The notes beneath the pieces were generated by a model. The model was not told the DNA's origin and did no database searches. It saw only the letters and a program-made list of their open reading frames with translations. This document shows positions 1 to 64,000 of a DNA stretch of 64,000 bases, piece after piece. The position numbers and the translations under genes were made by a program. Source of the stretch: a virus; IMG/VR virus record IMGVR_UViG_3300042448_001702, positions 1 through 64,000 of that record; one strand, given 5' to 3'. Position 1 is the stretch's first letter. Every line of letters starts with the position of its first letter.

Positions 1-245
1 GCACCCTTCTCACTTATATCAGAAATGATTGTAGTGCCAGGTTGAATGATAAGTTTAGCACCATCGGTTACATAAACATATCCTTTCAATGTCCACACTT
101 TGTCTGCTGTCAAAGTTGTTGTTGTGTTAATAGTTCCGGTTAATGTTGTTGATGATGGAATGTTAATAGGTGCATCATCTCCACCCAATTCTTTTTGGCA
201 ACTGAATAGTCCCAAAATTAAAATAATTCCTAATAGTTTTCTCAT
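1..245 (-). CDS. Lipoprotein, partial (runs off left edge)
   Basis: The reading frame starts with a signal peptide ending in a lipobox (LGLFSC), so it is a lipoprotein anchored at Cys16. It continues as a Thr-rich linker and then the phrase DKVWTLKGYVYVTDGAKL, followed by IQPGTTI. This is the opening of a parallel beta-helix-like repeat seen in Bacteroidota surface proteins encoded beside TonB receptors. It overlaps the stop of the upstream TonB receptor by ATGA, so the two are translationally coupled and probably form a receptor/lipoprotein pair. Only about 81 residues are visible because the gene is cut by the window edge. Confidence 0.8.
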   Translation of the reverse strand, partial: MRKLLGIILILGLFSCQKELGGDDAPINIPSSTTLTGTINTTTTLTADKVWTLKGYVYVTDGAKLIIQPGTTIISDISEKG

Positions 246-2719
246 AATGTTAAATTTAATGTTAATGAAATTGTTTGTTCGTTGTTTATTTTTATTAGAT
301 TTCGGTTTTGTAACTTTTGATAATAGATTGATGATTGGCCAAATACATCACCTACTGCCAATTTTATTTCCCCATTTTTGAGTTTATGTAAAAGAGTTAT
401 ATCCAATACATCTCTGCTGTTTTCAAATATGTCTGGGTAACCCTGAAATCCTACTGCTGATATTCTATCACCTACTCTATTGTAAGTTATGTTAAGTGTG
501 TTTTTATTTTTGTGAATATTAACACCACCATTTATTACATAGTTTGATTGCCCTTGTAATTGTCTTTTTATTCCATTTACATTTACTTCAGAATTCATTA
601 CCGAAGTATTGGTATATACATCTAACCAACTCATTACCTTTTTACGAAACTCCAATTCAACACCATAAAGAAGTGCATTATCAGGATTTGTATAAGTTAA
701 TAATAAGTTAGATGGAACTGAACCATCTGCTACTATTTGTTCTATCGGTCTAATGAATTGTTTACCAAATACGGATACTGAAATATTCTCTCCTGCTTTT
801 GGATATAGTTCCCATTTCAAATCTACATTATATATGTCAGATTTTTCTAATTTAGAATTACCCAATATTTGTGCGTTTCTTACAAAATCATAATAAGCAA
901 AATTAGCTACTTCTCTAAATTCAGGTCTTGCCAATGTTTTACTTAATGAAAATCTATACTTTGTTTTTTCTAAATTGTAAGAAAGGTTTAATGATGGTAA
1001 AAGGTCTAAATACTCTCTATTCACATTTACTTTCTGTCCACTAAAATCTGCTGTATTAACATTGAATAGATTATACTCACCTCTCAAACCTGTATTTAGT
1101 TTCCACTTACCCCATTCGTTTTCATACATTGAATAAAGAGAACCTAAATCAAAATCAGCAGTATATCTATCGGTATTGTTTGTTATTTCATCTAACATAT
1201 CAGTTGAAAGGTATCTGAATATTCTTGCATTAAATCCTCTAATCTTTTTTAGATAACCACCACCAACTTTAATGTTACCAAACGATTTGTTGATGTTACC
1301 ATTAAAACTATTCTCATCCATTACACTCCAAAAACGATATGTATCTCTCCATGCAGTAGCATAAGGTTCGTTTACACCTAATGATTTTGTAATTGGATTT
1401 ACTCTATAATCGGGCTGTTCTCTGAATATAAAATTATACCCTAAATTGAAATCCCAATCTTTAAGTTTACCATCTAATTGAGAATTGATTACAATATTAT
1501 TAATGTGGTTAGATGAATTACTTAAAACATTTTGAACATTATCAAAGTTATCACCACTACGGGTTAGGTATGTATCATCTGCCTGATAGTTTACTAATGT
1601 TTTCCAGCTATATCGATTTTCACCTAAATAAGTTAAGTTTAATAAACCATTTGTAGAAAATCTTTTTGTATATAAAATATCTTTATAATCGTATGCTAAT
1701 TCAGTTGATGATTGATAATCCTTTCTTTCAATATTATTTAGAGTAAATGTGTTTCTTACAGTTGAACTAAATAAGGAATTAAATTTTCCTTTTGTATAAC
1801 CAAACGAAAGACCTCCATTTAAGTTTGGAGTAGATGTAAAGGATTCTTCCGTTGGATTGCCGAATTGCTTTGTAAATAATCTCTTATCACCATTGCCACT
1901 AATACGATATTTGTAAGTGGATGGGAATGTGGAAGGGAATTCGGTAGCTTGAACTAACTTGAAACCTTTCGAAGTTGAAACCGAACCCCAACCACTTCCC
2001 AATGAGATATTGAAGAAATTATCGGATACTTCTTTTGTTGTAATCTGAACCAATCCACCACTCCAATCTCCCGGCTGATTTGCGGATGCTGATTTAGAAA
2101 CTATAATGTTATCAATTAATGCGGTTGGAATTATATCAAATGAAAATGCTCTCCTATCAGGTTCGGTTGATGGTAGAAGTGTTTTGTTTAGAATGGCTGA
2201 ATTGTATCTATCTGCCAATCCTCTTACTAATACAAACTTATCGTTTTGAATTGTTACACCACTTACTCTTTTAAGTGCATCACCCACATTTCTATCGGGT
2301 GTTTTTTTAATGAATTCTATTGATACTCCATCCGATACCACATTACTATTTCGGATTGTTCTTACTACCGCTACTTCGGTTACTTTTTGAGGTGCCGCTC
2401 TAACAACAACTTCTGATAATTGTTTTGCATCATCCGCAAATACAATATCAAATGTAGTATCTGATGTTAGGTTTATTTGATTTGTGTAAGTAGTATATCC
2501 AACATAAGATGCTTTGATTTGATATACACCGGATTTTAGATTGATTTTGTATTCTGCGTTTTCATTTGATATGGTAGAAAACTTATTACCATTTACATCT
2601 TCAAATGTAATGTGAGAAAAATATATTTTTTCCGAGTTTGATTTGGTTACACCATTTACATTTACTTGTGCGAATGAAAATATTGGTAACAATAGTAAAA
2701 TAAAAAAGAAACGTTTCAT
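242..2719 (-). CDS. TonB-dependent receptor with carboxypeptidase-regulatory-like domain
   Basis: This 825-residue outer-membrane protein has a signal peptide (residues 1-17, ending FSFAQ). A CarboxypepD_reg-like beta-sandwich (about 20-95) is followed by a plug domain (about 125-240: VGDALKRVSGV, LVRGLADRYN, IIVSKSASANQPGDWSGG) and a long beta-barrel ending in the typical alternating strand SLTLNLTL. Known family members import siderophores, glycans or cobalamin with TonB energy. The substrate cannot be read from the sequence. It is coupled by ATGA to the partial lipoprotein downstream. A receptor this complete is very unusual among phage-like genes. No TTTGG-type promoter is visible upstream. 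Confidence 0.92.
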   Translation of the reverse strand: MKRFFFILLLLPIFSFAQVNVNGVTKSNSEKIYFSHITFEDVNGNKFSTISNENAEYKINLKSGVYQIKASYVGYTTYTNQINLTSDTTFDIVFADDAKQLSEVVVRAAPQKVTEVAVVRTIRNSNVVSDGVSIEFIKKTPDRNVGDALKRVSGVTIQNDKFVLVRGLADRYNSAILNKTLLPSTEPDRRAFSFDIIPTALIDNIIVSKSASANQPGDWSGGLVQITTKEVSDNFFNISLGSGWGSVSTSKGFKLVQATEFPSTFPSTYKYRISGNGDKRLFTKQFGNPTEESFTSTPNLNGGLSFGYTKGKFNSLFSSTVRNTFTLNNIERKDYQSSTELAYDYKDILYTKRFSTNGLLNLTYLGENRYSWKTLVNYQADDTYLTRSGDNFDNVQNVLSNSSNHINNIVINSQLDGKLKDWDFNLGYNFIFREQPDYRVNPITKSLGVNEPYATAWRDTYRFWSVMDENSFNGNINKSFGNIKVGGGYLKKIRGFNARIFRYLSTDMLDEITNNTDRYTADFDLGSLYSMYENEWGKWKLNTGLRGEYNLFNVNTADFSGQKVNVNREYLDLLPSLNLSYNLEKTKYRFSLSKTLARPEFREVANFAYYDFVRNAQILGNSKLEKSDIYNVDLKWELYPKAGENISVSVFGKQFIRPIEQIVADGSVPSNLLLTYTNPDNALLYGVELEFRKKVMSWLDVYTNTSVMNSEVNVNGIKRQLQGQSNYVINGGVNIHKNKNTLNITYNRVGDRISAVGFQGYPDIFENSRDVLDITLLHKLKNGEIKLAVGDVFGQSSIYYQKLQNRNLIKINNEQTISLTLNLTL

Positions 2720-2788
2720 ATAGTTTGAGTTAGTTCCCCAATAACTATATTAACGTTTCTTCAAAAAAGTTAATTCAATATTATCAAA

Positions 2789-3598
2789 TTATGAAGAAAT
2801 TCCACATAATGTTAGGAATTCCTCAGCATTATGTATAACATCTTCTGATTTGAACTTTCTTAACATAGAATCAGCTATCTCTTTTCTATTGTTCATATCA
2901 TCCACCATACGAAGTATTTCAGCAACACCTACAACCATATCTCTGTCGTTTTCATGCCCCTGTCCAACTTCTACTTCTTTCATAACACCTTCTTTACATA
3001 CCTTCCATCCACCACCTTTTGATTTATAGTTCTTTGCAGCCCAGCCGTTTGCATAAGCTGATGGATATACATCAAACTTCTTTTTAGCTGCTGCTTTAGA
3101 TGCTGACCATTTACCTGGGTCAGTTGGACAATTCTTTTCTAAGAACAATTGCATTTTTTCTTCTATTGTCATACTTTCGTTTTTCTTTTTACCAGCACAA
3201 TGTGCTTTTTGTGAGAATCCTTTTGGATTACTACAATTGATTGATTTCTTATATTTTGTACTCCACTTTTCTTCCAATCCTTCACTAGCTCCAGTCTTTA
3301 CGAATGTAGGTTTCTGTCCTTTCTTTTGTTCACCACCTTTCTTACTATCACCAGCTTTGGATTGTGCAGCTCTCTTTCTTTTTACAAATGCAGCAATACC
3401 ATCTTTACCTAACTTAGCTGCTTTCTCTTTTGATAAACAAGCTGCATACGAATCTCCTTTCTCACTATCTCCACATTTACCTGCTTTCTCTCCTTTACTA
3501 TTATATCTATCCCAGCCACCACCAGTAGTAGAGCCTTCACCACCTTTGCCAAACCATTTACGGAGGTCTTCGTTTACGATATTACTTAACTTTATCAA
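2789..3598 (-). CDS. DUF5872-like phage protein, probable virion component
   Basis: The first half is Gly/Lys/Ser-rich with the pattern GGGWDRYNSKGEKAGKCGD, then AACLSKEKAA and a basic stretch. I recall this arrangement from T4-like cyanophage proteins annotated DUF5872. The C-terminal half carries a second phage module, KFDVYPSAYANGWAAK followed by GGGWKVC (about residues 172-200). The frame opens with TTG (MIKLSN), overlapping the end of the small basic gene upstream; no good internal ATG precedes the conserved region. The module combination supports a T4-like phage origin. The exact role in the particle is unknown. Confidence 0.65.
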   Translation of the reverse strand: MIKLSNIVNEDLRKWFGKGGEGSTTGGGWDRYNSKGEKAGKCGDSEKGDSYAACLSKEKAAKLGKDGIAAFVKRKRAAQSKAGDSKKGGEQKKGQKPTFVKTGASEGLEEKWSTKYKKSINCSNPKGFSQKAHCAGKKKNESMTIEEKMQLFLEKNCPTDPGKWSASKAAAKKKFDVYPSAYANGWAAKNYKSKGGGWKVCKEGVMKEVEVGQGHENDRDMVVGVAEILRMVDDMNNRKEIADSMLRKFKSEDVIHNAEEFLTLCGISS

Positions 3599-3704
3599 TT
3601 TCTAATTTTTTTAATATTGCTAAATTTGCATCTATTAATTTCTTTTTCTTCAAACCACTTCTTCTACTTCTCATTGGTTTTGGTTTTTTTGCTGCACTTC
3701 CCAT
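3582..3704 (-). CDS. Basic 40-residue protein
   Basis: A complete short frame (MGSAAKKPKPMRSRRSGLKK...) encodes a very Lys/Arg-rich peptide. It lies between the CsgG-like gene (5-bp gap) and the DUF5872-like gene (17-nt overlap in another frame), so it fills an otherwise empty slot in the operon. The charge suggests nucleic-acid binding or virion packing. No family is recognised. Confidence 0.55.
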   Translation of the reverse strand: MGSAAKKPKPMRSRRSGLKKKKLIDANLAILKKLEIDKVK

Positions 3705-3708
3705 ATTA

Positions 3709-4437
3709 TTACTTAGCGAATACGCCCTTTTTAATTAATTTATCTAAAATGTTTGCACAAGCTACATCCAATGCTTTCTTAGTTGAAATACTAATTGTTG
3801 ATTGGTTAAACTTAATCGGGTCTACTGAAGCATCTGAAACTAAAGTAAGTTCTCTAGTTGTTTTAGCTTCACCTAAACCAGATGCTGCTATGATTGAACC
3901 ATTTTCTGCATTTGTGAAACGTACTTGTAAACCTAAACGAGTTACTAAGTTATCTTTGATACCATCTTTTAAGTTAATAGTTTCATCTTCTGATACTGAA
4001 TAATCATATACTTCAATCTCTACAAAGTAATGTGCTAACTTAATATTTCCTCTACCTTCTATTTTGTTTTCTGAAATTCCAGCGTTTGATGCTTTGAATT
4101 GTTGCACCATTCTGTTTTTGATTTCAGTCTTATCTTCGGTAAATTCAAATCTATTAAGGTTATCTAAATATTCTAATACGATATTTGCAACACCCAATCC
4201 AACTCTTTTTTCTTTTAATTCAGGATACATTTCGTACACTTCTTCACCAATACCACACTTTAAGATTTGGATATACTTTTTAGGTCCTTCATAGTCCAAA
4301 TAAGCAGATATATCTTTTTTCTTTTCAAAATCTGCTTTGAATTCTTCAGTCTTTGTTTTTCCTATTGTTTGAGCAGTTAGGACATTTACACCACTCGTAA
4401 TCAATAATATACCTAATAATATTAATAATTTTTTCAT
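3709..4437 (-). CDS. CsgG-like secreted protein
   Basis: The 242-residue product has a signal peptide (MKKLLILLGILLITSGVNVLTAQ). The body resembles the CsgG/TolB-N-like fold found in curli secretion-channel proteins and related lipoproteins: a GLGVANIVLEYLDNLNRF helix, then a strand KLAHYFVEIEVYDYSV, then RLGLQVRFTNAENGSII. The C-terminal segment FNQSTISISTKKALDVACAN resembles the end of the membrane protein at 12086-12736, so the two are probably paralogues. There is no lipobox Cys. It ends an operon segment next to the DUF5872-like gene. Role inferred: an outer-membrane or periplasmic assembly factor. Confidence 0.55.
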   Translation of the reverse strand: MKKLLILLGILLITSGVNVLTAQTIGKTKTEEFKADFEKKKDISAYLDYEGPKKYIQILKCGIGEEVYEMYPELKEKRVGLGVANIVLEYLDNLNRFEFTEDKTEIKNRMVQQFKASNAGISENKIEGRGNIKLAHYFVEIEVYDYSVSEDETINLKDGIKDNLVTRLGLQVRFTNAENGSIIAASGLGEAKTTRELTLVSDASVDPIKFNQSTISISTKKALDVACANILDKLIKKGVFAK

Positions 4438-4462
4438 ACATTTTGTTGTTTGATATAAATAT

Positions 4463-4492
4463 AAAAAAAGGGAGAAACGATGTTCTCCCCTT
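4463..4492 (-). terminator. Intrinsic terminator
   Basis: On the minus strand a GGGAGAA/TTCTCCC stem with a 6-base loop is followed by seven T residues. It sits just after the stop of the 4496-4972 gene. The sequence is nearly the same as the terminator at 5917-5948. Confidence 0.85.
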
Positions 4493-4495
4493 AAT

Positions 4496-4972
4496 TTACT
4501 TTTGATTTGGGTCTTCTAAATTTTTGATGTATTCATCAATCAATCTACTTACGGCTTCAGGTTTATCATCAGCCTTAAACTTAACCCTTATTTTAGCGGT
4601 ACCTGTTTCATTTGGGTTAAATCCAGAATCAACCTCAATACCTTTAATATTGTGTTCGTATCCTTTTTTCTTAAATAATCCTAAAAGAGATTTTTTAAGA
4701 TTGGATACATCTTTTTCCTCATCACCAAATATTAGTCTACAAGTAAACTCAATATCTAATTCATCCAATCCAATAGATGAGTGGTCTGCTAAAATATAAA
4801 GAGGTACAACCAAATCCTTACCACCTATATTAAAGGAAGTAGTTTTGGGTGTACCATCTTCATTGAAATAGTTTCGGAGAGCATTAATATGCTGTCTTTC
4901 ACTTATACCTTGAGAAACCATGGCGGCTTCTAATAGACCGCCAACTAGTTCCTCTACATTTAATCTTGCCAT
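4496..4972 (-). CDS. DUF2589-partner-like protein
   Basis: The 158-residue soluble protein starts with a helical segment (LNVEELVGGLLEAAMVSQG), then beta-rich sequence with VPLYILADHSSIGLDELDIE and an acidic C-terminus. Its layout (short helix, then strands carrying VPL and LDELDIEF) parallels the DUF2589 protein encoded immediately upstream at 5001-5615. The two probably act together. It is the last gene before a strong terminator. Function is unknown. Confidence 0.6.
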   Translation of the reverse strand: MARLNVEELVGGLLEAAMVSQGISERQHINALRNYFNEDGTPKTTSFNIGGKDLVVPLYILADHSSIGLDELDIEFTCRLIFGDEEKDVSNLKKSLLGLFKKKGYEHNIKGIEVDSGFNPNETGTAKIRVKFKADDKPEAVSRLIDEYIKNLEDPNQK

Positions 4973-5000
4973 ATATTGTAACCTTTATTGTTTTTTATTA

Positions 5001-5615
5001 TTACTTCTTACCACCACCAGTTGCTGGGTCTTCAGTAAGTGGAATTAAAGATGGTTCTAACATTTGAGTTAGGTAATCTGATAATTTCAACATACCTTCA
5101 GTTGCTGGTAATTGCTCAGCGTGTACTTTTACATTGTATTTAGCTGAGTTGTCAGTACTTCTAGTGTTCTCTTTGTTTGTAGCTACTTTACCAGAAATTT
5201 TTGCATTCCAGCTCATACCCCAAAATCTACCACCAGCTGATACTTCAACACTGCTTTCAGTTTTTACATCACTTTTTTCTGTCTCTGAAGTTTTTACTTC
5301 CATAGCAAATTCAATATCTGCTGAAGTAATTGCTAATGAAGGAAGTGGTACTAATGGTAACATAGGAACTTTACTATAAATTTTTTGTAGTTTTTGTTCA
5401 CCTGTTGCACCATCGGTTACAACTCTGTTCATTTCAACATCTAAAGCACGTGCTTTAGTTTTTTTAGTTTTCTCATCCGTTACGAATGCTACTTCAGAAA
5501 TGTATTTCCAAGTTACTTCGTTTAATTTTGCTTGACCTTTTGCCATACCAACAATCGGTGAAACAATCAAGTCTTCAATAGGAAGACCTGCGAATTGGTC
5601 TGCGATACCTGCCAT
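5001..5615 (-). CDS. DUF2589 family protein
   Basis: Of 204 residues, the N-terminus FAGLPIEDLIVSPIVGMAKGQ followed by YISEVAF matches the start I remember for DUF2589. A proline-rich strand KVPMLPLVPLPSLAI and the strand ADIEFAMEV follow, then a Ser/Thr/Glu-rich region, and finally NVKVHAEQLPATEGMLKLSD. There is no signal peptide or membrane segment. It is followed 28 bp downstream by its probable partner (4496-4972). The biochemical role of the family is not known to me. Confidence 0.7.
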   Translation of the reverse strand: MAGIADQFAGLPIEDLIVSPIVGMAKGQAKLNEVTWKYISEVAFVTDEKTKKTKARALDVEMNRVVTDGATGEQKLQKIYSKVPMLPLVPLPSLAITSADIEFAMEVKTSETEKSDVKTESSVEVSAGGRFWGMSWNAKISGKVATNKENTRSTDNSAKYNVKVHAEQLPATEGMLKLSDYLTQMLEPSLIPLTEDPATGGGKK

Positions 5616-5690
5616 AAAATATTGTTTTTTTAATTAATTTTTGTAACTTGTTTGAACATAAATATCTCAAAATTTGATAAACCCTACTAA

Positions 5691-5894
5691 TTATCCAAAC
5701 TTTACCATTCCTTGGTATTGCTTCTTTACTTTTTCAATTTCGGCAATAGCCTCATTATATTTGTTCTTTATCTCATCATTTACACTAAAATCCAAAATAG
5801 TTTCACAATGCGGACAAGCTGAAACTGGATGTTTGATAATAAATTCTAACGTTAAATCAATTGGTTTTCTGCAAGAAGGACAGGGTAGAGCCAT
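5691..5894 (-). CDS. Small zinc-ribbon protein
   Basis: The 67-residue protein has two CxxC pairs, CPSC at residues 5-8 and CPHC at 27-30, spaced as in a treble-clef or zinc ribbon. A charged helix (EIKNKYNEAIAEIEKVKKQY) follows. It lies between the DUF2589 gene and the 5917 terminator, so it starts its own short unit. The target of the ribbon is unknown. Confidence 0.65.
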   Translation of the reverse strand: MALPCPSCRKPIDLTLEFIIKHPVSACPHCETILDFSVNDEIKNKYNEAIAEIEKVKKQYQGMVKFG

Positions 5895-5916
5895 AACATT
5901 TTATTTAGTATAAATA

Positions 5917-5948
5917 TAAAAAAGGGAGAAACTATGTTCTCCCCTTAA
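5917..5948 (-). terminator. Intrinsic terminator
   Basis: The minus strand reads GGGAGAA, loop CATAG, TTCTCCC, then six T residues. It is 39 bp past the end of the holin-like gene. The arms and T-run match the 4463 terminator. Confidence 0.85.
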
Positions 5949-5986
5949 AATATTTCCGCCCTTCCTACAGTTAAAGGAAATATCAA

Positions 5987-6253
5987 TTATCCTAGTTCTT
6001 CTTCGGAACTTTCTTTCTTCCCATCAGCTTTTTTGTTGATGTATTTATCAACTGAAGCAATGCCGAAAGAACCTAAAGTGATAACCAAAAATCCGTTGAA
6101 GATGTATTCGTTAATCAAAAGTTCCTTACCTAGCCATCCGGTGATAAGGTCTACAAACAAAGCTATAACCATCATTGTGAATGACAAGAATCCAACTACT
6201 GATTTTTCGTTGATGTCATTGTTGTCTTTAAAAAGGTCTTTAATAAATCCCAT
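5987..6253 (-). CDS. Holin-like two-TM membrane protein
   Basis: The 88-residue protein starts MGFIKDLFKDNNDINEKSV, has two hydrophobic segments (about residues 19-40 and 49-68) and ends in a charged tail with KKADGKKESSEEELG. Small size, two TM segments and a charged C-terminus are the usual class II holin features. It is also near other small membrane proteins in a region of probable late genes. Holin function is inference; it could be a structural membrane protein. Confidence 0.5.
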   Translation of the reverse strand: MGFIKDLFKDNNDINEKSVVGFLSFTMMVIALFVDLITGWLGKELLINEYIFNGFLVITLGSFGIASVDKYINKKADGKKESSEEELG

Positions 6254-6289
6254 TTTTCTTTAATTTAATGTTACTTTTATTGTAACCTA

Positions 6290-6958
6290 TTAGCCTGCTT
6301 GTTCAGCATCTTCATCTTTTATTTTTCCACATTTCAAACATTCCAAGTCACCATCGTTATCGGAATCTCCCCAAATGTGTTCACATTGTCTGTGTGCGAA
6401 ATATACATCAATCTTACCATCACCATCAAAGTCAATACCATCCATTACACCATCACCATCTTCATCAACTTCTACACCAGTTCTACCTACTTTTGGAGTT
6501 GGAGCGGTTACAGCGTCTGTAATTTGTGATTCAACCTTTTCTTCTTTTGGTTTGTTAGCTTCAATCAAATTGATTTCATGTGCATTTTTTGCAGCTTGAA
6601 CAAATGCATCAGGAATTAATGGAGTATTATTTGGTGGAGTTACAGGCATATCAGCTGTGTTGCTTAATGATGTGCCATCTTCTTCATCCATTTTCTGAAC
6701 TAACATCTTATCCTTATCAGTATCACTAAACCAATAATCTATAATCTTACCATAAGAACCAATGAAAGCGCCTAACAACAATAAGAGAAGTTCTTTCCAT
6801 TCTCCTTCTATTGCAGATTTATTAAAAATAGCAAAGAACATGCCTGCCATTATAAACATAAACCCACCTAATACCATAGCAGTAATATACCATCTACGGC
6901 TCATCATTTTATTTAATAATTCTTTAAATCCACTTGGTGGTTGTTGATTGTTACTCAT
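6290..6958 (-). CDS. Membrane protein with calcium-type DxDxDG repeats and zinc ribbon
   Basis: From the ATG at 6958 (222 residues; it overlaps the upstream micro-gene by ATGAGTAA, which favours this start over 6988) there are two TM segments (about 22-44 and 53-72). A Pro/Glu-rich linker follows, then a thrombospondin-3-like acidic repeat (VDEDGDGVMDGIDFDGDG, about 163-180), and a C-terminal zinc-ribbon-like pattern CEH...DSDNDGD...CLKC. The same DxDGDGxxDGxDxDGDG repeat appears in the unrelated membrane protein at 18637-19974. The mix of a calcium loop and a zinc ribbon behind two TM helices is unusual. Confidence 0.6.
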   Translation of the reverse strand: MSNNQQPPSGFKELLNKMMSRRWYITAMVLGGFMFIMAGMFFAIFNKSAIEGEWKELLLLLLGAFIGSYGKIIDYWFSDTDKDKMLVQKMDEEDGTSLSNTADMPVTPPNNTPLIPDAFVQAAKNAHEINLIEANKPKEEKVESQITDAVTAPTPKVGRTGVEVDEDGDGVMDGIDFDGDGKIDVYFAHRQCEHIWGDSDNDGDLECLKCGKIKDEDAEQAG

Positions 6959-7049
6959 TTTCTTTTCGTATTCTTTCGTTATTTGCATGATTCATAGCCC
7001 ATAATAACAAGGCTATAAAAAATAATGTAACCCCTATCTTATATCCCAT
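6951..7049 (-). CDS. 32-residue single-TM microprotein
   Basis: The short complete frame MGYKIGVTLFFIALLLWAMN then a polar tail (HANNERIRKENE) encodes one TM helix. Its stop is nested in the start of the 6290-6958 gene, so the pair is coupled. It is 3 bp downstream of the 7053-7364 stop. Tight packing and a clean hydrophobic segment support it; a spanin- or holin-like helper role is possible but unproven. Confidence 0.5.
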   Translation of the reverse strand: MGYKIGVTLFFIALLLWAMNHANNERIRKENE

Positions 7050-7052
7050 ATA

Positions 7053-7364
7053 TTACCACTCAGCTGGTTTCTCTTTGAACTCATCACCTTCTTTTTTCTT
7101 AGGTTTTGGTGCTGCTTCTTTAACTGTTTCTTTTTCTTTTACAATTACAGTTTTACCACCACCTGCTGATTGTGATTGTTGGTTGGTGTTGTTAATGTTA
7201 ATTACTGGTGCAGGTGCTACTGCAGGAGCTGCTTCTTCACCGCCTGTAATTTTTGTTACACCCCAAGTACCTAAGCCCATAACTGCTGTTGTTGCAACAC
7301 CAATTATTGTTTTTTTCAAACCTGACCAAGTACCGTCATTTGTGCTTTCTACTTCTTCTGACAT
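7053..7364 (-). CDS. Single-TM protein with Ala/Pro/Lys-rich tail
   Basis: The 103-residue protein has one TM helix (about 16-38, TIIGVATTAVMGLGTWGV). A linker rich in Ala and Pro is followed by a Gln/Asn stretch (ININNTNQQSQ) and a Lys/Glu-rich C-terminus. It sits in a run of small membrane proteins between the lipoproteins and the holin-like gene. No family is recognised. Confidence 0.6.
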   Translation of the reverse strand: MSEEVESTNDGTWSGLKKTIIGVATTAVMGLGTWGVTKITGGEEAAPAVAPAPVININNTNQQSQSAGGGKTVIVKEKETVKEAAPKPKKKEGDEFKEKPAEW

Positions 7365-7391
7365 TTTGTTTTTATTTTAATGTTACAAATT

Positions 7392-7763
7392 TTATAACTT
7401 ATTAAAATCGGTAATACCAATCATCTTACCATTAACATCATACAAACCGATACGATATGCAGATGGTGGAAAAGCGTTAGTATATACCTTTAGTATATTA
7501 TCACCAGAATTTGCGTACATAGTTTCTTTAGATACTACTCTATTAGCAATATCAAAGATTTTTATAGTAACGTTTCCAGCGTTTTCTAACTTAACATTGA
7601 TTGCAACCTCTGAAGTAACGAATACTGATTGTAATTTCAAACCAGCTGCGGCTTCTATTTTTAGTTCTGAATTTGGTGTTGGTTGAGGATAAGGATACTC
7701 ATCAAACTTTGTACACCCAGCGAAAATTAGTACTCCAAATAATAATATGATTACTTTTTTCAT
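7392..7763 (-). CDS. Small lipoprotein (paralogue of 7777-8124)
   Basis: A signal peptide ends in the lipobox FAGC (Cys16) and is followed by TKFDEYPYPQP. The mature part (about 107 residues) is a beta-sandwich-like domain with VTIKIFDIANRVV and YRIGLYDVNGKMIG. These resemble the C-terminal strands of surface-protein sorting domains. The next gene upstream encodes a similar lipoprotein (CRKFDIEPIPP), and both follow the two large secreted proteins, so all four probably work together on the cell or virion surface. Confidence 0.75.
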   Translation of the reverse strand: MKKVIILLFGVLIFAGCTKFDEYPYPQPTPNSELKIEAAAGLKLQSVFVTSEVAINVKLENAGNVTIKIFDIANRVVSKETMYANSGDNILKVYTNAFPPSAYRIGLYDVNGKMIGITDFNKL

Positions 7764-7776
7764 TTTTTCTAATTTA

Positions 7777-8124
7777 TTAGTTTATTAAAAGTAACGTTTT
7801 ACCTATTTGTTTACCACTTTCATCTTCAAGTGATAAATATAAATATTTTGATTGTAACGATTTTGTCCACATTTTTAAGGAATTTATTCCAGTTTTACCA
7901 ACTATTTTTTCTCTAATTAAAACTTGTTCGGTTTCTTTATCAGTAAGTGTTAGTGTGTATATTCCATCAATTTGTAAATTAAATTTAATATCCTGTCCAT
8001 CGGAAACTTGAGCTTCCTTTACAGAAAATATATCTTCAACTTTTGGTGGTATTGGTTCTATATCAAATTTTCTACATCCTACCAAAGTTAAACAAAATAA
8101 TATTACAATTCCTATTCGTTTCAT
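7777..8124 (-). CDS. Small lipoprotein (paralogue of 7392-7763)
   Basis: The signal peptide ends in the lipobox LVGC (Cys17). The start of the mature protein, RKFDIEPIPP, parallels TKFDEYPYPQ of the next lipoprotein. The rest forms a single beta-rich domain with YLYLSLEDESGKQIG near the end. The start codon overlaps the stop of the C-type lectin gene by one base (TAATG), so it is translated in step with it. Confidence 0.75.
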   Translation of the reverse strand: MKRIGIVILFCLTLVGCRKFDIEPIPPKVEDIFSVKEAQVSDGQDIKFNLQIDGIYTLTLTDKETEQVLIREKIVGKTGINSLKMWTKSLQSKYLYLSLEDESGKQIGKTLLLIN

Positions 8125-10412
8125 TATTGTATTTTTATTTTAAGTGGTTTACCATCCTTATCTACAGCCTCATTTGAAGATATTGAAATCAATCCCAAAG
8201 AATTTGGTATTTGTTTATTTAATTTAAAAATCACCTTATATTCGGTAGTATTGTCTAAAAGTTCTCCTGATGTGTTTATAGAACCCAAATTTATATATGA
8301 ACCTTTATCTGTCCCAAAGTTTATGGGTGAACCAGTGGTTTTAAAATCAATTCCTGAGTACTTTAAAAAGCTGTTATCATAGTTTATTCTAAATTGTGTT
8401 CCCACAATTAAATTTGTATTAGGACTAAACTTAATATAAGCTATTAACATATCATCTTTAATTTCCGAAATGATATATGCAGTTGGTAGTGCCGATACAC
8501 TCATTGTTTTAACAGCCATAGAAGATATGGAATTTACACCATTTGCCGAATTACCACTTACTGATTGTGCCGATGAGTGCGATAGGTTTACATCACCCTT
8601 CCAAAATGTATTAAGTGTAAATGCATTAAGTAATTGAGATGAACTAAAGTTAATACCACTATAACTGTCCGAAGTGGTATTTGGGTATGTTTGCCAATTA
8701 GTTTTTGTTATAGCATCGTATATTGATTTTGGAAGAACCTTCATAAATGATTCTAAATTATTTGCCGTTAATAATGATTCTTGTCCCAAAAGATGTCTTA
8801 ATAATTTAAAACAATCTGCTTCATTAAACTGCCCATCTCCATTTACATCTGCGTTCATAAACTGAATACCAGAAGTAAATTGAGTTCCACTACTACCACC
8901 AAATATACCACCACCATCCGAAAATTCTTTGAAAGCAAGATATACATCGGTTACAGTTACTATTCTATCCAACATTGAAGAAATACTATCCGCAGTTTGT
9001 GGTTGGAATTGAACTCTTTGTGGTTTATATCCCAATACATTTGACGTTGTTACTTCACAGGCAAAAGCATAGTTATCATATCCAGCATTTCTGATATATG
9101 AATTAAATACTGAAGTTCCGTCCGTCAGTTTAGAAGGAATATATGGCAAACGATACTCTGCCCAATATGGATTATTACCCAAATAAGTTACAGGTCCGCT
9201 ATATACATCCAATATAGAAACATTTGTAATTTGTGAAGGTTGGTGATTAGTAAACTTTCTTAAATCAATATAAAGTGTTCCCACATTATTAAAAGTGTTT
9301 ACATAAGACCATTCTACTCCACCTGCTACAATATTTGCTCCCGCTCCAACTGCAACCCTAACTGTATCAGAAAGAGAACTCATATCAACTCTACCAATAT
9401 TATTTAAAGGAGTATAATTTTGTGAAAATGGAGTCCAAACATTATTAGATTGTGAATGTGTTCTTAATGCGAATCTACTTGCTGTAAGATTGTTAAAATT
9501 AAAAGTATATTGAACCCTAAACACATCACCATTTGAATGAATAACACTATTAGAATAAAATTCAGTAAATGTTTGGTCATCAGGATTTGCCCAAGTTCCA
9601 AATTCAACTACATAAGCACAACTAAAATGATTTGGTAAATCATTCCATTGAGAACCACCACCCCATTTAGTTACTGCGTAATCTTCGTTACCACTGTTGT
9701 TTGGTTCACCACCTGCCCAATTATTATATTGTCCAACTATGTTTCCAGCAGTTTGTCCGTTTGATGTTTTGATTAAAGTTCCTGCTTCAGGTCCCGCATC
9801 AATTCTCCATTGTGCCTCAACTATTTCATCGGTTAGTGCAAACCAAATACTAGATTGTGGAACATTCGCAAATATAAAAGCATCTTCATCAGATGAAGTA
9901 ATTGTTACCAAGTATCCTTGCTGCCCTTTGAAAGTTTGTTGCGATGAAAGTAGTTTAGCATTTGAATATGTTGCACCGGTTGATATTGGTCTATAAAAGT
10001 GTCCGTTTGACGGGTTATAAAAATACCCAGTTGGATTAACAGTTGCCGATACTGATATTTGTATGTTACCTGCTGTGGCGTTTGTATTTACTTTTAAGGT
10101 TGCCAATGCATTGTTTATATTAGCCATTGTGCCTGTAAACACCAAACGAGTTTTGTTACCGGTAAAGTTAAATCCAGATGCTGGTGTAAGACCCGTTGTT
10201 GTGCTTATGTTAAATGTTGTTCCGGCTGGTGCTTGTGGTAAACCAATAGCACAAAGGAGTGTTGCTGTTGAACTAAATCCGTTAAGGGAAAATCCACTAG
10301 CATCTTGTCCTGCTGTACTTTTAGCAAACGATTTTGGTTCGGGAGCCGTTACTGATTGCCCAAACCCAAAAATCGTTACTAAAGATAATAAAAGTGTTAA
10401 TAATATTCTCAT
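8124..10412 (-). CDS. Secreted C-type-lectin / dockerin-like / cohesin-like protein
   Basis: The 762-residue protein has a signal peptide (MRILLTLLLSLVTIFGFGQ). Around residues 130-275 there is a C-type lectin-like domain with GHFYRP, WFALTD, the sugar-binding type triplet GGEPNN, then WND and a final C-A-Y-V-V-E-F strand. Further on is a dockerin-type calcium loop (NADVNGDGQFNEADCFKLL), and the C-terminus is cohesin-like. This last part resembles the C-terminus of the neighbouring 10412-12079 protein (both end in ...AVDxxGxxxxxxI). It could be a host-surface adhesin or a virion adsorption protein. It is coupled to both neighbours by TAATG overlaps. Confidence 0.7.
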   Translation of the reverse strand: MRILLTLLLSLVTIFGFGQSVTAPEPKSFAKSTAGQDASGFSLNGFSSTATLLCAIGLPQAPAGTTFNISTTTGLTPASGFNFTGNKTRLVFTGTMANINNALATLKVNTNATAGNIQISVSATVNPTGYFYNPSNGHFYRPISTGATYSNAKLLSSQQTFKGQQGYLVTITSSDEDAFIFANVPQSSIWFALTDEIVEAQWRIDAGPEAGTLIKTSNGQTAGNIVGQYNNWAGGEPNNSGNEDYAVTKWGGGSQWNDLPNHFSCAYVVEFGTWANPDDQTFTEFYSNSVIHSNGDVFRVQYTFNFNNLTASRFALRTHSQSNNVWTPFSQNYTPLNNIGRVDMSSLSDTVRVAVGAGANIVAGGVEWSYVNTFNNVGTLYIDLRKFTNHQPSQITNVSILDVYSGPVTYLGNNPYWAEYRLPYIPSKLTDGTSVFNSYIRNAGYDNYAFACEVTTSNVLGYKPQRVQFQPQTADSISSMLDRIVTVTDVYLAFKEFSDGGGIFGGSSGTQFTSGIQFMNADVNGDGQFNEADCFKLLRHLLGQESLLTANNLESFMKVLPKSIYDAITKTNWQTYPNTTSDSYSGINFSSSQLLNAFTLNTFWKGDVNLSHSSAQSVSGNSANGVNSISSMAVKTMSVSALPTAYIISEIKDDMLIAYIKFSPNTNLIVGTQFRINYDNSFLKYSGIDFKTTGSPINFGTDKGSYINLGSINTSGELLDNTTEYKVIFKLNKQIPNSLGLISISSNEAVDKDGKPLKIKIQ

Positions 10413-12079
10413 TATTCAATTACCAATTCTACCTTCTCACCATTAGCATCTACCGCATCGGCTAATACAAAGAAGAATAAACCAGCAGTGTTGCTTAATG
10501 GAACTTTAGGTGTGAAGATTAATTTATATGGAGTTCCTGTTTTAATTCTAGCTGTCTTTAATTGGTCAATAGAACCAAATGTTAATCTACCATCATCTTT
10601 TGTTGAGAAGTTGGTTATTGTACTTCCAGCATCAAATATTACATTATCCAAAGTTAGTTTTGTTGAGTCATAATTCATAATAACTTGCAAACCTGCTAAT
10701 CCTTCTTTTGTTAAACCAGCAGTAAGAACAACTTTACCATTTTCCAATTTAGAAACAACTGAAAGTGATGCAGATTGTTCAATTTTTTCAGCATAAACAT
10801 TTGATTGATTAGAAGTCATTGCCATTGTTTTTATATCACCAACTTTTAATCCATTAGCAGAATTTGTATAGTTTCCAGCTGTAATACTAGCTGCGATAGC
10901 AGTAGTGCTAGATGAATGTGACCAATCCAAATCACCACCCCATGCAAATACCGCATCTACAGTTTGTGCAGGTTGAGTTACATATACTCTATATTTTGCA
11001 GTTCCATCTAACCAACTCTGATTTAGTAAACCACTATTCCATCTGAAAGTTGTTGCTGTATTTGATGGTATGAATGCAAGCGATGATACATCTTGTCCCA
11101 TCACATGCGCAAATAGATAGTAAGAATCTTTTTCAGTAAATATACCATCATCTTTGGATACGTTACCAATCTTTTTTTCTAAATTAGGATATGTAAAATA
11201 GTTTGCAGTTCCACTAATATCAGTTTGTGAATGTCCTAAGAATGCCTTATATGCATCTGATATAGTGATGATATTATTCATCCATGCTTTTTGTGTTGCA
11301 ACTCCAACAAATACACCTAAACTATCACCAACTTTAACACCAGAGGTGAATATAGCCTCACCAGCACCATCCAACATTTTCGTTTGAAGTGGTTGTTGTG
11401 TCCAATCTATATCACCACTACCATCGGTTTTTAATTTCATCAATTGAACATTATGGTCACCAATGTTATATCCTTGTGGGAATAGAACTCTTACCTTAAA
11501 GAAAGATGTATTACCAGTTACACCAGTTAGTGTAGTTTGACCAGCCGTAGTTTTAATATATGGAATGTTATTACCAGTTTGGCTATCAATTGCATAAGCA
11601 TGATTCAATTTGAAAATCGCATTGTAAGTGTTTTGGTCTTTAAGAATATACTTTTGAGTTGCAATTACACCATTTATAGAAGCATCAGCTCTTTGAATTG
11701 CTAATTGACCAACGTTCCAATCATTGTTTACATTATATCCCCAAGGTGTAGCTTGATATTGTGCATAAAGTGCGGTATCCGGTGAAGCTACTGATGGAGT
11801 AAATGAATAGTTATTCCAACCTGTATAGTATGTTTGTGATTGGGTACCCTGATTAAATGTGGTTGAAACGTATGTAAGTGCTTTATTGTTAAATGAGTAT
11901 CTTAACCAAAAATATCTCGGAGTTGTACCTGCTCTATCAACCGTATAAGTTACAGTTAGGGTATCACCAACTTTGTATGGTCCTGCTGATACAGATTGGT
12001 TTACGATTATTTGAGCTTCTACTTTTAATGCGAATAAGGATATAATCAATACCCCTAAAAGTGTTATTAGTTTTTTCAT
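10412..12079 (-). CDS. Secreted cohesin-like protein
   Basis: The 555-residue product has a signal peptide (ending LKVEAQ). Its N-terminal cohesin-like beta-sandwich (YKVGDTLTVTYTVDRAG) is followed by a middle part with a helical dockerin-like segment (DGIFTEKDSYYLFAHVMGQ). The C-terminal cohesin-like domain is shared with the 8124-10412 protein (GKVVLTAGLTKEGLAGLQVI to ADAVDANGEKVELVIE). With matching dockerin-like and cohesin-like parts, the two proteins could bind each other. It is the second gene of the unit beginning at 12736. No catalytic motif is seen. Confidence 0.65.
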   Translation of the reverse strand: MKKLITLLGVLIISLFALKVEAQIIVNQSVSAGPYKVGDTLTVTYTVDRAGTTPRYFWLRYSFNNKALTYVSTTFNQGTQSQTYYTGWNNYSFTPSVASPDTALYAQYQATPWGYNVNNDWNVGQLAIQRADASINGVIATQKYILKDQNTYNAIFKLNHAYAIDSQTGNNIPYIKTTAGQTTLTGVTGNTSFFKVRVLFPQGYNIGDHNVQLMKLKTDGSGDIDWTQQPLQTKMLDGAGEAIFTSGVKVGDSLGVFVGVATQKAWMNNIITISDAYKAFLGHSQTDISGTANYFTYPNLEKKIGNVSKDDGIFTEKDSYYLFAHVMGQDVSSLAFIPSNTATTFRWNSGLLNQSWLDGTAKYRVYVTQPAQTVDAVFAWGGDLDWSHSSSTTAIAASITAGNYTNSANGLKVGDIKTMAMTSNQSNVYAEKIEQSASLSVVSKLENGKVVLTAGLTKEGLAGLQVIMNYDSTKLTLDNVIFDAGSTITNFSTKDDGRLTFGSIDQLKTARIKTGTPYKLIFTPKVPLSNTAGLFFFVLADAVDANGEKVELVIE

Positions 12080-12085
12080 ATTCTT

Positions 12086-12736
12086 TTACTTTTTACCAAA
12101 TAGCTTTTTAATTAAGCTATCCGATGCTTTTTTAAGAGCGTTACTTAAAGATGTTTGATTGAATTTTCCACCCTCATCCACTATAAGTGTGGACATTGAA
12201 ATTTCAGATGAACCTTCTTCAACCACAACCTCTTTAACTTTCTTACCTTCTTTATAAAGGATTCCATGTAACCTTACAACAGTTTCATCTTCCCCCTTAT
12301 GGAAAACTCCAATGTTTGTCTTGGTTGAAAGCACATCTAAATACACAATGTTTACTTTGAGTTTGTATTTAGAATCTTTAGATAAGTCATAACCTGCTTC
12401 TTGCAGATATTCCTCTAATATATTTTTAACACCAAAAGCAAGATTTCTATTACCTGCTAATTTACCAATTTTAACTTGATTTTCTACCGATTCAACCCAT
12501 ATATGTTCTTCTTCTTGATACCATATATTATCGGGATTATTTTTGAATGTACCATCTACTCTCCACATAATTTCTTTAGAGATTTGGGTAGCCCATTCAG
12601 TTCTACCACTAAATTCCAAGAATACCATAAAGACTTGGAATGTGAATGCCAATCCTATAAAAAGACCAACACCCAATAAAAACATTTTGAACAATAACTC
12701 TTTAATGTTCAAAACAGCTGATTTAATGTATTGCAT
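12086..12736 (-). CDS. Membrane-anchored CsgG-like protein
   Basis: The 216-residue protein has one TM helix (about 12-38, LLFKMFLLGVGLFIGLAF). A domain with NLAFGVKNILEEYLQEAGYD, then KLKVNIVYLDV, ends KFNQTSLSNALKKASDSLIK. The helix/strand order and the last segment resemble the 3709-4437 protein, suggesting two CsgG-type paralogues bracketing this region. It is the first gene after the 12844 terminator and is 6 bp upstream of the cohesin-like gene. Confidence 0.5.
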   Translation of the reverse strand: MQYIKSAVLNIKELLFKMFLLGVGLFIGLAFTFQVFMVFLEFSGRTEWATQISKEIMWRVDGTFKNNPDNIWYQEEEHIWVESVENQVKIGKLAGNRNLAFGVKNILEEYLQEAGYDLSKDSKYKLKVNIVYLDVLSTKTNIGVFHKGEDETVVRLHGILYKEGKKVKEVVVEEGSSEISMSTLIVDEGGKFNQTSLSNALKKASDSLIKKLFGKK

Positions 12737-12843
12737 GATTTTTCCTGCTTATTATATTAGTATAACAAGTTAGATAACACTTACGGAAACAATCAATAAA
12801 ACTTTACTAAAAAACTAATTGCAAAAACTAATTGGACACGAAT

Positions 12844-12884
12844 AAAAAAGAGTATCCAAACATAAATATTGGATACTCTAAAAA
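12844..12884 (-). terminator. Intrinsic terminator
   Basis: A perfect 11-bp stem (AGAGTATCCAA / TTGGATACTCT) with a 9-base loop is followed on the minus strand by a T-run. It separates the sigma-factor unit (12909 and up) from the secreted-protein unit below. Confidence 0.9.
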
Positions 12885-12908
12885 TACTACTAACTCTAAT
12901 GTTAATTA

Positions 12909-13274
12909 TTAAAGATTTCTTAACTTATATAATGTTGTGAATAAGAGTTTTTCTATATTATCAACTTCGTTCTGAATCCAGCTAGCAGATAATTCTTCTT
13001 TTTCTCTTTCAGTTCTAACGAATTTTAAAAGGTCTTCAAAATATGCTATAATGTTTTCGATACTTGCATCATTATCAATTCCCTTTACAGCTTTGAATTC
13101 AATCAATCCACTCATTCCCTGATAAGGTTCTACAATACCATCCAATAATGGTACAATAGATTCGTAATACTCCTGCAATGCTAAATGTGGGGCCAATGCG
13201 TTAGGCGATACTCTTAGGTGAAATACATGCGCTTGTGTGCGGCTGTGTAATAGCATTGATGCAAAATCTGTCAT
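12909..13274 (-). CDS. Helical phage protein, DUF5856-like
   Basis: The 121-residue all-helical protein has FASMLLHSRTQAHVFHLRVS, then ALQEYYESIVPLLDGIVEPY. This His/Glu-spaced helix pattern recalls ferritin/Dps-like small proteins annotated DUF5856 in T4-like phages. His and Glu residues on successive helices could bind metal. It is the last gene before the 12844 terminator, directly after the gp55-like sigma gene. Assignment is from memory of the pattern. Confidence 0.5.
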   Translation of the reverse strand: MTDFASMLLHSRTQAHVFHLRVSPNALAPHLALQEYYESIVPLLDGIVEPYQGMSGLIEFKAVKGIDNDASIENIIAYFEDLLKFVRTEREKEELSASWIQNEVDNIEKLLFTTLYKLRNL

Positions 13275-13292
13275 AATAATCCGGTTTAACCA

Positions 13293-14015
13293 TTATAAAT
13301 ATTCTTCTTCCCAAAAATCGTTATTTGGTGAAGTAATCATACCGTGGTCTAAATAATCATTCAACATCTTTACCTGATGTTTTTTCATTTCATTTACCAC
13401 CTTTGTAATATAATGAGTCTTACAATCTGTCATCTCTCTTATCAAGAGATATAGGTGCTTTTTATTAAAGTTTTCTATATATCTACTTCTACGGAATAAT
13501 TCTAATACAGCATCTGCTATTTGTATATCTCTTTTCTTTGTAAATACTTTAGTAAGATTTTGGTCCCAATATTTAAGCATTAATTCTTTAAATTCCACAA
13601 ACTCATCACCTTTTTGTACTTCTTCAAAATCATCAGGTGGATTCCAACTTTCAGGCATTTCAGAAAGTAGTGCTGTTTTTTTGAAACGTTTGTAATTACC
13701 ATTATTTTTTAGAATCAAATGGTTTTTTGCAACAATAGAAAAATAAGAGAATGCTTTACCCTTACCTTCTTTGAACATATGTATTTTTTCAATTAAAGTA
13801 GATACAACTTCCATTTGTATATCTTCTTTAGAAACATCAAAGTATGAAAACTTAAATGTATTAAGAATATTCTCTGCCAATTTTTCAAATGGATATTTTA
13901 TACTTTCTTCGTATATTTTATTTCTTAATTTAAAATCTTCAGATTTATTATATTCTATAATGGCTCTTTCGGTATCCATTGTAAAATACATTTTTTCCTT
14001 CTTTTTTCTAGGCAT
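13293..14015 (-). CDS. T4 gp55-like late sigma factor
   Basis: The 240-residue protein has the core KYPFEKLAENILNTFKFSYF, then DIQMEVVSTLIEKIHMF, then GKAFSYFSIVAKNHLILKNN. This last stretch is the region-2-like helix of T4 gp55-type late sigma factors (cyanophage homologues read AFSYFSVIAKNYLI). A long helical C-terminal part follows. It lacks an obvious region 4, as expected for gp55, which needs a partner for upstream contacts. Inferred role: directing host RNA polymerase to late promoters. The adjoining 1-12.7 kb region, lacking host-type promoters, is the natural target. Confidence 0.75.
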   Translation of the reverse strand: MPRKKKEKMYFTMDTERAIIEYNKSEDFKLRNKIYEESIKYPFEKLAENILNTFKFSYFDVSKEDIQMEVVSTLIEKIHMFKEGKGKAFSYFSIVAKNHLILKNNGNYKRFKKTALLSEMPESWNPPDDFEEVQKGDEFVEFKELMLKYWDQNLTKVFTKKRDIQIADAVLELFRRSRYIENFNKKHLYLLIREMTDCKTHYITKVVNEMKKHQVKMLNDYLDHGMITSPNNDFWEEEYL

Positions 14016-14017
14016 TT

Positions 14018-14305
14018 TTAGATTTCATTTTTATAAGTTTCTATTGTTTCCTTTAATTCAGAAAACACAGCTCCAACTTCATCATCTGATTCAAAAGAAC
14101 CTTTAATATCTATATCTCTCATTTGTTGAAGCATTGATTCTAATTTTTCTTGCGTTCTTGATTGCTTATCATCATAAACATCTATAACATCTCTTAGTTG
14201 TTCATTTTGTTTGACAAGATTAATACCCCTAATCAATAGAAGGATGTTAAATATTATTGAAGCTGGTAGTAAGATTATTAATAAAAAACCAATTAGGTAT
14301 TCCAT
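14018..14305 (-). CDS. Single-TM coiled-coil protein
   Basis: The N-terminal TM helix (about 3-25: LIGFLLIILLPASIIFNILLL) is followed by a Gln/Glu/Lys-rich coiled coil to residue 95. It starts 18 bp after the -7 box of the promoter at 14323-14354 and leads into the sigma-factor gene 2 bp away. Function is unknown. Confidence 0.6.
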   Translation of the reverse strand: MEYLIGFLLIILLPASIIFNILLLIRGINLVKQNEQLRDVIDVYDDKQSRTQEKLESMLQQMRDIDIKGSFESDDEVGAVFSELKETIETYKNEI

Positions 14306-14322
14306 AAATTTTAATTAATATA

Positions 14323-14354
14323 CAAATATACAACATTTTTTCGAGAATACCAAA
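14323..14354 (-). promoter_or_regulatory. Bacteroidota-type promoter for 14305 unit (sigma factor)
   Basis: Minus strand TTTGG, 19 bp, TATATTTG. It drives the TM/coiled-coil gene and the gp55-like sigma gene. It overlaps the 3' end region of the upstream gene. Confidence 0.85.
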
Positions 14355-14355
14355 T

Positions 14356-14595
14356 TTAGGCTTCTCCAACAGGCCCACCATAATTAAACATAGTTGGTAT
14401 TTTTTCCTGTTCTCTTAATTCCTCTGCAATAGCTTGAAGTTTTTTTAACTTCTTTTTCATTCTTTTATTTAATTTTTCACTATCTAATAAATCGTTTTCT
14501 TCTAATTCTTCAATAAGAGAATCCATATGAACAGATAATGAAAGGATTGCGTTTTGCTGATTCTTAATAATTTCAGCCAATGATTGTACTTCCAT
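14356..14595 (-). CDS. Small coiled-coil protein
   Basis: The 79-residue protein is largely one charged helix (AIAEELREQEKIP, KKLKKLQAI) and ends YGGPVGEA. It has a 1-bp gap to the gene upstream. No family is recognised; an assembly or scaffold role is only a guess. Confidence 0.55.
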   Translation of the reverse strand: MEVQSLAEIIKNQQNAILSLSVHMDSLIEELEENDLLDSEKLNKRMKKKLKKLQAIAEELREQEKIPTMFNYGGPVGEA

Positions 14596-14596
14596 A

Positions 14597-14839
14597 TTAT
14601 AATGCGTAAGAGCCCGAATAAAGGGCTTTTAAATTTTCAGTAATTTCGTAATCAGATTCTCTTTTATATTCGTGCCCAAATGCTTTTTTAATTGATAAAC
14701 TAGCATAACCCATTGCTCCTGCCATTCTTACACATATTCTTTTATATTCCCAAATATCTAAATCATTTGGTACTGTGAATTCTATTTTAGATGCCTCTCG
14801 ATTTTCTTCTTCTTCAATTATAAATATTAATTTTGCCAT
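14597..14839 (-). CDS. Hypothetical 80-residue protein
   Basis: The soluble protein begins MAKLIFIIEEEENREASKIE and contains YKRICVRMAGAMGYASLSIKKAF. Strand-strand-helix order suggests a small alpha/beta fold. It sits between the pseudo-deformylase and a coiled-coil gene, with 9-bp and 1-bp gaps. No function is recognised. Confidence 0.55.
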   Translation of the reverse strand: MAKLIFIIEEEENREASKIEFTVPNDLDIWEYKRICVRMAGAMGYASLSIKKAFGHEYKRESDYEITENLKALYSGSYAL

Positions 14840-14848
14840 TTGTTAAAA

Positions 14849-15433
14849 TTAAATTATACTCCATCCTTTTTGTAGGTAAGAATCAACCTTCTTTGATTTT
14901 ACAAACTCCATTTCACCAGCAGGTCCTTGTAACATAACTCTTTCGTTTCTACCAGGCTCTTTGTCTTTTGTAATTGTTTCTGAATAAACTCTTGTTGGGT
15001 GTGTAATATCAATACCATTTATTGCATCTATTGCTCTTTGTACCAATACACATTCTAATAACCCAATATCTCCAAAAAATTCATCAGCATTTTTCCAATC
15101 TCTATTTTCATTAGTAGCTTTAAATTCAACTTTTCCTAAGTTATCAGTATTAATAATAATGTGTGGGTATCTAACTGTTTTTCTAACTTTATTCTTTTTT
15201 AAAGAATCTTTTTCAAAATATACCAAAGCTTTATCTTTATCAGCATTTGTTATTGTAGGATTTACTAAAGTTAATTCTTCTTCTTGGTTACCCAACCTAA
15301 TCGTTACTATTCTTTTTTCTAAAGATGTATCAAGACCTGTAAATAAAAATCCTTCTAATTTAGAAACTTCTTCTTTGTGTTTTGCAATATCTTCTGATGT
15401 TATTTCAGCTATATCAATTTTTTTTATTTTCAT
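14849..15433 (-). CDS. Degenerate peptide deformylase homologue
   Basis: The 194-residue protein follows the peptide deformylase plan, in this order: LVNP at residues 56-59, an FE-x4 motif at 73-78, basic KVRKTVRY at 82-89, LGKVEF at 99-104, and VQRAIDAING at 131-140. In active enzymes these read NPE, FEGCLS and (V)QHEIDHLNG. Here the metal-binding Cys and both His are replaced (FEKDSL; Q-R-A-I-D-A) and the catalytic Glu is Ala. All three metal ligands are therefore gone, while the framework (VQ..ID..NG) remains. It is probably a non-catalytic binding protein. The C-terminus SKKVDSYLQKGWSII is an added tail. Confidence 0.6.
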   Translation of the reverse strand: MKIKKIDIAEITSEDIAKHKEEVSKLEGFLFTGLDTSLEKRIVTIRLGNQEEELTLVNPTITNADKDKALVYFEKDSLKKNKVRKTVRYPHIIINTDNLGKVEFKATNENRDWKNADEFFGDIGLLECVLVQRAIDAINGIDITHPTRVYSETITKDKEPGRNERVMLQGPAGEMEFVKSKKVDSYLQKGWSII

Positions 15434-15599
15434 TTTGTTTTTGTTTATATTCTTCTATTTTTTCAGTTATATAATCAATAGAACCATCCGGTCCATTATA
15501 TCCCATATAACCTATGTAATATTTTATATTTTCAGGATTCTTTTCCAATTCCTCTTTCATTTCTTCCACAGTTCGTAGATATTTTATTATTTTTGTCAT
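15414..15599 (-). CDS. Hypothetical 61-residue protein
   Basis: The small charged protein has the Tyr/Gly-rich centre YYIGYMGYNGPDGSIDYI and a Lys/Asn-rich tail. Its stop overlaps the start of the pseudo-deformylase by 20 nt. Its start overlaps the cupin stop by one base (TAATG), so it is coupled on both sides. No function is recognised. Confidence 0.5.
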   Translation of the reverse strand: MTKIIKYLRTVEEMKEELEKNPENIKYYIGYMGYNGPDGSIDYITEKIEEYKQKQNENKKN

Positions 15600-15988
15600 T
15601 ATTCTAAATCTTGCGGTCCATTTCTATAAACTCTATAAGAATCTTCATCAAAGTGTTCCGTACTAACCTCAAATACAATTGAATTATCAATTAATGCAGT
15701 TAGTTGGTGTGGTAATCCTTTTTGGATATAAACTACATCACCTTTTTGTAATTGTGTGTAGCATCTTTCTGCTTTATCACCATCAATCCAATCAAATTGA
15801 AATGCTCCGTCTTGAATATACCAAGTTTCGTTTTTCAACATATGATAATGCATTGAAAATTTATTTCCTGAATTTGTGAATACTAAAAGTTTACCACAAT
15901 ATTGTGGGTCATTATGAATCCATAATTCATAACCCCATTGTTTTTCTACCCTCTTTGGGTGTTGAATTTTTACATCTATTGTTGCCAT
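15599..15988 (-). CDS. Cupin-fold protein
   Basis: The 129-residue protein shows both cupin motifs: KFSMHYHMLKNETWYIQDG (about 43-61), with two His and one Glu as metal ligands, and GDVVYIQKGLPHQL (about 83-96) with the last His. The N-terminus KQWGYELWIHN resembles the cupin part of mannose-6-phosphate isomerase type II and sugar epimerase-like proteins. Likely a sugar-phosphate isomerase or binding protein; substrate is unknown. Confidence 0.8.
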   Translation of the reverse strand: MATIDVKIQHPKRVEKQWGYELWIHNDPQYCGKLLVFTNSGNKFSMHYHMLKNETWYIQDGAFQFDWIDGDKAERCYTQLQKGDVVYIQKGLPHQLTALIDNSIVFEVSTEHFDEDSYRVYRNGPQDLE

Positions 15989-15990
15989 AA

Positions 15991-16170
15991 TTAAATGATT
16001 ATTGCTCTAATTTGATTAGTTTCGATTGAAGGACCATAAATGTATAGTTCTTTATCGAAATAGGTTTCTAAAAAATCTTTTAAGTTAAGATTAAACGTTT
16101 CTGTTTGGTAAACCTTTTCACCAATTTCTTTTATTGGTTTATCTATAATTTCATAAAATTTGTTTGCCAT
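15991..16170 (-). CDS. Hypothetical 59-residue protein
   Basis: A complete frame (MANKFYEIIDKPIKEIGEKV...) fills the gap between thymidylate synthase (6 bp) and the cupin gene (2 bp). It encodes a small helix-rich, acidic protein ending QIRAIII. Operon packing is the main support. Confidence 0.55.
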   Translation of the reverse strand: MANKFYEIIDKPIKEIGEKVYQTETFNLNLKDFLETYFDKELYIYGPSIETNQIRAIII

Positions 16171-16176
16171 AATATT

Positions 16177-17172
16177 TTAATTTGATAAAGGTGCTTTAAT
16201 TGTTGGGTGGTATTGATAATTTTCTAAAACAAAATCATCAGGAGTTGCACAACAAATACCATCAATTTTTACATCAGTTTTAAGTTTTGGTAAATTAAAG
16301 GATGTTCTACCTATTTGTTCTTTTGCTTGTTCAATGTGATTAGAATACAAATGAGTATCACCTAAATTACCAATCAATTCATCAGGTATCATATTCACTT
16401 CATTTGCCAATATATGTAAAAGTAATCCATATGAAGCAATGTTGAATGGTAATCCTAAAAATGTATCCACACTTCTCTGATTCCACATTAGAGAGATTGC
16501 TCTTGTTGGAGTTGGTTCATAATATGAATTATCAAAATCAGGAACGTTACCTTCATAATATTCCATTCCAGTTTCGTAATTATTATTAAACCATATTTTA
16601 TATCTTTCCGAATATGTCAATTCTCTTGTCCAAACTTGAAAACCATAATGACACGGTGGTAATACCATTTTATCCAACTGTCCTACATTCCAAGCACTTA
16701 CCATTAATCTTCTACTATCAGGATTCTCTTTTAAGTTTCTAACCAAATCAGCTATTTGGTCTATACCATTATGTTTAATATATGAAGGTTTTAGATAACC
16801 ATTCTCATCTTTTTCACCTGTGAATTTAACTTCTTTCCAACCACCCCAATTTCTCCATTGATGACCATAAATAGGTCCTAAATCACCATCATCCCTTCCA
16901 CTCTTTTCATAATCACCATCCCAAATATGATTGTTATGTTTATGTAAAAAAGCAATATTAGTTTGGCCTGTTAGAAACCATAATAGTTCACTAACGATTT
17001 GTTTCCACGCCATCTTCTTTGTAGTAAGAATTGGAAACCCTTCACTCATTTTATGTCTGATTTGATGTCCGAATTCAGATAATGTACCTGTTCCGGTTCT
17101 ATCTTTTTTTTCTACTCCAAATTCTATAATATCGCTGAGTAATTGTTGATATTTCCTATCTATATTATTCAT
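16177..17172 (-). CDS. thyA: Thymidylate synthase
   Basis: The 331-residue enzyme converts dUMP to dTMP using methylene-tetrahydrofolate. The substrate loop RTGTGTLSEFGHQIR is near residues 25-39. The catalytic Cys174 lies in LPPCHYGFQV. The dUMP-binding pattern continues in LMWNQRSVDTFLGLPFNIASY (written here in part) and HLYSNHIEQAKEQ. Length is above the 264 of E. coli, owing to an insert around 112-140 as in longer bacterial and phage forms. With the dCMP deaminase and 5'-nucleotidase in the window it completes a phage dTTP pathway. Confidence 0.97.
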   Translation of the reverse strand: MNNIDRKYQQLLSDIIEFGVEKKDRTGTGTLSEFGHQIRHKMSEGFPILTTKKMAWKQIVSELLWFLTGQTNIAFLHKHNNHIWDGDYEKSGRDDGDLGPIYGHQWRNWGGWKEVKFTGEKDENGYLKPSYIKHNGIDQIADLVRNLKENPDSRRLMVSAWNVGQLDKMVLPPCHYGFQVWTRELTYSERYKIWFNNNYETGMEYYEGNVPDFDNSYYEPTPTRAISLMWNQRSVDTFLGLPFNIASYGLLLHILANEVNMIPDELIGNLGDTHLYSNHIEQAKEQIGRTSFNLPKLKTDVKIDGICCATPDDFVLENYQYHPTIKAPLSN

Positions 17173-17173
17173 A

Positions 17174-17419
17174 TTAGTTTATTAAATCATCTAATTTGAT
17201 ATTATGTTCTTCCAATATCAAATATATTCTGTCATATACCAAATCTAAAACTTCGTATTTATCTAGCTCTTTACCATCCAAACTCCACTCAATACTTTTC
17301 TTTGTGTTATGTGTTATATCCCAAAGTGCTAAAGCTAAATCTAATGCTTTAGTTGCTCTCTTATGTGCCATTATATCATCTGGTTCATTTAGGTCGAACT
17401 CTAGTATTCCTTTTGCCAT
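17174..17419 (-). CDS. Conserved small phage protein
   Basis: The 81-residue protein begins MAKGILEFDLNEPDD. It is then helical with KALDLALALWDITHN and ends in YDRIYLILEEHNIKLDDLIN. The opening MAKG-LEF-L is common in hypothetical proteins of T4-like phages. It lies 1 bp from thymidylate synthase. Function is unknown. Confidence 0.65.
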   Translation of the reverse strand: MAKGILEFDLNEPDDIMAHKRATKALDLALALWDITHNTKKSIEWSLDGKELDKYEVLDLVYDRIYLILEEHNIKLDDLIN

Positions 17420-17708
17420 CTTCTTTTGTTTTGAAAAATATAAATAATTTGGATTCTAAATTATCCATTTGAGTCATTGCTATCCATTTTCCTAATACAC
17501 TACCACCAATATAAAATGGAAGAACCCACATATCTCCTTTCAATAAACTATCCAATGAAAAGTAAACCGAAGCAAGTGATACTAAGTTAATCCATACTGA
17601 ATTAATAAGTAATCTATTTAGTTGATTCTCATAGGTAAATTTAATCTCCAATACTTTGAAGATATTGAACATTATTTGAAACGTTAATATGGCGATATAA
17701 TTCATCAT
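17385..17708 (-). CDS. Multi-TM membrane protein
   Basis: Of 107 residues, three hydrophobic segments are visible (about 3-18, 33-52 and 62-80: WVLPFYIGGSVLGKWIAM), followed by a short basic tail. It overlaps the UV endonuclease stop by ATGA and the next gene by 35 nt. The overlap lowers certainty of the C-terminus, but the hydrophobic pattern is convincing. Confidence 0.55.
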   Translation of the reverse strand: MMNYIAILTFQIMFNIFKVLEIKFTYENQLNRLLINSVWINLVSLASVYFSLDSLLKGDMWVLPFYIGGSVLGKWIAMTQMDNLESKLFIFFKTKEDGKRNTRVRPK

Positions 17709-18580
17709 TTAATAAAAGGTAATATTGCTAATTCTTTTGCTTTTGCTTCAACCATTACATCAATATCCAATCCATAAGTTTCAGGTAATTGTTTGATGTA
17801 ATCAGCATGAGCTTGTGGTTTTGGACCTTCTTTTGGTTCTGAATAATGAACTTCTTGCTTTATACCATCAGTCCAAGTTGTTGCAGCTAATTTAAGTGCT
17901 TCTTCTTCGGTTAATCCGCCTGTACAAAAGTTGTGGTGATGATAATCAAATACTATTGGAATGCCAATTTGTTGATGAATATACATAAGGTCTAATACTG
18001 AATACATTGTTGCCTTATCATCATTCTCAACAGTCAATCTACTACGAACTGATTTAGATAATCGTTTAAAGTTTTTACAAAATCTATCCATTGCTGATTT
18101 CTTATCACCATAAACTCCGTTACAATGTATGTTGATATTATTGAATGGGGTTTTGGATAATCCCATCATATCAAATATCTTACCATGCAATTCCAAATCA
18201 GCTATTGCATTATTCACAACAGTTTCGTTTGGTGAAGTTAGAACAACAAAAGGACCAGGGTGTGAGTTTATACGCATGTTATGAAACTTAGCGAAATCAC
18301 CCGCTTTCTTTAATTCAAACTTAATCTCTTTGTAATCCTTTAGTTGTGTTAAATCAATATGGTCACCCCAAGGTACTATTGCGGAAGATAATCTGAATAG
18401 TTTAATACCATTCAATCTATTCCATTCTAAAATGTGGATAATATCTTTGGCATTTAGTAATGCCAATTCAGATACATAATCCAAACCTCTAGCTTCAAAA
18501 GTTCTCTTAATCATAGCACGATTAGTAGTAACTTTCTTACCCATAGTCATATTGATACAAGCGTATCCTAAATTCATCAT
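17705..18580 (-). CDS. uvsE: UV damage endonuclease (UvdE/UvsE family)
   Basis: The TIM-barrel metal enzyme nicks DNA 5' to UV photoproducts. The start is MNLGYACINM. Conserved blocks are LFRLSSAIVPWGDH, RINSHPGPFVVL, NIHCNGVYGDK, RLTVENDD and the metal site IVFDYHHHNF. A longer frame using TTG at 18613 would begin inside the -7 box of the promoter at 18603-18634, so the ATG at 18580 (or 18577) is the real start, giving about 291 residues, near family length. It gives light-independent repair to the phage genome. Confidence 0.92.
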   Translation of the reverse strand: MMNLGYACINMTMGKKVTTNRAMIKRTFEARGLDYVSELALLNAKDIIHILEWNRLNGIKLFRLSSAIVPWGDHIDLTQLKDYKEIKFELKKAGDFAKFHNMRINSHPGPFVVLTSPNETVVNNAIADLELHGKIFDMMGLSKTPFNNINIHCNGVYGDKKSAMDRFCKNFKRLSKSVRSRLTVENDDKATMYSVLDLMYIHQQIGIPIVFDYHHHNFCTGGLTEEEALKLAATTWTDGIKQEVHYSEPKEGPKPQAHADYIKQLPETYGLDIDVMVEAKAKELAILPFIK

Positions 18581-18602
18581 TTTGGTATAATTTGTTGTAA
18601 TA

Positions 18603-18634
18603 CAAATATACAAAAATTATTTGAATTTACCAAA
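18603..18634 (-). promoter_or_regulatory. Bacteroidota-type promoter for uvsE unit
   Basis: Minus strand TTTGG, 19 bp, TATATTTG, then an about 20-nt leader to the ATG. It drives uvsE and probably the genes through thyA and the cupin. Confidence 0.88.
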
Positions 18635-18636
18635 TT

Positions 18637-19974
18637 TTAATATGATTTACTTGAAAAATCAGTTGGATATTGAGAAGGTTTAATATGTTTTATCCAATAA
18701 TTAACCGCATTTTGGTCATTTATCCAACTATTACGGTCATTCCAATTAAAACTATTTCTAGCATAATATGGTAACATATTTTGTATTGCCACTGCTCTAT
18801 TTGGATGTTGTGCGGTTACTTTATTAATCAAACCATCTCCATCTGTATCTATACCATCTATTGTCCCATCTCCATCTAAATCAATTGGTCTTGGAGAGTA
18901 ATCAGTTTGGAGATTTAAAAGGTCTTCATCAGTTATTTCATTTTCTTCCACAATTGTTGGAGTGGAATCAATTTCGTTTTTTTTTTCGGTCTCATATTTC
19001 TGAGCCGCTTCTATTAATGCTTCGTTTGGTTCTGCTGGATTTTGGATTTCATTAAAAAATAGTTCCGCATCTTTTTCTGATAAAGTTATTGGTTCATCAT
19101 ACAATCCCAATTCTTCATCGGCTTTCATCATTTCAACTATGGCTTCTTTTTGCTTTTCTTTATCACCATATACTTCATATTCCTTATTCGAATTTGGAAT
19201 ATTTTCGGTCTTATCATCTTCCTCTTTACGTTTCATTATCAATCCATTAAATGCAATAATCAATGCTACCGCTAATGGGTCGAATACCAATACGATAATA
19301 AGAATAAAGAATTTTACAACATCGTTAAGTGGAACACCAAATGCATCTGCTACGAATCTGAATCCGCCAACTTCTCTTTCTAATTCAATGTTATTATTTT
19401 TAATTGAGTTGATTGAATCTAATGCTACATTATTTTGTATTGTTAATTCATCAATACGTTTGGATACAGAACTAATCTCTTTATCCGCATTACGAATCAT
19501 TTGAGATACTCTTGAAGTAGATTTATCTTTATCAATTTGTTTAGATAAGTTTGCTTCTTGTGAGTTACGAATGTTTTGTTGATTGGTTAATTGTGTTGTA
19601 TATCTTTCAATCTCTTTATCGTTTTTTTCGATTTGAGTTTGATATACTGCTATATCTCTTTCAACTTTTTGTAAAGAAAGATTTTGTTGTTGGAAGGCAT
19701 TGGATAGATAACCAAAGATACCAGCAGATGTGATAAGCATTAAAGTAGCAACTGATATAGTTAAATACCATTTGTTAAATCCTTTAAGTGAATCCCATTC
19801 TTGCTTTAAGTAAGTTGCAGCAACTAATTTAGCTAACTCCAAAGCACCAGCCATTACCATTACTGATAGTGATGCTCCTGCGAATAATACACCCAATCCG
19901 GTTACGGAAAAATAAGCTGCGCATCCTGCTACAAGGATTGCAGATAATCCAACTAATACTTTTAACCAATTCAT
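18637..19974 (-). CDS. Four-TM coiled-coil membrane protein with DxDGDG repeat
   Basis: The 445-residue protein has two or three TM helices within residues 5-90 (VLVGLSAILVAGCAAYF; YLTISVATLMLITSAGIF). A long coiled coil follows (about 95-210), then another hydrophobic span (about 222-250, FFILIIVLVFDPLAVALIIAF in part). A large acidic cytoplasmic or periplasmic part carries the calcium-type repeat DLDGDGTIDGIDTDGDG (about 365-382). The same repeat occurs in 6290-6958. The last 60 residues are aromatic and Asn-rich. Probably a phage inner-membrane protein; role unknown. Confidence 0.6.
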   Translation of the reverse strand: MNWLKVLVGLSAILVAGCAAYFSVTGLGVLFAGASLSVMVMAGALELAKLVAATYLKQEWDSLKGFNKWYLTISVATLMLITSAGIFGYLSNAFQQQNLSLQKVERDIAVYQTQIEKNDKEIERYTTQLTNQQNIRNSQEANLSKQIDKDKSTSRVSQMIRNADKEISSVSKRIDELTIQNNVALDSINSIKNNNIELEREVGGFRFVADAFGVPLNDVVKFFILIIVLVFDPLAVALIIAFNGLIMKRKEEDDKTENIPNSNKEYEVYGDKEKQKEAIVEMMKADEELGLYDEPITLSEKDAELFFNEIQNPAEPNEALIEAAQKYETEKKNEIDSTPTIVEENEITDEDLLNLQTDYSPRPIDLDGDGTIDGIDTDGDGLINKVTAQHPNRAVAIQNMLPYYARNSFNWNDRNSWINDQNAVNYWIKHIKPSQYPTDFSSKSY

Positions 19975-19978
19975 TTTC

Positions 19979-20158
19979 TTATGATAAGTCTACTATATTT
20001 GTAGTGAGTTCAACCAATCTTTCAATTTCCTTAGTTATTCTCTTTGCTTCCTCTTGATTAACTGGTCTTTCTCCATTTAACATTTCAGAAATAACTTTAG
20101 CTCTTTTAGAAATTGCTTCTAAATTCTCTTGAGCTCTCATTTTGTATTCAGGTTTCAT
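19979..20158 (-). CDS. Small helical protein, 59 residues
   Basis: A complete frame (MKPEYKMRAQENLEAISKRA...) encodes an amphipathic, coiled-coil-like helix pair. It ends 4 bp before the membrane coiled-coil gene and begins after the Hsp20 terminator, so it probably starts that unit. No function is recognised. Confidence 0.55.
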   Translation of the reverse strand: MKPEYKMRAQENLEAISKRAKVISEMLNGERPVNQEEAKRITKEIERLVELTTNIVDLS

Positions 20159-20203
20159 AAAAACTATTTGTTTATTTTATTATAATAAATATTCATTAAA
20201 TAG

Positions 20204-20235
20204 AAAAAGGGTGGATTTTGATACCCACCCTTTTA
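20204..20235 (-). terminator. Intrinsic terminator after Hsp20
   Basis: The stem AAAAGGGTGG / CCACCCTTTT with a 10-base loop ends in a T-run on the minus strand. It lies 13 bp past the Hsp20 stop. Confidence 0.88.
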
Positions 20236-20247
20236 TATTGTATAGGT

Positions 20248-20724
20248 TTAACCTATCGAAATTGTTCTTTTCTTAGGTTGTTCCTTTTCTCTTTTTGGTA
20301 CTGTAAGTTCCAATACCCCATCGCTGAATTTGGCGTTAATCTTGTCTAAATTAAAAATTGTAGCATCTGCTGTAAAACTTCTTTGGAATGAAGAACGTTT
20401 AAGTTCCCTTCTCAAATAAGTTCCACCAGTAACTTCAGTTTGTCCACCTTTTTCTCCTTTCAAAGTAATAACATCACCATCAACATCAATTGATAGTTGT
20501 TCTTTGCTAAGACCAGGAACTTCTGCTACGATTTCAATTCTGTCATCAAAATTAATGATGTCACATTTTGGGTATGCGCCCTTTTGAAAAACATCAACAC
20601 CAACTTCTTTTGCTAACTCTGGGAATGTGTTAGATAACATTCTGTCAAACAGAGTATCGAATGGTGCTAAGAACTCGTCCCTATGGAATGGGGTAGGGAA
20701 TCCCCTTTGAATTTGATTTTTCAT
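20248..20724 (-). CDS. Small heat-shock protein (Hsp20/alpha-crystallin)
   Basis: The 158-residue chaperone has the alpha-crystallin domain from about residue 50: DRIEIVAEVPGLSKEQLSID, VDGDVITLKGEKG, LRRELKRSSFQRSF, and the late motif DGVLELTVPK. A C-terminal PKKRTISIG supplies the IxI-type anchor. It forms oligomers that hold unfolding proteins. Phage Hsp20 genes are well known in cyanophages. Its leader holds a stem-loop at 20750-20774, and it has its own terminator, so it is a single-gene unit or the end of the HD-protein unit. Confidence 0.95.
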   Translation of the reverse strand: MKNQIQRGFPTPFHRDEFLAPFDTLFDRMLSNTFPELAKEVGVDVFQKGAYPKCDIINFDDRIEIVAEVPGLSKEQLSIDVDGDVITLKGEKGGQTEVTGGTYLRRELKRSSFQRSFTADATIFNLDKINAKFSDGVLELTVPKREKEQPKKRTISIG

Positions 20725-20749
20725 TTTACCTTTTTTTTAAGCGTTAAAT

Positions 20750-20774
20750 CTAAATCCTCTTATGAGCGATTTAG
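20750..20774 (-). promoter_or_regulatory. Stem-loop in Hsp20 leader
   Basis: CTAAATC and GATTTAG form a 7-bp stem around an 11-base loop, about 25 nt before the Hsp20 start. Next to it lies a GC palindrome (CCGGCCGG, 20785-20792). The position and weak AU-rich stem would fit a thermosensor or an attenuator. This is only a structural observation. Confidence 0.35.
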
Positions 20775-20821
20775 GGTTGATATACCGGCCGGGTACTATC
20801 GTTATATAAGTATAGCGTTGA

Positions 20822-21487
20822 TTAAAATTTCACGCCATTTCTATATTCACTATTTTCAATTCGACAACTCATATGGTCTGCCCAATGTAATAAATAAGGT
20901 AATTCAGTTTTCAATTGGAAATTTTCATCGTATGAAATAAAGTATTTTTCGTTTCCTTTATTATACAATCCATCTGCTAACATAATACCCAACATTTCTT
21001 TTTGTGTAAATTGAATACCATATTTTTGTAATGTAAATAATGCTCTATGTGTTACATCAAAGTAATAGATGTCAGGGTTTTGTTTGAATAGTGAACCTTG
21101 ATTCTTACGATGCCAATCACTATCCTGCTCAATATAATATGGACCGGATAGGTCACCTAATTTTCCTAAGTCGTGATGAAGTGCTGCAAATAGAAGTTCT
21201 TCAACTTCAAAATCAATAATACCACCATTCTCTTTGTATTGCTTCATCATTCCAATTGCATTCTTACATACATTCATAACGTGGTCAATATAACCACCTC
21301 TATATGCTGAATGAAAATGGGCTTTACCACTTGCTGGTGCAACAGCCAATTCCATACCCAAATGTTCTTCGGAGTACATTACTAATAGCTTCTCCAAACG
21401 CTCAGGTTGTTTAGCGAATGCTTTCTTTACGAAGGATATGAATTTATCATAGTTTTCCTTCAGTTGTTGTTCAGTATAATTTCTCAT
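20822..21487 (-). CDS. HD-domain phosphohydrolase
   Basis: The 221-residue protein has the HD metal-site order: H in GGYIDHVMNV, HHD in LFAALHHDLGKLGDLSG (about residues 104-120), a later H in DVTHRAL and a final D in HWADHMSC. Proteins of this build are nucleotidases or cyclic-nucleotide hydrolases; the substrate is unknown. A frame beginning at 21502 (TTG) would start inside the promoter, so the ATG at 21487 is used. It lies only 4 nt past the -7 box, so the transcript is probably leaderless. Confidence 0.82.
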   Translation of the reverse strand: MRNYTEQQLKENYDKFISFVKKAFAKQPERLEKLLVMYSEEHLGMELAVAPASGKAHFHSAYRGGYIDHVMNVCKNAIGMMKQYKENGGIIDFEVEELLFAALHHDLGKLGDLSGPYYIEQDSDWHRKNQGSLFKQNPDIYYFDVTHRALFTLQKYGIQFTQKEMLGIMLADGLYNKGNEKYFISYDENFQLKTELPYLLHWADHMSCRIENSEYRNGVKF

Positions 21488-21491
21488 AATA

Positions 21492-21523
21492 TAAATATAC
21501 AAATTTATTCTTGATTTTCCAAA
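21492..21523 (-). promoter_or_regulatory. Bacteroidota-type promoter for HD protein (leaderless)
   Basis: Minus strand TTTGG, 19 bp, TATATTTA, then 4 nt (TATT) to the ATG at 21487. It lies inside the 3' end of the upstream gene. Confidence 0.8.
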
Positions 21524-21870
21524 TTTTCTTCAATATCTTCTCCACACAGAGCTGAATATAAAATATCCAATTCTTCTTCACTACCACAAAATCCTAACCC
21601 ATCCATATCAGATATTTCAATAAAGAATTGACCTGGCTTTAATCCAATTTCTTTAAGTATCAATTGCTCATCAGTTGAATTTGATATTAACATTGGTGCA
21701 AATTCATCATCTCTATATTTTGGAATTGGAAGTGCCCAATAATAGTGTCCATCTTCATCAACACCATCTTCACTAATACCATCACCAGCTTCTACTTTTT
21801 TCCAACCCTGTCTTATAAAAGTATTTTCGGTTATAGGAGTCATTGGTAATTTAACTTCTTTTTTTCTCAT
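21505..21870 (-). CDS. Hypothetical acidic protein
   Basis: The 121-residue soluble protein has EAGDGISEDGVDEDGHYYWA, then PGQFFIEISDMDGLGFCGSEE, and an acidic tail. Its start overlaps the upstream lipoprotein stop (TAATG). The HD-protein promoter is embedded in its last codons. No family is recognised. Confidence 0.6.
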   Translation of the reverse strand: MRKKEVKLPMTPITENTFIRQGWKKVEAGDGISEDGVDEDGHYYWALPIPKYRDDEFAPMLISNSTDEQLILKEIGLKPGQFFIEISDMDGLGFCGSEEELDILYSALCGEDIEENLENQE

Positions 21871-22415
21871 TATTCAATTACTATTTTTGTGTATATTGTT
21901 TTATTTGATGGATAATGCGATGCCTTTAATATCATTGTATCACCAATCATTTCTCTAATAGGTGCGATAACATTATTAATATCACCACCACGTCCACTAT
22001 AAGATGAACCATTTGTTGTAGGTACTAATTCATCTTTATTAGCAATCATTGGTGGAAGATTAACTATTGTATATTGGCCTGTAAAATAATTTATATAAGC
22101 TTGTGTAATAGTTGCTGTTGTATCGCCCTGCCTTAACCACCAATAAAGATTACTTTCAAATGATACTTTTTCATTTGGATATGGCTCTTTACCATTTACT
22201 AAAATCTTTCCAACTACTCTGTGTGATTGAGAACTACCAACTGTTGTTATTCTCAAATGATATAAACCATTTTGGTCTTTTGGTAAACTACGCAAACCAT
22301 TTTGAGTAAGTACCGAATCAATTGTGAATGTGTACTCTTTTGGTTGTGGTACTATTTCATTTTTTTCACAAGCAATAAATAACAAACAAACAATAGGGGT
22401 TAAAAGTTTTTTCAT
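21870..22415 (-). CDS. Lipoprotein, Bacteroidota type
   Basis: The signal peptide ends in the lipobox FIAC (Cys16) followed by EKNEIVPQPKEY. The mature 165 residues look like an Ig-like beta-sandwich (VVGKILVNGKEPYPNEKVSF), typical of Bacteroidota surface proteins. It is joined to the deoxyribonucleotidase above and to the acidic protein below by TAATG overlaps. Its role in a phage-like operon is unclear; a superinfection or envelope function is possible. Confidence 0.72.
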   Translation of the reverse strand: MKKLLTPIVCLLFIACEKNEIVPQPKEYTFTIDSVLTQNGLRSLPKDQNGLYHLRITTVGSSQSHRVVGKILVNGKEPYPNEKVSFESNLYWWLRQGDTTATITQAYINYFTGQYTIVNLPPMIANKDELVPTTNGSSYSGRGGDINNVIAPIREMIGDTMILKASHYPSNKTIYTKIVIE

Positions 22416-22897
22416 TATAGAAGTTTTTTAAGTATAGAATCCCAAGTTGGATATTCATTCCAAGTTTTGGTTTCATAAGCCCATCCGAATCTTAATAGTT
22501 CACCTTTGAATTCACCGGCACCATTAGCAGTTCTATCATCAATTAGATAATCGCCAATCAATAATCCTTTAAGGTGAGTTATAGCCATTTTCTTATGGAA
22601 GATTCTACCAAAGTGTTCTTCAATCCAAAATCTTTTATCCATAGCTGCCATTGGATTTCCCCAAGGTGCTGCGGTAGCGATATACAATTCATACTTACCG
22701 CTTTCTACTAACTTATGGATAGCTTCAATAGCTCCATCAATAGGTTTTGGATTTCTGAAAATACCAGGTATGTGGTCATACCTACCTTTATAGATATTTT
22801 TTAAAAATTCGTTATTTGATATAGTTTCTTTAACATGCTCATCAAAGTTTACAAGCACACCATCCATATCAATCCATACTATTTTCTTTTCTGACAT
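22415..22897 (-). CDS. 5'(3')-deoxyribonucleotidase (HAD fold)
   Basis: The 160-residue enzyme has the HAD motif IDMDGVLVNFDE (Asp10 and Asp12), TAAPWGNP around 94-101 as motif II, a K for motif III, and DYLIDDRTANGAGEF for motif IV. NT5C-type nucleotidases dephosphorylate deoxynucleoside monophosphates and trim dNMP pools. It is the first gene of its unit, behind the extended promoter at 22921. Confidence 0.85.
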   Translation of the reverse strand: MSEKKIVWIDMDGVLVNFDEHVKETISNNEFLKNIYKGRYDHIPGIFRNPKPIDGAIEAIHKLVESGKYELYIATAAPWGNPMAAMDKRFWIEEHFGRIFHKKMAITHLKGLLIGDYLIDDRTANGAGEFKGELLRFGWAYETKTWNEYPTWDSILKKLL

Positions 22898-22920
22898 AAT
22901 CTCTCAATTTGTTTACATAG

Positions 22921-22952
22921 TAAAGATACGAAAAATACCCGAGTTTTCCAAA
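22921..22952 (-). promoter_or_regulatory. Extended-class promoter (TATCTTTACTATGTAA)
   Basis: Minus strand TTTGG, 19 bp, TATCTTTA followed by CTATGTAA. The shared downstream block contains ATG-TAA right at the expected transcript start. It is directly behind the PhoH terminator and drives the nucleotidase gene. Confidence 0.88.
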
Positions 22953-22953
22953 T

Positions 22954-23003
22954 AAAAAAGGGGAAATAACGTGTTGAAAATCAACCAGTTACACCCCTTT
23001 TTT
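22954..23003 (-). terminator. Terminator with the 25-bp palindrome in its loop
   Basis: Outer arms AAAAAAGGGG and CCCCTTTTTT enclose a complete copy of the TAAC-N3-TTGAAAATCAA-N3-GTTA palindrome (22967-22991). On the minus strand this makes a long hairpin with a T-run behind the PhoH gene. Confidence 0.75.
22967..22991. repeat. 25-bp palindrome, copy 1
   Basis: TAAC, GTG, TTGAAAATCAA, CCA, GTTA; outer and inner arms are complete. It is inside the terminator hairpin. Confidence 0.8.
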
Positions 23004-23004
23004 A

Positions 23005-23029
23005 TAAGTTATTGAAAATCAATCAGTTA
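23005..23029. repeat. 25-bp palindrome, copy 2
   Basis: TAAG, TTA, TTGAAAATCAA, TCA, GTTA. It overlaps the last codons of the PhoH gene and starts 38 bp from copy 1. Confidence 0.75.
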
Positions 23030-23870
23030 TAACTACCTCATTTTCAACGATTCCATGCTCATCTTCGCTTGGGAATGGGTTAAAACTGAAGTCTAGCTCA
23101 TATTGGTTATTTTCACCTAATAAAATTTGCTCCTCTAATTCGTATCTTTCTAATACTCTTTTAACGATACCAGAACGGATACAATCTTCTTTTGTAAATT
23201 CTATTTGATAAACACCTTTTAGTTTACCCAATCGTTTCCATACATCAAAGAATCCGCTTTTTGTGTATGCAGGCGAACCATTATTTTTGTATTTATCACA
23301 TTGAGAAAGGTCACCTTCAATAACTAATTTAGCATCATCTGAAATACGAGTAATTAAAGTTTTTAATTGTTGTGGAGATGCATTTTGTGCTTCATCTAAA
23401 ATAATATAACTCTTTTCAAAGTTTATACCTCTAAGGAAGTTTAACACTCTGAACTCAATCTTACCTTGGTCAATTAACTTTTTTGTTTCAACCGGTCCTA
23501 TTATTTTGTGCATTATAAATAAAGATGATTCGTTGTGTACTGCTATCTTCTCCATTAAATCACCAGGCAAATGCCCTAACTTATCTTCACTACCAACATC
23601 AACAGTTGGATTTATTATAATTAATTTTTCAATATGTGATAAACGATGTAATAATAACTCTAAACCTTTTTGTATTGATATATACGTTTTTCCAGCTCCT
23701 GCTAAAGCATGTCCCATTATAATATTATGGTTAGGGTGTTCTATTGCTTTGTAAAATCTTTTCTGATTATATGTTTTAAATTTTATTTTCTTTATAACTT
23801 TTGGATAAGATAACTTATACTCTTTAACTACTTCTTTTGGAACTTCTTCCTCAATTTTTTTCCTAGCCAT
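23019..23870 (-). CDS. phoH: PhoH-like ATPase
   Basis: The 283-residue P-loop protein has Walker A GHALAGAGKT (53-62) and Walker B SYIILDEAQNASPQQLKTL (about 153-171). The sensor-like VIEGDLSQCD follows. The N-terminus KTYNQKRFYKAI resembles the Q-motif region of superfamily I helicases. PhoH is one of the most common genes in T4-like phages; RNA-helicase or nuclease-linked activity has been proposed. The final codons are made by a copy of the 25-bp palindrome. Confidence 0.93.
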   Translation of the reverse strand: MARKKIEEEVPKEVVKEYKLSYPKVIKKIKFKTYNQKRFYKAIEHPNHNIIMGHALAGAGKTYISIQKGLELLLHRLSHIEKLIIINPTVDVGSEDKLGHLPGDLMEKIAVHNESSLFIMHKIIGPVETKKLIDQGKIEFRVLNFLRGINFEKSYIILDEAQNASPQQLKTLITRISDDAKLVIEGDLSQCDKYKNNGSPAYTKSGFFDVWKRLGKLKGVYQIEFTKEDCIRSGIVKRVLERYELEEQILLGENNQYELDFSFNPFPSEDEHGIVENEVVITD

Positions 23871-23883
23871 ACTGATAAACGTT

Positions 23884-24243
23884 TTACAGGTTAATAGCTG
23901 TAACTTTTGCTTTTGGTGGGTTACCTCTAGCTTTCTTTAATTTTAAAATTTTTAAGTGAGAATGTATTTCGCTACACAATTCGTATTTTTCTAAACGAAT
24001 ACAAAGGTTTAATAATTTATCTAAAGCATTAATATAATCTTTCTGATATATTTTGGAAACTATATCAGAATCTTTGAAACGAAATAAAATAATATGAGAT
24101 TTTTTTGTTTTGATAGCGTTTGCTAATCGCTGAAAGGTTTGTTGAAGAATTGAATCTCCGTATTCGTTTAAGTACCTATTAATAGAAGGGTTTGAACTAT
24201 TAAGATACTTTTGCCACTTCACATTTGGACTAATCATCGGCAA
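23884..24243 (-). CDS. Hypothetical helical protein
   Basis: The 119-residue protein has LLNLCIRLEKYELCSEIHSH near residues 79-98. This is very like LLKECIGLEEYELCSQIRNI in the microprotein at 46080-46259, so the two share a domain. That segment resembles the small helical hairpin used by UVR-type interaction domains. It starts the PhoH unit, 13 bp away. Confidence 0.6.
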   Translation of the reverse strand: MPMISPNVKWQKYLNSSNPSINRYLNEYGDSILQQTFQRLANAIKTKKSHIILFRFKDSDIVSKIYQKDYINALDKLLNLCIRLEKYELCSEIHSHLKILKLKKARGNPPKAKVTAINL

Positions 24244-24281
24244 CCTTTTATTAGATATAAATATAATCTAATAATATTAAA

Positions 24282-25271
24282 TTACTTTTGATTTCTTAAT
24301 CTTTCTCTTAATCTTTCTAAAAATCCACCACTACCACCACTTTGCGGTTGATTTGTTTGTGATGTTGGTGTTTGTACCACTGTTTGATTTGTTGGAACTA
24401 AATTTAATTGTTTTTCTAATTCTATTTTTTTATTTTTATATTCAGTAAGTTTTTCTTCTAATTTTTGTCTTGCTTCTTCTTTTCTTCTTTTATTACCTAT
24501 TAATAGTAATAATCCTAAAGGGAAAAAAGTAATCATACCTAACTTTCTAAATAAATCATTATTTGTAAATTTCCCAGTTTTAAGTTGTTCTTGTATTTGA
24601 GAAATTACTGAATTTACTTCAATTAATTCTTTTTTAATTCTTTCTTTATCGGATTGTGACAATTGAGATTGTTGTGTTGATGTTCCAGAAGAATTATTTA
24701 TGTTTGGATATGTAAGTGTTTTTGTATCTAATGATGAACTAGTCCACACTGCTATCTTTTCGGCTGGAATAACCCCACCTGTATCAATATCCAATGCATT
24801 TGGTTTTGTAACTACCCAATCAACATATTTTATAAGTTCATTATAGTCTACACCATTTTCTGAAAGGAATATATTTTTTGAAACTAACACTCCCCACTTT
24901 TCTTCAGCTGGTTTTAGATTTGAATATCTAACCAAAGTTTCATCTAAATTTATAGAAACTATGAATTCTCTTTTTATTGATTCTAATGGAAAATATGGAT
25001 TATTTTCTTTTATTGATGCTTTTAAATCATCAAAGTATTTTTGAGAAGTAAAAAACTTTGGATTTTCATCTTTATCATTTTTTAATACTTTTAATATAAA
25101 TCTAAAAGAACTTTCGGACACGGGTGTAATTGAATCCAGTAATGGTTTAGCAAACAATATTTTGTTTGTTTCTGAGTACAATCCGTTTAGAGCTATTCTA
25201 CTTCCTTCTTCTTTATAACTCTCTACGTTTGGATATGTATTTTGTAATTCCGATAATTTTTTATAATCCAT
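24282..25271 (-). CDS. Membrane and coiled-coil protein, unknown
   Basis: From the ATG at 25271 (329 residues) the protein has a beta-rich N-terminal domain, a Gln/Ser-rich linker and a coiled coil (about 200-230). One TM span follows (LGMITFFPLGLLLLIG, about 238-255), then another coiled coil (RKEEARQKLEEKLTEYKNKK), and a Gln/Gly-rich tail ending RLRERLRNQ. A GTG at 25286 would only extend it into the upstream stop. No family is recognised. Confidence 0.55.
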   Translation of the reverse strand: MDYKKLSELQNTYPNVESYKEEGSRIALNGLYSETNKILFAKPLLDSITPVSESSFRFILKVLKNDKDENPKFFTSQKYFDDLKASIKENNPYFPLESIKREFIVSINLDETLVRYSNLKPAEEKWGVLVSKNIFLSENGVDYNELIKYVDWVVTKPNALDIDTGGVIPAEKIAVWTSSSLDTKTLTYPNINNSSGTSTQQSQLSQSDKERIKKELIEVNSVISQIQEQLKTGKFTNNDLFRKLGMITFFPLGLLLLIGNKRRKEEARQKLEEKLTEYKNKKIELEKQLNLVPTNQTVVQTPTSQTNQPQSGGSGGFLERLRERLRNQK

Positions 25272-25285
25272 AACGATAAATATCA

Positions 25286-25729
25286 CTATTCGTAATATTC
25301 TACCTCTACACCAGCTTCATCAAACATTTGTAAACTTCGTATAGAATGCTCATCCCAATGCGGAGATTTTGCACCAACTTTACCGGTCTCTAAATAAACT
25401 TTTAGGATACCTGCGTTAATAATACCCCTAGCACAATCACAGCAAGGAGTTCCACAGGTTAGATATATTGTACAACCTTTTGTAATAGCACCAATTCGTG
25501 CAGCGTTGTAAATTGCGTTTCTTTCAGCATGTTCAAACCAATAATACTTCTCAGGTCTTTCCTGTCTTTCGGCAACTGAATCATCAATACCTCTTGGAAA
25601 TGAATTATAACCAGTTGAAACGATTTCATTATCAGCGCCAACGATTACGGCACCAATTTGTGTTTTTTCATCTTTTGATTTGAGTTTGACCTGATGGGCT
25701 ATATTTCTAAAATATTCTTTCCAATTCAT
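25286..25729 (-). CDS. dCMP deaminase family zinc enzyme
   Basis: The 147-residue enzyme has the cytidine/deoxycytidylate deaminase signature: HAERNAI at 67-73 (zinc His and catalytic Glu) and TCGTPCCDCARGI with PCxxC at 95-99. The N-terminal KDEKTQIGAVIV and YNSFPRG are typical of dCMP deaminases. It makes dUMP for thymidylate synthase. It is joined to the DUF1599 gene by a one-base stop/start overlap. Confidence 0.92.
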   Translation of the reverse strand: MNWKEYFRNIAHQVKLKSKDEKTQIGAVIVGADNEIVSTGYNSFPRGIDDSVAERQERPEKYYWFEHAERNAIYNAARIGAITKGCTIYLTCGTPCCDCARGIINAGILKVYLETGKVGAKSPHWDEHSIRSLQMFDEAGVEVEYYE

Positions 25730-26073
25730 TATTTAGCCCACTTACCTCTTTGTACTAATTGTGCGATGATTCCATAAACGGAAAGGTCTTGATATGTGTC
25801 TTGCACCGATTCACCAACTTCATCCGGCTGACCTAATACTACTAATTGTTTTAATCTTTGTACTTTATCATTGATTCTGAACCAAAGACCTGTAAGGGAT
25901 AATTTAACATCTTCATTTGTTTGAAGCGAAGTTCCTACGGATATATTACCTGGTCCATAGTTTCTTTGTTTCTTACAAAAAGTTTCATACATTTCAGCTT
26001 GAACCTTCTTAAATTCTTCCATCATTTGTGGGAATTCTCTTTCACAATATTCGATTGCGGATTCTTCTTTCAT
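25729..26073 (-). CDS. DUF1599-like nucleotide-metabolism protein
   Basis: The 114-residue helical protein (from the ATG at 26073) has KKQRNYGPGNIS, then LWFRINDKVQRLKQLV and ESVQDTYQDLSVYGIIAQ. This order matches DUF1599 (also called nucleotide-modification-associated domain 1), related to MazG-like all-alpha pyrophosphatases. The TTG at 26100 used by a longer frame lies in the -7 box of the promoter. It probably acts on deoxynucleotides beside the dCMP deaminase. Confidence 0.72.
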   Translation of the reverse strand: MKEESAIEYCEREFPQMMEEFKKVQAEMYETFCKKQRNYGPGNISVGTSLQTNEDVKLSLTGLWFRINDKVQRLKQLVVLGQPDEVGESVQDTYQDLSVYGIIAQLVQRGKWAK

Positions 26074-26097
26074 AACATTATACTTTTTGGTGAAACA

Positions 26098-26129
26098 CAA
26101 ATATACAAAAAGTTTTTGATACTACCAAA
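26098..26129 (-). promoter_or_regulatory. Bacteroidota-type promoter for DUF1599/dCMP deaminase unit
   Basis: Minus strand TTTGG, 19 bp, TATATTTG, with an about 20-nt leader to the ATG at 26073. Confidence 0.88.
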
Positions 26130-26212
26130 CAAAACCATGTTTATTATTTTTTTTCAAAAATATTTTAAAATTTTAAGCTGTTTTGGTGAGCGGTAGCATA
26201 TATATTTATGGC

Positions 26213-26274
26213 ACTTGGACACTGGGACACTTGAAGCAGTATAAATAAAGACTTAAATATTAGCAAGGACACTT
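26213..26274. repeat. Short GGACACTTG repeats in intergenic space
   Basis: CACTTGGACAC, GGGACACTTG and AGGACACTTGG occur within 62 bp between the 26098 promoter region and the gene ending at 26278. Direct repeats of 8-9 bp like these could be an operator. No other feature is visible in 26130-26277. Confidence 0.35.
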
Positions 26275-26277
26275 GGT

Positions 26278-26508
26278 CTAAATGTCCGAAAAACTCCCAT
26301 CTTCGTTTTTAATAACAACTTTGTAAATTCTTGATGTAGGGTCTGCATTATCCAATTCATCTCTTTTTGATTGGGCATCTGATAAATTTTCAAAAGAATC
26401 AATAGTATCATTAGGATTTAATTTTAAAACCCAAATCTGTCTTTTTGCCCAATTAGGGTCACCCATATTAATATCAATTGGAATCAATTGTTTGTGAATA
26501 ACGTACAT
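26278..26508 (-). CDS. Hypothetical 76-residue protein
   Basis: The small soluble protein has MYVIHKQLIPIDINMGDPNW, WVLKLNPNDTIDSFENLSDA and KVVIKNEDGSFS. The strand/helix pattern looks like a compact alpha/beta fold. It is the last gene of the helicase unit. No family is recognised. Confidence 0.55.
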   Translation of the reverse strand: MYVIHKQLIPIDINMGDPNWAKRQIWVLKLNPNDTIDSFENLSDAQSKRDELDNADPTSRIYKVVIKNEDGSFSDI

Positions 26509-26517
26509 AATTTTTAT

Positions 26518-26763
26518 TTATTTTTTCTTTAAAAGAGATTTTATATCACAATAACACGCATTAGCACTATGTGCTATAGCCATTAATACCCACATCCAAC
26601 TCATCTCACCTAAACCTAAAAGGGTCTTTGGTTCACCATCCGTAATTAAACTATTTGGAGAACAATGTGTTATTGAAGTATATGGTTCATAAAAGTAAAA
26701 TGCCAAACCTAAAAAGATTACGGCAACCCAATATCTTAGTATGTAGTATTTTATCTTACTCAT
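26518..26763 (-). CDS. Two-TM small membrane protein
   Basis: The 81-residue protein has TM spans at about 11-26 (YWVAVIFLGLAFYFYE) and 53-68 (MSWMWVLMAIAHSANA), and a Lys-rich tail. It lies between the helicase and a short soluble gene. Function is unknown. Confidence 0.6.
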   Translation of the reverse strand: MSKIKYYILRYWVAVIFLGLAFYFYEPYTSITHCSPNSLITDGEPKTLLGLGEMSWMWVLMAIAHSANACYCDIKSLLKKK

Positions 26764-26783
26764 ACTAATAAATATAAAACCGA

Positions 26784-28160
26784 TTAGATTCCGATTTCTT
26801 TAAGACGGAGTAGCTCCTGCTGAATGTGTTTATTGAAAGGATTCCATTTTATATTATCCAACATCCATTTACGATACCAAATTGGAATTTTACGAACCTC
26901 AGTATCTTTGTATTTTCCAAATGTCATTTTAACCACAGGCCCTTGAGCGGCTATATCGTGTGGATTGGGTTGGTTTTGTTTGTGTAAACCTATTTCGTGA
27001 AGTGGAATACCTGTTAATAACTTTGTACCTTCTCCATATAGTTTCCATAATGGTGCTTCATATTCAAAATATAAATCTTCTACCTTTCCGAACTTTGGTA
27101 CGCTACCTACAAAATCTATAACCAATCCATTCTTTTTGTTTGGATGAATACGAGTTACTCTACCCACAAACTGATACCACCAGCTCAATGAAGCGGTAGG
27201 TCTGCCTGTTATTATACAATCTAATTCTGGATGGTCAAACCCAACTGATAGAATGGTAACCTGAACCACTATCCTCAGCCTAAGAGCTTTAAAATCATCA
27301 ATAATACGATTTCTATCAGCATCTGCCATACCACTAAATACGGCTTCACAACTTGGTAAACGAGTGGAAAGCTCTTTTGCTTCTTCAATTGAAGGTACGG
27401 CAATAAGAATTGATTTTCTATCCGGTAATTCCGATATTCTCTTAATTATCTTACCTGCAATATCATTTTGCTTGTATGCTTTACGAATTGAATCATCAGT
27501 AAAATCTGCTTTTGTGGAATTGTAAACTAAATCACCAGTTTCAAAATCGTATGATTCATATTTCAATGGTGACCAAAATCCCATATCACACATCTCCTTA
27601 ATTTGGGCAACGTGAATAATATCTCTAAAAAAATTACCTTTTTTACTCTTTGATGTCAGCATTACCAACTTTGAGAAGGGTTGGCCCCATTGGTCTAAGT
27701 TAGCTTGTAGTTTTAATGGAGTTGCGGTTAATCCTAATACGTGTGTTATCTTAGCTGCCGTTAAAAATCTCCTTAGCATACCATCCGGTTCTCTTGGAAA
27801 GCGGTCACACTCATCTATAATCACTTTTCTGATACCTAATTCGTAAAATTTCCAAGCTATATTAACTATTGAACCAATTGTGGCATAAGTTACATCACCA
27901 ATCTCCTTTTCGTTCATTGATGCGGAGTAAATTGATGCTTTTCCACCTAAATTAATGAATTTATTGTAATTTTGCTCCAATAATTCCTTCGAAGGCTGAA
28001 TAACTAAGATTTTTTCACCTAATTGATGTGCAATTTCAGCAATTACGATACTTTTACCAAATGCGGTAGGGGCAACTATAATTGAAGGGTGCGGCTTCTT
28101 ACTTTTAAAGAATTCCACACCCTTTTTTACAGGTTCTATTTGATTCGGTCTTAATTCCAT
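26784..28160 (-). CDS. DEAD/DEAH superfamily II helicase (UvsW-like)
   Basis: The 458-residue protein has Q-region LRPNQIEPVKKG, Walker A APTAFGKS (30-37), motif II IIDECDRFP (DECD at 116-119), motif III GLTATPLK and motif VI YQFVGRVTRIHPN. Its length and short N-terminus fit phage UvsW/SSL2-type helicases, which unwind branched DNA and R-loops in recombination-dependent replication. The C-terminal 80 residues include MTFGKYKDTEVRKIPIWYRKW, a DUF3820-like tail used for nucleic-acid contacts. Confidence 0.93.
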   Translation of the reverse strand: MELRPNQIEPVKKGVEFFKSKKPHPSIIVAPTAFGKSIVIAEIAHQLGEKILVIQPSKELLEQNYNKFINLGGKASIYSASMNEKEIGDVTYATIGSIVNIAWKFYELGIRKVIIDECDRFPREPDGMLRRFLTAAKITHVLGLTATPLKLQANLDQWGQPFSKLVMLTSKSKKGNFFRDIIHVAQIKEMCDMGFWSPLKYESYDFETGDLVYNSTKADFTDDSIRKAYKQNDIAGKIIKRISELPDRKSILIAVPSIEEAKELSTRLPSCEAVFSGMADADRNRIIDDFKALRLRIVVQVTILSVGFDHPELDCIITGRPTASLSWWYQFVGRVTRIHPNKKNGLVIDFVGSVPKFGKVEDLYFEYEAPLWKLYGEGTKLLTGIPLHEIGLHKQNQPNPHDIAAQGPVVKMTFGKYKDTEVRKIPIWYRKWMLDNIKWNPFNKHIQQELLRLKEIGI

Positions 28161-28168
28161 TTAATTAT

Positions 28169-28516
28169 TTATAGATATTCCGGCCCATATACACCATAAC
28201 GAGCAGTACCATCAATGATATTACCTCTAGCGTGCTTTGCCGGTGCTTTCCAAGTTGCTGCTTTCAACAGGTCACCTTTTTTAATAGGTGAACCTTTCAA
28301 ATCACCATCAACTCTACTGATAAATCCCCAACAAGATGTACCATGCCATATTCTGATGAATTTATTACCCACTTCAACAACTACGGGTTTGTATTGGTTT
28401 GGCATACTAGCTTTATCGTAATACTCTTTACGTTCTTTATCCAATTTTTGAATAAATCCAGCTACAATAGGGTTACTTTTCAAATAATCTAATGCTTTTT
28501 GTTCTGTCTGTCTCAT
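28169..28516 (-). CDS. Conserved phage hypothetical protein
   Basis: The 115-residue protein has a helical N-terminus (FIQKLDKERKEYYDKA), then a beta domain with FIRIWHGTSCWGFISRVDGD and GDLLKAATWKAPAKHARGNI. The ATG is preceded by CCCCTTA at a 2-nt gap, as in three other genes of the window. It is coupled by an 8-bp gap to the helicase. Function is unknown. Confidence 0.65.
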   Translation of the reverse strand: MRQTEQKALDYLKSNPIVAGFIQKLDKERKEYYDKASMPNQYKPVVVEVGNKFIRIWHGTSCWGFISRVDGDLKGSPIKKGDLLKAATWKAPAKHARGNIIDGTARYGVYGPEYL

Positions 28517-28528
28517 AATAAGGGGTTT

Positions 28529-28687
28529 TTATTTAAAGTTTTTAAAATCAAAGGTAAATTTCTTACGAGCCCAACCTTTACGCTCTTTTTTTTTCTTATC
28601 AACAACCACTTTTTCACGAAAACGGCCATCGTAAGCTCCATCTTTCATCATTTCACGCCTTTTTATGGCTAATTCAATACTTTTCAT
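28529..28687 (-). CDS. Basic 52-residue protein
   Basis: A complete frame (MKSIELAIKRREMMKDGAYD...) encodes a strongly basic peptide ending KKFTFDFKNFK. It is the first gene behind the promoter at 28710-28741, with a leader of about 20 nt. High Lys/Arg content suggests nucleic-acid binding. Confidence 0.6.
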   Translation of the reverse strand: MKSIELAIKRREMMKDGAYDGRFREKVVVDKKKKERKGWARKKFTFDFKNFK

Positions 28688-28709
28688 ACATACTATTTTT
28701 ATTACTACC

Positions 28710-28741
28710 TAAAGGTAGTAAATTTTTTTGATATGGCCAAA
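28710..28741 (-). promoter_or_regulatory. Bacteroidota-type promoter for helicase unit
   Basis: Minus strand TTTGG, 19 bp, TACCTTTA, then GGTAGTAATAAA. It drives the basic microprotein and helicase genes leftward and is divergent from the plus promoter at 28944. Confidence 0.78.
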
Positions 28742-28765
28742 TTTTTTTACAATTATTTTAGATTG

Positions 28766-28790
28766 TAACGTGTTGAAAATCAATATTTTA
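28766..28790. repeat. 25-bp palindrome, copy 3
   Basis: TAAC, GTG, TTGAAAATCAA, TAT, TTTA (last arm imperfect). It lies between the two divergent promoters, 25 bp upstream of the minus promoter, a usual operator position. Confidence 0.7.
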
Positions 28791-28943
28791 TGAAAATTTT
28801 CCAATAAAATGGGTATTTATGGTATTTTTTTCCATTATTTTTGCGTTTTTAAGGGCTTTTTGAAACCTATCAAAAATAAGTATGTTATAATAGCCTTCCT
28901 ACATTAAGACATGTTACTTTTTAAAAAAGTTTTTCACAATTTC

Positions 28944-28975
28944 TTTGGAAATATCAGAAAAAAGATATATATTTG
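28944..28975 (+). promoter_or_regulatory. Bacteroidota-type promoter, plus strand
   Basis: TTTGG, 19 bp, TATATTTG. It opens the plus-strand block, first reading the 39-residue gene at 29010. Confidence 0.85.
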
Positions 28976-29009
28976 TGTAAATTTTACCAAAAGTTTGGGA
29001 GTTACGGAA

Positions 29010-29129
29010 ATGATGAGTTATAGAAAAATGTTACATACAGCAACTAATGCGGATAGTTTTGAAAAGAACAATATTCTTGCTACATATAACGTATTTACCT
29101 CAATTTTAGGTAATGAAAAGGGTGTCTGA
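29010..29129 (+). CDS. 39-residue protein ahead of TonB receptor
   Basis: The frame MMSYRKMLHTATNADSFEKN then NILATYNVFTSILGNEKGV begins about 34 nt after the -7 box. A longer frame from 28911 would start upstream of the promoter and is rejected. Its last codons form the left arm of a terminator, so the short gene and the terminator are fused; it may work as an attenuating leader for the TonB receptor. Confidence 0.5.
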   Translation: MMSYRKMLHTATNADSFEKNNILATYNVFTSILGNEKGV

Positions 29130-29149
29130 TTTTATCAACACCCTTTTTT
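29116..29149 (+). terminator. Terminator or attenuator before TonB receptor
   Basis: AAAAGGGTGT / ACACCCTTTT with a 12-base loop, then a T-run. The left arm is inside the 39-residue gene. No second promoter is seen before the TonB receptor, so read-through or attenuation is likely. Confidence 0.85.
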
Positions 29150-29176
29150 ATTTGGTTACAATTTAAACAAAAACAA

Positions 29177-32100
29177 ATGCACATGAAAAAAGCAATGTTA
29201 ATGATGTTGGTATTTTTATCAACAGTCTTTGTGGGGTTTGGACAAATCACAACCTCAACTATTTCTGGTATAGTTAAAGACCAGAAAGGACAAATCATAC
29301 CTGGTGCTACGATTCACGCAACACACAACCCAACGGGAACAAATTATTATTCTGTTTCTAACAAAAGTGGTGTGTTTGTAATCCCAGCTGTCAGAGTAGG
29401 AGGTCCTTATATTATCCACGCTTCATTCGTTGGATATAAAAAAGGTGAACTTAAAGATGTAAACACATCATTGGGTTTAACCGAAAACGTAGAATTTGTT
29501 TTATTTGAAGAAGCTACGCAATTAAGTGAAGTAGTTGTTACCGCAAACAAATACGGAATTTTCTCAAAAGAAAAGACCGGTGCGGCTCAGCAATTTGGAC
29601 GTAGAGAATTGACAACAATTCCGATTACAGGTGCTAGAACTATTGATGGAATTACAAAGTACAATCCATTTGGTAGTGGCAACTCTTTCGGAGCTCAAGA
29701 CTCTCGTTTAAATAATTTCACAATTGATGGTTCTCAATTTAACAACAACTTCGGTTTAGGTTCATCTGCACAAGCGGGTGGTAGAACCGGCGCTTCCGCA
29801 ATTTCATTAGATGCGATTGACCAATTGCAGGTGAACGTTGCTCCATTCGATATTCGTCAAAGTGGTTTCACTGGGGCTGGTATCAATGCGGTAACTCGTT
29901 CAGGTTCAAATGAAATTGAAGGTAGTGTTTATCAAACTCAAAGAAATAACTCATCTACATATGTAGGCGATAATGCTAGAGGTACTACAGTTACCGCAGC
30001 TAAGTTTGATGAGAAAGTGCAAGGTTTCAGATTAGGTGCTCCAATTATCAAAAACAAATTATTCATTTTTGGTAACTACGAACAAATCGAAAGAACCGAA
30101 CCTGGAACTAACTGGATTTCGGATGGTTCACCACTTACAGGTACTCAAATCAGTAGAGTTAAGTACGCTGATATGAAAGCTCTTTCTGATTTTATGAAAG
30201 ATAAGTTTGGGTATGTAACAGGTCCTTGGGAAGGTTATTCCAATACAAATGGTTCTAAAAAGTTTTTGATTAGAACTGACTGGAACATTAACGATAAGAA
30301 TAAATTAACTGCTCGTTACGTTCATCATAACTCCAATGCCGAAATTAATATTTCAAACTCACAATCAGCAGGTGCTGGTAATAGAACAACACAATTCAAC
30401 GCAATGAGTTTCCAAAATAGTGGTTACATTATTCAGGACAACACTCGTTCAGCGGTATTAGAATTGAATTCAAATCTATCAAGCACATTATTCAATAACT
30501 TAATTGTTTCTTACGATAAGCAAATTGAAGATAGAGCTTATATGAGTCCTATGTTCCCAACAATTGATATAAGAGAAGGTTCAGCAACTTACACATCAGT
30601 AGGGTTTGACCCATTCACTCCTGGTAACAAATTGGACTATTGGACATTCAATGTAACTAACAACGTAACAAAGTATATGGAAAAGCATACTTTGGTTGGT
30701 GGTTTCAATTTCCAAAAATATCAATCTAATAACCTATTCTTTCCAGCTTCTAATGGTGTTTACATCTTTAATAGCTTGGCAGATTTCTATACAGCAGCTA
30801 ATCAATCTTTAGCAAATGGTGGTAGACCTTCTACATTTGCACCAGCTCGTTTCCAATTCCGTTATTCGGCATTACCGGGAGCAGTTGAACCAATGCAAGT
30901 GTTGAAAACAAATCGTTTAGATTTATATTTGCAAGATGAGTACAATGCAACTCAAAACCTTAAATTAACTTTTGGTTTGAGAGCAAACGTAATATCATTT
31001 GAAAATACGGCTTTAGAAAACAAAGCTATTACAGCTATGACTTTCGCAAATGGTGAGAAGTGGAATACAGGTGTAATGCCTAAAACACAATTGTTATTCG
31101 AACCACGTTTCGGATTTAACTATGATGTGAAAGGTGAAAAGAAAACACAAATTAGAGGTGGTAGTGGTATCTTTACTGGTAGACCTCCTTATGTATTCTT
31201 ATCTAATCAAATTGGTAACAATGGTGTGTTGACAGGATTTATTGATGTAAGTGGTTCAGCGGCATCACAATATGGATTCACCGCAAATCCTAATCAATAT
31301 TTTGTACCATCAACTCCAACATTACCTTCAACATTTGATTTAGCATTAACTGACCCTAACTACAAAATGCCACAAGTTTGGAAAAACAATTTGGCAGTTG
31401 ACCAAAAGTTACCTTGGTTAGGTTTGGTAGCAAGTGTAGAATTACTTTACAATCAAACAATCAATGCAGTTCATTATTATAACGCTAACTTAGATAAACC
31501 AGTTGGTAACCTATTGGGTTCTGATAACAGACCTGTATTCGCAGGTAACGATGCTGGTGTAAGAGTGAATGATAATGTATCTATGGCTGCAGTTCTAACT
31601 AATAGAAATGGGGCTTTCAATCGTTCAGCAACATTCAAATTAGAAAAACCAATCTCTAAAGGCCTTTGGGGTTATGTAGCTTATACAACTGCAAACGCAC
31701 AAGACTTTATGGATGCGGGTTCAATAGCAAGTGGTAGCTGGCAATCAGCGTTATCAACATTTGGTAACAATACATTAAACCTTTCAACTTCTTCTAACTT
31801 AGTAAGAAATCGTATTGTAGGTTTATTGGGTTATAAACTTGATTATGGTAAGAAGTATGGTGGAGCAACTACATTTACATTAGGATATGTAGGAGCACAA
31901 AACAATCCATTCTCTTACATTGTAGCGGGTGACCTTAATGGTGATAGAGTAAATAATAATGACTTAGTATTTGTTCCAACCAAAGGTTCTGATATTAAAT
32001 TCTCTCCATTAACAATAGGTAGTGGAGCAAGTGCAGTAACTTATACTGAAGCTCAACAACAAGCTGCTTTTGATGCTTACATAGCACAAGACCCATACCT

Positions 32101-32470
32101 ATCAACTATAAGAGGTAAATACGCAGAAAGAAATGCATTAGCACTTCCTTTCTTACATAGATTTGACCTTTCAGTTACGCAAGATGTATTTGTGAAAATT
32201 AAAGGAAAGAAAAATGCTTTCCAAATCAGAGCAGATATTCTTAATTTCGGAAATATGTTAAATAATGAGTGGGGTGTTTCTCAAAGAGCAACTAACTCAC
32301 AATTGTTGAACTTTGTAAGTAGAGATGCTAATAACGTTCCAACATATAGATTGGCTACTCAAAGAGATGCTAGTGGTACTTATTTGATTAAGGATACATA
32401 TCAATTCAATTCATCTGTATTTGATGTGTGGACAGCTCAATTAGGTATTCGTTACACTTTTGGTAAGTAA
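29177..32470 (+). CDS. Oar-like TonB-dependent receptor
   Basis: The 1,097-residue outer-membrane protein begins MHMKKAMLMMLVFLSTVFVGFGQ (a start at 29183 is also possible), a clear signal peptide. A CarboxypepD_reg domain (about 30-110: GIVKDQKGQIIPGATIHATH in part) comes next. The plug has LSEVVVTANK, FTIDGSQFNNNFGLG and AFDIRQSGFTGAGINAVTRSG in short blocks. The barrel runs to the final aromatic strand LGIRYTFGK. This is the Oar/SusC-neighbour type typical of Bacteroidota. Its presence in a phage-like genome is odd. It could alter the host surface against rival phages or widen uptake; both are inference. Confidence 0.93.
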   Translation: MHMKKAMLMMLVFLSTVFVGFGQITTSTISGIVKDQKGQIIPGATIHATHNPTGTNYYSVSNKSGVFVIPAVRVGGPYIIHASFVGYKKGELKDVNTSLGLTENVEFVLFEEATQLSEVVVTANKYGIFSKEKTGAAQQFGRRELTTIPITGARTIDGITKYNPFGSGNSFGAQDSRLNNFTIDGSQFNNNFGLGSSAQAGGRTGASAISLDAIDQLQVNVAPFDIRQSGFTGAGINAVTRSGSNEIEGSVYQTQRNNSSTYVGDNARGTTVTAAKFDEKVQGFRLGAPIIKNKLFIFGNYEQIERTEPGTNWISDGSPLTGTQISRVKYADMKALSDFMKDKFGYVTGPWEGYSNTNGSKKFLIRTDWNINDKNKLTARYVHHNSNAEINISNSQSAGAGNRTTQFNAMSFQNSGYIIQDNTRSAVLELNSNLSSTLFNNLIVSYDKQIEDRAYMSPMFPTIDIREGSATYTSVGFDPFTPGNKLDYWTFNVTNNVTKYMEKHTLVGGFNFQKYQSNNLFFPASNGVYIFNSLADFYTAANQSLANGGRPSTFAPARFQFRYSALPGAVEPMQVLKTNRLDLYLQDEYNATQNLKLTFGLRANVISFENTALENKAITAMTFANGEKWNTGVMPKTQLLFEPRFGFNYDVKGEKKTQIRGGSGIFTGRPPYVFLSNQIGNNGVLTGFIDVSGSAASQYGFTANPNQYFVPSTPTLPSTFDLALTDPNYKMPQVWKNNLAVDQKLPWLGLVASVELLYNQTINAVHYYNANLDKPVGNLLGSDNRPVFAGNDAGVRVNDNVSMAAVLTNRNGAFNRSATFKLEKPISKGLWGYVAYTTANAQDFMDAGSIASGSWQSALSTFGNNTLNLSTSSNLVRNRIVGLLGYKLDYGKKYGGATTFTLGYVGAQNNPFSYIVAGDLNGDRVNNNDLVFVPTKGSDIKFSPLTIGSGASAVTYTEAQQQAAFDAYIAQDPYLSTIRGKYAERNALALPFLHRFDLSVTQDVFVKIKGKKNAFQIRADILNFGNMLNNEWGVSQRATNSQLLNFVSRDANNVPTYRLATQRDASGTYLIKDTYQFNSSVFDVWTAQLGIRYTFGK

Positions 32471-32491
32471 TATCTAAAAATAAAATAAAGT

Positions 32492-32523
32492 AAGGGGAGT
32501 AGAAATACTCCCTTTATTTTTTT
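32492..32523 (+). terminator. Terminator after TonB receptor
   Basis: AAGGGGAGTA / TACTCCCTT stem, then a T-run. The T-run also supplies the start of the TTTTG box of the next promoter (32520-32551). Confidence 0.85.
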
Positions 32524-32551
32524 GTATAATCATAAAAAAATCGTATATTTG
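32520..32551 (+). promoter_or_regulatory. Promoter for CpeT-like gene (leaderless)
   Basis: TTTTG, 19 bp, TATATTTG, then TAGT and the ATG at 32556. The transcript should start at or next to the start codon. Confidence 0.82.
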
Positions 32552-32555
32552 TAGT

Positions 32556-33161
32556 ATGAAAAAAATATTATTAATCCTATCATTATTCATGTCCACTTAT
32601 TCGTTCGGACAGATGAACAACAAAAACTTAAAAGAATATGTAAACCGAATTACAGGTATATTCTCAACTTACGAACAGCATCAGCAGGACTCTACATTTG
32701 ATAATGTTGTAGTTTATACAAAGTTGATTCGTAGAGATAGGAATAACATCTATTGGGTTTATACGGAACAAGGTGAAGCTAAAAATTATAAACCATATCG
32801 CCAAAGAGTTTATCAAATTGCATTAGTAGATAATCTTATTAAGTTAAGAATTTATTACATTAAAAATCAGGAAAAGTTTTCTTACTTCAATCCTAAATCA
32901 ATTCAATCAATTACTCTAAAAGATATTTACTTAAAGCAAGGTTGTGATTTAGATATTCAATGGGTTGGTGATGGTGTATATGGTGGTAGAACAAATGATA
33001 CTAATTGTATAGCAACATTCAGAGGTTCATCTTACACTACAACCGATTTTATGGTTTATGAAGATGAGGTACATAGTTGGGAAAGAGGATGGAATAAAAA
33101 TGGTATTCAAATTTGGGGAAGTCAAAAAGGACATTACTTTTATAAAAAAATATCTAAGTGA
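32556..33161 (+). CDS. cpeT: Secreted CpeT/CpcT-like protein
   Basis: The 201-residue protein has a signal peptide (ending YSFGQ) and the CpeT/CpcT order: LKEYVNRITGIFSTYEQHQQ, YWVYTEQGEAKNYKPYRQRV, GCDLDIQWVGDGVYGGRTND, then SWERGWNKNGIQIWGSQKG. In cyanobacteria and cyanophages this fold attaches bilins to phycobiliproteins. Bacteroidota have secreted homologues of unknown role and no phycobilisomes. A lipocalin-like ligand-binding role is the safest reading. It is coupled to the next gene by a GTGA overlap. Confidence 0.8.
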   Translation: MKKILLILSLFMSTYSFGQMNNKNLKEYVNRITGIFSTYEQHQQDSTFDNVVVYTKLIRRDRNNIYWVYTEQGEAKNYKPYRQRVYQIALVDNLIKLRIYYIKNQEKFSYFNPKSIQSITLKDIYLKQGCDLDIQWVGDGVYGGRTNDTNCIATFRGSSYTTTDFMVYEDEVHSWERGWNKNGIQIWGSQKGHYFYKKISK

Positions 33162-33697
33162 GTAAGATTATAAATTTATTTGGTGGACCATCAATAGGTA
33201 AATCCACACAAGCAGCGGGATTATATTATGAAATGAAGAAGGCAGCATATAATGTAGAAATGCCTTATGAGTTTCCAAAGTTGCAAGCATGGGAAAGAAA
33301 TGTATATGCAGTTAAAGACCAATTTTATATTACAGCTAATCAACATCGTAACATTTCTCGTCTTTATGGACAGGTTGATTACATCATTGTTGATTCACCA
33401 ATTTTATTTGGATTGATTTATAAAGACCGGTACAATGATGAACCAGAATATCCGGCTATGTTCTATGGACATTCCTTTGATGAATTCATTGTTGATTTAC
33501 ATTCACGCTACGATTCATTGAATATAGTTTTAGAAAGAGAACCATCAATGTATCAGAACGATGGTAGGTTTCAGAATTTAGAAGAAAGTATTCAGATAGA
33601 TAAGGAGATAATCGGTATGCTTGAAAGATATGAAGTTGAGTATTTTAAAGTACCAATTAATAATGATACTGCTAATATCATTATATCTCTAATATAG
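33158..33697 (+). CDS. P-loop NTPase / kinase-like protein
   Basis: The 179-residue protein starts with GTG overlapping the previous stop. Walker A is GGPSIGKST (9-17), Walker B-like YIIVDSPILFGL is near 85-96, and a late IVLEREPSMYQNDGRFQNLE resembles the LID region of small kinases. AAA_28-type phage proteins with this layout phosphorylate nucleotides or small molecules. Substrate is not evident. Confidence 0.7.
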   Translation: MSKIINLFGGPSIGKSTQAAGLYYEMKKAAYNVEMPYEFPKLQAWERNVYAVKDQFYITANQHRNISRLYGQVDYIIVDSPILFGLIYKDRYNDEPEYPAMFYGHSFDEFIVDLHSRYDSLNIVLEREPSMYQNDGRFQNLEESIQIDKEIIGMLERYEVEYFKVPINNDTANIIISLI

Positions 33698-33726
33698 AAT
33701 AATACAAATAATATAGTATCATAATA

Positions 33727-33757
33727 AATTTGAAGTAACAAAATGTGACTTCAAATT
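33727..33757. repeat. Perfect 10-bp inverted repeat
   Basis: AATTTGAAGT and ACTTCAAATT surround 11 bases, 30 bp after the P-loop gene. There is no T-run on the plus strand, so it could be a weak terminator, an RNA end-stabilising hairpin or an operator. Confidence 0.6.
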
Positions 33758-33847
33758 AATTATAACAATTTATAAAGATATTTATTTAAACAAATCAGCG
33801 CTTGTTTTATTATTATGTTATTACTATTAACTTAAACAAATAGAAAC

Positions 33848-33961
33848 ATGCAGACAGTTGTAGATTTCGTATTCAATTTTCACTTTTTAGTAGGTGGATT
33901 GGTTGGATACTTCGTAGTTCCTTTCTTAGTAAAATTCGCTAAAGGATTTATTAAGAAGTAA
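33848..33961 (+). CDS. 37-residue single-TM microprotein
   Basis: The frame MQTVVDFVFNFHFLVGGLVG then YFVVPFLVKFAKGFIKK encodes one TM helix with a Lys-rich end. It is isolated between an inverted repeat and a terminator, so it is its own small gene. A holin-like or regulatory membrane peptide is possible. Confidence 0.6.
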   Translation: MQTVVDFVFNFHFLVGGLVGYFVVPFLVKFAKGFIKK

Positions 33962-34002
33962 CTTTAGAATTAAGCCCAAAGTTGAAATTAGCTAATCAAA
34001 AC

Positions 34003-34031
34003 AAACCCTCATAGAAATATGGGGGTTTTTT
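34003..34031 (+). terminator. Intrinsic terminator
   Basis: AACCCTCAT / ATGGGGGTT stem (one wobble pair) followed by a T-run, 41 bp after the 37-residue gene. Confidence 0.85.
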
Positions 34032-34156
34032 ATTTTTCATTATATATATTATTGAAACCTTGTGGTTAATCCTTTAGTGTTCTCCGAAACATTTGAGTTG
34101 AAAATAAAACCCTCAACGAATAAAGGCTTAAATAAACAAACAAAAACAAGACAATT

Positions 34157-34942
34157 ATGTACAACATTACAAACACGTGGTCTGCTACAAAAAGACCAGA
34201 AGCCTTCGTTACGAAAGGTAAAAAAAGAATCAAACAATTTGATGGACAAGTATATCTCTCCGATGGGGATGAATACGAAATTGAGCTATTCAATCCTACA
34301 CAAGAGGTATTATTAGCAAAAATTAAAATTGATGGGGATTATATTGCCGGCGGTGGTATAGTTCTTAGAAGGGGTGAAAGAGTGTTTTTAGAACGCTTTT
34401 TGGACTCGCCTAACAAGTTTAAGTTCTCAACCTATGTAGTTAGTGGAAACAACACAGAGGTTCAGGATGCGATTAGGAATAACGGATATGTAGAGATTGA
34501 GTTCTATTCGGAATACAAACCAATTTGGAATAGTGGATTCCTAACAACAGGTACTAATACCCACACTATTAATGGTAACCCAATAACATTCACTACAACT
34601 GGAACTAGCGGTAATTTTACTCTAACATCAGGAACTACCACAACGGCATTCTATAATTCTAGTTTAACGGCTAACACATTAGAAGGTCCAAACATTAGAA
34701 ATCTATCTAATAAAGTAGAAACCGGTACAACTGAGAAAGGTGGTGGTTCAGACCAAACATTCAAACATACAAACAAAACATTCAATTCGTTTTCGTTTTG
34801 GAATGTGGCTTGGCAAATTCTACCAACATCACAAAAACAATATACAGCAGAAGAAGTAGGTACTAACTATTGTGGAAATTGTGGAGCTAAGAGAAAGAAA
34901 TCATCTTTTAAGTTCTGCCCACACTGCGGAAATAAATTCTAA
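34157..34942 (+). CDS. Giant-phage-type beta protein with C-terminal zinc ribbon
   Basis: The 261-residue protein has an N-terminal beta domain (LSDGDEYEIELFNPTQEVLL; GGGIVLRRGERVFLERFL; KFKFSTYVV; NNGYVEIEFY) whose phrases I recall from conserved proteins of very large phages and giant viruses. A Thr/Gly-rich middle (TTTGTSGNFTLTSGTTTT) and a C-terminal double-CxxC zinc ribbon (CGNCG...CPHCG) complete it. It lacks a signal peptide. It may be a virion or replication-compartment protein; function is unknown. Confidence 0.65.
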   Translation: MYNITNTWSATKRPEAFVTKGKKRIKQFDGQVYLSDGDEYEIELFNPTQEVLLAKIKIDGDYIAGGGIVLRRGERVFLERFLDSPNKFKFSTYVVSGNNTEVQDAIRNNGYVEIEFYSEYKPIWNSGFLTTGTNTHTINGNPITFTTTGTSGNFTLTSGTTTTAFYNSSLTANTLEGPNIRNLSNKVETGTTEKGGGSDQTFKHTNKTFNSFSFWNVAWQILPTSQKQYTAEEVGTNYCGNCGAKRKKSSFKFCPHCGNKF

Positions 34943-34974
34943 TAAGTTATAATAAATCACAAGGTATTCAAAAG

Positions 34975-35005
34975 AAAAAGGGAGTTAAACACTCCCTTTC
35001 TTTTT
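34975..35005. terminator. Bidirectional terminator
   Basis: AAAAGGGAGT / ACTCCCTTT stem with A-runs on one side and T-runs on the other, between the convergent genes ending at 34942 and 35004. Confidence 0.88.
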
Positions 35006-35342
35006 ATCCGTTATATGCTAAGATTCTATAAATCTTACTCATAGCATCCCATTCGATAATATCCACAACTTTATATGTGGTATCTGCTATTGTTAAATTG
35101 AATAGGGCTATTGTAGTTCTGGTTGCTTCAGATTCTTTAATATCTTCAATTTGAATTGTAAAATCATTATTGAACAAATCCTCATTCATTTGAAGAACTG
35201 CTTGTTTACCAACCCATTGACCGTTCCAATCTCTCAAAGTAATTGAATCATTATATATTTCATCCTCTAATCCTTTGATGTTTTTTGATGCAAACAACTC
35301 TAAATAACGTTGTGTCTTTTGTATTAAAAATGTATTTTCCAT
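35004..35342 (-). CDS. SnoaL/NTF2-like protein
   Basis: The 112-residue protein follows the NTF2-like cone fold: helical start (QKTQRYLELFASKNIKGLED), then SITLRDWNGQWVGKQAV, then strands IALFNLTIADTTYKVVDI and a final DAMSKIYRILAY. Members are small-molecule binding proteins or enzymes. It is next to a nucleotidyltransferase, so a sugar or lipid precursor role is possible. Confidence 0.7.
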   Translation of the reverse strand: MENTFLIQKTQRYLELFASKNIKGLEDEIYNDSITLRDWNGQWVGKQAVLQMNEDLFNNDFTIQIEDIKESEATRTTIALFNLTIADTTYKVVDIIEWDAMSKIYRILAYNG

Positions 35343-35384
35343 AATCTTTTTTATAAATATATGTATTTTTGTTTTATATTGTGT

Positions 35385-35819
35385 TTAAATAATGTTTGAT
35401 TTTAGTAACCAACTACTACTTTGTATCTTATCACCCAATCCATCGATTAATTGAATACCCAATCTCTCACAAACTTCTCTTTCTGGTATTGTTTCATTGT
35501 TCTGGTCACCACCATTTGCAAATACTAAATCGTATCTATCTCCAAACATTTTGTGAAACTGTTGTAAGGTATAGCATTGAGTTCTATCCCTATCGGATGA
35601 TATTAATGCATAATCAACATATCTAATAGCCTTAACTATTTCTAATCTTTCAGAATCAGACATAAATTCCAATGAACCTTTTAATTCTCTTTGGAAATCT
35701 GAATTAACAATTACCCAAAGTTTATCACCCATTTGTTTACCTTTTTTAAATAAATCTAAGTGACCTTTGTGTAGGGGATTAAAGTATCCGCTAACTATAA
35801 TTGCTTTTTCTTTTTTCAT
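35385..35819 (-). CDS. Cytidylyltransferase-like nucleotidyltransferase
   Basis: The 144-residue enzyme has the HxGH superfamily motif in SGYFNPLHKGHLDLFKK (14-30) and SDRDRTQCYT, ending in a SSSWLLKS tail in place of the usual ISSTxIR. Family members form CDP- or ADP-sugars and alcohols (for example glycerol-3-phosphate cytidylyltransferase). It could supply an activated sugar for glycan changes with the GT2 enzyme at 58735. Confidence 0.82.
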   Translation of the reverse strand: MKKEKAIIVSGYFNPLHKGHLDLFKKGKQMGDKLWVIVNSDFQRELKGSLEFMSDSERLEIVKAIRYVDYALISSDRDRTQCYTLQQFHKMFGDRYDLVFANGGDQNNETIPEREVCERLGIQLIDGLGDKIQSSSWLLKSNII

Positions 35820-35822
35820 AAT

Positions 35823-36134
35823 CTATATTGTATTTAAATAATGTACTAATGATTCTCCAAATAATTCCATATCTTCTAATACAGTATGGTATATAATATC
35901 TTCTATTATAGATGAACTACCTTTATTATCATCTATCAGAGATATTGAATAATACTTTTCGAAATTCTCATCCATCTTAGGCTCTCTTAGTATAACTATC
36001 GTTACACTACGTTTTCCACTTGAGTGTTGTGATTGTAAAGCATAATAGGTTTTTTCTTCCATAATACCTTTACCAATCTGCCAATCACCGAACCATTGGT
36101 TTTTTATTTTTTTAAAATTCTCTATTGTTAGCAT
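35823..36134 (-). CDS. MLTIEN-family protein
   Basis: The true start is the ATG at 36134, giving MLTIENFKKIKNQWFGDWQI. The family plan is a short N-terminal helix motif, a W/G-rich turn, a strand YYALQS, a basic strand TIVILREP, and a helical C-terminus (ESLVHYLNTI). This is the last member of the 35.8-38.7 kb array. No known domain is recognised. Confidence 0.6.
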   Translation of the reverse strand: MLTIENFKKIKNQWFGDWQIGKGIMEEKTYYALQSQHSSGKRSVTIVILREPKMDENFEKYYSISLIDDNKGSSSIIEDIIYHTVLEDMELFGESLVHYLNTI

Positions 36135-36136
36135 AA

Positions 36137-36616
36137 TTAAAATGGTAATAATGGATGATAACCATCCACAATTTTTTCTATCATTCCCCAAAAGGTTTTA
36201 TGATTAATATCCTTAGCATCCAACCAAAACCTCTTATCCCATTGTGCTAAATCATCATGTATATAACATTGATACATCTGATATAGGTTGTTCTCTAAAT
36301 CGGAAACTTGTAATTCTCTACCCAATGTGATGTAAACCCTCAATGAACCATTCTCTCGGTTTCTTAATTGGAATAAATAATTTTCATCGGTTTCATCAGC
36401 AGCGATAACATCCCATCCCCAAAATACACCACTACCCAAATCCTTTGCATAGTTTTGTATCACCAACTTCCTATTCGTGTCGAAGTTAGGATTTTTTTGG
36501 GTTTGATTTTGTTGATAATACTTAGCCGCCCAGCCCATAGCAGAAGCCCAGCCACCACCTTTTGGAGTGGATGTAATCACTATCTTTCCGTTTCCCTTTG
36601 TTCGCATTATACTCAT
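36137..36616 (-). CDS. Divergent MLTIEN-family protein with N-terminal extension
   Basis: The 159-residue protein has a unique N-terminus (PKGGGWASAMGWAAKYYQQN). After about residue 63 it follows the family pattern: VFWGWDVIAADETDENYLFQ, then SLRVYITLGRE, YQMYQCY, and the C-terminal helix HKTFWGMIEKIV. It is joined to the next gene by a one-base stop/start overlap. Confidence 0.55.
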   Translation of the reverse strand: MSIMRTKGNGKIVITSTPKGGGWASAMGWAAKYYQQNQTQKNPNFDTNRKLVIQNYAKDLGSGVFWGWDVIAADETDENYLFQLRNRENGSLRVYITLGRELQVSDLENNLYQMYQCYIHDDLAQWDKRFWLDAKDINHKTFWGMIEKIVDGYHPLLPF

Positions 36617-36945
36617 TACTTATCTATTGAATATTTTAATGCCGTTCCCATCGTCTTAATCGCATTATGGAAATCCGAAAGGAATTGGGCAGAAACGATA
36701 TGTGTGGGTGATTGTGGGTAGTTTAATCTATATACCCATCTACTATCTTTTGAGTCCCATTCCCCAAAACGGCTCACTTCCACCCATATATATCGGAGAG
36801 ATGGCCAATTGTGGTCACAGAATTGGAAACGATAATTTGTATCTGTCTCTACTGTGGTAGTACATACGAATCTTCCATCGTAGAATTCTTCACCTTCCAT
36901 TCTTTTATGGTTGGTTATATGTAGATATTTTTCTACGTCATGCAT
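36616..36945 (-). CDS. MLTIEN-family protein (variant N-terminus)
   Basis: The 109-residue protein starts MHDVEKYLHITNHKRMEGEE, keeping the helix/turn spacing, then TVETDTNYRFQF, RYIWVEVSRFGEW, WVYRLNYP and a C-terminal helix LSDFHNAIKTMG. The Y-x-F and R-x-Y-x-L-x-V core matches the 36137 protein most closely. It overlaps its upstream neighbour by 8 nt. Confidence 0.6.
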   Translation of the reverse strand: MHDVEKYLHITNHKRMEGEEFYDGRFVCTTTVETDTNYRFQFCDHNWPSLRYIWVEVSRFGEWDSKDSRWVYRLNYPQSPTHIVSAQFLSDFHNAIKTMGTALKYSIDK

Positions 36946-37246
36946 AATCTCTGATTATTTGGTTGAAGAATGTGGATACCTTGTCCATCTTCTTAACATA
37001 TTGTTTTGATATTATTGTTATTAGTTTTTTATTCGGGTGGTTTAAGGGGTAGACTTCATCACCGTCCGCATCTATGTAGGATGTTCTATCTAATTCTATC
37101 CAATAGGTATCCCCATATGATGCAGAGGATGAATTCCCATTATGGAACGAGAAACGATAAATCTTTTCGTGCTCTACAACTAGTCCACAAGTCCAATCGC
37201 CAAACTTTAATCCTACTAATTTCTTATAGTTCTCTATCTTTAGCAT
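36938..37246 (-). CDS. MLTIEN-family protein
   Basis: MLKIENYKKLVGLKFGDWTC opens the 102-residue protein, followed by EKIYRFSFHNG, DTYWIELDRTSY, VYPLNHP and the C-terminal helix KKMDKVSTFFNQII. FGDW is shared with the 35823 member (WFGDWQIG), indicating a close pair. Confidence 0.65.
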   Translation of the reverse strand: MLKIENYKKLVGLKFGDWTCGLVVEHEKIYRFSFHNGNSSSASYGDTYWIELDRTSYIDADGDEVYPLNHPNKKLITIISKQYVKKMDKVSTFFNQIIRDYA

Positions 37247-37250
37247 ATTA

Positions 37251-37559
37251 TTATAAGCTCCGTAATATTTCCGTAAATTTATTTACTAAGTTGTTTATAC
37301 TTTTTAAGTATGAAGTTGTGACAAGTTGATTCAACTTCCTATCATCCAAATATAATTCGTAGCATAATTCATTCTCATCCATATTTGGTATATCAACTCT
37401 CGATAGGGTTATCCTTCTAACATCACATATCTTACCTTCTATATTCAAGCGTTCAACAACGAAATGATAAAAGGTATCCGTTTCTCTAACCGAATCGCAT
37501 CTCCAATGTACGTTGAATGGATATTGTTTAATCTTCTCTATGTTATCTATTATTAGCAT
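37251..37559 (-). CDS. MLTIEN-family protein
   Basis: MLIIDNIEKIKQYPFNVHWR, then TDTFYHFVVERLN, VRRITLSRVDIP, ELYLDDR, and the C-terminal helix KSINNLVNKFTEIL make up the 102-residue protein. It overlaps the stop of the next member by one base (TAATG). Confidence 0.65.
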   Translation of the reverse strand: MLIIDNIEKIKQYPFNVHWRCDSVRETDTFYHFVVERLNIEGKICDVRRITLSRVDIPNMDENELCYELYLDDRKLNQLVTTSYLKSINNLVNKFTEILRSL

Positions 37560-37858
37560 TACTTAACTTCGTTTATAAATGATTCAATTAATCTGCTCAT
37601 CTCCCATATATCCCTTATATCATTCTTTGTTACCCAATAGTGTTTCCAACTGATATGGTGACATTGTAAAAGATATTCATCACTATGTGGATGTGGTTTA
37701 CCATTTTGTAATTTTGGTTTATGACGGGCTAGTGTAACTTCTATTGCTTTGCTATCACCCACATCAACAAAGAATGAATAATGAGTATCATAAGTAACAT
37801 TCCACACATTGAATCCAATGCAATTGGTAATCTTATCTAAGTTCTCTATGGTTAGCAT
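37559..37858 (-). CDS. MLTIEN-family protein
   Basis: The start is the ATG at 37858 (MLTIENLDKITNCIGFNVWN); a longer frame upstream would run into the neighbour. It continues with HYSFFVDVGD, AIEVTLARHKP, EYLLQCH and the helix EMSRLIESFINEV. Its 99 residues fit the family size. Confidence 0.65.
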   Translation of the reverse strand: MLTIENLDKITNCIGFNVWNVTYDTHYSFFVDVGDSKAIEVTLARHKPKLQNGKPHPHSDEYLLQCHHISWKHYWVTKNDIRDIWEMSRLIESFINEVK

Positions 37859-37859
37859 A

Positions 37860-38174
37860 TTATTGTTTATAATCATCAAGGAATCTTTCAGTAATCCAAA
37901 AAATAAATTTACTACGATTACTAACCATTTCATAATCCAATTCGTAAGTAGAATGAATCCAATGATTATCCTTATCACAAAATCGTACAACAACGGTATC
38001 GCCTACATTCCAATCTTTTGATATAGTCATCTTAGCATCCAATACACCATCCTTTAGAATACGAAATAGGTATTCAGCTGCATTTTCTCTTTGATATACA
38101 ATTTCACAATGTATATCAGCGGTTAGAGCTTTTGTTGTAATATTCAACCTTTCAGGGTTTTTAATCTTTAACAT
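37860..38174 (-). CDS. MLTIEN-family protein
   Basis: From the ATG at 38174 the protein reads MLKIKNPERLNITTKALTAD, then NAAEYLFRILKDG, TVVVRFCDKDNHW, YELDYE and a C-terminal helix FIFWITERFLDD. It lies 1 bp from the next member. Confidence 0.62.
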   Translation of the reverse strand: MLKIKNPERLNITTKALTADIHCEIVYQRENAAEYLFRILKDGVLDAKMTISKDWNVGDTVVVRFCDKDNHWIHSTYELDYEMVSNRSKFIFWITERFLDDYKQ

Positions 38175-38178
38175 AGGA

Positions 38179-38286
38179 TTAATTTGTGGCGATAAGAATA
38201 AGGATAGCCATAGCAACCAAATAGATTACCATTAACTTTTCACTATCACCTAATGCGTTCCAATATTGTTTTATATACTTTATCAT
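38179..38286 (-). CDS. 35-residue single-TM microprotein
   Basis: The frame MIKYIKQYWNALGDSEKLMV ends in a hydrophobic helix (IYLVAMAILILIATN). It fits exactly between two family genes with 3-4 bp gaps. Confidence 0.55.
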   Translation of the reverse strand: MIKYIKQYWNALGDSEKLMVIYLVAMAILILIATN

Positions 38287-38289
38287 ATC

Positions 38290-38649
38290 TTATCTATTTT
38301 CTGTCCAATACCTTTTACCTCTTTCAACCACCATACCTAACGATGAAATAAAGGTAGAAAAGTTTTGAATATCTTTCCAACCCAATTCCATACAAGTCAC
38401 ACCATGCAATCCCATCCAAAACAATTCGTACTTACCATGTTTGGGGCGGCGGTATAGGTGAATCTCAAATTCATCTTCCCATCGTTTCATTCCATTCGGG
38501 TCATTTTTGTAATAAGGTATTTCGGCAAAATAAAATACATACGAAGATGAATCCACACCATATCTTGCTGCTAATGAAACCTTTTGGATAGTCCGATTAT
38601 GGAATATGTGACCGGTAAGTTTATTGATACCACTAATGTTTAAGACCAT
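38290..38649 (-). CDS. MLTIEN-family protein
   Basis: MVLNISGINKLTGHIFHNRT is a variant of the N-terminal motif; HIFHN also occurs as HLFHN in the 48773 member. SSSYVFYFAEIPYY, EFEIHLYRRPKHGKYELFW and the C-terminal helix DIQNFSTFISSLG follow the family layout. It overlaps the upstream gene by 10 nt. Confidence 0.6.
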   Translation of the reverse strand: MVLNISGINKLTGHIFHNRTIQKVSLAARYGVDSSSYVFYFAEIPYYKNDPNGMKRWEDEFEIHLYRRPKHGKYELFWMGLHGVTCMELGWKDIQNFSTFISSLGMVVERGKRYWTENR

Positions 38650-38876
38650 ATACCTTTAATCTTTAAAAAGTTAAGAATTGGTGATTTAGAACTATTGTTT
38701 GAAAAGTCGTATTGCTCATTTAATTGCTTAGCCCTAATAAACCCATCGGGCTCTACATACGATTGAGAAATGTTAAGTTCCTTTACCCATTGTTGGTATT
38801 TCGGGTCTAATGCCGTTTGTAATCTTTCGTTCTCCAAAGCCTCATACGCTTGGACATCATTGTAATTGTTATACAT
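38640..38876 (-). CDS. Hypothetical 78-residue protein
   Basis: The soluble protein starts MYNNYNDVQAYEALENERLQ. A CCCCTTA motif is exactly 2 nt before the ATG. It leads the family array of 35.8-38.7 kb. No family is recognised. Confidence 0.55.
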   Translation of the reverse strand: MYNNYNDVQAYEALENERLQTALDPKYQQWVKELNISQSYVEPDGFIRAKQLNEQYDFSNNSSKSPILNFLKIKGIWS

Positions 38877-38921
38877 AATAAGGGGATTTATAATAAAGAA
38901 ATAGTATATAGTATAAAAGGA

Positions 38922-39179
38922 TTACTTAGAACTCTTTTTAGCCCTTTTCTTCTTTTCTACTTTTACATCCACATCCAATACATCAGTAGTAGAATCAACA
39001 ACCTTTATAGAACCATCGTTGAATAACCCACTAATAGGGAAGAACTGACCTCTACCTTCAATGTTGATAGAATGGATAGTACCTACCTTACCCCTAACCT
39101 TTACATCATTAATAGGAGTAGTACCATAAAGGACACCATCTACCATTACCTTACCATCTGAAACTTTAAAACTTTTCAT
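38922..39179 (-). CDS. Small beta-rich protein with basic tail
   Basis: The 85-residue protein has repeated short strands (FKVSDGKVMVDGVLYGTTP; VKVRGKVGTIHSINIEGRG) and a Lys-rich tail (KKKRAKKSSK). It is read from the promoter at 39219. It could be a small DNA- or RNA-binding protein. Confidence 0.6.
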   Translation of the reverse strand: MKSFKVSDGKVMVDGVLYGTTPINDVKVRGKVGTIHSINIEGRGQFFPISGLFNDGSIKVVDSTTDVLDVDVKVEKKKRAKKSSK

Positions 39180-39218
39180 AATCTTAATTTTTGTTTATTT
39201 AGAAATTTATTAACATAC

Positions 39219-39249
39219 CAAAGATACGAAAAAATACCCATATAGCAAT
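39219..39249 (-). promoter_or_regulatory. Promoter for 39179 gene
   Basis: Minus strand TATCTTTG with TTG 19 bp upstream (one base nearer than usual) and the downstream GTATGTTAATAAA, close to the extended class. Confidence 0.62.
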
Positions 39250-39264
39250 GAAAAACCCCAAAAA

Positions 39265-39289
39265 TTCCTCATTGATAATCAACACGTTA
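39265..39289. repeat. 25-bp palindrome, copy 4 (right half intact)
   Basis: TTGATAATCAA, CAC, GTTA followed by GCCGGGCCCGC; the left TAAC arm is lost. Confidence 0.65.
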
Positions 39290-39313
39290 GCCGGGCCCGC
39301 TCTAAACCCGAGC

Positions 39314-39338
39314 TAACCTATTGATTATTAAAGAGATA
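39314..39338. repeat. 25-bp palindrome, copy 5 (left half intact)
   Basis: CGAGC then TAAC, CTA, TTGATTATTAA; the right arm is changed. The CGAGC prefix is shared with copies 7 and 9. Confidence 0.6.
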
Positions 39339-39737
39339 CATATTATATGGTTTTACTGTGATTTCCCGAGCTTTACCATAAAACCACCCCAATATACACC
39401 CCATACCGAAACCATCAAAAATAAGGGGGTCTAATCCATCCTAAAAGGGAAATAGCTAAATTGATAGAGGTCCACCCTATTAAGGCAGGCTAGGTACTAC
39501 CTTACCCTATAAAAATCCTATACGGGAAAAAACCGGGCTCGGGGCGGAAACGGCATAGGCGTGGGTCATGCCAAACTTTTATTTTCTCAGTCACAAGAAA
39601 TTCAGTCCCCCCCGTCCCGTCTCATGCAACCCACTGCTACCAACGGTTGCATAGGAATAGGTATGTATCAATATGTATCACCCATGCCATGCAACCCACA
39701 TCGGGTCTATGTTACATGGGTATATACTAAGAGTATT

Positions 39738-39893
39738 TTATTTAGCTGAATTATTTTTATAGCCTATACTATATAGGGATAGTACACACAGTGTCCAACT
39801 AACCGTAGGGGTAAGTAAGTTAGGACCGGTAAGTGTGAACACAAAAGTAACACCGCTAAGAGTGGCGGTTAGTATTAATTGCCAGTTTTTCAT
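39738..39893 (-). CDS. 51-residue two-TM microprotein
   Basis: MKNWQLILTATLSGVTFVFT and then SWTLCVLSLYSIGYK give two hydrophobic helices. Its ATG overlaps the stop of the upstream gene (ATGA), which supports translation by coupling. Confidence 0.6.
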   Translation of the reverse strand: MKNWQLILTATLSGVTFVFTLTGPNLLTPTVSWTLCVLSLYSIGYKNNSAK

Positions 39894-40114
39894 TTTAGTT
39901 TATAGCTCCATAGTGTACCACAATCATCATCATCTAATGAGTCCTCTACTACTATAATAGATTCACCTACTATATCCTGAAGTAGCTTAGCATCTATTCT
40001 CCGCCAATATCCAAATCGAAGGAACATTTGATTTGTACCAACTACCGTATCCACTTGGTAGGGACCGAAGTTAGCTAGAATAGTTTCGTGTAAAAGGGGT
40101 TTAGAAAAGCTCAT
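39890..40114 (-). CDS. Hypothetical 74-residue protein
   Basis: The protein contains LLHETILANFGPYQVDTVVG, FLRFGYWRRIDAKLLQDI and the acidic VVEDSLDDDDCG. It is 3 bp from the gene upstream. No family is recognised. Confidence 0.55.
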   Translation of the reverse strand: MSFSKPLLHETILANFGPYQVDTVVGTNQMFLRFGYWRRIDAKLLQDIVGESIIVVEDSLDDDDCGTLWSYKLK

Positions 40115-40117
40115 ATA

Positions 40118-40372
40118 TTAAAGTTTAATGTATCGTTCAGTAAATTCAATTCGGTTAGTGATGTGGGTAGGTAATCCCATTTGTTTGGCCATCTCTAACA
40201 TTTCAGTATAGTAGTATCCATCCCACACACCACACAACATATTGTATAGTGGGGTGAACCAGCTTTCATCTCTAGCTATATGATAATCTTCAACCATTCG
40301 AAGGGTAGTGGAGTGAAAGTCCATCATTTTTTCGGAGAACAATTCGTGGCGGTTAAATCGGAGAGTATTCAT
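40118..40372 (-). CDS. Hypothetical 84-residue helical protein
   Basis: The protein has MNTLRFNRHELFSEKMMDFH and YYTEMLEMAKQMGLPTHITN. It is the first gene behind the promoter at 40396. No function is recognised. Confidence 0.55.
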   Translation of the reverse strand: MNTLRFNRHELFSEKMMDFHSTTLRMVEDYHIARDESWFTPLYNMLCGVWDGYYYTEMLEMAKQMGLPTHITNRIEFTERYIKL

Positions 40373-40395
40373 ATCGTTATCTTTTTATTACATAG

Positions 40396-40427
40396 TAAAG
40401 GTAAGTAATATATTCGTAAAAGTCAAG
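40396..40427 (-). promoter_or_regulatory. Extended-class promoter (TACCTTTACTATGTAA)
   Basis: Minus strand CTTGA, 19 bp, TACCTTTA followed by CTATGTAATAAA. The downstream block matches the other extended promoters. Confidence 0.7.
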
Positions 40428-40466
40428 GGGTTTGGAAAATATTTTTGTAATTTGGAATTAATCTAA

Positions 40467-40498
40467 ATAAAAAACCCCACCGGTAGAAACAGGCGGGG
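40467..40498 (-). terminator. Intrinsic terminator
   Basis: Minus strand CCCCGCC and GGTGGGG arms with a 10-base loop, then six T residues. It closes the unit ending at 40531. Confidence 0.88.
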
Positions 40499-40530
40499 AA
40501 AATGAAAATATAACTAACCAAATAATATCT

Positions 40531-40800
40531 TTATCCTATATAGGGCTTGAACCAACCTTTAATTACTTTGTGTGTCAGTCCATCGGTGTATTGTTCACTA
40601 CGTGTACCCAAACACTCAGCTATTAAGCTATATGCATCTTCTTTGTGTATAGCACATAGTGCATGTATCTTAGCTTCGATTTCTTTTTCGTATCTCATAC
40701 CGCTTTCCCAAGCTCTATGGTCATCGGAATACATATACGAATAATCATGCTTTAGGACCATATCTAACAGGTCCACTTTAATTTGTTCACTTACTGTCAT
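40531..40800 (-). CDS. Hypothetical 89-residue protein
   Basis: The helical protein has MTVSEQIKVDLLDMVLKHDY and IEAKIHALCAIHKEDAYSLI. It is the last gene before the 40467 terminator, 3 bp after the next gene. No family is recognised. Confidence 0.55.
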   Translation of the reverse strand: MTVSEQIKVDLLDMVLKHDYSYMYSDDHRAWESGMRYEKEIEAKIHALCAIHKEDAYSLIAECLGTRSEQYTDGLTHKVIKGWFKPYIG

Positions 40801-40803
40801 ATC

Positions 40804-41019
40804 TTATTTATTTAATTTACTTAATATCTTATATATCTGTCTATCAATCTGCTCATCGGACCTCATTACTATATCAGAACTATCTATACCACGCCATAGG
40901 ATACCATTGTACATATAACCAAAGTTACCAACTTGCGGACAATAGGGGTAGGTGAATGTATCCATAATAAGGTCATCGGATACCGTAGTAAGATTCTTAT
41001 ATATTTCAGCTTTTAACAT
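40804..41019 (-). CDS. Hypothetical 71-residue protein
   Basis: The start is the ATG at 41019 (MLKAEIYKNLTTVSDDLIMD), with CCCCTTA exactly 2 nt before it. A longer frame would run over the neighbour. The end QIDRQIYKILSKLNK is helical. Function is unknown. Confidence 0.55.
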   Translation of the reverse strand: MLKAEIYKNLTTVSDDLIMDTFTYPYCPQVGNFGYMYNGILWRGIDSSDIVMRSDEQIDRQIYKILSKLNK

Positions 41020-41038
41020 AGTAAGGGGTTTGTAGGGT

Positions 41039-41356
41039 TTAGTAAGAATAAGCGTTTGTACTACCTTCTTCCATCTCAGCCAATAGGGCCTTTCCACTAG
41101 CCGTACCCCAATACTCTTTAGGTACATCCTTTGAATAGGGGTTTTTACGGGCTATCGTTTCAACTTCAACAGCGTTTAAGTAGTTACTTGCTAATAGAGC
41201 ATCACACACTTTGTTAAACACACCCACCTCAATACCGGTACTTCTACCTTGCTTACGTTTCACATTCACATATCCAGCTACAGCGGTCATCAATGCGGAC
41301 AACTCATCTTGAGAAAACACATTAACCAATTTTTCGGTTGTACTATTCATATTCAT
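41039..41356 (-). CDS. Hypothetical 105-residue protein
   Basis: The start MNMNSTTEKLVNVFSQDELS (41356, or 41350) lies 1 bp after the microprotein above. The middle RSTGIEVGVFNKVCDALLAS is helical. A near match to the pre-ATG motif (CCCCTAAA) is 15-20 nt upstream. No family is recognised. Confidence 0.55.
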   Translation of the reverse strand: MNMNSTTEKLVNVFSQDELSALMTAVAGYVNVKRKQGRSTGIEVGVFNKVCDALLASNYLNAVEVETIARKNPYSKDVPKEYWGTASGKALLAEMEEGSTNAYSY

Positions 41357-41357
41357 A

Positions 41358-41474
41358 TTACTTAGATTTAGGGGTTTGAAAAAAATACTCATAAGCCGTT
41401 TTAAAGAACACATAACCAAACAAAGAAACAGCTGATACAATGATGGCTTCGATTAAGGTGATTGTAGTACCCAT
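41358..41474 (-). CDS. 38-residue single-TM microprotein
   Basis: The frame MGTTITLIEAIIVSAVSLFG then YVFFKTAYEYFFQTPKSK encodes one TM helix. It fits between two genes with 1- and 5-bp gaps. Confidence 0.6.
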   Translation of the reverse strand: MGTTITLIEAIIVSAVSLFGYVFFKTAYEYFFQTPKSK

Positions 41475-41479
41475 AGTGA

Positions 41480-41797
41480 TTATTTTAAAAGGTATTTAGA
41501 AATAGTACCGAAACCAGCGGCCTGAAGGTCACTCTTAATTTCCGAGTGGAACTTCTTAGGGAACTTACCCATCTTAACGGGGTATTCACCCAATATCTTA
41601 TTAATCGCTGTAGATTCAGCTTTAAAGATACTAAGGAACTCACGAGCCGAATTAAGGGCTTTACGTGTCTTACATTGGATACGGTGAGTATTACCCATAA
41701 AGTCCGTATATTCAACCGATACGTTGAAACGGGGGTTATTACTCATTTTACTAGCGGAGAACTGTCTGAAGGGGTTTTCGTTATACATATTTATCAT
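41480..41797 (-). CDS. Hypothetical basic protein
   Basis: The 105-residue protein (or 102 from the ATG at 41788) has FNVSVEYTDFMGNTHRIQCK, a Lys/Arg-rich middle and a C-terminal helix. It is the first gene behind the 41811 promoter and may bind nucleic acid. Confidence 0.6.
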   Translation of the reverse strand: MINMYNENPFRQFSASKMSNNPRFNVSVEYTDFMGNTHRIQCKTRKALNSAREFLSIFKAESTAINKILGEYPVKMGKFPKKFHSEIKSDLQAAGFGTISKYLLK

Positions 41798-41810
41798 TTT
41801 TATTACATAG

Positions 41811-41842
41811 TAAAGATAGGGCAGTTAGCCGATATGGCCAAA
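41811..41842 (-). promoter_or_regulatory. Extended-class promoter (TATCTTTACTATGTAA)
   Basis: Minus strand TTTGG, 19 bp, TATCTTTA, CTATGTAATAAA, then the ATG at 41797 about 13 nt on. Confidence 0.88.
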
Positions 41843-41866
41843 TATTTTCCACGAAATCTTTAAAAA

Positions 41867-41891
41867 TTCTTTATTGATAATCAACACGTTA
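41867..41891. repeat. 25-bp palindrome, copy 6 (right half intact)
   Basis: TTGATAATCAA, CAC, GTTA then GCCCGGCC. It sits 24 bp upstream of the 41811 promoter. Confidence 0.65.
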
Positions 41892-41894
41892 GCC

Positions 41895-41919
41895 CGGCCT
41901 ATTGATAATCAACTAGTTA
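41895..41919. repeat. 25-bp palindrome, copy 7 (right half intact)
   Basis: TTGATAATCAA, CTA, GTTA then GCTCGAG; read on the minus strand it carries the CGAGC prefix. Confidence 0.65.
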
Positions 41920-42130
41920 GCTCGAGTACAATTTGTGACTATTTTCAATATAGGGCCCTAAGAAGACGGGACCGGTAAAATAAGGGATAACGTGAAAGAA
42001 ACGGAATTACATTGCTGTTTTTTACATACGATATTTGCTAACGTGTTAGTTAGCTAGTTAAATACGAGTTGTATTAAACTGGTGGAACAAGTGGTACGAC
42101 TGGTACAAGTGGTACGTGTAGTACGGGCAT

Positions 42131-42158
42131 AAAAAAAGGATACCTTTTTGGTATCCTT
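42131..42158 (-). terminator. Intrinsic terminator
   Basis: AAGGATACC / GGTATCCTT stem with a 5-base loop and a minus-strand T-run, 28 bp after the small lipoprotein gene. Confidence 0.9.
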
Positions 42159-42185
42159 AATATGTGTACTGTTAGAAGGGTCTAA

Positions 42186-42362
42186 TTACTTCACTTCAGC
42201 AGGTACTACCTCAGTAGTATCAGCAACAACAGCAGCTGTATCTACAGCTACAGCAGTTGTATCAACAGCAGTAGAGTCAGTAGCAGTAGCTTCAGTAGAA
42301 GCGTTACCACCACAAGCTACCAATGTAGTAGCGATTGCGAAAATTGCGATTACTTTTTTCAT
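42186..42362 (-). CDS. Small Thr/Ala/Val-repeat lipoprotein
   Basis: The 58-residue protein starts MKKVIAIFAIATTLVAC, a signal peptide with lipobox LVAC (Cys17). The rest is a low-complexity chain of DTTAV-like units (TDSTAVDTTAVAVDTAAVV). Such tiny acidic lipoproteins are common in Bacteroidota. Its codon use (long GCAACAG-like stretches) is repetitive. It has its own terminator at 42131. A surface-masking role is a guess. Confidence 0.75.
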   Translation of the reverse strand: MKKVIAIFAIATTLVACGGNASTEATATDSTAVDTTAVAVDTAAVVADTTEVVPAEVK

Positions 42363-42480
42363 CTTTGTTTGTTTTATTTAAGTTTAAATTTGTTTACTTT
42401 TTAATGTAACTCTAATAAGTATTGGTTGTCTTAAAAAATGGGACCGGTTGGGCTTTACCACCGGTCCCTATTTAGTTTAA

Positions 42481-42672
42481 TTAAGCACCAACCCACTCAT
42501 TACGAAGAGTCTTAGCTTTCTTCAATGATGTCTCATATTGAGAATACATTACACCATCTTCAGTTACACGTACTCTATAAGATACAGTACCTGATGGACG
42601 AGTGATTTTCTGAATGTTGTTTGAAACAGTTTCATAAATGTTTCCTCTTTTTGCGGCTTTACGATTTGCCAT
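42481..42672 (-). CDS. AP2/integrase-arm-like DNA-binding protein
   Basis: The 63-residue protein reads RGNIYETVSNNIQKI, SGTVSYRVRVTEDGVMYSQY, then SLKKAKTLRNEW. Three strands followed by a helix with these spacings are the layout of AP2-like and tyrosine-integrase arm-binding domains. No catalytic part is attached. It may be a free-standing DNA-binding regulator, and the nearby palindromes are possible targets. Two promoters in tandem lie upstream. Confidence 0.6.
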   Translation of the reverse strand: MANRKAAKRGNIYETVSNNIQKITRPSGTVSYRVRVTEDGVMYSQYETSLKKAKTLRNEWVGA

Positions 42673-42774
42673 AGTTTTGAATGGTTGACCTCAAACACCA
42701 ATAGGTTTTTATTATATAAGTGAGCCCGTTAATCAGGGTGGTGCTCTTTACCCTATACTCTTTTGAAGCGAACT

Positions 42775-42806
42775 CAAAGATACGAAATTATTTTGAATCC
42801 GCCAAA
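42775..42806 (-). promoter_or_regulatory. Proximal promoter for 42672 gene
   Basis: Minus strand TTTGG, 19 bp, TATCTTTG. The leader to the ATG at 42672 is about 95 nt. Confidence 0.85.
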
Positions 42807-42863
42807 TTTATTTTACTAAGGATGTCCAGCTCCATTTCATAGGTATCTGCTTGGACCTCTATA

Positions 42864-42895
42864 CAAATATACGAAAAATTATTCATATCGCCAAA
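42864..42895 (-). promoter_or_regulatory. Distal promoter for 42672 gene
   Basis: Minus strand TTTGG, 19 bp, TATATTTG, 89 bp upstream of the proximal promoter. Both TTTGG boxes are flanked by similar sequence (AAATTTGGCG). Confidence 0.85.
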
Positions 42896-42902
42896 TTTAT
42901 TT

Positions 42903-43265
42903 TTAGATGTTATTAACATCCAAAGGGGTTATACCAGCAGCATCCATTTCCTTTAGTACTGATTTAGCACCTTTAGCTATATTCCTTTCGGCATCAATAG
43001 TATCAATAGCCATAATAGCGTAGTTAAGGGATACATAACGTTTGCCAAACAATTCACTAGCCCATTCAGGACCTGCGGTTACCTTTACCATTTCGGTAAG
43101 TGTATCGTGTGGGACTGGCTCCATAGCGATACGTTTATGTTTAAGGGCTTTAACCTTAGCGATAGCCGTAGCTTTCTTACTTACTTTCTTTGTGGCCTTT
43201 TTCTTGGCCGCCGGCTTAGTTACTTTCTTAGATACCGGTTTAGTTACTTTTTTCTTAGTAGCCAT
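42903..43265 (-). CDS. Histone-H1-like lysine-rich N-terminus protein
   Basis: The 120-residue protein has a repetitive basic N-terminus of KKVTKPxxKK-type units (about residues 1-48), as in bacterial H1-like proteins. A helical domain follows (HDTLTEMVKVTAGPEWASEL). It could coat phage DNA. The TAAGGGG motif is near its start but 13 nt away. Confidence 0.7.
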   Translation of the reverse strand: MATKKKVTKPVSKKVTKPAAKKKATKKVSKKATAIAKVKALKHKRIAMEPVPHDTLTEMVKVTAGPEWASELFGKRYVSLNYAIMAIDTIDAERNIAKGAKSVLKEMDAAGITPLDVNNI

Positions 43266-43292
43266 AATATTATTAAATTAAGGGGTTTAAAA

Positions 43293-43592
43293 TTATTTTA
43301 CAAATCCAATACGTCTCCAAGTACCATCCCACTCATTACCATTCAAATACCAATTCCAATTCTTTTGATTGATTCGTACATTGGGTAGTCCATTCAAACG
43401 TTCTTTTGTAGTGTTACTAGCCCATCCTGCGTTTGATACACTCATAACACCCAGCGCATCAATAGTGGCGATCGTGTTACCATGCAACTTTAACTTAGTG
43501 TATCCTAAATCAACTTCAACACTCATGTTACCTTTGTTAAACTTACGTCCTTCGATAAAAGCTTGGACAGACTCTTTAGTTATTTTTCTCAT
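43293..43592 (-). CDS. Widespread phage hypothetical protein
   Basis: The 99-residue protein has LKLHGNTIATIDALGVMSVS, NAGWASNTTKERLNGLPNV and WYLNGNEWDGTWRRIGF. I recall this block order in small conserved proteins of many tailed phages. CCCCTTA is exactly 2 nt before the ATG. Function is unknown. Confidence 0.75.
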   Translation of the reverse strand: MRKITKESVQAFIEGRKFNKGNMSVEVDLGYTKLKLHGNTIATIDALGVMSVSNAGWASNTTKERLNGLPNVRINQKNWNWYLNGNEWDGTWRRIGFVK

Positions 43593-43606
43593 TATAAGGG
43601 GTTTAA

Positions 43607-43822
43607 TTATTTGTTAGAAAAAAGATTATCAATATAGATAGGGGAATAATCACCACTCTTTAGAACCGAACACAATTGAGTAACCGAGCGATACGAAAGG
43701 TCCAACCACGAATCCTTACGTTTCAACTCTTTTACCAAATCACCACCGGTAAGTGGATACTTAGCACTAAATTCTTTAACTACTGCCGCATCGGCTTGGG
43801 ACATTCTTTCTAATAGATTCAT
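43607..43822 (-). CDS. Hypothetical 71-residue protein
   Basis: The helical protein reads MNLLERMSQADAAVVKEFSA, LVKELKRKDSWLDLSYRSVT. A CCCCTTA motif is 5 nt before the ATG. No family is recognised. Confidence 0.55.
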   Translation of the reverse strand: MNLLERMSQADAAVVKEFSAKYPLTGGDLVKELKRKDSWLDLSYRSVTQLCSVLKSGDYSPIYIDNLFSNK

Positions 43823-43840
43823 ATCAATAAGGGGTTAAAA

Positions 43841-44053
43841 TTATTTAGAAATAGTATAAAATGAAACACGCTCCGCCATTCTCCACGGAATATCGTTTTG
43901 AGTACCTCTCATCCAACGGTAACCCAATACAGCTTTTCGGTTACTATGTCTACCACGTGGGCGGACCTGACATCCGAAAATAGAACTTAACATTTTGGTA
44001 ATGGCCTTAATTTGGGCTTCTGATTCGAACTTAACGTTTAATACGGAACTCAT
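43841..44053 (-). CDS. Hypothetical basic 70-residue protein
   Basis: The protein contains IKAITKMLSSIFGCQVRPRG and a Trp/Arg-rich second half (LGYRWMRGTQNDIPWRMAER). It is the first gene behind the 44076 promoter. Confidence 0.55.
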   Translation of the reverse strand: MSSVLNVKFESEAQIKAITKMLSSIFGCQVRPRGRHSNRKAVLGYRWMRGTQNDIPWRMAERVSFYTISK

Positions 44054-44075
44054 ATTTTCAATCTTTATTACATAG

Positions 44076-44107
44076 TAAAGATAGGTAAAATTCCTGAAAT
44101 AGCAAAG
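44076..44107 (-). promoter_or_regulatory. Extended-class promoter (TATCTTTACTATGTAA)
   Basis: Minus strand CTTTG, 19 bp, TATCTTTA, CTATGTAATAAAG, leading to the ATG at 44053. Confidence 0.85.
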
Positions 44108-44136
44108 ACTTTTTACAATTATTTTTTAAAAAAGTA

Positions 44137-44161
44137 TAAACCATTGGTTATCAACACGTTG
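44137..44161. repeat. 25-bp palindrome, copy 8 (degenerate)
   Basis: TTGGTTATCAA, CAC, GTTG then CGCCCCGCC; the left TAAC arm is missing. Confidence 0.55.
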
Positions 44162-44227
44162 CGCCCCGCCTCGGGTGTCCTATTTAACATAATATATTAT
44201 ATAAGAAAAACACCCCTTTTTTCGAGC

Positions 44228-44252
44228 TAACCGATTGATAATCAGCGTGTTG
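44228..44252. repeat. 25-bp palindrome, copy 9
   Basis: CGAGC then TAAC, CGA, TTGATAATCAG, CGT, GTTG; each right arm has one change. Confidence 0.65.
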
Positions 44253-44287
44253 GTGACTTAACATAATATACGTTATATAACATTCCA

Positions 44288-44312
44288 TAAGCGATTGAAA
44301 ACCAACAGGTTA
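44288..44312. repeat. 25-bp palindrome, copy 10
   Basis: TAAG, CGA, TTGAAAACCAA, CAG, GTTA then GCCTGCCGG. Confidence 0.65.
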
Positions 44313-44407
44313 GCCTGCCGGTCCCTAATGGGGCTTACCCCGCCCTCCACTCCCTAAAGTTACGGAAAATACTTGAGAATTCCAAGCTTTTTTACCATTA
44401 TTTTTTG

Positions 44408-44581
44408 CTAGTGTAACTGATTGAGAATCAATTCGTTATAGGCCATCTCTAAGCAATCCAACCATTCTGCCGTATCACCTTCTGCTGAAAGCTGACGTTG
44501 AATTTGTTTAGCATAACTGATTACCTCTTCGTCCATACCAATAACGGCGGCCCTTTGAATCATTTCGTTTTCGGAAAGCAT
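44408..44581 (-). CDS. Hypothetical 57-residue protein
   Basis: MLSENEMIQRAAVIGMDEEV, then a helix AKQIQRQLSAEGDTAEWLDC and the C-terminus NELILNQLH. The last ten codons are a complete copy of the 25-bp palindrome (44414-44438), so the repeat has become coding sequence. Confidence 0.6.
   Translation of the reverse strand: MLSENEMIQRAAVIGMDEEVISYAKQIQRQLSAEGDTAEWLDCLEMAYNELILNQLH
44414..44438. repeat. 25-bp palindrome, copy 11 (complete)
   Basis: TAAC, TGA, TTGAGAATCAA, TTC, GTTA, inside the 3' end of the 57-residue gene. Confidence 0.8.
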
Positions 44582-44590
44582 ATATATTGT

Positions 44591-44962
44591 TTATTCGTCT
44601 GTATCTGACCAATCCTTTATAGAAGCTAAACACCTTTCTAATTTATCCAATTCAGTATTAGCATTACTTATTATTTCCTTTTGTACTTCTATTTTATGCT
44701 CCAATAGTTTTGTAGCAGCGTATTTTCTACCCCACTGCTTAGGGTAATGAAAACGATTACCAATAGGATGATATTCGCCCCTTACTAATGTGGGCTGGTC
44801 CATCCTATCCACTACTGGGTAATACTCGCCCGCTTCATTTTCGAATAGCTGCATATTACAATGTAGTGTTTTGTTGTAAGCTATCTGCTCACCCGGCTTT
44901 GCTTTACGGCCAGGGTTTCCAACTTTTCGGACCGGATTATTTTGATTTTCGTTTGTATGCAC
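44591..44962 (-). CDS. Hypothetical 123-residue protein
   Basis: The protein has a basic start (RKVGNPGRKAKPGEQIAYNK), an aromatic middle (GEYHPIGNRFHYPKQWGRKY) and a C-terminal coiled coil. It overlaps the zincin gene upstream by 26 nt. No family is recognised. Confidence 0.55.
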   Translation of the reverse strand: MHTNENQNNPVRKVGNPGRKAKPGEQIAYNKTLHCNMQLFENEAGEYYPVVDRMDQPTLVRGEYHPIGNRFHYPKQWGRKYAATKLLEHKIEVQKEIISNANTELDKLERCLASIKDWSDTDE

Positions 44963-45296
44963 GCTTAACTAATTTTTCGTTCTCTCGGGCTTGTATTTCG
45001 TATGGATTCTTTTTGTATCCGTATTTCAATTGATAATGGTTATACCACCTGTACGATTGTTGTGCGTGTGTCCATTCGTGTAGAATAGTTTTTTGGACAC
45101 TTATCATTCTTTTACATTGGGCTAAATTAATCCAAATAGTCTTTTCCCAATCATAGTAACCTAACTCAGCTTCATCACGTGTATCCCAATAGAATGCTAT
45201 AGCTCCACATCTACTCTCACCGAGCTTCTCGTAGGCCCAATTCCATAAACGGTTACAATCAAATCGCATACCAGCTTTTTTATTACTTACTCTCAT
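44937..45296 (-). CDS. Putative zinc metallopeptidase (HEWTH)
   Basis: The 119-residue protein carries TILHEWTHAQQSYRWYN (about residues 69-85), an HExxH zinc motif, and a downstream NPYEIQARENE that could give the third Glu ligand, as in SprT- and gluzincin-like proteins. The N-terminus MRVSNKKAGMRFDCNRLWNW is basic. It is the first gene behind the 45335 promoter. Substrate is unknown. Confidence 0.7.
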   Translation of the reverse strand: MRVSNKKAGMRFDCNRLWNWAYEKLGESRCGAIAFYWDTRDEAELGYYDWEKTIWINLAQCKRMISVQKTILHEWTHAQQSYRWYNHYQLKYGYKKNPYEIQARENEKLVKRAYKRKSK

Positions 45297-45334
45297 AAAT
45301 ATCGTTTGGGGTTATAAATAGAATTTCTGATATA

Positions 45335-45366
45335 CAAATATACGAAATATTTTTGACATAGCCAAA
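45335..45366 (-). promoter_or_regulatory. Bacteroidota-type promoter for zincin unit
   Basis: Minus strand TTTGG, 19 bp, TATATTTG, with a leader of about 35 nt. Confidence 0.88.
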
Positions 45367-45661
45367 TTTTGTGTAGCTTATTTGTTTATACGAATATCCG
45401 AATGGCCGAATGTGTGTGAAAATACCCCACGAAAAATTTTGCCGTTTGCTAAAGAATCCGTATATGGTCTCATTGTGATATGATAAACTGATAATTAACC
45501 TCTGTTTATTCTATGAAGTGGTAAAAAGTGTAAGTTTGTGGGAATGTGTGTTAAATTGACATTGACGTGGTTTTCAATTACTATGTACCATCAAAATATA
45601 AAAGTACAAATGTATCCTTATATTTAGGTAGCAATGGTAATTAAAAAACGTGTGTATCAAA
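45367..45661. other. Intergenic stretch, no clear gene
   Basis: It contains a 31-codon minus frame (45378-45473, MRPYTDSLANGKIFRGVFSH...) with no recognised features, and CGAAT repeated three times near 45391-45411. Nothing stronger is seen. Confidence 0.3.
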
Positions 45662-45820
45662 TTAGTTTTTCTTTTTGAATACAAAGTACCTAATCAATTC
45701 CCAAAAGATAGTAACAAAGAAGCTCATACTCATTGTTAATCCTATCATTTTATCTATATCATTTGTAAGGAATCCACAAAGAAAAAAAGATATTATTGTT
45801 ATAAGAATGAAACGTAGCAT
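45662..45820 (-). CDS. 52-residue two-TM microprotein
   Basis: MLRFILITIISFFLCGFLTN, then KMIGLTMSMSFFVTIFWELI and a basic tail KKKN. It starts 1 bp after the stop of the microprotein upstream and is the last gene of the 45.7-46.8 kb string. Confidence 0.6.
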   Translation of the reverse strand: MLRFILITIISFFLCGFLTNDIDKMIGLTMSMSFFVTIFWELIRYFVFKKKN

Positions 45821-45821
45821 A

Positions 45822-45923
45822 TTAATATAATAACGTTAATGCCATCCCCACAAGCCCAGCCCACCATACCCAACGTGCTAATTCGAAGTAGGGTTTATAG
45901 TTTTTTCTTTGTCTCGATTTCAT
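45822..45923 (-). CDS. 33-residue single-TM microprotein
   Basis: A basic N-terminus (MKSRQRKNYKPYFELAR) is followed by a TM helix (WVWWAGLVGMALTLLY). The gaps to its neighbours are 1 and 11 bp. Confidence 0.58.
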   Translation of the reverse strand: MKSRQRKNYKPYFELARWVWWAGLVGMALTLLY

Positions 45924-45934
45924 AAAGTAGTGAA

Positions 45935-46096
45935 TCAATTATGGCGGAGTTTTCGTATCTTTTGTAATTCTTTGTATTCATTTCTTAATAGGTATTCGAT
46001 TTGACGGGTTAGGGGCGGTTGATTGATTCTCTTTGCATGGGCTAAGATTCCTTCGAGTTCACCGATTCTCTTTAAGGTTTTATCTTTGGGACTCAT
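45935..46096 (-). CDS. 53-residue helical microprotein
   Basis: MSPKDKTLKRIGELEGILAH, a PPLTRQIEYLLRNEYKEL helix and a basic end. It overlaps the upstream gene by 17 nt. The helix pair with LxRQIxxLLRN recalls the 46080 microprotein. Confidence 0.55.
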   Translation of the reverse strand: MSPKDKTLKRIGELEGILAHAKRINQPPLTRQIEYLLRNEYKELQKIRKLRHN

Positions 46097-46259
46097 CTAT
46101 TTTTTGGTAAGAGTTATGGATGATATTTCGTATTTGTGAGCATAGCTCGTATTCCTCTAACCCGATACATTCTTTGAGTAACCATTCCAATTTTTGTATT
46201 CGGGATTGTAATTCGATACGTTCCCTACCCGTTAAATTGTGTGAGTTAGTATTATCCAT
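46080..46259 (-). CDS. 59-residue helical microprotein
   Basis: MDNTNSHNLTGRERIELQSR, then LLKECIGLEEYELCSQIRNI. This last block is very like part of the 23884-24243 protein (LLNLCIRLEKYELCSEIHSH). The gene overlaps both neighbours. It may be a free-standing interaction domain. Confidence 0.6.
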   Translation of the reverse strand: MDNTNSHNLTGRERIELQSRIQKLEWLLKECIGLEEYELCSQIRNIIHNSYQKIDESQR

Positions 46260-46345
46260 AGGGCTACTATTAGTATTGTGAATAGTAGGAGCTCGGACCC
46301 TTCCATTCCCTTACAGCTCCTTTTTATCCTTTTAATAAGATTCAT
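46232..46345 (-). CDS. 37-residue single-TM microprotein
   Basis: A basic start (MNLIKRIKRSCKG) and a TM helix (LLLFTILIVALWIILTHTI). It overlaps the next gene by 28 nt in another frame. Confidence 0.52.
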   Translation of the reverse strand: MNLIKRIKRSCKGMEGSELLLFTILIVALWIILTHTI

Positions 46346-46355
46346 ATCCGGCCTT

Positions 46356-46520
46356 TTATAAGTTTGAATCAGGGTGCCAATCATTATCCCATTCAGTACC
46401 TCTTTTGATTACTCCGTTACCCTTAGTGTATTCCGTTATATAGGACCAATTAATCCCCACTATGTACACTATATACAGGGTACATCCTATTACTAATTCT
46501 AATTCATTATTCAATTCCAT
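46356..46520 (-). CDS. 54-residue single-TM microprotein
   Basis: A TM helix (LVIGCTLYIVYIVGINW) near residues 9-25 and a polar tail ending NDWHPDSNL. The gap to the next gene is 10 bp. Confidence 0.55.
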   Translation of the reverse strand: MELNNELELVIGCTLYIVYIVGINWSYITEYTKGNGVIKRGTEWDNDWHPDSNL

Positions 46521-46557
46521 TTGAGCTAAATTTTATTTAGTTTACTTTTAAGTGAAC

Positions 46558-46674
46558 TTAATCTTTCCGGTCTCCCTCTATATCCTTATGGTTAGTGTTT
46601 ATCCACTTATCCACTATGTACTGTCCTATCCCGTATCCTATTAACATACTGAATACTATTGTTACTATTATCAT
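46558..46674 (-). CDS. 38-residue single-TM microprotein
   Basis: MIIVTIVFSMLIGYGIGQYI is a TM helix; the rest (VDKWINTNHKDIEGDRKD) is polar. Confidence 0.52.
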   Translation of the reverse strand: MIIVTIVFSMLIGYGIGQYIVDKWINTNHKDIEGDRKD

Positions 46675-46707
46675 TTGCTGTACTATTATTGTTATTCGTG
46701 TCCGGCC

Positions 46708-46803
46708 TTATAGCTTACCCCACCCATTATGGTGTCTATTCTTTTCGGCCCATTCGAAACCTTTATAAATATCGCTTAGTATTTTCTTAATATATTGGTA
46801 CAT
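46708..46803 (-). CDS. 31-residue microprotein
   Basis: MYQYIKKILSDIYKGFEWAE then KNRHHNGWGKL. Its start overlaps the end of the 46787 gene by 17 nt. It is the shortest frame in the string and the least certain. Confidence 0.42.
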   Translation of the reverse strand: MYQYIKKILSDIYKGFEWAEKNRHHNGWGKL

Positions 46804-47029
46804 CTTCTATTGGTATTAATAGGAATTGAGTTTCGGCAATCCCACCTAAAATTTTTATATTCAATCCCTCACTTACCCATACCCCACTTAATCGCCACAC
46901 TTCGGGGCTTAGCCATTCCGTTTCGATGGTTTCGATACCCCATTCCCCACATATTCCGATTACGGCTTTGTGATTCGAACCGGCCTCCCTTACCTTACTT
47001 TTAAACCGGTCTCTATATTCGTTTTCCAT
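46787..47029 (-). CDS. Hypothetical 80-residue protein
   Basis: The protein has MENEYRDRFKSKVREAGSNH, WGIETIETEWLSPEVWRL and FLLIPIEDVPIY. It heads the microprotein string. A TATATTTAA box lies 13 nt before the start but lacks a TTTGG partner. No family is recognised. Confidence 0.55.
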   Translation of the reverse strand: MENEYRDRFKSKVREAGSNHKAVIGICGEWGIETIETEWLSPEVWRLSGVWVSEGLNIKILGGIAETQFLLIPIEDVPIY

Positions 47030-47189
47030 CCTTTTTCTTATTTAAATATACGCCCATTATTTTTTTATTCTATATACCCCTATTGTTTGTAACCCTTCCC
47101 TATTGGCTATGTTGGCATACACTATCAAAAAAATTCCCCATCGACCCGATTTCCGATTCTCCGATACGATGAATACTGAAAGGAATATA

Positions 47190-47513
47190 TTATCTTATTA
47201 TAGTTTTAATATGATTGTCCAAGCATATTGTAAAATCGGTTATGGTTTTCATTCTATCTATACTATATACCGAACGTCCATAATAGTTTTGTTTTACTAT
47301 TCCCGTCTCCATTACATACCCATCCATTGCCTTTATCCTATGCAATCGTACCGTCAATTCATCATGCTTAGAATCACCAATTGTCCAATAACCTACCCGT
47401 TTGTGGATTACAAATACATAGTTTTGTGAACCTATAAACATTTCACCTATCTGCCATTCGGCCGTACCTGCGAACTTACTATTGAGTATGTTTATGTTTT
47501 CTATTGTTAGCAT
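47190..47513 (-). CDS. MLTIEN-family protein
   Basis: MLTIENINILNSKFAGTAEW opens it; SQNYVFVIHKRVG, LTVRLHRIKAMDGYVME and the C-terminal helix MKTITDFTICLDNHIKTI follow. It overlaps the upstream member by 35 nt in another frame. 107 residues. Confidence 0.62.
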   Translation of the reverse strand: MLTIENINILNSKFAGTAEWQIGEMFIGSQNYVFVIHKRVGYWTIGDSKHDELTVRLHRIKAMDGYVMETGIVKQNYYGRSVYSIDRMKTITDFTICLDNHIKTIIR

Positions 47514-47820
47514 TTAATAATCCAGTTTGTATGTGTAATTCTAATACGAAATTATCTAAGGTTAAGTTTTCCGGCTTCACATAAGGTTGCCAACTCATTT
47601 TAGGTGCAACTAATTTATATCCCCTTCTACTCTTTTTAGTTCTATGCAATTTATATACAATACCATCCTTTATACTAGCCACCCCAATTTCGGTTAGTGG
47701 AAATACCCCAAAACTATAATGGTCATACCAACTCCGTACAATACCAATTACATACTTCTGTCCACTGCTCATTTGGAATTCCTTACCTTCTATATTTTGT
47801 ATGTTGTCTATTGTAAGCAT
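47479..47820 (-). CDS. MLTIEN-family protein
   Basis: MLTIDNIQNIEGKEFQMSSG opens the 113-residue protein; YDHYSFGVFPLTE, GIVYKLHRTKKSRRGYKLV and NLTLDNFVLELHIQTG follow the family layout, with a basic added tail. Confidence 0.62.
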   Translation of the reverse strand: MLTIDNIQNIEGKEFQMSSGQKYVIGIVRSWYDHYSFGVFPLTEIGVASIKDGIVYKLHRTKKSRRGYKLVAPKMSWQPYVKPENLTLDNFVLELHIQTGLLNANNRKHKHTQ

Positions 47821-47821
47821 A

Positions 47822-48133
47822 TTACTTTGATATTGCTTTACTAATTATGTCCACAATTCTATTCAACCGCCATTCACTCTTTTTTTCCCCTATTGTTTTC
47901 GGCTCGTCATCCTTTGTATTGTTATATACATTGACCGATGTATTGTATTGACTTACCAATGATTGAAAATAAGTTTGATGTAAGTGATGCGGAATGTCCG
48001 TAAAATCAGCCTCAACCGTTACCGGCATTTTAGTACCCGTTCCGTATATTTGTATTGAAGTTTTGATTTGTACCTTACCGCTACCCTTCATTGTCAAACT
48101 GCCATTGTCCGGCGTTATATATAAATTACTCAT
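47822..48133 (-). CDS. Paralogue of 59706-60014 protein
   Basis: The 103-residue beta protein reads GSLTMKGSGKVQIKTSIQIY, then PVTVEADFTDIPHHLHQTYF and SLVSQYNTSVNVYNN. The segment ADF-x2-IP-x3-H-x8-S-x-Y-x2-SV also occurs in the 59706 protein, showing common descent. It sits inside the MLTIEN array. Confidence 0.6.
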   Translation of the reverse strand: MSNLYITPDNGSLTMKGSGKVQIKTSIQIYGTGTKMPVTVEADFTDIPHHLHQTYFQSLVSQYNTSVNVYNNTKDDEPKTIGEKKSEWRLNRIVDIISKAISK

Positions 48134-48432
48134 TGTACTAATTCTTTTATTTGTTGTATTAATAGTTCTGGGTTTTGTAATTTAGTTTTATCCAACATTC
48201 TACGCTTAGGAACTGCAGTAGGTAGTGGTGCATTGTGCTGATAGCTATCCCAACACCATAATTCATATTGTACACCTATTGGATTACGTTCTAAATTAAT
48301 TTGTATTCTTTGCCCAACTGAGTTCATTAGTGTGAATAGGTATGCGGTATTTATTGTTTCTACTTTACCAATACGCCACAAATTGCTAACGTCCTTTTTA
48401 TAAACCTTTGTTATGTTTTCTATTGTAAGCAT
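48130..48432 (-). CDS. MLTIEN-family protein
   Basis: MLTIENITKVYKKDVSNLWR opens the 100-residue protein; NTAYLFTLMNSVG, RIQINLERNP, YELWCW and the C-terminal helix PELLIQQIKELVQ follow. It starts in the stop of the next member (TAATG). Confidence 0.65.
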   Translation of the reverse strand: MLTIENITKVYKKDVSNLWRIGKVETINTAYLFTLMNSVGQRIQINLERNPIGVQYELWCWDSYQHNAPLPTAVPKRRMLDKTKLQNPELLIQQIKELVQ

Positions 48433-48776
48433 TACTTAAAAAAGTTTCTTTTTATTTCACTTTGTATTGATACTAAATAATCTTGCAACATAACAATAAA
48501 CCTATTGTAATTTGTCAAGTCCTTTATATCAACGTAATTGGTAGCTTCTATTAAATTGTTTTCAAATCGGTAACCTTCATTATCTTTATTTTTGTGTCTG
48601 TCCAACCAAATGACTAATGGTATATCCCCTAATCCAATATCAAAATCAAATGTGTAACTATTGCTATTCAATATAAGGTCATCATTGACTTGTTCTACTC
48701 TTATACATTGTATAGTTTTAGAATCAAAGTTCCAATACGTTTTTTCAATTCTTTTTATGTTTTCTATTGTAATCAT
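48432..48776 (-). CDS. MLTIEN-family protein
   Basis: From the ATG at 48776 (overlapping the upstream stop by ATGA) the protein reads MITIENIKRIEKTYWNFDSK. SNSYTFDFDIGLG, LVIWLDRHKNKDNEGYRFE and NRFIVMLQDYLVSI follow. 114 residues. Confidence 0.65.
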   Translation of the reverse strand: MITIENIKRIEKTYWNFDSKTIQCIRVEQVNDDLILNSNSYTFDFDIGLGDIPLVIWLDRHKNKDNEGYRFENNLIEATNYVDIKDLTNYNRFIVMLQDYLVSIQSEIKRNFFK

Positions 48777-49063
48777 TCCCAAGTTACTGATGTATCAATT
48801 ATCAATTCTAATTTTTTAAGAAATAATGTTTTATCTTTAATCACATCCAAATCACAATATACCATCGTCTTATTGAAAGTATTTTCCAATATATAAACAG
48901 GCGTTGCTTCTTTTCTTAATTCAATTATTTGTGCAAATGGTGATTTTAAATCCTTAATGTGAAAATACGTTTTTACCAATGAGTCCTCACATTTGTAAAT
49001 AAGGTATCTGCCATTATGAAATAAATGCCCTTCTATTGTTTTAAGGTTTTCAAACTTCAGCAT
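48773..49063 (-). CDS. MLTIEN-family protein
   Basis: MLKFENLKTIEGHLFHNGRY opens the 96-residue protein; VKTYFHIKDLKSP, IIELRKEATPVYILE and LFLKKLELIID follow. It is the first member of the 47.2-49.1 kb array and follows the nuclease-like gene by 1 bp. Confidence 0.62.
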   Translation of the reverse strand: MLKFENLKTIEGHLFHNGRYLIYKCEDSLVKTYFHIKDLKSPFAQIIELRKEATPVYILENTFNKTMVYCDLDVIKDKTLFLKKLELIIDTSVTWE

Positions 49064-49064
49064 T

Positions 49065-49640
49065 CTACTTTATATTGTATTCGTTTTCAATTACATCTTT
49101 TGTTTTTCCTAAAAATCTTGTCCATATTTTTTTAGGTACACTACTTAATAAATACCCCGGATAGTTTTTATCAATTAATTCCGATTCTGGTATTGCTATA
49201 AAATTCCAACTATTAATATCATTATAAGATTCTATTGTAGGTGGCTTTGAAAATAAATAAACATCCGCCTCACCAATAGCATACCTTGTGTATCCCGTAT
49301 TTGAATTAGTTGCTTTATTATTTTTAACTGAATTTCGTCTCGTCTGCTCAATATGCAATCCGTTATATCTTAACTTTGATTGTATTTTCAACTTACCATC
49401 AATAGAAATTAAATCAAATCCAGCAGCATTTCCGCTATGTTCGTAATCCTCACGCTTTACTACCGTTACATTTGTGTTGCTATTTATCCAATCACGTTGT
49501 ATAAACTCATTTGCTTCAGCGTACAACTTACTAAGGTCCCTTACATTTGAATTATTAATTAAACTTTTAGATGAAATGTACAAATAGTAAATGTTAGGTT
49601 TGTTTTTCCTTAACCAATTTAATATTTCATTTTCGTCCAT
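49065..49640 (-). CDS. PD-(D/E)xK-like endonuclease candidate
   Basis: From the ATG at 49640 (191 residues) a central pattern GFDLISIDGKLKIQSKLRYN (about residues 73-92) gives D, then Q-x-K, as in type II restriction enzyme-like folds. HIEQTRRNSVKNN and a later GEADVYLFS strand follow. The N-terminus DENEILNWLRKNKPNIYYLY is helical. It overlaps the upstream gene by 14 nt. It could be a defence or anti-host nuclease; fold assignment is tentative. Confidence 0.5.
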   Translation of the reverse strand: MDENEILNWLRKNKPNIYYLYISSKSLINNSNVRDLSKLYAEANEFIQRDWINSNTNVTVVKREDYEHSGNAAGFDLISIDGKLKIQSKLRYNGLHIEQTRRNSVKNNKATNSNTGYTRYAIGEADVYLFSKPPTIESYNDINSWNFIAIPESELIDKNYPGYLLSSVPKKIWTRFLGKTKDVIENEYNIK

Positions 49641-49794
49641 CTGCCTCATTATTGTTTTCAATTACTATATAACGATACCCATTTTCTGTTTGTTTAAACT
49701 CACCAATTTTTGCTAAACGTTGAACTAACTCCATTCCATTTTTAGTATTAGCCATTAATGTAATCGTATCTTCTAAATAAATTATTTTAGCCAT
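49627..49794 (-). CDS. Hypothetical 55-residue protein
   Basis: From the ATG at 49794 the protein reads MAKIIYLEDTITLMANTKNG, then ELVQRLAKIGEFKQTENGYR. Start and end both overlap neighbours (13 and 14 nt). Confidence 0.5.
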   Translation of the reverse strand: MAKIIYLEDTITLMANTKNGMELVQRLAKIGEFKQTENGYRYIVIENNNEADGRK

Positions 49795-50003
49795 TCTTTT
49801 CTGTGTTTTATAAACCATTGGGTATGTATCATCAATACGCAACTATTTACAATGATTGTAGGCCATGCCATAATACCTAATCCGTAAACTATCCAAAACA
49901 TAGAACCGATTGAATTTATTAAACGTAATCGGTAAATGTTTTCAATTAAGAATGAGTATAAAACAACCACAGTTCCTATGTAGCCAAATATTTCCCAATT
50001 CAT
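49782..50003 (-). CDS. YgjV-like membrane protein
   Basis: From the ATG at 50003 (73 residues) three TM segments are seen: IFGYIGTVVVLYSFLI, RLINSIGSMFWIVYGLGIMA and PTIIVNSCVLMIHTQWF. The phrases IGY-G and INSIGS-FWIVYG resemble YgjV-family and related PnuC-like small transport proteins. Role unknown. Confidence 0.62.
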   Translation of the reverse strand: MNWEIFGYIGTVVVLYSFLIENIYRLRLINSIGSMFWIVYGLGIMAWPTIIVNSCVLMIHTQWFIKHRKEWLK

Positions 50004-50004
50004 A

Positions 50005-50268
50005 TTAATCAAATAAGTCTTTAAATAATCCAGCTTCAACTCTTTTACCAAATGCTTCACCTAATAATTCAGCTTCTAATTCTCTGAAATGATTTTGCCT
50101 TTCAACCATTTCCCTAAATTTATCCGGCGTTAATTCATCCAGCTCTTTTATTTCAAAGTGCTGTGTTTGTATTGTGAATACTACATACCCATCGTTTGTT
50201 TTACGAATATCAATCCCGTCCTTAATCCATTCCTTTAACTCAATCATTTTTCCAAATTGTTTCGTCAA
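50005..50268 (-). CDS. Hypothetical 87-residue protein
   Basis: The soluble protein contains IELKEWIKDGIDIRKTNDGY and TPDKFREMVERQNHFRELEA. It overlaps the cobalamin adenosyltransferase gene by 29 nt. No family is recognised. Confidence 0.55.
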   Translation of the reverse strand: MTKQFGKMIELKEWIKDGIDIRKTNDGYVVFTIQTQHFEIKELDELTPDKFREMVERQNHFRELEAELLGEAFGKRVEAGLFKDLFD

Positions 50269-50782
50269 TGTTTTCTTTATGTCCGATGTATCGTGCTAAT
50301 ACAAAAAAGAAATCACTTAATCGGTTTAAGTATTTAGTTATAATAGCAACCCTTTCAGTATTTTCCATAACTAAACAATTCAATACCTCAATTTCGGCTC
50401 TACGGCATATCGTTCTACAAATATGTGCGTATGTTTGTGCTTTACTACCATTTGGTAAAATAAAGTTTTTCAAATCTGGCAACTGATTATTTAAACCATC
50501 CATAACAGTTTCCAAAACTTCAATGTCATCTTCCGTTACATTTGTTATCGGTGAATTGTTATCATTGATAATCATTGAACCTGCGTTAAATAAATCCCAT
50601 TGAATTTCCTCAAGCAACCCACCTTCAGGTTTGTATTCAGTTCGGAGTAACCCTACAAATGAATTCAATTCATCTAATGCACCTACTGCTCTAATTTCAG
50701 GATAAAGTTTTGATACTCTACGGCCTGATAATAACGATGTAGTCCCACTATCCCCTTTCTTTGTATAAACTTTGTTAGCCAT
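50240..50782 (-). CDS. Cob(I)alamin adenosyltransferase, PduO type
   Basis: The 180-residue enzyme has the PduO-type ATP-binding start VYTKKGDSGTTSLLSGRRV and the helix VGALDELNSFVGLLRTEY. The active-site block ICRTICRRAEIEV and the end YLNRLSDFFFVLARYIGH follow. It converts cob(I)alamin to adenosylcobalamin. In a phage this would support a B12-dependent (class II) ribonucleotide reductase, perhaps encoded outside the window. It is coupled to cyclophilin by a one-base overlap. Confidence 0.9.
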   Translation of the reverse strand: MANKVYTKKGDSGTTSLLSGRRVSKLYPEIRAVGALDELNSFVGLLRTEYKPEGGLLEEIQWDLFNAGSMIINDNNSPITNVTEDDIEVLETVMDGLNNQLPDLKNFILPNGSKAQTYAHICRTICRRAEIEVLNCLVMENTERVAIITKYLNRLSDFFFVLARYIGHKENIDETIWKND

Positions 50783-51228
50783 TAAATGTTTGTTTCTTTA
50801 ATGATTTCCATTGAATGAATAGCATCACCTTGTCTGATAAAATCAATAACTTCAACTCCATCAATCACTTTACCAAAGCACGTATGGTTGCCATCCAAAT
50901 GTGCAACTCCTGCTCTATTGTGACAAATAAAGAATTGTGAACCACCGGTGTTTCTACCCCGATGTGCCATACTTAGGACACCTCTATCGTGATATTGTTT
51001 TGGTGCACTCACTTCACATTGAATTGAATACCCCGGTCCACCGTCACCTCTACCATTCGGACATCCACCCTGAACCATAAAGTTTGGAATAACTCTGTGA
51101 AAGTTTAATCCGTTATAGAATCCTTGCTCAACTAATTTCTTAAAGTTGCCGGATGCTATTGGTGTTTCATCGTATAGCTCTGCTATCATGTCACCTTTTG
51201 CTGTTTTAATTAATACTTTTGTTGCCAT
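50782..51228 (-). CDS. Cyclophilin-type peptidyl-prolyl isomerase
   Basis: The 148-residue enzyme has the cyclophilin core: YNGLNFHRVIPNFMVQGG (catalytic Arg in FHRV), RGDGGPGYSI, MAHRGRNTGGSQFFICHN, and DGNHTCFGKVIDGVEVID. There is no signal peptide, so it is cytoplasmic. It sits next to GroES, making a small folding-helper group. Confidence 0.96.
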   Translation of the reverse strand: MATKVLIKTAKGDMIAELYDETPIASGNFKKLVEQGFYNGLNFHRVIPNFMVQGGCPNGRGDGGPGYSIQCEVSAPKQYHDRGVLSMAHRGRNTGGSQFFICHNRAGVAHLDGNHTCFGKVIDGVEVIDFIRQGDAIHSMEIIKETNI

Positions 51229-51237
51229 AGTTTTATT

Positions 51238-51546
51238 TTATCTTATTACCATTAATAATTCTTGTTCTCTAAACAAATAATATTCTTTATTGTTTAGTTT
51301 TACCGTCTGAGCAGTTCCTATTTGTGGCATCATTACTTTATCCCCAACCTTTACAGTCATTGGTATTTTAACACCATCGTTTGTGTAAACACCATCACCA
51401 ACTGAAACTACGGTGCCTATTTTTGTATCTTCAGCTTTAGCAGTTTCAGGAATTATAATACCGCCTGCTGTTTTTGTTTGTACTTCCTCTTTTTCAATAA
51501 GTACTCTGTCCGCTAATGGTTTAGCTAATTCAAATTGTTCTGCCAT
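51238..51546 (-). CDS. groES: GroES-type co-chaperonin
   Basis: The 102-residue protein has KPLADRVLIEKEEVQTKTAG with the mobile loop GGIIIPETAKAED, then GTVVSVGDGVYT and the end YYLFREQELLMVI. It is near normal GroES length (about 95). Phage-encoded GroES homologues (such as T4 gp31) can alter the host GroEL chamber for capsid folding; that role is likely here. Confidence 0.95.
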   Translation of the reverse strand: MAEQFELAKPLADRVLIEKEEVQTKTAGGIIIPETAKAEDTKIGTVVSVGDGVYTNDGVKIPMTVKVGDKVMMPQIGTAQTVKLNNKEYYLFREQELLMVIR

Positions 51547-51547
51547 A

Positions 51548-52144
51548 TTATTTTGTTTTCTTTGTATATTTACGTTTTGGTTTTACTATTGGAGCTATAA
51601 TCATAGCCTCTTTAATTTCATCGGGCATTTTATTCACATTATCCAGCACCGTTTCTATTGCATATAAATCATTAGGATGGATGTTTGCTGTTTTTTCTTC
51701 TAATTGCTTACTAATATCCTGCTTAGCAATATCAGCCATTTTCTTTTTACCTTCCGTTGATACTCTACTCATTGGAACTGATGCCAATGGGTCATTATCA
51801 CTACCAAAGTTCGTATCAATTGTAGTTATCTTTGTAGTTCGTACATTGATTGATTCATCCGGTTTTGGGAACTCACTATTCTCAGCTGCTTTCAATAGAG
51901 CTTCTACAATTTGTTCATTCAACTTTTTTGTTGTAACATTCGTAGGTAATTCCGAAGTAGTGGTTTCAATTGGTTTAATACCTGCTAACTTTTGAAACTG
52001 CTCTTTAGCTTCAAACTCTGCTTCAATCTTACAAAGTTCATCTGCTTCTTTTTCTTTCTTTTTGTTTTGTTGTACATCGTAAATGAACTTAGCTAGTGTT
52101 GCTACTACAAACACTAAAAAGCTCCAAATGATAAAATATGCCAT
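51548..52144 (-). CDS. Membrane-anchored coiled-coil protein
   Basis: The 198-residue protein has an N-terminal TM helix (YFIIWSFLVFVVATLAKFI), a Lys/Glu coiled coil (about 26-50), a Thr/Pro-rich linker and a Lys-rich end (KPKRKYTKKTK). It lies 1 bp from GroES. No family is recognised. Confidence 0.6.
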   Translation of the reverse strand: MAYFIIWSFLVFVVATLAKFIYDVQQNKKKEKEADELCKIEAEFEAKEQFQKLAGIKPIETTTSELPTNVTTKKLNEQIVEALLKAAENSEFPKPDESINVRTTKITTIDTNFGSDNDPLASVPMSRVSTEGKKKMADIAKQDISKQLEEKTANIHPNDLYAIETVLDNVNKMPDEIKEAMIIAPIVKPKRKYTKKTK

Positions 52145-52155
52145 AATATATGTTT

Positions 52156-52284
52156 TTAAAATATTGATTTAATAATTTGCCAAATAAATAAGAATCCCCA
52201 ATACAGAATTCCAAATCCAACTCCCATTGCTCCTAAATACGCAATGAATTCGAATACTTTTCCCCAATTTAATTTTTGTTTCAT
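52156..52284 (-). CDS. 42-residue single-TM microprotein
   Basis: MKQKLNWGKVFEFIAYLGAM, then GVGFGILYWGFLFIWQIIKS, mostly hydrophobic. It fits between the NlpC/P60 gene (7 bp) and the next gene (11 bp). A holin-like partner of the lysin is possible. Confidence 0.6.
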   Translation of the reverse strand: MKQKLNWGKVFEFIAYLGAMGVGFGILYWGFLFIWQIIKSIF

Positions 52285-52291
52285 AAGTTTA

Positions 52292-52798
52292 TTATTTTAA
52301 TAATCTACCGGCACCTCTATATGCCCTTTTATAATTTGGCTCATTAAGTGAGCTAATCTTTACACCTTCATATCTGTTTGCTGCGTGTACAAACATAGTT
52401 TCACCTAAGTAAACTGCACAATGCCATCCACTTGGTGATTGTTTACTTCTAAAAAATAGGAGGTCACCAGTTTGTAAACTATCTTTTGGTACTCTATTTG
52501 TTTGAGCCCACTGCTTATAACATACGTTTTCCAAATTCAATTTATATACATCGGTATATAACCTCTTATTAAATTGTGAACAATCAATTCCCTTTTCAGT
52601 TTTACCGCCTAACTTATAAGGTTTACCTATCCAATGTAGCATAAAGTTATTTAATGCCGTATCGGCGGTTAAATATGGTAGCGAATCCAATTCAGGTAAA
52701 ACTTTTTTTGTTTGTGCCTGTGTAGTGCAAGTATAACATAATATCCAAAAAAGTATTGTGGTAATTATATAAAGTATTTTTGTTTTACGCTTTATCAT
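52292..52798 (-). CDS. Secreted NlpC/P60 hydrolase
   Basis: The 168-residue protein has an N-terminal signal or TM segment (about 9-29). The NlpC/P60 catalytic set is Cys73 in GIDCSQFNKRLY, His in SGWHCAVYLGE and a polar third site near HAANRYEGV. The domain cuts peptidoglycan peptides. The single TM/signal and the adjoining 42-residue membrane protein suit a secreted endolysin, or a remodelling enzyme. Confidence 0.88.
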   Translation of the reverse strand: MIKRKTKILYIITTILFWILCYTCTTQAQTKKVLPELDSLPYLTADTALNNFMLHWIGKPYKLGGKTEKGIDCSQFNKRLYTDVYKLNLENVCYKQWAQTNRVPKDSLQTGDLLFFRSKQSPSGWHCAVYLGETMFVHAANRYEGVKISSLNEPNYKRAYRGAGRLLK

Positions 52799-53073
52799 CC
52801 GTTTATCCTTTTTATTGTACAGTCCTCATACCTACAATCGTAATATTCCTCACCATTTGAAATATCCATCACTATCATTCTATCACTTATCTTTACTAAT
52901 TTAGAATTTGGATATGTCAAAGGACAACCTTTACCCAAAACTCCATTAAAGGTTTCCCATATTGTAATTTTGTTGCCATCGTATCTTATAATTTCTATAA
53001 AGCGCATTGATTTATTTTTTGTTCGAATATCTTTTTGAAAAACATTTCCTAACTCTCTCTGAGCTAAACTCAT
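52795..53073 (-). CDS. Hypothetical 92-residue protein
   Basis: The small beta-rich protein has RFIEIIRYDGNKITIWETFN and RMIVMDISNGEEYYDCRYED. It overlaps both neighbours by 1-4 nt. No family is recognised. Confidence 0.55.
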   Translation of the reverse strand: MSLAQRELGNVFQKDIRTKNKSMRFIEIIRYDGNKITIWETFNGVLGKGCPLTYPNSKLVKISDRMIVMDISNGEEYYDCRYEDCTIKRING

Positions 53074-53657
53074 TACTTTCTTTTTTTCTTTGGCGTTTCG
53101 ATAGTTACCGATGCTTCACGTGCTTTCCAAACATCATCAAACTTTTTTCCATCCAATTCGCCATTATCACACATTTCATAAAACTTTTTAAGTGCTAGTT
53201 GGCGGCACATTGTTCTAATCCATCCCAATGTCCAAGTTCCAACTTCAACTTCTGAGCCCGATATTTCGCATACATTATACGATTTTTGTTCGGCATTTCT
53301 AATCAATGCCCAATTTTTATCAGATGTACCAGTTACATAAAAACGTAACCCACCAAATTTTTCTTTTATCTGAGTCACCTTTGTAATCCAATCACCTTTC
53401 TTTAAGTCATTAACTTTAATACCATGTACCAATTCATAAATGATTTTAAACCAACCATCCTCTACATCAATACCATATTTGTATGGATTCGTTTGTTGGA
53501 TATAATCAATCTTTCGTGTCCACTTAAATTTTTTATGTAGGTATGCTAAAGCATTATTGTATTGTTTCTCAAACCAATTGTGCTCATACCCTCTAGTTGT
53601 GTATGTAAACATCTCTGGATACAATTCCACAATTCTTTCACTATTATTATTTGTCAT
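53073..53657 (-). CDS. Conserved phage hypothetical protein
   Basis: The 194-residue protein has VEDGWFKIIYELVHGI, then TQIKEKFGGLRFYVTGTSDK and IRNAEQKSYNVCEISG. Proteins with EDGWxxLI...QIKEKFGxLRFY are common in many tailed phages, but their role is unknown to me. One possible zinc Cys remains. The C-terminus is Lys-rich (ETPKKKRK). Confidence 0.7.
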   Translation of the reverse strand: MTNNNSERIVELYPEMFTYTTRGYEHNWFEKQYNNALAYLHKKFKWTRKIDYIQQTNPYKYGIDVEDGWFKIIYELVHGIKVNDLKKGDWITKVTQIKEKFGGLRFYVTGTSDKNWALIRNAEQKSYNVCEISGSEVEVGTWTLGWIRTMCRQLALKKFYEMCDNGELDGKKFDDVWKAREASVTIETPKKKRK

Positions 53658-53889
53658 CGTTTACTTTTTTTCTTTTAGTTTTTAATTGCTTTTCCGCAAT
53701 TGTTAATTGGTTTACCCCATCAGTATCAGTATTTACATCTTTTACTACTTCGGTTACTTTTACTTTACGAGTTGCAGCTTTCCATTCTGATTTAGCTACA
53801 TAACTCCATGCATTACCTACTTTGTTGTAAGCTTCTCTATCGCCTAACCTTTCAATTTCACCTGTTTTGTTGTTTTTAATACACTTCAT
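53647..53889 (-). CDS. Hypothetical 80-residue protein
   Basis: The basic protein starts MKCIKNNKTGEIERLGDREA with WSYVAKSEWKAATRKVKV. This opening (KCI-N-KTGEI-R) occurs in small phage proteins. It overlaps the next gene by 11 nt. Confidence 0.58.
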   Translation of the reverse strand: MKCIKNNKTGEIERLGDREAYNKVGNAWSYVAKSEWKAATRKVKVTEVVKDVNTDTDGVNQLTIAEKQLKTKRKKVNDDK

Positions 53890-53901
53890 AGTTTATGTTT
53901 T

Positions 53902-54864
53902 TTATTTTAATTTCCTACAGTAAAGCATTCCTGTTGTATCCCCATCTTTGTAAATAGATTTTGTTTCAAATCCAGTTATTCTAAGTTTTTCAATTAATCC
54001 AATAACCTTTTTATCAGTTAGCGGATGGTGAAATTCAATGGCTATTTTATTTACATTTTCTTTTAAGAATTTATTATCCATTGATTTAAATATTTCATAT
54101 TCACTACCTTCACAATCAACTTTTAGATAATCTATTTTAGTAATATTGTTTTCAATCAAAATATCATTAAATGCTTTCACATCAACATTATACGATATAG
54201 TTTGAGTATCTGAATTTACATTGGAATCCATAGATGCTTTGCCCGGCCATTCATTTTCAAAAAATGTTGCTTTTCCATTTTCCGAACCAACAGCTACCTC
54301 AAATAATTTTACTCTATTTGAACCACAATTATTATTAAAAAGATTTACTAATTTTTTATTAGGTTCAAATCCATATACAAATGAAGCACCTTTATAAAGT
54401 GCTTGTAGTGAAAACAACCCATAATTAAAACCAATATCAAAAACAACATCACCTTGTTCAACAGTTATGAAATCGGTACAATAAGTATCATTCGTAAAAA
54501 TTTCATTAAATATAAAGTTTAAATCATTTTTTTCAACTTTTGATAAATGTGGCAGTATTTTCTTAATATATTTGTTTTGGTCTACATCTCTATAACCTAT
54601 AACACCATCTAATGAAAACATACCAACCACTTCATTTGTTTCTACATCAATAAATTCAGCATATCTATCTCTCGTTTTTGTAAAAAAATGAGTATAATAA
54701 ATTACACCAGGATGTAATTCCATAGTTGAAGTGTATTCGCATACTCCAAGATATTGATTATTAATTTTTAGAATAACATTTTGCTTTTCTTCTGAATTGA
54801 GTGAATAGTAAAACTTTTGTTTACTATCATCAATCCCATTATATGTAATACTATAATTTTTCAT
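53902..54864 (-). CDS. FkbM-family methyltransferase
   Basis: The 320-residue protein has an N-terminal about 110-residue extension. The SAM-binding fold follows: GDVVFDIGFNYGLFSL (motif I, about 130-145), VYGFEPNKKLVNLF (motif II) and KIDYLKVDCEGSEYEIFKSM (motif typical of FkbM). These enzymes O-methylate sugars or other hydroxyls. Its ATG is 4 nt from the -7 box of the promoter (probably leaderless). It may modify glycans together with the GT2 enzyme at 58735. Confidence 0.88.
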   Translation of the reverse strand: MKNYSITYNGIDDSKQKFYYSLNSEEKQNVILKINNQYLGVCEYTSTMELHPGVIYYTHFFTKTRDRYAEFIDVETNEVVGMFSLDGVIGYRDVDQNKYIKKILPHLSKVEKNDLNFIFNEIFTNDTYCTDFITVEQGDVVFDIGFNYGLFSLQALYKGASFVYGFEPNKKLVNLFNNNCGSNRVKLFEVAVGSENGKATFFENEWPGKASMDSNVNSDTQTISYNVDVKAFNDILIENNITKIDYLKVDCEGSEYEIFKSMDNKFLKENVNKIAIEFHHPLTDKKVIGLIEKLRITGFETKSIYKDGDTTGMLYCRKLK

Positions 54865-54868
54865 TTTA

Positions 54869-54900
54869 CAAATATACGAATAATTTTTTAATCTACCAAA
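54869..54900 (-). promoter_or_regulatory. Promoter for FkbM gene (leaderless)
   Basis: Minus strand TTTGG, 19 bp, TATATTTG, TAAA, ATG at 54864. Confidence 0.88.
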
Positions 54901-54901
54901 T

Positions 54902-55207
54902 TTATTTCAAAATTCTATTTACTAACTCATTCCACTTTTGAACTTCAATTTTATCAGCGTTATACATTTCAAACCCAAAATCATTATCGGAACTAGGTAC
55001 TACAACAATATGATAATCATCTGTAATACTATCCTTTGAAAGTGCATCCCTAACATTTTTTAATTCAGCTGCACCCATTGAAGATGGTACTCTCATTACG
55101 AATATAGCTTTTGTTTTTGTTGGCGTATTGTAAATTGTACCCGGAGATGTTTGATAATTTGCAATAATTTGTTGTACTAATTGTGTTGGGTTCATATTTT
55201 TATCCAT
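54902..55207 (-). CDS. Hypothetical 101-residue protein
   Basis: The alpha/beta protein has MNPTQLVQQIIANYQTSPGT, then KAIFVMRVPSSMGAAELKNV and YHIVVVPSSDNDFGFEMYNA. The start may be ATG 55207 or the next ATG (55195). It precedes the FkbM promoter. No family is recognised. Confidence 0.55.
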   Translation of the reverse strand: MDKNMNPTQLVQQIIANYQTSPGTIYNTPTKTKAIFVMRVPSSMGAAELKNVRDALSKDSITDDYHIVVVPSSDNDFGFEMYNADKIEVQKWNELVNRILK

Positions 55208-55593
55208 TTATTATTTGATTCTAATCTAGTTGCTCCTATAAATTCCATATTCCATTCACTAGGTGCTATTAATGAAAGGAATGGACTACCATCTTTTTTT
55301 TCATATAGATAATATGTCTCACCAATTACAGGCAAAAAGTTGTAAGTTGCTGAATATACAAATTCATTCCAACTAACTTCATCCACTAATTTTTTGAATT
55401 CATCTTTTATTTCCTCATACTTTTTAGTGAATATCTTATTAGCGTTTTGAGCTTGTATTTGTTTCCATCCACCAACATCCTCTAATTGTATAGCAGGTGC
55501 TCCGTTATTACTACCATAGGTTAATTCTCTTGGATAGTAACCACGTTCAGCATCCCATACAACCAAATCAGGTTTCTTTTTTTCTTTACTCAT
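55192..55593 (-). CDS. DUF2452-like protein
   Basis: The 133-residue protein reads KPDLVVWDAERGYYPRELTY, GAPAIQLEDVGGWKQIQAQN, then EVSWNEFVYSATYNFLPVIG and ETYYLYEKKDGSPFLSLI. I recall this set from DUF2452 proteins in Bacteroidota and their phages. The ATG at 55593 overlaps the ligase stop (ATGAGTAA); an upstream TTG is less likely. Confidence 0.68.
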   Translation of the reverse strand: MSKEKKKPDLVVWDAERGYYPRELTYGSNNGAPAIQLEDVGGWKQIQAQNANKIFTKKYEEIKDEFKKLVDEVSWNEFVYSATYNFLPVIGETYYLYEKKDGSPFLSLIAPSEWNMEFIGATRLESNNKWIKI

Positions 55594-56686
55594 ATGAATT
55601 TCTATCAATATTAATCACAAAAGGAAAACGAGGGATACCATCGGGTGTTAAGTTGAAATACTTAATCGTTGCTTGCTTACCTATTAGTTTCTTTTTACTC
55701 TTTAGCATTTCAGCAGTTTCATCCCATGTCCCCTTTACATTTGATTTGAATCGTTTACCTTCTGCCGTTTCAAATACCATATAACCCGCAGTTCCTGCCC
55801 TATTACCTTCACCTTCACAAATATCAATGATAGTATATTCTTCGTCAATGAATGATTTGTGCTTCAACAAATTCTTTGAACGTTTGTTTTCATAAACTCC
55901 ATCGGTTCTCAACATCTGACCTTCATATCCCCTCTCAACATAGTTTTCATACCAATCTGTCACTTCACTTTCGTTTTTCACTATGTGCGTTTCAACTTGC
56001 TTTACACACTTAGGAAAATCTAAACTCAATTCATCTAACTCAATACACCTTTCTTTGAAAGTACCATCAACAGAAGGTATATCATAAACGTGATACTCAA
56101 TGTTCTTAGCACTTTGTTTCAGGTCATCCGCTGTTGGTTTTGTTTTCTTAACCAATGATACGATAGCGTTGAAATCATTAGCGAACTTATCAGCGTACAA
56201 CTCACCATCCAATATCAAATCAGGTTCGTGCTGAAATAGTTTATCCAACGATTCTCTAATATGTGGTGCTGATATAATCTCTTTACCATTCCTACTGAAC
56301 ATACCATCAATGGTTACAATACAACGTATCCCGTCCAGCTTTGGTTGTGAATAGATAGGGTATTCAATCTTGTCTTTTCTATCTTCCCACTTACCAGCCA
56401 ACATAGGTTCAAAGTATTGTTTCTTATTAATGTTCTTAATATTCTCAAAGTAACCACGCTCCAACTTCAACTTATGTTTAGCTTCAGCTTCTTTAACTGC
56501 TTGCTCATTAGCGGTAGTTTCGTTTGCTCTACCTTCATTTTTACCAAACACACTAGTCCATTCACTAACTACTTTCTTACCGTCAGTTTGGCCTGAAATA
56601 GTACGATACCTATTCTTTACTACTTCAATTGTCCACTCTTGCACCTTACCACCTTTAGTGGCTTTGTAAATTGTTTCAAATAACAT
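55586..56686 (-). CDS. ATP-dependent DNA ligase
   Basis: The 366-residue enzyme has an N-terminal WGR-like segment (EWTIEVVKNRYRTISGQTDG). The nucleotidyltransferase core then has motif I SQPKLDGIRC (Lys116 the AMP acceptor), motif III FSRNGKEI, motif IIIa/IV LILDGELYAD and YEGQMLRTD, and motif V LLKHKSF. An OB-fold follows (about 285-366). It seals nicks during replication and repair. Compact ligases with a WGR-like front are typical of phages. Confidence 0.94.
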   Translation of the reverse strand: MLFETIYKATKGGKVQEWTIEVVKNRYRTISGQTDGKKVVSEWTSVFGKNEGRANETTANEQAVKEAEAKHKLKLERGYFENIKNINKKQYFEPMLAGKWEDRKDKIEYPIYSQPKLDGIRCIVTIDGMFSRNGKEIISAPHIRESLDKLFQHEPDLILDGELYADKFANDFNAIVSLVKKTKPTADDLKQSAKNIEYHVYDIPSVDGTFKERCIELDELSLDFPKCVKQVETHIVKNESEVTDWYENYVERGYEGQMLRTDGVYENKRSKNLLKHKSFIDEEYTIIDICEGEGNRAGTAGYMVFETAEGKRFKSNVKGTWDETAEMLKSKKKLIGKQATIKYFNLTPDGIPRFPFVINIDRNSYE

Positions 56687-56689
56687 ATT

Positions 56690-56878
56690 TTAATTTTTAG
56701 GGGTTACAATTACTTCTAAATTATTATCACTAAAGCGAAGTCCAACAACCTCACCACCATGCTCTGCCGCTTCAACTATTTCTAAAAACTTTTTAAGTTC
56801 TACTGCTCTAACAAAGAATCCACCTTTGGCTTCCCCATCGGTAAAATTTTCTTTCCAAAATATTTGTTCGTTAAACAT
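56690..56878 (-). CDS. Hypothetical 62-residue protein
   Basis: The protein reads MFNEQIFWKENFTDGEAKGG, FFVRAVELKKFLEIVEAAEH, then GEVVGLRFSDNNLEVIV. The gap to the ligase gene is 3 bp. No family is recognised. Confidence 0.58.
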   Translation of the reverse strand: MFNEQIFWKENFTDGEAKGGFFVRAVELKKFLEIVEAAEHGGEVVGLRFSDNNLEVIVTPKN

Positions 56879-56889
56879 ATCTTTATTTT

Positions 56890-57147
56890 TTATTTATTTA
56901 GTTCCCAAATATGCCATACAAATGGGCCATCGAATAATGAATCAATGTAGGTATGCGTTAAATAATCAAATTCAAACTCATGTCCCGTACCAATTATTTC
57001 AAAATTACGTTGGGATGTTTGTTTCCAATTTGGGTCTACTAATACCCACATTTGCATAATACCATTTTGCATTCCAACTTTTAAAACTTGTGAATCAATT
57101 GGTAGTTGAATTGTTTGTGTTAATTCGTATTTATAAATTACTCTCAT
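56890..57147 (-). CDS. DUF7352-like phage protein
   Basis: The 85-residue protein has IYKYELTQTIQLPIDSQVLK, VGMQNGIMQMWVLVDPN, FEIIGTGHEF and the end FVWHIWEL. This pattern (YKYEL...IxLP...VGxQNGxxxLWxLVDP...GTGH...FVWHxxE) occurs in many phage and bacterial small proteins annotated DUF7352. Function is unknown. Confidence 0.75.
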   Translation of the reverse strand: MRVIYKYELTQTIQLPIDSQVLKVGMQNGIMQMWVLVDPNWKQTSQRNFEIIGTGHEFEFDYLTHTYIDSLFDGPFVWHIWELNK

Positions 57148-57158
57148 ATTTTTTGTTT

Positions 57159-57521
57159 TTATGCTCTAAATACTACACTATGCTCTGCTAATGATTTTAA
57201 TGATTCAAAAAATCTTTCAGGTGTATTCAATCCACTTCTACTTACTTCAATCTTAGCACTTTCGTTATCGGATGTGATTGCTGTTATTTTGAATGTGGGT
57301 ATAACTTCAGTATCATACTCAATTGTAAATACAACATGCTCCGGCACCATATACCCTAACGTTTTATCAACTGCGGCAAGTATAACGGCTCCCCAATTAC
57401 CTGTTGTTGAATTTGTTTTACTCAATTCGTTTACACTAACAACTTTATACATAGCTTGTCTAGCGTTCTTAATTGGAAAATTGAATTCCATATCCTTAAT
57501 CTTACTTAAATTCTCTATCAT
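57159..57521 (-). CDS. Possible MLTIEN-family relative
   Basis: The start MIENLSKIKDMEFNFPIKNA looks like the family N-terminus shifted by two residues. QAMYKVVSV, HVVFTIEYD and a C-terminal helix RFFESLKSLAEHSV keep the order. Strand content is less alike, so membership is uncertain. 120 residues. Confidence 0.5.
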   Translation of the reverse strand: MIENLSKIKDMEFNFPIKNARQAMYKVVSVNELSKTNSTTGNWGAVILAAVDKTLGYMVPEHVVFTIEYDTEVIPTFKITAITSDNESAKIEVSRSGLNTPERFFESLKSLAEHSVVFRA

Positions 57522-57522
57522 A

Positions 57523-57786
57523 TTAATTATGTTTCATTCCTTTACAAACACCATAACCACTTCGTTGCGACAATCTATACAATCTATCCGCATCTTCGGC
57601 TGGCATTATCTGAATTTCATTACCTGTTTTGTGGTTAGCGATTGCTACTCCACCTACTCTAGCTACCGTACTACAATTCACACAACTTCTATAACCATAC
57701 TTTGTGAATCGTAAAAGTGGCATATCATTACCACATTTAGTACAACTAGTCATTTCTAATTTGTTTACATTTACTTTCATATTCAT
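57523..57786 (-). CDS. Small zinc-ribbon protein
   Basis: The 87-residue protein has CTKCG (15-19) and CVNC (about 35-38), then VGGVAIANHKTGNEIQI and LYRLSQRSGYGVCKGM. The CxxC pairs suggest a zinc ribbon. The second half has no recognised domain. The gap to the next gene is 1 bp. Confidence 0.65.
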   Translation of the reverse strand: MNMKVNVNKLEMTSCTKCGNDMPLLRFTKYGYRSCVNCSTVARVGGVAIANHKTGNEIQIMPAEDADRLYRLSQRSGYGVCKGMKHN

Positions 57787-57798
57787 ATCTTATAATTT

Positions 57799-58200
57799 TT
57801 ATACCATTGGAAATCCTGCTGCTGAATTTGTTGTTGATGGAAGTGTTGGGGCCCATCCCTTTGAATGAGTACTAAAATGTTTTCTAGTATAAGGACTCAT
57901 TTTAACTGGATTTATTCCAATACTATCCCAACTACTTTCCCATCTAACCGGCAATATACCATCCCTAACCGTAACTTCACAAATAGCTGTAGGTCTGAAT
58001 TCAACAATATCTTTACGCTCTACTTTACGAAAGATGTTTTGGCGATTAACTCTATCAACTTCTATAAAAGTAATTGAACGGGCTTTTACCATACATACTT
58101 TTAACTCTTTAACATCGGTTTTACCATTAAGAGAAACGTGAACCTTAACAATCAATCCCTTAATAAAGGAATCGGGCAACTGAACTGAATTTTGTTTCAT
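57799..58200 (-). CDS. Hypothetical 133-residue protein
   Basis: From the ATG at 58200 the protein is beta-rich (LIVKVHVSLNGKTDVKELKV; IVEFRPTAICEVTVRDGILP) and ends in a Ser/Thr/Pro-rich tail (APTLPSTTNSAAGFPMV). A longer frame would overlap the next gene. No family is recognised. Confidence 0.58.
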   Translation of the reverse strand: MKQNSVQLPDSFIKGLIVKVHVSLNGKTDVKELKVCMVKARSITFIEVDRVNRQNIFRKVERKDIVEFRPTAICEVTVRDGILPVRWESSWDSIGINPVKMSPYTRKHFSTHSKGWAPTLPSTTNSAAGFPMV

Positions 58201-58210
58201 ATACTTAATT

Positions 58211-58639
58211 TTAGAAATTTCTACATACAGGACCAAAACCAACTTCGATTGAGTTAGCATCGGTTAAAGTTTTACCACACTTCAAACATTTACCTAAGTG
58301 GAAAATATCAACATTGGTATCCAACACGTCAAATCGGTTAGTAAGTAACATTTTCATAAACCAACTAATAGCTTCAGAAGCGGGTGTTTTAACTTCTACT
58401 TTTTTGTTAATCACTTTACCATCTTTGTACCAACCCATATATTTGAAATTAAGATACTGAATCTCTACTTTCAAATGTAGGTAGTTAATGTTATTGAATA
58501 GTGCTTGCGATACTTTAAAAGTATAATCTTTACCAGTCTTTTTACTTCGAATAGTAAAGGGAGCACCACTCAATTTTTTACCTTCTTTGTTGATTAAGTG
58601 AACTAAATTCTGAGCTGAAATAGGGTGTTTCGTGTTCAT
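58211..58639 (-). CDS. DUF6011-like zinc-finger protein
   Basis: The 142-residue protein has an N-terminal domain (FTIRSKKTGKDYTFKVSQAL; FKYMGWYKDGKVINKKVEV) and a C-terminal CLKCGKTLTDANSIEVGFGP followed by VC, with Cys/Cys...Cys/Cys zinc spacing. This end matches the DUF6011 zinc finger seen in phage and plasmid DNA-metabolism proteins. It is the first gene behind the extended promoter at 58661. Confidence 0.72.
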   Translation of the reverse strand: MNTKHPISAQNLVHLINKEGKKLSGAPFTIRSKKTGKDYTFKVSQALFNNINYLHLKVEIQYLNFKYMGWYKDGKVINKKVEVKTPASEAISWFMKMLLTNRFDVLDTNVDIFHLGKCLKCGKTLTDANSIEVGFGPVCRNF

Positions 58640-58660
58640 ATCTTTGACTTTATTACATAG

Positions 58661-58692
58661 TAAAGATACGAAAAATACCTGAAATTACCAAA
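58661..58692 (-). promoter_or_regulatory. Extended-class promoter (TATCTTTACTATGTAA)
   Basis: Minus strand TTTGG, 19 bp, TATCTTTA, CTATGTAATAAAG, leading to the ATG at 58639. Palindrome copies 12 and 13 lie just upstream. Confidence 0.88.
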
Positions 58693-58706
58693 TAATTTTT
58701 TGGTTG

Positions 58707-58731
58707 TAATCGGTTGATTTTCAATAAGTTA
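58707..58731. repeat. 25-bp palindrome, copy 12
   Basis: TAAT, CGG, TTGATTTTCAA, TAA, GTTA. It directly abuts copy 13, and the pair is 15 bp upstream of the promoter. Confidence 0.78.
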
Positions 58732-58756
58732 TAACTAATTGATTATCAATGAGTTA
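58732..58756. repeat. 25-bp palindrome, copy 13 (complete)
   Basis: TAAC, TAA, TTGATTATCAA, TGA, GTTA: all arms perfect. It forms the last codons of the glycosyltransferase gene. Confidence 0.85.
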
Positions 58757-59706
58757 GCAATAGGCTGTATTTTATCAATATAGGTTAAAAATGTAGCTTT
58801 TAGCTCATCATTAATCTCATCATTTTTATTTTTATCAGATTGGATAGGAATTATTTTTGAAATAAAGCCGGAACTTCTTAGCTCATCAACTTTGTCTCTA
58901 ACTCTAAAGTTTTCTTGCCACATATTTGTATTATCCGTTACTCTACCATTATCAGTTACTCTACCCAAATCGTGTATTCTTACATAACACAAAATCTTTT
59001 TTACAGAATTGTATCCCAAACTTAGATTATCCAAACTTCCTAAAAATTCCAAATCATCAACAAAATTAGACGTTACGGTTATTTTATCTTTAACACGTTT
59101 AACAGATTCAGTTCTCATTGTATAGGTATGGTATATACAAAATGCATTTGCTTTAGCTGCGTGTATTATTGATGTATAGTTTTTTGGTTGGTCATAAAAA
59201 TTTTGTATGAATGTCCAAGGTTCTCTCCACGGGTGGTTGTTTGGAATTGTATAAGGAGCCCAAATATCTCTGCTTGGTGGGTGTTCGAATGGATTTTTTG
59301 TAGATATTAAATTTTGTAAATCTTTATCTTTAAAGAATACGCTAGAACCATAAGTGAATTCTAATTCTTTATTTTTTTCATAAATCTCATTTACAAATTC
59401 TAAAGCATCTTCGGTTAGCATATCATCATCATCTAACCTGACTATAACTTCACCATTTGCCAAATCTGGAGCTAATAGCCAAGAATTTTTAAATAGTTCA
59501 TATTCACTCTGACTTGTTAAATATAAAACTCTTTTATCTAAATTATTAGATTTAAATTTTTTGTAAATAGAAAAATTAATATCAGATGCAGCATCATCAA
59601 ATATCAATACTTCCCAATTAGGATGGGTTTGTAATTGTATTGATGCTAAAGCCTCTCTTAAAAAATCAGGCCTATTATAAGTTCTAACTACAACTGTAAT
59701 TTTCAT
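58735..59706 (-). CDS. Family 2 glycosyltransferase
   Basis: The 323-residue GT-A enzyme has VVVRTYNRPDFLREALASIQ, LIFDDAASD (sugar-nucleotide Asp), VIVRLDDDDMLTEDAL (DxD metal site at 92-95) and a long acceptor-side C-terminal half with HPWREPWTF. It transfers a sugar from a nucleotide donor; the acceptor is unknown (host surface glycan or modified DNA base). The last codons fall in palindrome copy 13. It overlaps the next gene's stop by one base. Confidence 0.9.
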   Translation of the reverse strand: MKITVVVRTYNRPDFLREALASIQLQTHPNWEVLIFDDAASDINFSIYKKFKSNNLDKRVLYLTSQSEYELFKNSWLLAPDLANGEVIVRLDDDDMLTEDALEFVNEIYEKNKELEFTYGSSVFFKDKDLQNLISTKNPFEHPPSRDIWAPYTIPNNHPWREPWTFIQNFYDQPKNYTSIIHAAKANAFCIYHTYTMRTESVKRVKDKITVTSNFVDDLEFLGSLDNLSLGYNSVKKILCYVRIHDLGRVTDNGRVTDNTNMWQENFRVRDKVDELRSSGFISKIIPIQSDKNKNDEINDELKATFLTYIDKIQPIANSLIIN

Positions 59707-60014
59707 TATATATTTAAATTAGCTTTCCAAAATTCCCACCATCTTTTCTTTGGTGGTGGAACACATTGTGAAAATGGGTTATCACCAAATGAAACCGAAT
59801 CCATATACTTTGAACTAAACATATTTAAAAAAACCTCGTGGTACTTATCAGGTATTTTACTGAAATCGGCTAAGATTTTTACTTCTAAAATTTCGTATTT
59901 ATCATCTCCAACTTTTAACCTTAATAAATTTTTAGCTTCAACAGTTTCAGATGTTTTTATATTTAAGTATCCATAACTACCTAAATAAATTTCATTATTG
60001 TTTTTAGTTTTCAT
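59706..60014 (-). CDS. Paralogue of 47822-48133 protein
   Basis: The 102-residue beta protein has GSYGYLNIKTSETVEAKNLL, VKILADFSKIPDKYHEVFLN and MFSSKYMDSVSFGDNP. The ADF-S-K-IP...H...S-Y-SV block pairs it with the 47822 protein. It ends in an aromatic basic tail (KKRWWEFWKANLNI). Confidence 0.62.
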   Translation of the reverse strand: MKTKNNNEIYLGSYGYLNIKTSETVEAKNLLRLKVGDDKYEILEVKILADFSKIPDKYHEVFLNMFSSKYMDSVSFGDNPFSQCVPPPKKRWWEFWKANLNI

Positions 60015-60015
60015 A

Positions 60016-60420
60016 TTAATCTATCTTTATAACTTTAGTAATTCTTTCGGTTACAGTTTTCATTTTCTTTTGTGATGCGGGCGCCTCACCAATACCATTA
60101 GCCATCCAACTTTTTATTTCCATTTCACAAAGGTAATCAGATACATTTGGAATATACTTTTTACCAAAGTCTTCCAAAATGTGCCACTCACATATATCTT
60201 TTACTGAAACTATTTTACCATCTGAATTGGTAATGTATTCGCCGAATAGTGGAATCATAACTTCAAAGATAAAAAACATATTGTGGGTCAACGCACGATG
60301 CCTATTATCGGAAAAATATTTCTTACTACTATCCATCTTATTATGAAGTGGCAAGTAGTCTTCTACCTTGCCACCCCATAACTTAACGGATGATTGAGAA
60401 TGTTTTAAAGGATTTGCCAT
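60016..60420 (-). CDS. DUF6915-like protein
   Basis: The 134-residue protein has HSQSSVKLWGGKVEDYLPLH, NRHRALTHNMFFIFEVMIPL and YITNSDGKIVSVKDICEWHI. I recall this set from DUF6915 proteins found in phages and Bacteroidota. His-rich helices suggest a metal site. Function is unknown. Confidence 0.68.
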   Translation of the reverse strand: MANPLKHSQSSVKLWGGKVEDYLPLHNKMDSSKKYFSDNRHRALTHNMFFIFEVMIPLFGEYITNSDGKIVSVKDICEWHILEDFGKKYIPNVSDYLCEMEIKSWMANGIGEAPASQKKMKTVTERITKVIKID

Positions 60421-60422
60421 AA

Positions 60423-60797
60423 CTATTTAGTTTCTTCTTCGTCATCTTCATCTTCTTCCAACTCACCCCAATATTCATCGGATACAGTTGTTTCACAAGT
60501 CAACTCACCATCTTCATAACGAATACGGCCTGTTGTTCCTGCGTTGTTGAAGTTATAGCTAACACCAGTTGCATCAATAATCTCAAATAGGAAATCTACA
60601 TTATCATTTGTGTTAGCATCAAAGTTACCTTCTAGCTCTTTATACTTTCCATCTTTGTAATCGGAAACCGAAACGTAAGTGAATGAATCAAAGTTATCCC
60701 CACCACCACAAAACTCAATCTCTACGGATGAAGTTTCAAGATCAAATTCAGGATAGTTTGCTTTAATTTTCTCTAAGAATTGTTTTTTAAGTCCCAT
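60423..60797 (-). CDS. Acidic DUF6878-like protein
   Basis: From the ATG at 60797 (124 residues) the protein reads GLKKQFLEKIKANYPEFDLE, IEFCGGGDNFDSFTYVSVSD and ends in a run of Glu/Asp (ELEEDEDDEEETK). The SGGGD-type loop recalls DUF6878. The acidic tail could mimic DNA. Confidence 0.6.
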   Translation of the reverse strand: MGLKKQFLEKIKANYPEFDLETSSVEIEFCGGGDNFDSFTYVSVSDYKDGKYKELEGNFDANTNDNVDFLFEIIDATGVSYNFNNAGTTGRIRYEDGELTCETTVSDEYWGELEEDEDDEEETK

Positions 60798-60817
60798 AAC
60801 ATTTGTTTTTGTTTTTA

Positions 60818-61237
60818 TTAAATTGTATGTTCTATTTTTACTCTTACACAAGTTTGTGGTAATCTACAATTCATTAAGTAATTGTTGATGTATCCCATAA
60901 TATTAGCCGAACCAATTGGGTTAGCTGAATGTGTATAGATTTGCGGAAGTGGTATTTTAGAAGTCATACTTTCGGCAACTAACCATTTAGCACAATCTAA
61001 ACCTGTTTTTTCTTTTATGTTATTATAATCTAATGTGTAATTAGGATGAACATTGTTAAAGTATTCATCCATAGCAGTTCTACCCAAATCGTGGTCCAAT
61101 GAAATAACTTCATAGGCATCCAAGCGATTAAGTTGAATGTGTTTTATAAATTCATCATAACTCTTAACTACTTCCCATCCACTATCTTTTGGAGTTCTTA
61201 CATCATCCAAATATAATCTCATTTTATTTTTTATCAT
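60818..61237 (-). CDS. Cyclic-phosphate-processing receiver-like domain protein
   Basis: The 139-residue protein has MRLYLDDVRTPKDSGWEVVK, VISLDHDLGRTAMDEYF, DCAKWLVAES and YTHSANPIGSANIMGYINNY. This is the cpREC (receiver-like) pattern linked to RNA/DNA end repair and 2',3'-cyclic phosphate handling. It may act with the metallophosphoesterase encoded upstream; the two genes overlap by TAATG. MRLYLDD (61222) is an alternative start. Confidence 0.75.
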   Translation of the reverse strand: MIKNKMRLYLDDVRTPKDSGWEVVKSYDEFIKHIQLNRLDAYEVISLDHDLGRTAMDEYFNNVHPNYTLDYNNIKEKTGLDCAKWLVAESMTSKIPLPQIYTHSANPIGSANIMGYINNYLMNCRLPQTCVRVKIEHTI

Positions 61238-61995
61238 TATATAAAATTTATCTCACCACTTTCAAAATTGTAATCAAAGCTTATTGGTGCGTTTTCAGCT
61301 TCGTACCTTAAATTACAGCTACAACCATTGAATGTTTGTAAATCGTACCAACTCGTCAATCCCATAGTTTTCCAACCATAAGCTTCGTGAATGTGGCCAC
61401 AAAAGTGTAAGTGTGGTTGTACCTCTTTTATTCGGTGATACAAATCAGCACATCCTACATTTTGGTTTGTGTTTGAAGCCCTATCATTGTATCCATATAT
61501 TGGAGTGTGGGTAATAACAATATCAGTATCCATTGGTATTTCATTCCAACATTGTGCAATATCATTACCTCTATCTTTGTTGAATCCCCACCCATAACCA
61601 AATGACGGTGAATAAGGTGAACCCCAAATGTTGATACCTTCTAACTTAATAGAGTTATTCTCTAAGTAATAAACACCATCGGGTAAGTTACTCAATAGTT
61701 CAACTAACCATTCAGGTTTACCTTCGGCACCAGGTGTTGGGTATTCTTTGTGTTCAAAGTGAGCGGATTTAGCTTCATACAACCTTTCACTATCCATAAC
61801 TAAGTCGTGATTACCAGCTATGAAAACTTTGTGCGTATAATCCTGCTTAGCGAACCACTTAATGAATCCTTCAACTTCGTGCTTTCTACCAATAGACGTA
61901 AAATCACCCGAATGAATCAATAGTTGTCCACCGGGTAGTTTACCATTAAGCTGATTGTGCTTATTGTGTGTATCTGAAATGTGTGTAATTCTCAT
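61237..61995 (-). CDS. Calcineurin-like metallophosphoesterase
   Basis: The 252-residue enzyme has the five metallophosphatase motifs: DTHN (8-11), GDF (30-32), GNHD (61-64), THTP (about 166) and FCGHIH (about 198-203). It resembles MPPED/UPF0046-type phosphodiesterases. With the cpREC gene next door it could process cyclic or terminal phosphates on RNA. It is the first gene behind the 62013 promoter. Confidence 0.92.
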   Translation of the reverse strand: MRITHISDTHNKHNQLNGKLPGGQLLIHSGDFTSIGRKHEVEGFIKWFAKQDYTHKVFIAGNHDLVMDSERLYEAKSAHFEHKEYPTPGAEGKPEWLVELLSNLPDGVYYLENNSIKLEGINIWGSPYSPSFGYGWGFNKDRGNDIAQCWNEIPMDTDIVITHTPIYGYNDRASNTNQNVGCADLYHRIKEVQPHLHFCGHIHEAYGWKTMGLTSWYDLQTFNGCSCNLRYEAENAPISFDYNFESGEINFI

Positions 61996-62012
61996 AACTT
62001 ATTAAGTATGTA

Positions 62013-62044
62013 CAAAGATACAAAAATATTTTTAATTTTCAAAA
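62013..62044 (-). promoter_or_regulatory. Bacteroidota-type promoter for metallophosphoesterase unit
   Basis: Minus strand TTTTG, 19 bp, TATCTTTG, with a leader of about 17 nt. It overlaps the end of the 43-residue gene. Confidence 0.8.
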
Positions 62045-62163
62045 TCTTTTATTTTTTCTGGCCATTTGTTTCGCATATATTCAACATAGTGGTCTTGCTT
62101 CATTCCATTATAGAACATCCAAGCAAAATAATAATCAAATATCCATTCTAATTTGCGTAACAT
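62032..62163 (-). CDS. 43-residue microprotein
   Basis: The frame MLRKLEWIFDYYFAWMFYNG then KQDHYVEYMRNKWPEKIKD is aromatic and amphipathic. It fits 10 bp after the next gene and ends within the promoter at 62013. Confidence 0.58.
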   Translation of the reverse strand: MLRKLEWIFDYYFAWMFYNGMKQDHYVEYMRNKWPEKIKDFEN

Positions 62164-62173
62164 AATTTTATTA

Positions 62174-62485
62174 TTAAAAATGAAGTGTTAAATCTATGTC
62201 CATATTATACCGAAATTGGTCAGGTGATAATTGACCTTCGGTTGGTTCAAAATAAGAAACCTCTATTGTATGCCCTTGATTTAAAATTTTCTGAATGGTT
62301 GGTTGGTACAAATCATTATCGTTCATTCTAGTTTCTAATTGTATTACCGAACCACCCTCTAAAATATATTTCACTTCTGAAAATTGAAATATTCTATTAG
62401 TCTCTATAATCTGAAGGGCTGCGTGTTGTGGTTCTCCTTCGATTGAAGTATTAACCACTCTTGCTAATTTTTTAATTGTAGCCAT
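62174..62485 (-). CDS. Hypothetical 103-residue protein
   Basis: From the ATG at 62485 (5 bp after the neighbour; the alternative 62503 would overlap it) the protein reads ATIKKLARVVNTSIEGEPQH, then IFQFSEVKYILEGGSVIQLE and GQLSPDQFRYNMDIDLTLHF. No family is recognised. Confidence 0.55.
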   Translation of the reverse strand: MATIKKLARVVNTSIEGEPQHAALQIIETNRIFQFSEVKYILEGGSVIQLETRMNDNDLYQPTIQKILNQGHTIEVSYFEPTEGQLSPDQFRYNMDIDLTLHF

Positions 62486-62490
62486 AAGTT

Positions 62491-62871
62491 TTAATTTAAA
62501 CAAATATTTTTAAGTATATCTTCACCTTCTTTAATTCTTCCAATTTTTTGTTTAATTTCATCTACCAATTTTCTAGATGCCAAAACACTTTCCATCAATC
62601 TACTACGATAATTCTCTACTTCATGCTTTGTTTCTACTTCATAACAAAACTGGTCAATAGCGTTATTGATAAGATTTTTTAATCCATCATCATCACCATC
62701 AATCATACTCATCTCCATCATATTGATAAGAGATGCTGCGGTTGCGGATTTTATAATCATACTTACACCATTCTCAGCTTCTAATAGGTTACATAGAATT
62801 ATAGTCATAGCAAATCGTTGCTCATTCACTCTAATTGCTTTTTCACCAGCGGTTAGTTTCTTTTTTCTCAT
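62491..62871 (-). CDS. Hypothetical helical protein
   Basis: The 126-residue all-helical protein contains RFAMTIILCNLLEAENGVSM and a C-terminal coiled coil (LVDEIKQKIGRIKEGEDIL). It overlaps the next gene's stop by ATGA. No family is recognised. Confidence 0.55.
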   Translation of the reverse strand: MRKKKLTAGEKAIRVNEQRFAMTIILCNLLEAENGVSMIIKSATAASLINMMEMSMIDGDDDGLKNLINNAIDQFCYEVETKHEVENYRSRLMESVLASRKLVDEIKQKIGRIKEGEDILKNICLN

Positions 62872-63059
62872 TTTAATAATTTTATAAGCCTAAGTAAATA
62901 CCATTTTGGTACTTCAAATTGGGCTCTAATGAATAATATTAATTGAAATGATGTCCTAAATCTAAGGTCATCTTCGGTTTCTTCCATTCTCCTATTAACG
63001 TGTCTTACAATCGGAAAGCTTAGAAGAATCCATATCAATAAAATTGTTAATCCATCCAT
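62868..63059 (-). CDS. 63-residue single-TM protein
   Basis: An N-terminal TM helix (MDGLTILLIWILLSFPIV) is followed by a basic amphipathic region. The 2-bp gap to the zincin gene supports it. Confidence 0.55.
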   Translation of the reverse strand: MDGLTILLIWILLSFPIVRHVNRRMEETEDDLRFRTSFQLILFIRAQFEVPKWYLLRLIKLLK

Positions 63060-63061
63060 AC

Positions 63062-63781
63062 CTATAAATATTTGTTGAACACCTTTTGGTATTCTTTGTT
63101 TAATTGTTTAAGAATCTTTTTAGATACACCTTGAGCGAACTTTGTGTACTCACTATGCCAAGTTAGATACGCCTGAATCTCATCGTACACCACACTATCG
63201 GTATATCCCATATCTATTAGGTTGTTTCTGAATTTCATACGAATATCCAAAGGAATAGCATCGGTAATTTCATCCATCAATTCCTTATACTCTTTGTTGG
63301 TATAATATAAACCATGACAAACTTCGTGCATAAAAGTATCACTTTCAGTATCGTTAGCTCCAATAATATAAGCGTTCATATCCCTTTTATTCTTTTTATT
63401 GAACATACGGCTTTGAACATTCCATACAATATCTTTCATCACACCATCCCATTTACTTTTCCAATTATCAGGCATAGAACGAACACCATTTACAAACCCA
63501 TTTTTCTTTTTAGGTTTTTCAGTACCTTCGTAACATTCCCAAGCTATTGGTAGTGGTATATTAAATCCACCCCAATCAAATGCGTAAGTAAAAGCATCTC
63601 TATGCTCTTTACTATACCATTCAATAAAATCCCAAATGTTAAAGTGCTTACCTCTAAAATCAGGGTTAGGTGATTCATAAAATTCCTGTACTCTACAAAA
63701 TGTCATAGCCCTATCATAATGGTTGGGTATGATAACAGCGAACACTCTATCTTTAACTTCTTTTATTTGATAGTTTTTCAT
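63062..63781 (-). CDS. Putative zinc metallopeptidase (HEVCH)
   Basis: The 239-residue protein has FMHEVCHGLYYTNKEYKEL (about 149-167) with an HExxH site, and a downstream YDEIQAYL that may give the third ligand. N-terminal blocks include YDRAMTFCRVQEFYESP and WDFIEWYSKEHRD. It is a second zincin of the window, with no clear relation to the HEWTH protein at 44937. There is no signal peptide. Possibly a virion-maturation or host-directed protease. Confidence 0.7.
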   Translation of the reverse strand: MKNYQIKEVKDRVFAVIIPNHYDRAMTFCRVQEFYESPNPDFRGKHFNIWDFIEWYSKEHRDAFTYAFDWGGFNIPLPIAWECYEGTEKPKKKNGFVNGVRSMPDNWKSKWDGVMKDIVWNVQSRMFNKKNKRDMNAYIIGANDTESDTFMHEVCHGLYYTNKEYKELMDEITDAIPLDIRMKFRNNLIDMGYTDSVVYDEIQAYLTWHSEYTKFAQGVSKKILKQLNKEYQKVFNKYL

Positions 63782-63783
63782 AT

Positions 63784-63951
63784 TTAAAAAATTTCTTCAG
63801 CTATTCCTAATACTTCAGCTACAGCGAATAACACAGCGGCTGTGAAAAGGTCACCTACAAATAATCCGTAACATGCACCTAAACGAAAACCACTTTTAGT
63901 TACAGAAATGTAAAAGTGGCTCTTTGAATTACTTTCTTTTGGTTGTATCAT
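63784..63951 (-). CDS. 55-residue membrane protein
   Basis: The frame MIQPKESNSKSHFYISVTKS then GFRLGACYGLFVGDLFTAAV has one long hydrophobic segment ending GIAEEIF. The frame stays open to the right edge, but this ATG is the first clear start. The 2-bp gap to the zincin gene supports it. Confidence 0.52.
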   Translation of the reverse strand: MIQPKESNSKSHFYISVTKSGFRLGACYGLFVGDLFTAAVLFAVAEVLGIAEEIF

Positions 63952-63962
63952 AAAATTTATTT

Positions 63963-64000
63963 TTAACTTATTACATAATCGTATAACTCTCTCACCGAGT
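63963..64000 (-). CDS. Possible 3' end of a gene cut by right edge
   Basis: A frame reading VRELYDYVIS then stop comes in from the right edge. Only 12 codons are visible, so identity cannot be judged. Confidence 0.3.
   Translation of the reverse strand, partial: SVRELYDYVIS

Follow-up and report, generated by a model that had tools for sequence, protein, structure and literature searches.

Functional peptide deformylases (PDFs) are marked by three motifs: motif I, which holds a Gln, motif II, EGCLS, and motif III, HExxH. Several phage PDFs are active, and two marine viral PDFs failed to complement (PMC5591237). The PDFs of Vibrio phage VP16T and cyanophage S-SSM7 (PDB 5mtc, 3uwa; Grzela 2017, PMC5591237) keep the catalytic motifs, have measured activity and end in a short C-terminus that lacks the tail described below. 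Altered motifs, with reduced or absent activity, have been described for the type 3 PDFs of Archaea, trypanosomatids and the accessory PDFs of S. aureus and S. pneumoniae (PMC12690207, PMC5591237). E. coli PDF contacts the ribosome through its C-terminal region, and phage PDFs had been believed to have no region of this kind (PMC12690207, PMC5591237). The SEC-C domain of SecA sediments with ribosomes on its own and binds 70S ribosomes and SecB, and blocking or modifying the metal-binding cysteines of SecA abolished ribosome binding (PMC6620043). Inactive or weakly active PDFs are thus already known as type 3; new with respect to the open-licence literature that we searched, where we found no description of either, are a conserved clade of phage PDFs in which none of the five catalytic residues is left and phage PDFs fused to SEC-C-type tails.

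The gene described here lies at 14849 to 15433 on the minus strand of the window (the whole analysed stretch of 64,000 nucleotides, positions 1 to 64,000 of IMG/VR record IMGVR_UViG_3300042448_001702), with its ATG at 15433 and its stop at 14849, and encodes 194 residues. A first-pass annotation, made from the sequence alone, had placed the gene correctly and regarded its product as a deformylase homologue; it had called for structure prediction and a profile search, and had named the absence of a deformylase fold on structural comparison as the outcome that would speak against it. Taken singly, the window protein matched PF01327 below the Pfam cut-off (E 5.7e-4, 19.9 bits against 22.8), and no PHROG fitted it in the PHROG comparison; in the clade of relatives described below, four of the six large contigs gave a PF01327 match above the cut-off. 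A profile of 19 family sequences found PDFs as its best PDB matches (E 7.7e-4). The AlphaFold2 model built from a 42-sequence alignment, which replaced an earlier one (19 sequences, pLDDT 71), reached a pLDDT of 89.5 and a pTM of 0.72, and when it was compared with the PDB by Foldseek, all 50 of the 50 matches listed were PDFs (best E 4.2e-5; target TM-scores among them up to 0.69), the fold being shared with the VP16T and S-SSM7 enzymes. Moreover, a full-length BLAST alignment with an intact phage PDF (L176) gave 43% identity over 195 columns (E 2e-44). The homology to deformylases is real, the structural comparison found the deformylase fold, and the window protein is a PDF by fold and descent.

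We aligned the window protein with its phage relatives, using E. coli PDF as the numbering reference. None of the five catalytic residues is left in it: Gln50 is replaced by Asp, Cys90 by Asp, His132 by Arg, Glu133 by Ala and His136 by Ala. Residue 35 (15329 to 15331, minus strand) is the Asp that stands for the motif I Gln, and it is Asp in 42 of 42 distinct members of the group that shares these losses (hereafter the dead clade) and Gln in 74 of 74 intact relatives. Residues 74 to 76 (15206 to 15214, minus strand) read E-K-D in place of the E-G-C of motif II, with the metal ligand Cys90 replaced by Asp or Glu in 42 of 42; the placement of a short gap after E74 varies between alignments, and the Cys is absent in both. 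At residues 132 to 137 (15023 to 15040, minus strand), Q-R-A-I-D-A takes the place of the motif III Q-H-E-x-D-H, with neither metal His nor the catalytic Glu left. Across the clade, position 50 is D, 90 is D or E, 132 is R or K, 133 is L, A or G, and 136 is A or S; none of the 42 members keeps any of the five residues or carries the motifs of the enzyme, and all five are present in each of the 74 other phage relatives in the alignment. The first-pass annotation had listed the metal-binding Cys, the two His ligands and the catalytic Glu as lost, all of which the alignment bears out, and had missed both the loss of the motif I Gln and the fixed nature of three of the replacements, Asp35, Asp76 (or Glu) and Arg133 (or Lys).

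Gly45 and Gly89 line the PDF substrate cleft. In the dead clade, Gly45 of motif I has given way to larger residues and Gly89 of motif II to Lys in 39 of 42 members, and hence the cleft is probably filled, which speaks against binding of fMet-peptides. Structural residues such as E88, Q131, D135 and the LxNP motif are retained; neither the sole Cys (C128) nor any His (19, 91, 145) of the window protein is conserved across the clade. The loss of the catalytic residues is near certain, and from the sequence we infer that the window protein is without deformylase activity, with the caution that some type 3 PDFs with altered motifs have been reported to be active (PMC12690207), which counts against assuming inactivity from sequence. 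As described, the type 3 PDFs have substitutions in some motifs, whereas the dead clade has lost all five positions and arose within phage PDFs.

The closest intact proteins are the tail-bearing PDFs of T4-like environmental phages (L176, L138, L125 and the 484-kb phage LR756508), which share at most 43% full-length identity with the window protein in the compared pairs, have the C-terminal tail and gene order in common with it, and keep the Gln, Cys, His, Glu and His of which it has none. In a PDF tree computed by a quick method from an alignment stripped of its catalytic columns, the dead proteins group as a single clade (SH-aLRT 100, stem 0.82) inside the intact tail-bearing phage PDFs, the exact sister group being unsure in that long branches meet near the stem (L127). 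Further scans yielded 92 distinct sequences, of which 72 were intact, 19 dead and one fragmentary dead, and no partial-loss intermediate was found among these 92: the pattern is all-or-none. The active site was lost once, on one branch of phage PDFs. The median dN/dS is 0.187 in the dead set versus 0.166 in the intact set, and the dead clade is under purifying selection. When residues kept in both groups were counted, the conservation of GRN was partly biased, because the intact set had been chosen by its GRN motif. A search for a second PDF with PF01327 gave no match in the window's own 160-kb record, and in six dead-clade contigs of 133 to 274 kb the dead gene was the only match; the record and the contigs are possibly incomplete, which limits the absence of a second PDF. 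No cellular relatives of the dead clade were found in the genome collection.

Dead and intact PDFs of the group have in common a C-terminal tail of about 34 residues with the pattern GRN[DE]..V....G....KxKKA..L...G. In the window protein it comprises residues 161 to 194 (14852 to 14953, minus strand; GRNERVML...VKSKKVDSYLQKGW) and is predicted to fold as strand-strand-helix. We found no such tail on non-PDF proteins in the loci examined, nor as a mobile tag elsewhere in the window phage genome. One intact relative (L182) ends in GRNDPCHCGSGKKYKKCCM, which is the SEC-C zinc motif, and a pattern scan found PDFs with SEC-C or SEC-C-like tails in the equivalent place on 53 viral contigs (L309-L361). 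Of three SEC-C-tailed phage PDFs tested with PF02810, two were confirmed, one of them at E 8e-10, and the third, which has an extended hairpin (L359), fell below the cut-off. On a tree of the PDF core, metal-free and SEC-C tails interleave, with nine changes by parsimony, about three of them forced by well-supported branches. Comparison of the metal-free tails with SEC-C by hhalign gave a score of 21.1 and a probability of 69% over a short match of 19 columns, as against a mean of 7.2 and a maximum of 15.6 for 200 column shuffles and 13.05 for the reversed profile. The window tail resembles the SEC-C of SecA, YchJ and the phage PDF-SEC-C fusions (PF02810) in its place after the PDF core, its GRN[DE] start and its K-x-K end, but its hairpin is longer, it is free of Cys, with the CxCx8C(H/C) ligands absent, and a PF02810 search of it gave no match. 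The tail is not a member of the SEC-C family, because the defining cysteines are absent; it is probably a metal-free SEC-C derivative or a functional stand-in. A likeness of the tail to PHROG 1175 (E 0.0094) led nowhere.

The gene sits within a tight run of minus-strand genes. Upstream of it are a cupin gene (15599 to 15988; PHROG 7851, cysteine dioxygenase-like) and a 61-aa gene (15414 to 15599) that overlaps its start by 20 bases; downstream follow an 80-aa gene (14597 to 14839) that starts 9 bases past its stop, a 79-aa gene (14356 to 14595), a 95-aa gene with a hydrophobic N-terminus (14018 to 14305) and, at the end of the block, a 240-aa gene (13293 to 14015), all on the minus strand. By eye, the 240-aa protein looks like a sigma factor of the T4 gp55 type, an identity that no profile library confirmed. 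This order, cupin - 61 aa - PDF - 80 aa - 79 aa - 95 aa - 240 aa, holds with few gaps in the dead clade, and the order PDF - 80 aa - 79 aa - (about 190 aa) - 95 aa - 240 aa is found in most of the closest intact relatives (for example L125, L131, L138 and L150), implying that the dead gene is the positional counterpart of an active-looking PDF and no stray copy. Flavobacterium phage immuto and Microcystis phage Mel-JY01 both share the 240-aa gene, and in neither was a PDF found beside it. In two relatives (L070 and L072), the homologue of the 61-aa gene is part of a 411-aa gene, and the 61-aa gene may therefore be a fragment or domain of a larger protein. In six (L064, L066, L070, L072, L076 and L083), several genes coding for roughly 204-207 aa break up the block close to thymidylate synthase; these may be homing endonucleases.

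Replication genes of the T4 type are present in the 160-kb record (DNA polymerase, clamp loader, DnaB-like helicase, UvsX-like recombinase and ssDNA-binding protein), and the carriers of the dead clade are large T4-like phages. Their hosts are probably Bacteroidota, given the Bacteroidota-type outer-membrane genes and the Flavobacterium phage match to the 240-aa gene. The outer-membrane genes of the window are large and receptor-like (TonB plug and beta-barrel, OMP_b-brl_4; 242 to 2719, minus strand, and 29177 to 32470, plus strand), an unusual cargo for a phage. The window also holds genes for the protein-folding helpers Hsp20 (20248 to 20724), a cyclophilin prolyl isomerase (50782 to 51228) and GroES (51238 to 51546), as well as two arrays of genes of about 100 aa (35823 to 38649 and 47190 to 49063) that by eye appear to be paralogues, many of which start with MLTIENI or MLKIEN.

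The first-pass annotation had proposed that a conserved, catalytically dead form was kept for a non-enzymatic role, and this is well supported by the single clade, the purifying selection, the fixed replacements and the conserved operon. Chance resemblance or a decaying gene, which the weak single-sequence Pfam score might suggest, is ruled out by the PDF fold, the descent (43% identity to an intact PDF), a dN/dS of 0.19 and an intact reading frame in 42 distinct relatives. Continued enzymatic function, through a reconstructed metal site or a different chemistry, is very improbable: the replacements are fixed, not random (Asp35, Asp76/Glu, Arg133/Lys), and selection is strong, but no conserved Cys or His is left, an invariant Arg or Lys occupies the place of a metal His, and the oxyanion Gln and the cleft glycines are gone.

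A pseudoenzyme might instead have no ribosomal role and serve as a partner of other products of its operon (the 61-, 80-, 79- or 95-aa proteins or the sigma-like 240-aa protein), such as in the expression of late genes or the assembly of the particle. In dead and intact lineages alike the block is compact and conserved, and the neighbourhood is constant across the dead clade; however, intact PDFs hold the equivalent place, implying that the position is older than the catalytic loss and gives no sign of a new partner, and the tail is also present on intact PDFs outside the block. We regard this explanation as unlikely, if well short of negligible. Less likely still is an antagonist of the deformylase of the host or of a co-infecting phage, which would compete for the ribosomal docking site or form a mixed complex; the first-pass annotation had raised inhibition of the host enzyme, which our findings neither favour nor contradict. 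The full PDF fold is kept, catalysis is, judged from sequence, gone, and no second PDF was found in the six clade contigs or the 160-kb record. Yet bacterial PDFs are generally active as monomers, and an active-looking PDF is retained at the equivalent place in sister phages, so that lowering deformylation in the host is no evident common goal.

The descent, the loss of residues, the conservation, and the retention of the tail in an equivalent position are observed. The reading we put forward, tentatively and at somewhat under an even chance, is that the pseudo-deformylase is kept as a non-catalytic docking protein acting through its tail, most likely near the ribosome exit; docking to the ribosome itself is possible, at a shade lower probability. 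The exit site had been suggested in the first-pass annotation, and the idea gains indirect support from the retained tail, which occupies the position that the ribosome-binding SEC-C motif has on other phage PDFs and shows a distant profile similarity to it. The simplest account is that the tail had a docking role in the intact phage PDFs that was kept after catalysis was lost. The ancestor was a tail-bearing phage PDF at the equivalent locus, and on one branch the whole catalytic apparatus was lost and the metal site refilled by the fixed charged residues Asp35, Asp76 and Arg133. The deformylase body would then serve as a rigid scaffold, while the C-terminal module, as a relative of SEC-C without metal or a mere look-alike, would bring the protein to the ribosome near the exit tunnel, where it might displace or modulate host PDF, methionine aminopeptidase, trigger factor or SecA, or recruit phage partners; an effect on the host is inferred here. 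Against this stands the loss of ribosome binding in SecA once its metal-binding cysteines were modified (PMC6620043); a metal-free tail may therefore bind in another way or to a different partner.

The common explanation for deformylases in phages is that they boost deformylation in the host. A conserved clade of phages that retains the PDF and drops its chemistry shows that the protein can be worth keeping for something else, and the SEC-C or SEC-C-like tails on many phage PDFs suggest that this role may be attachment to the translation or targeting machinery. A phage PDF may even have become a dedicated non-catalytic factor of the ribosome exit, with the metal sites of both enzyme and tail gone and the docking surfaces kept, which would occupy the site of nascent-chain processing and redirect the N-terminal processing or protein targeting of the host during infection, although we consider this fuller scenario doubtful.
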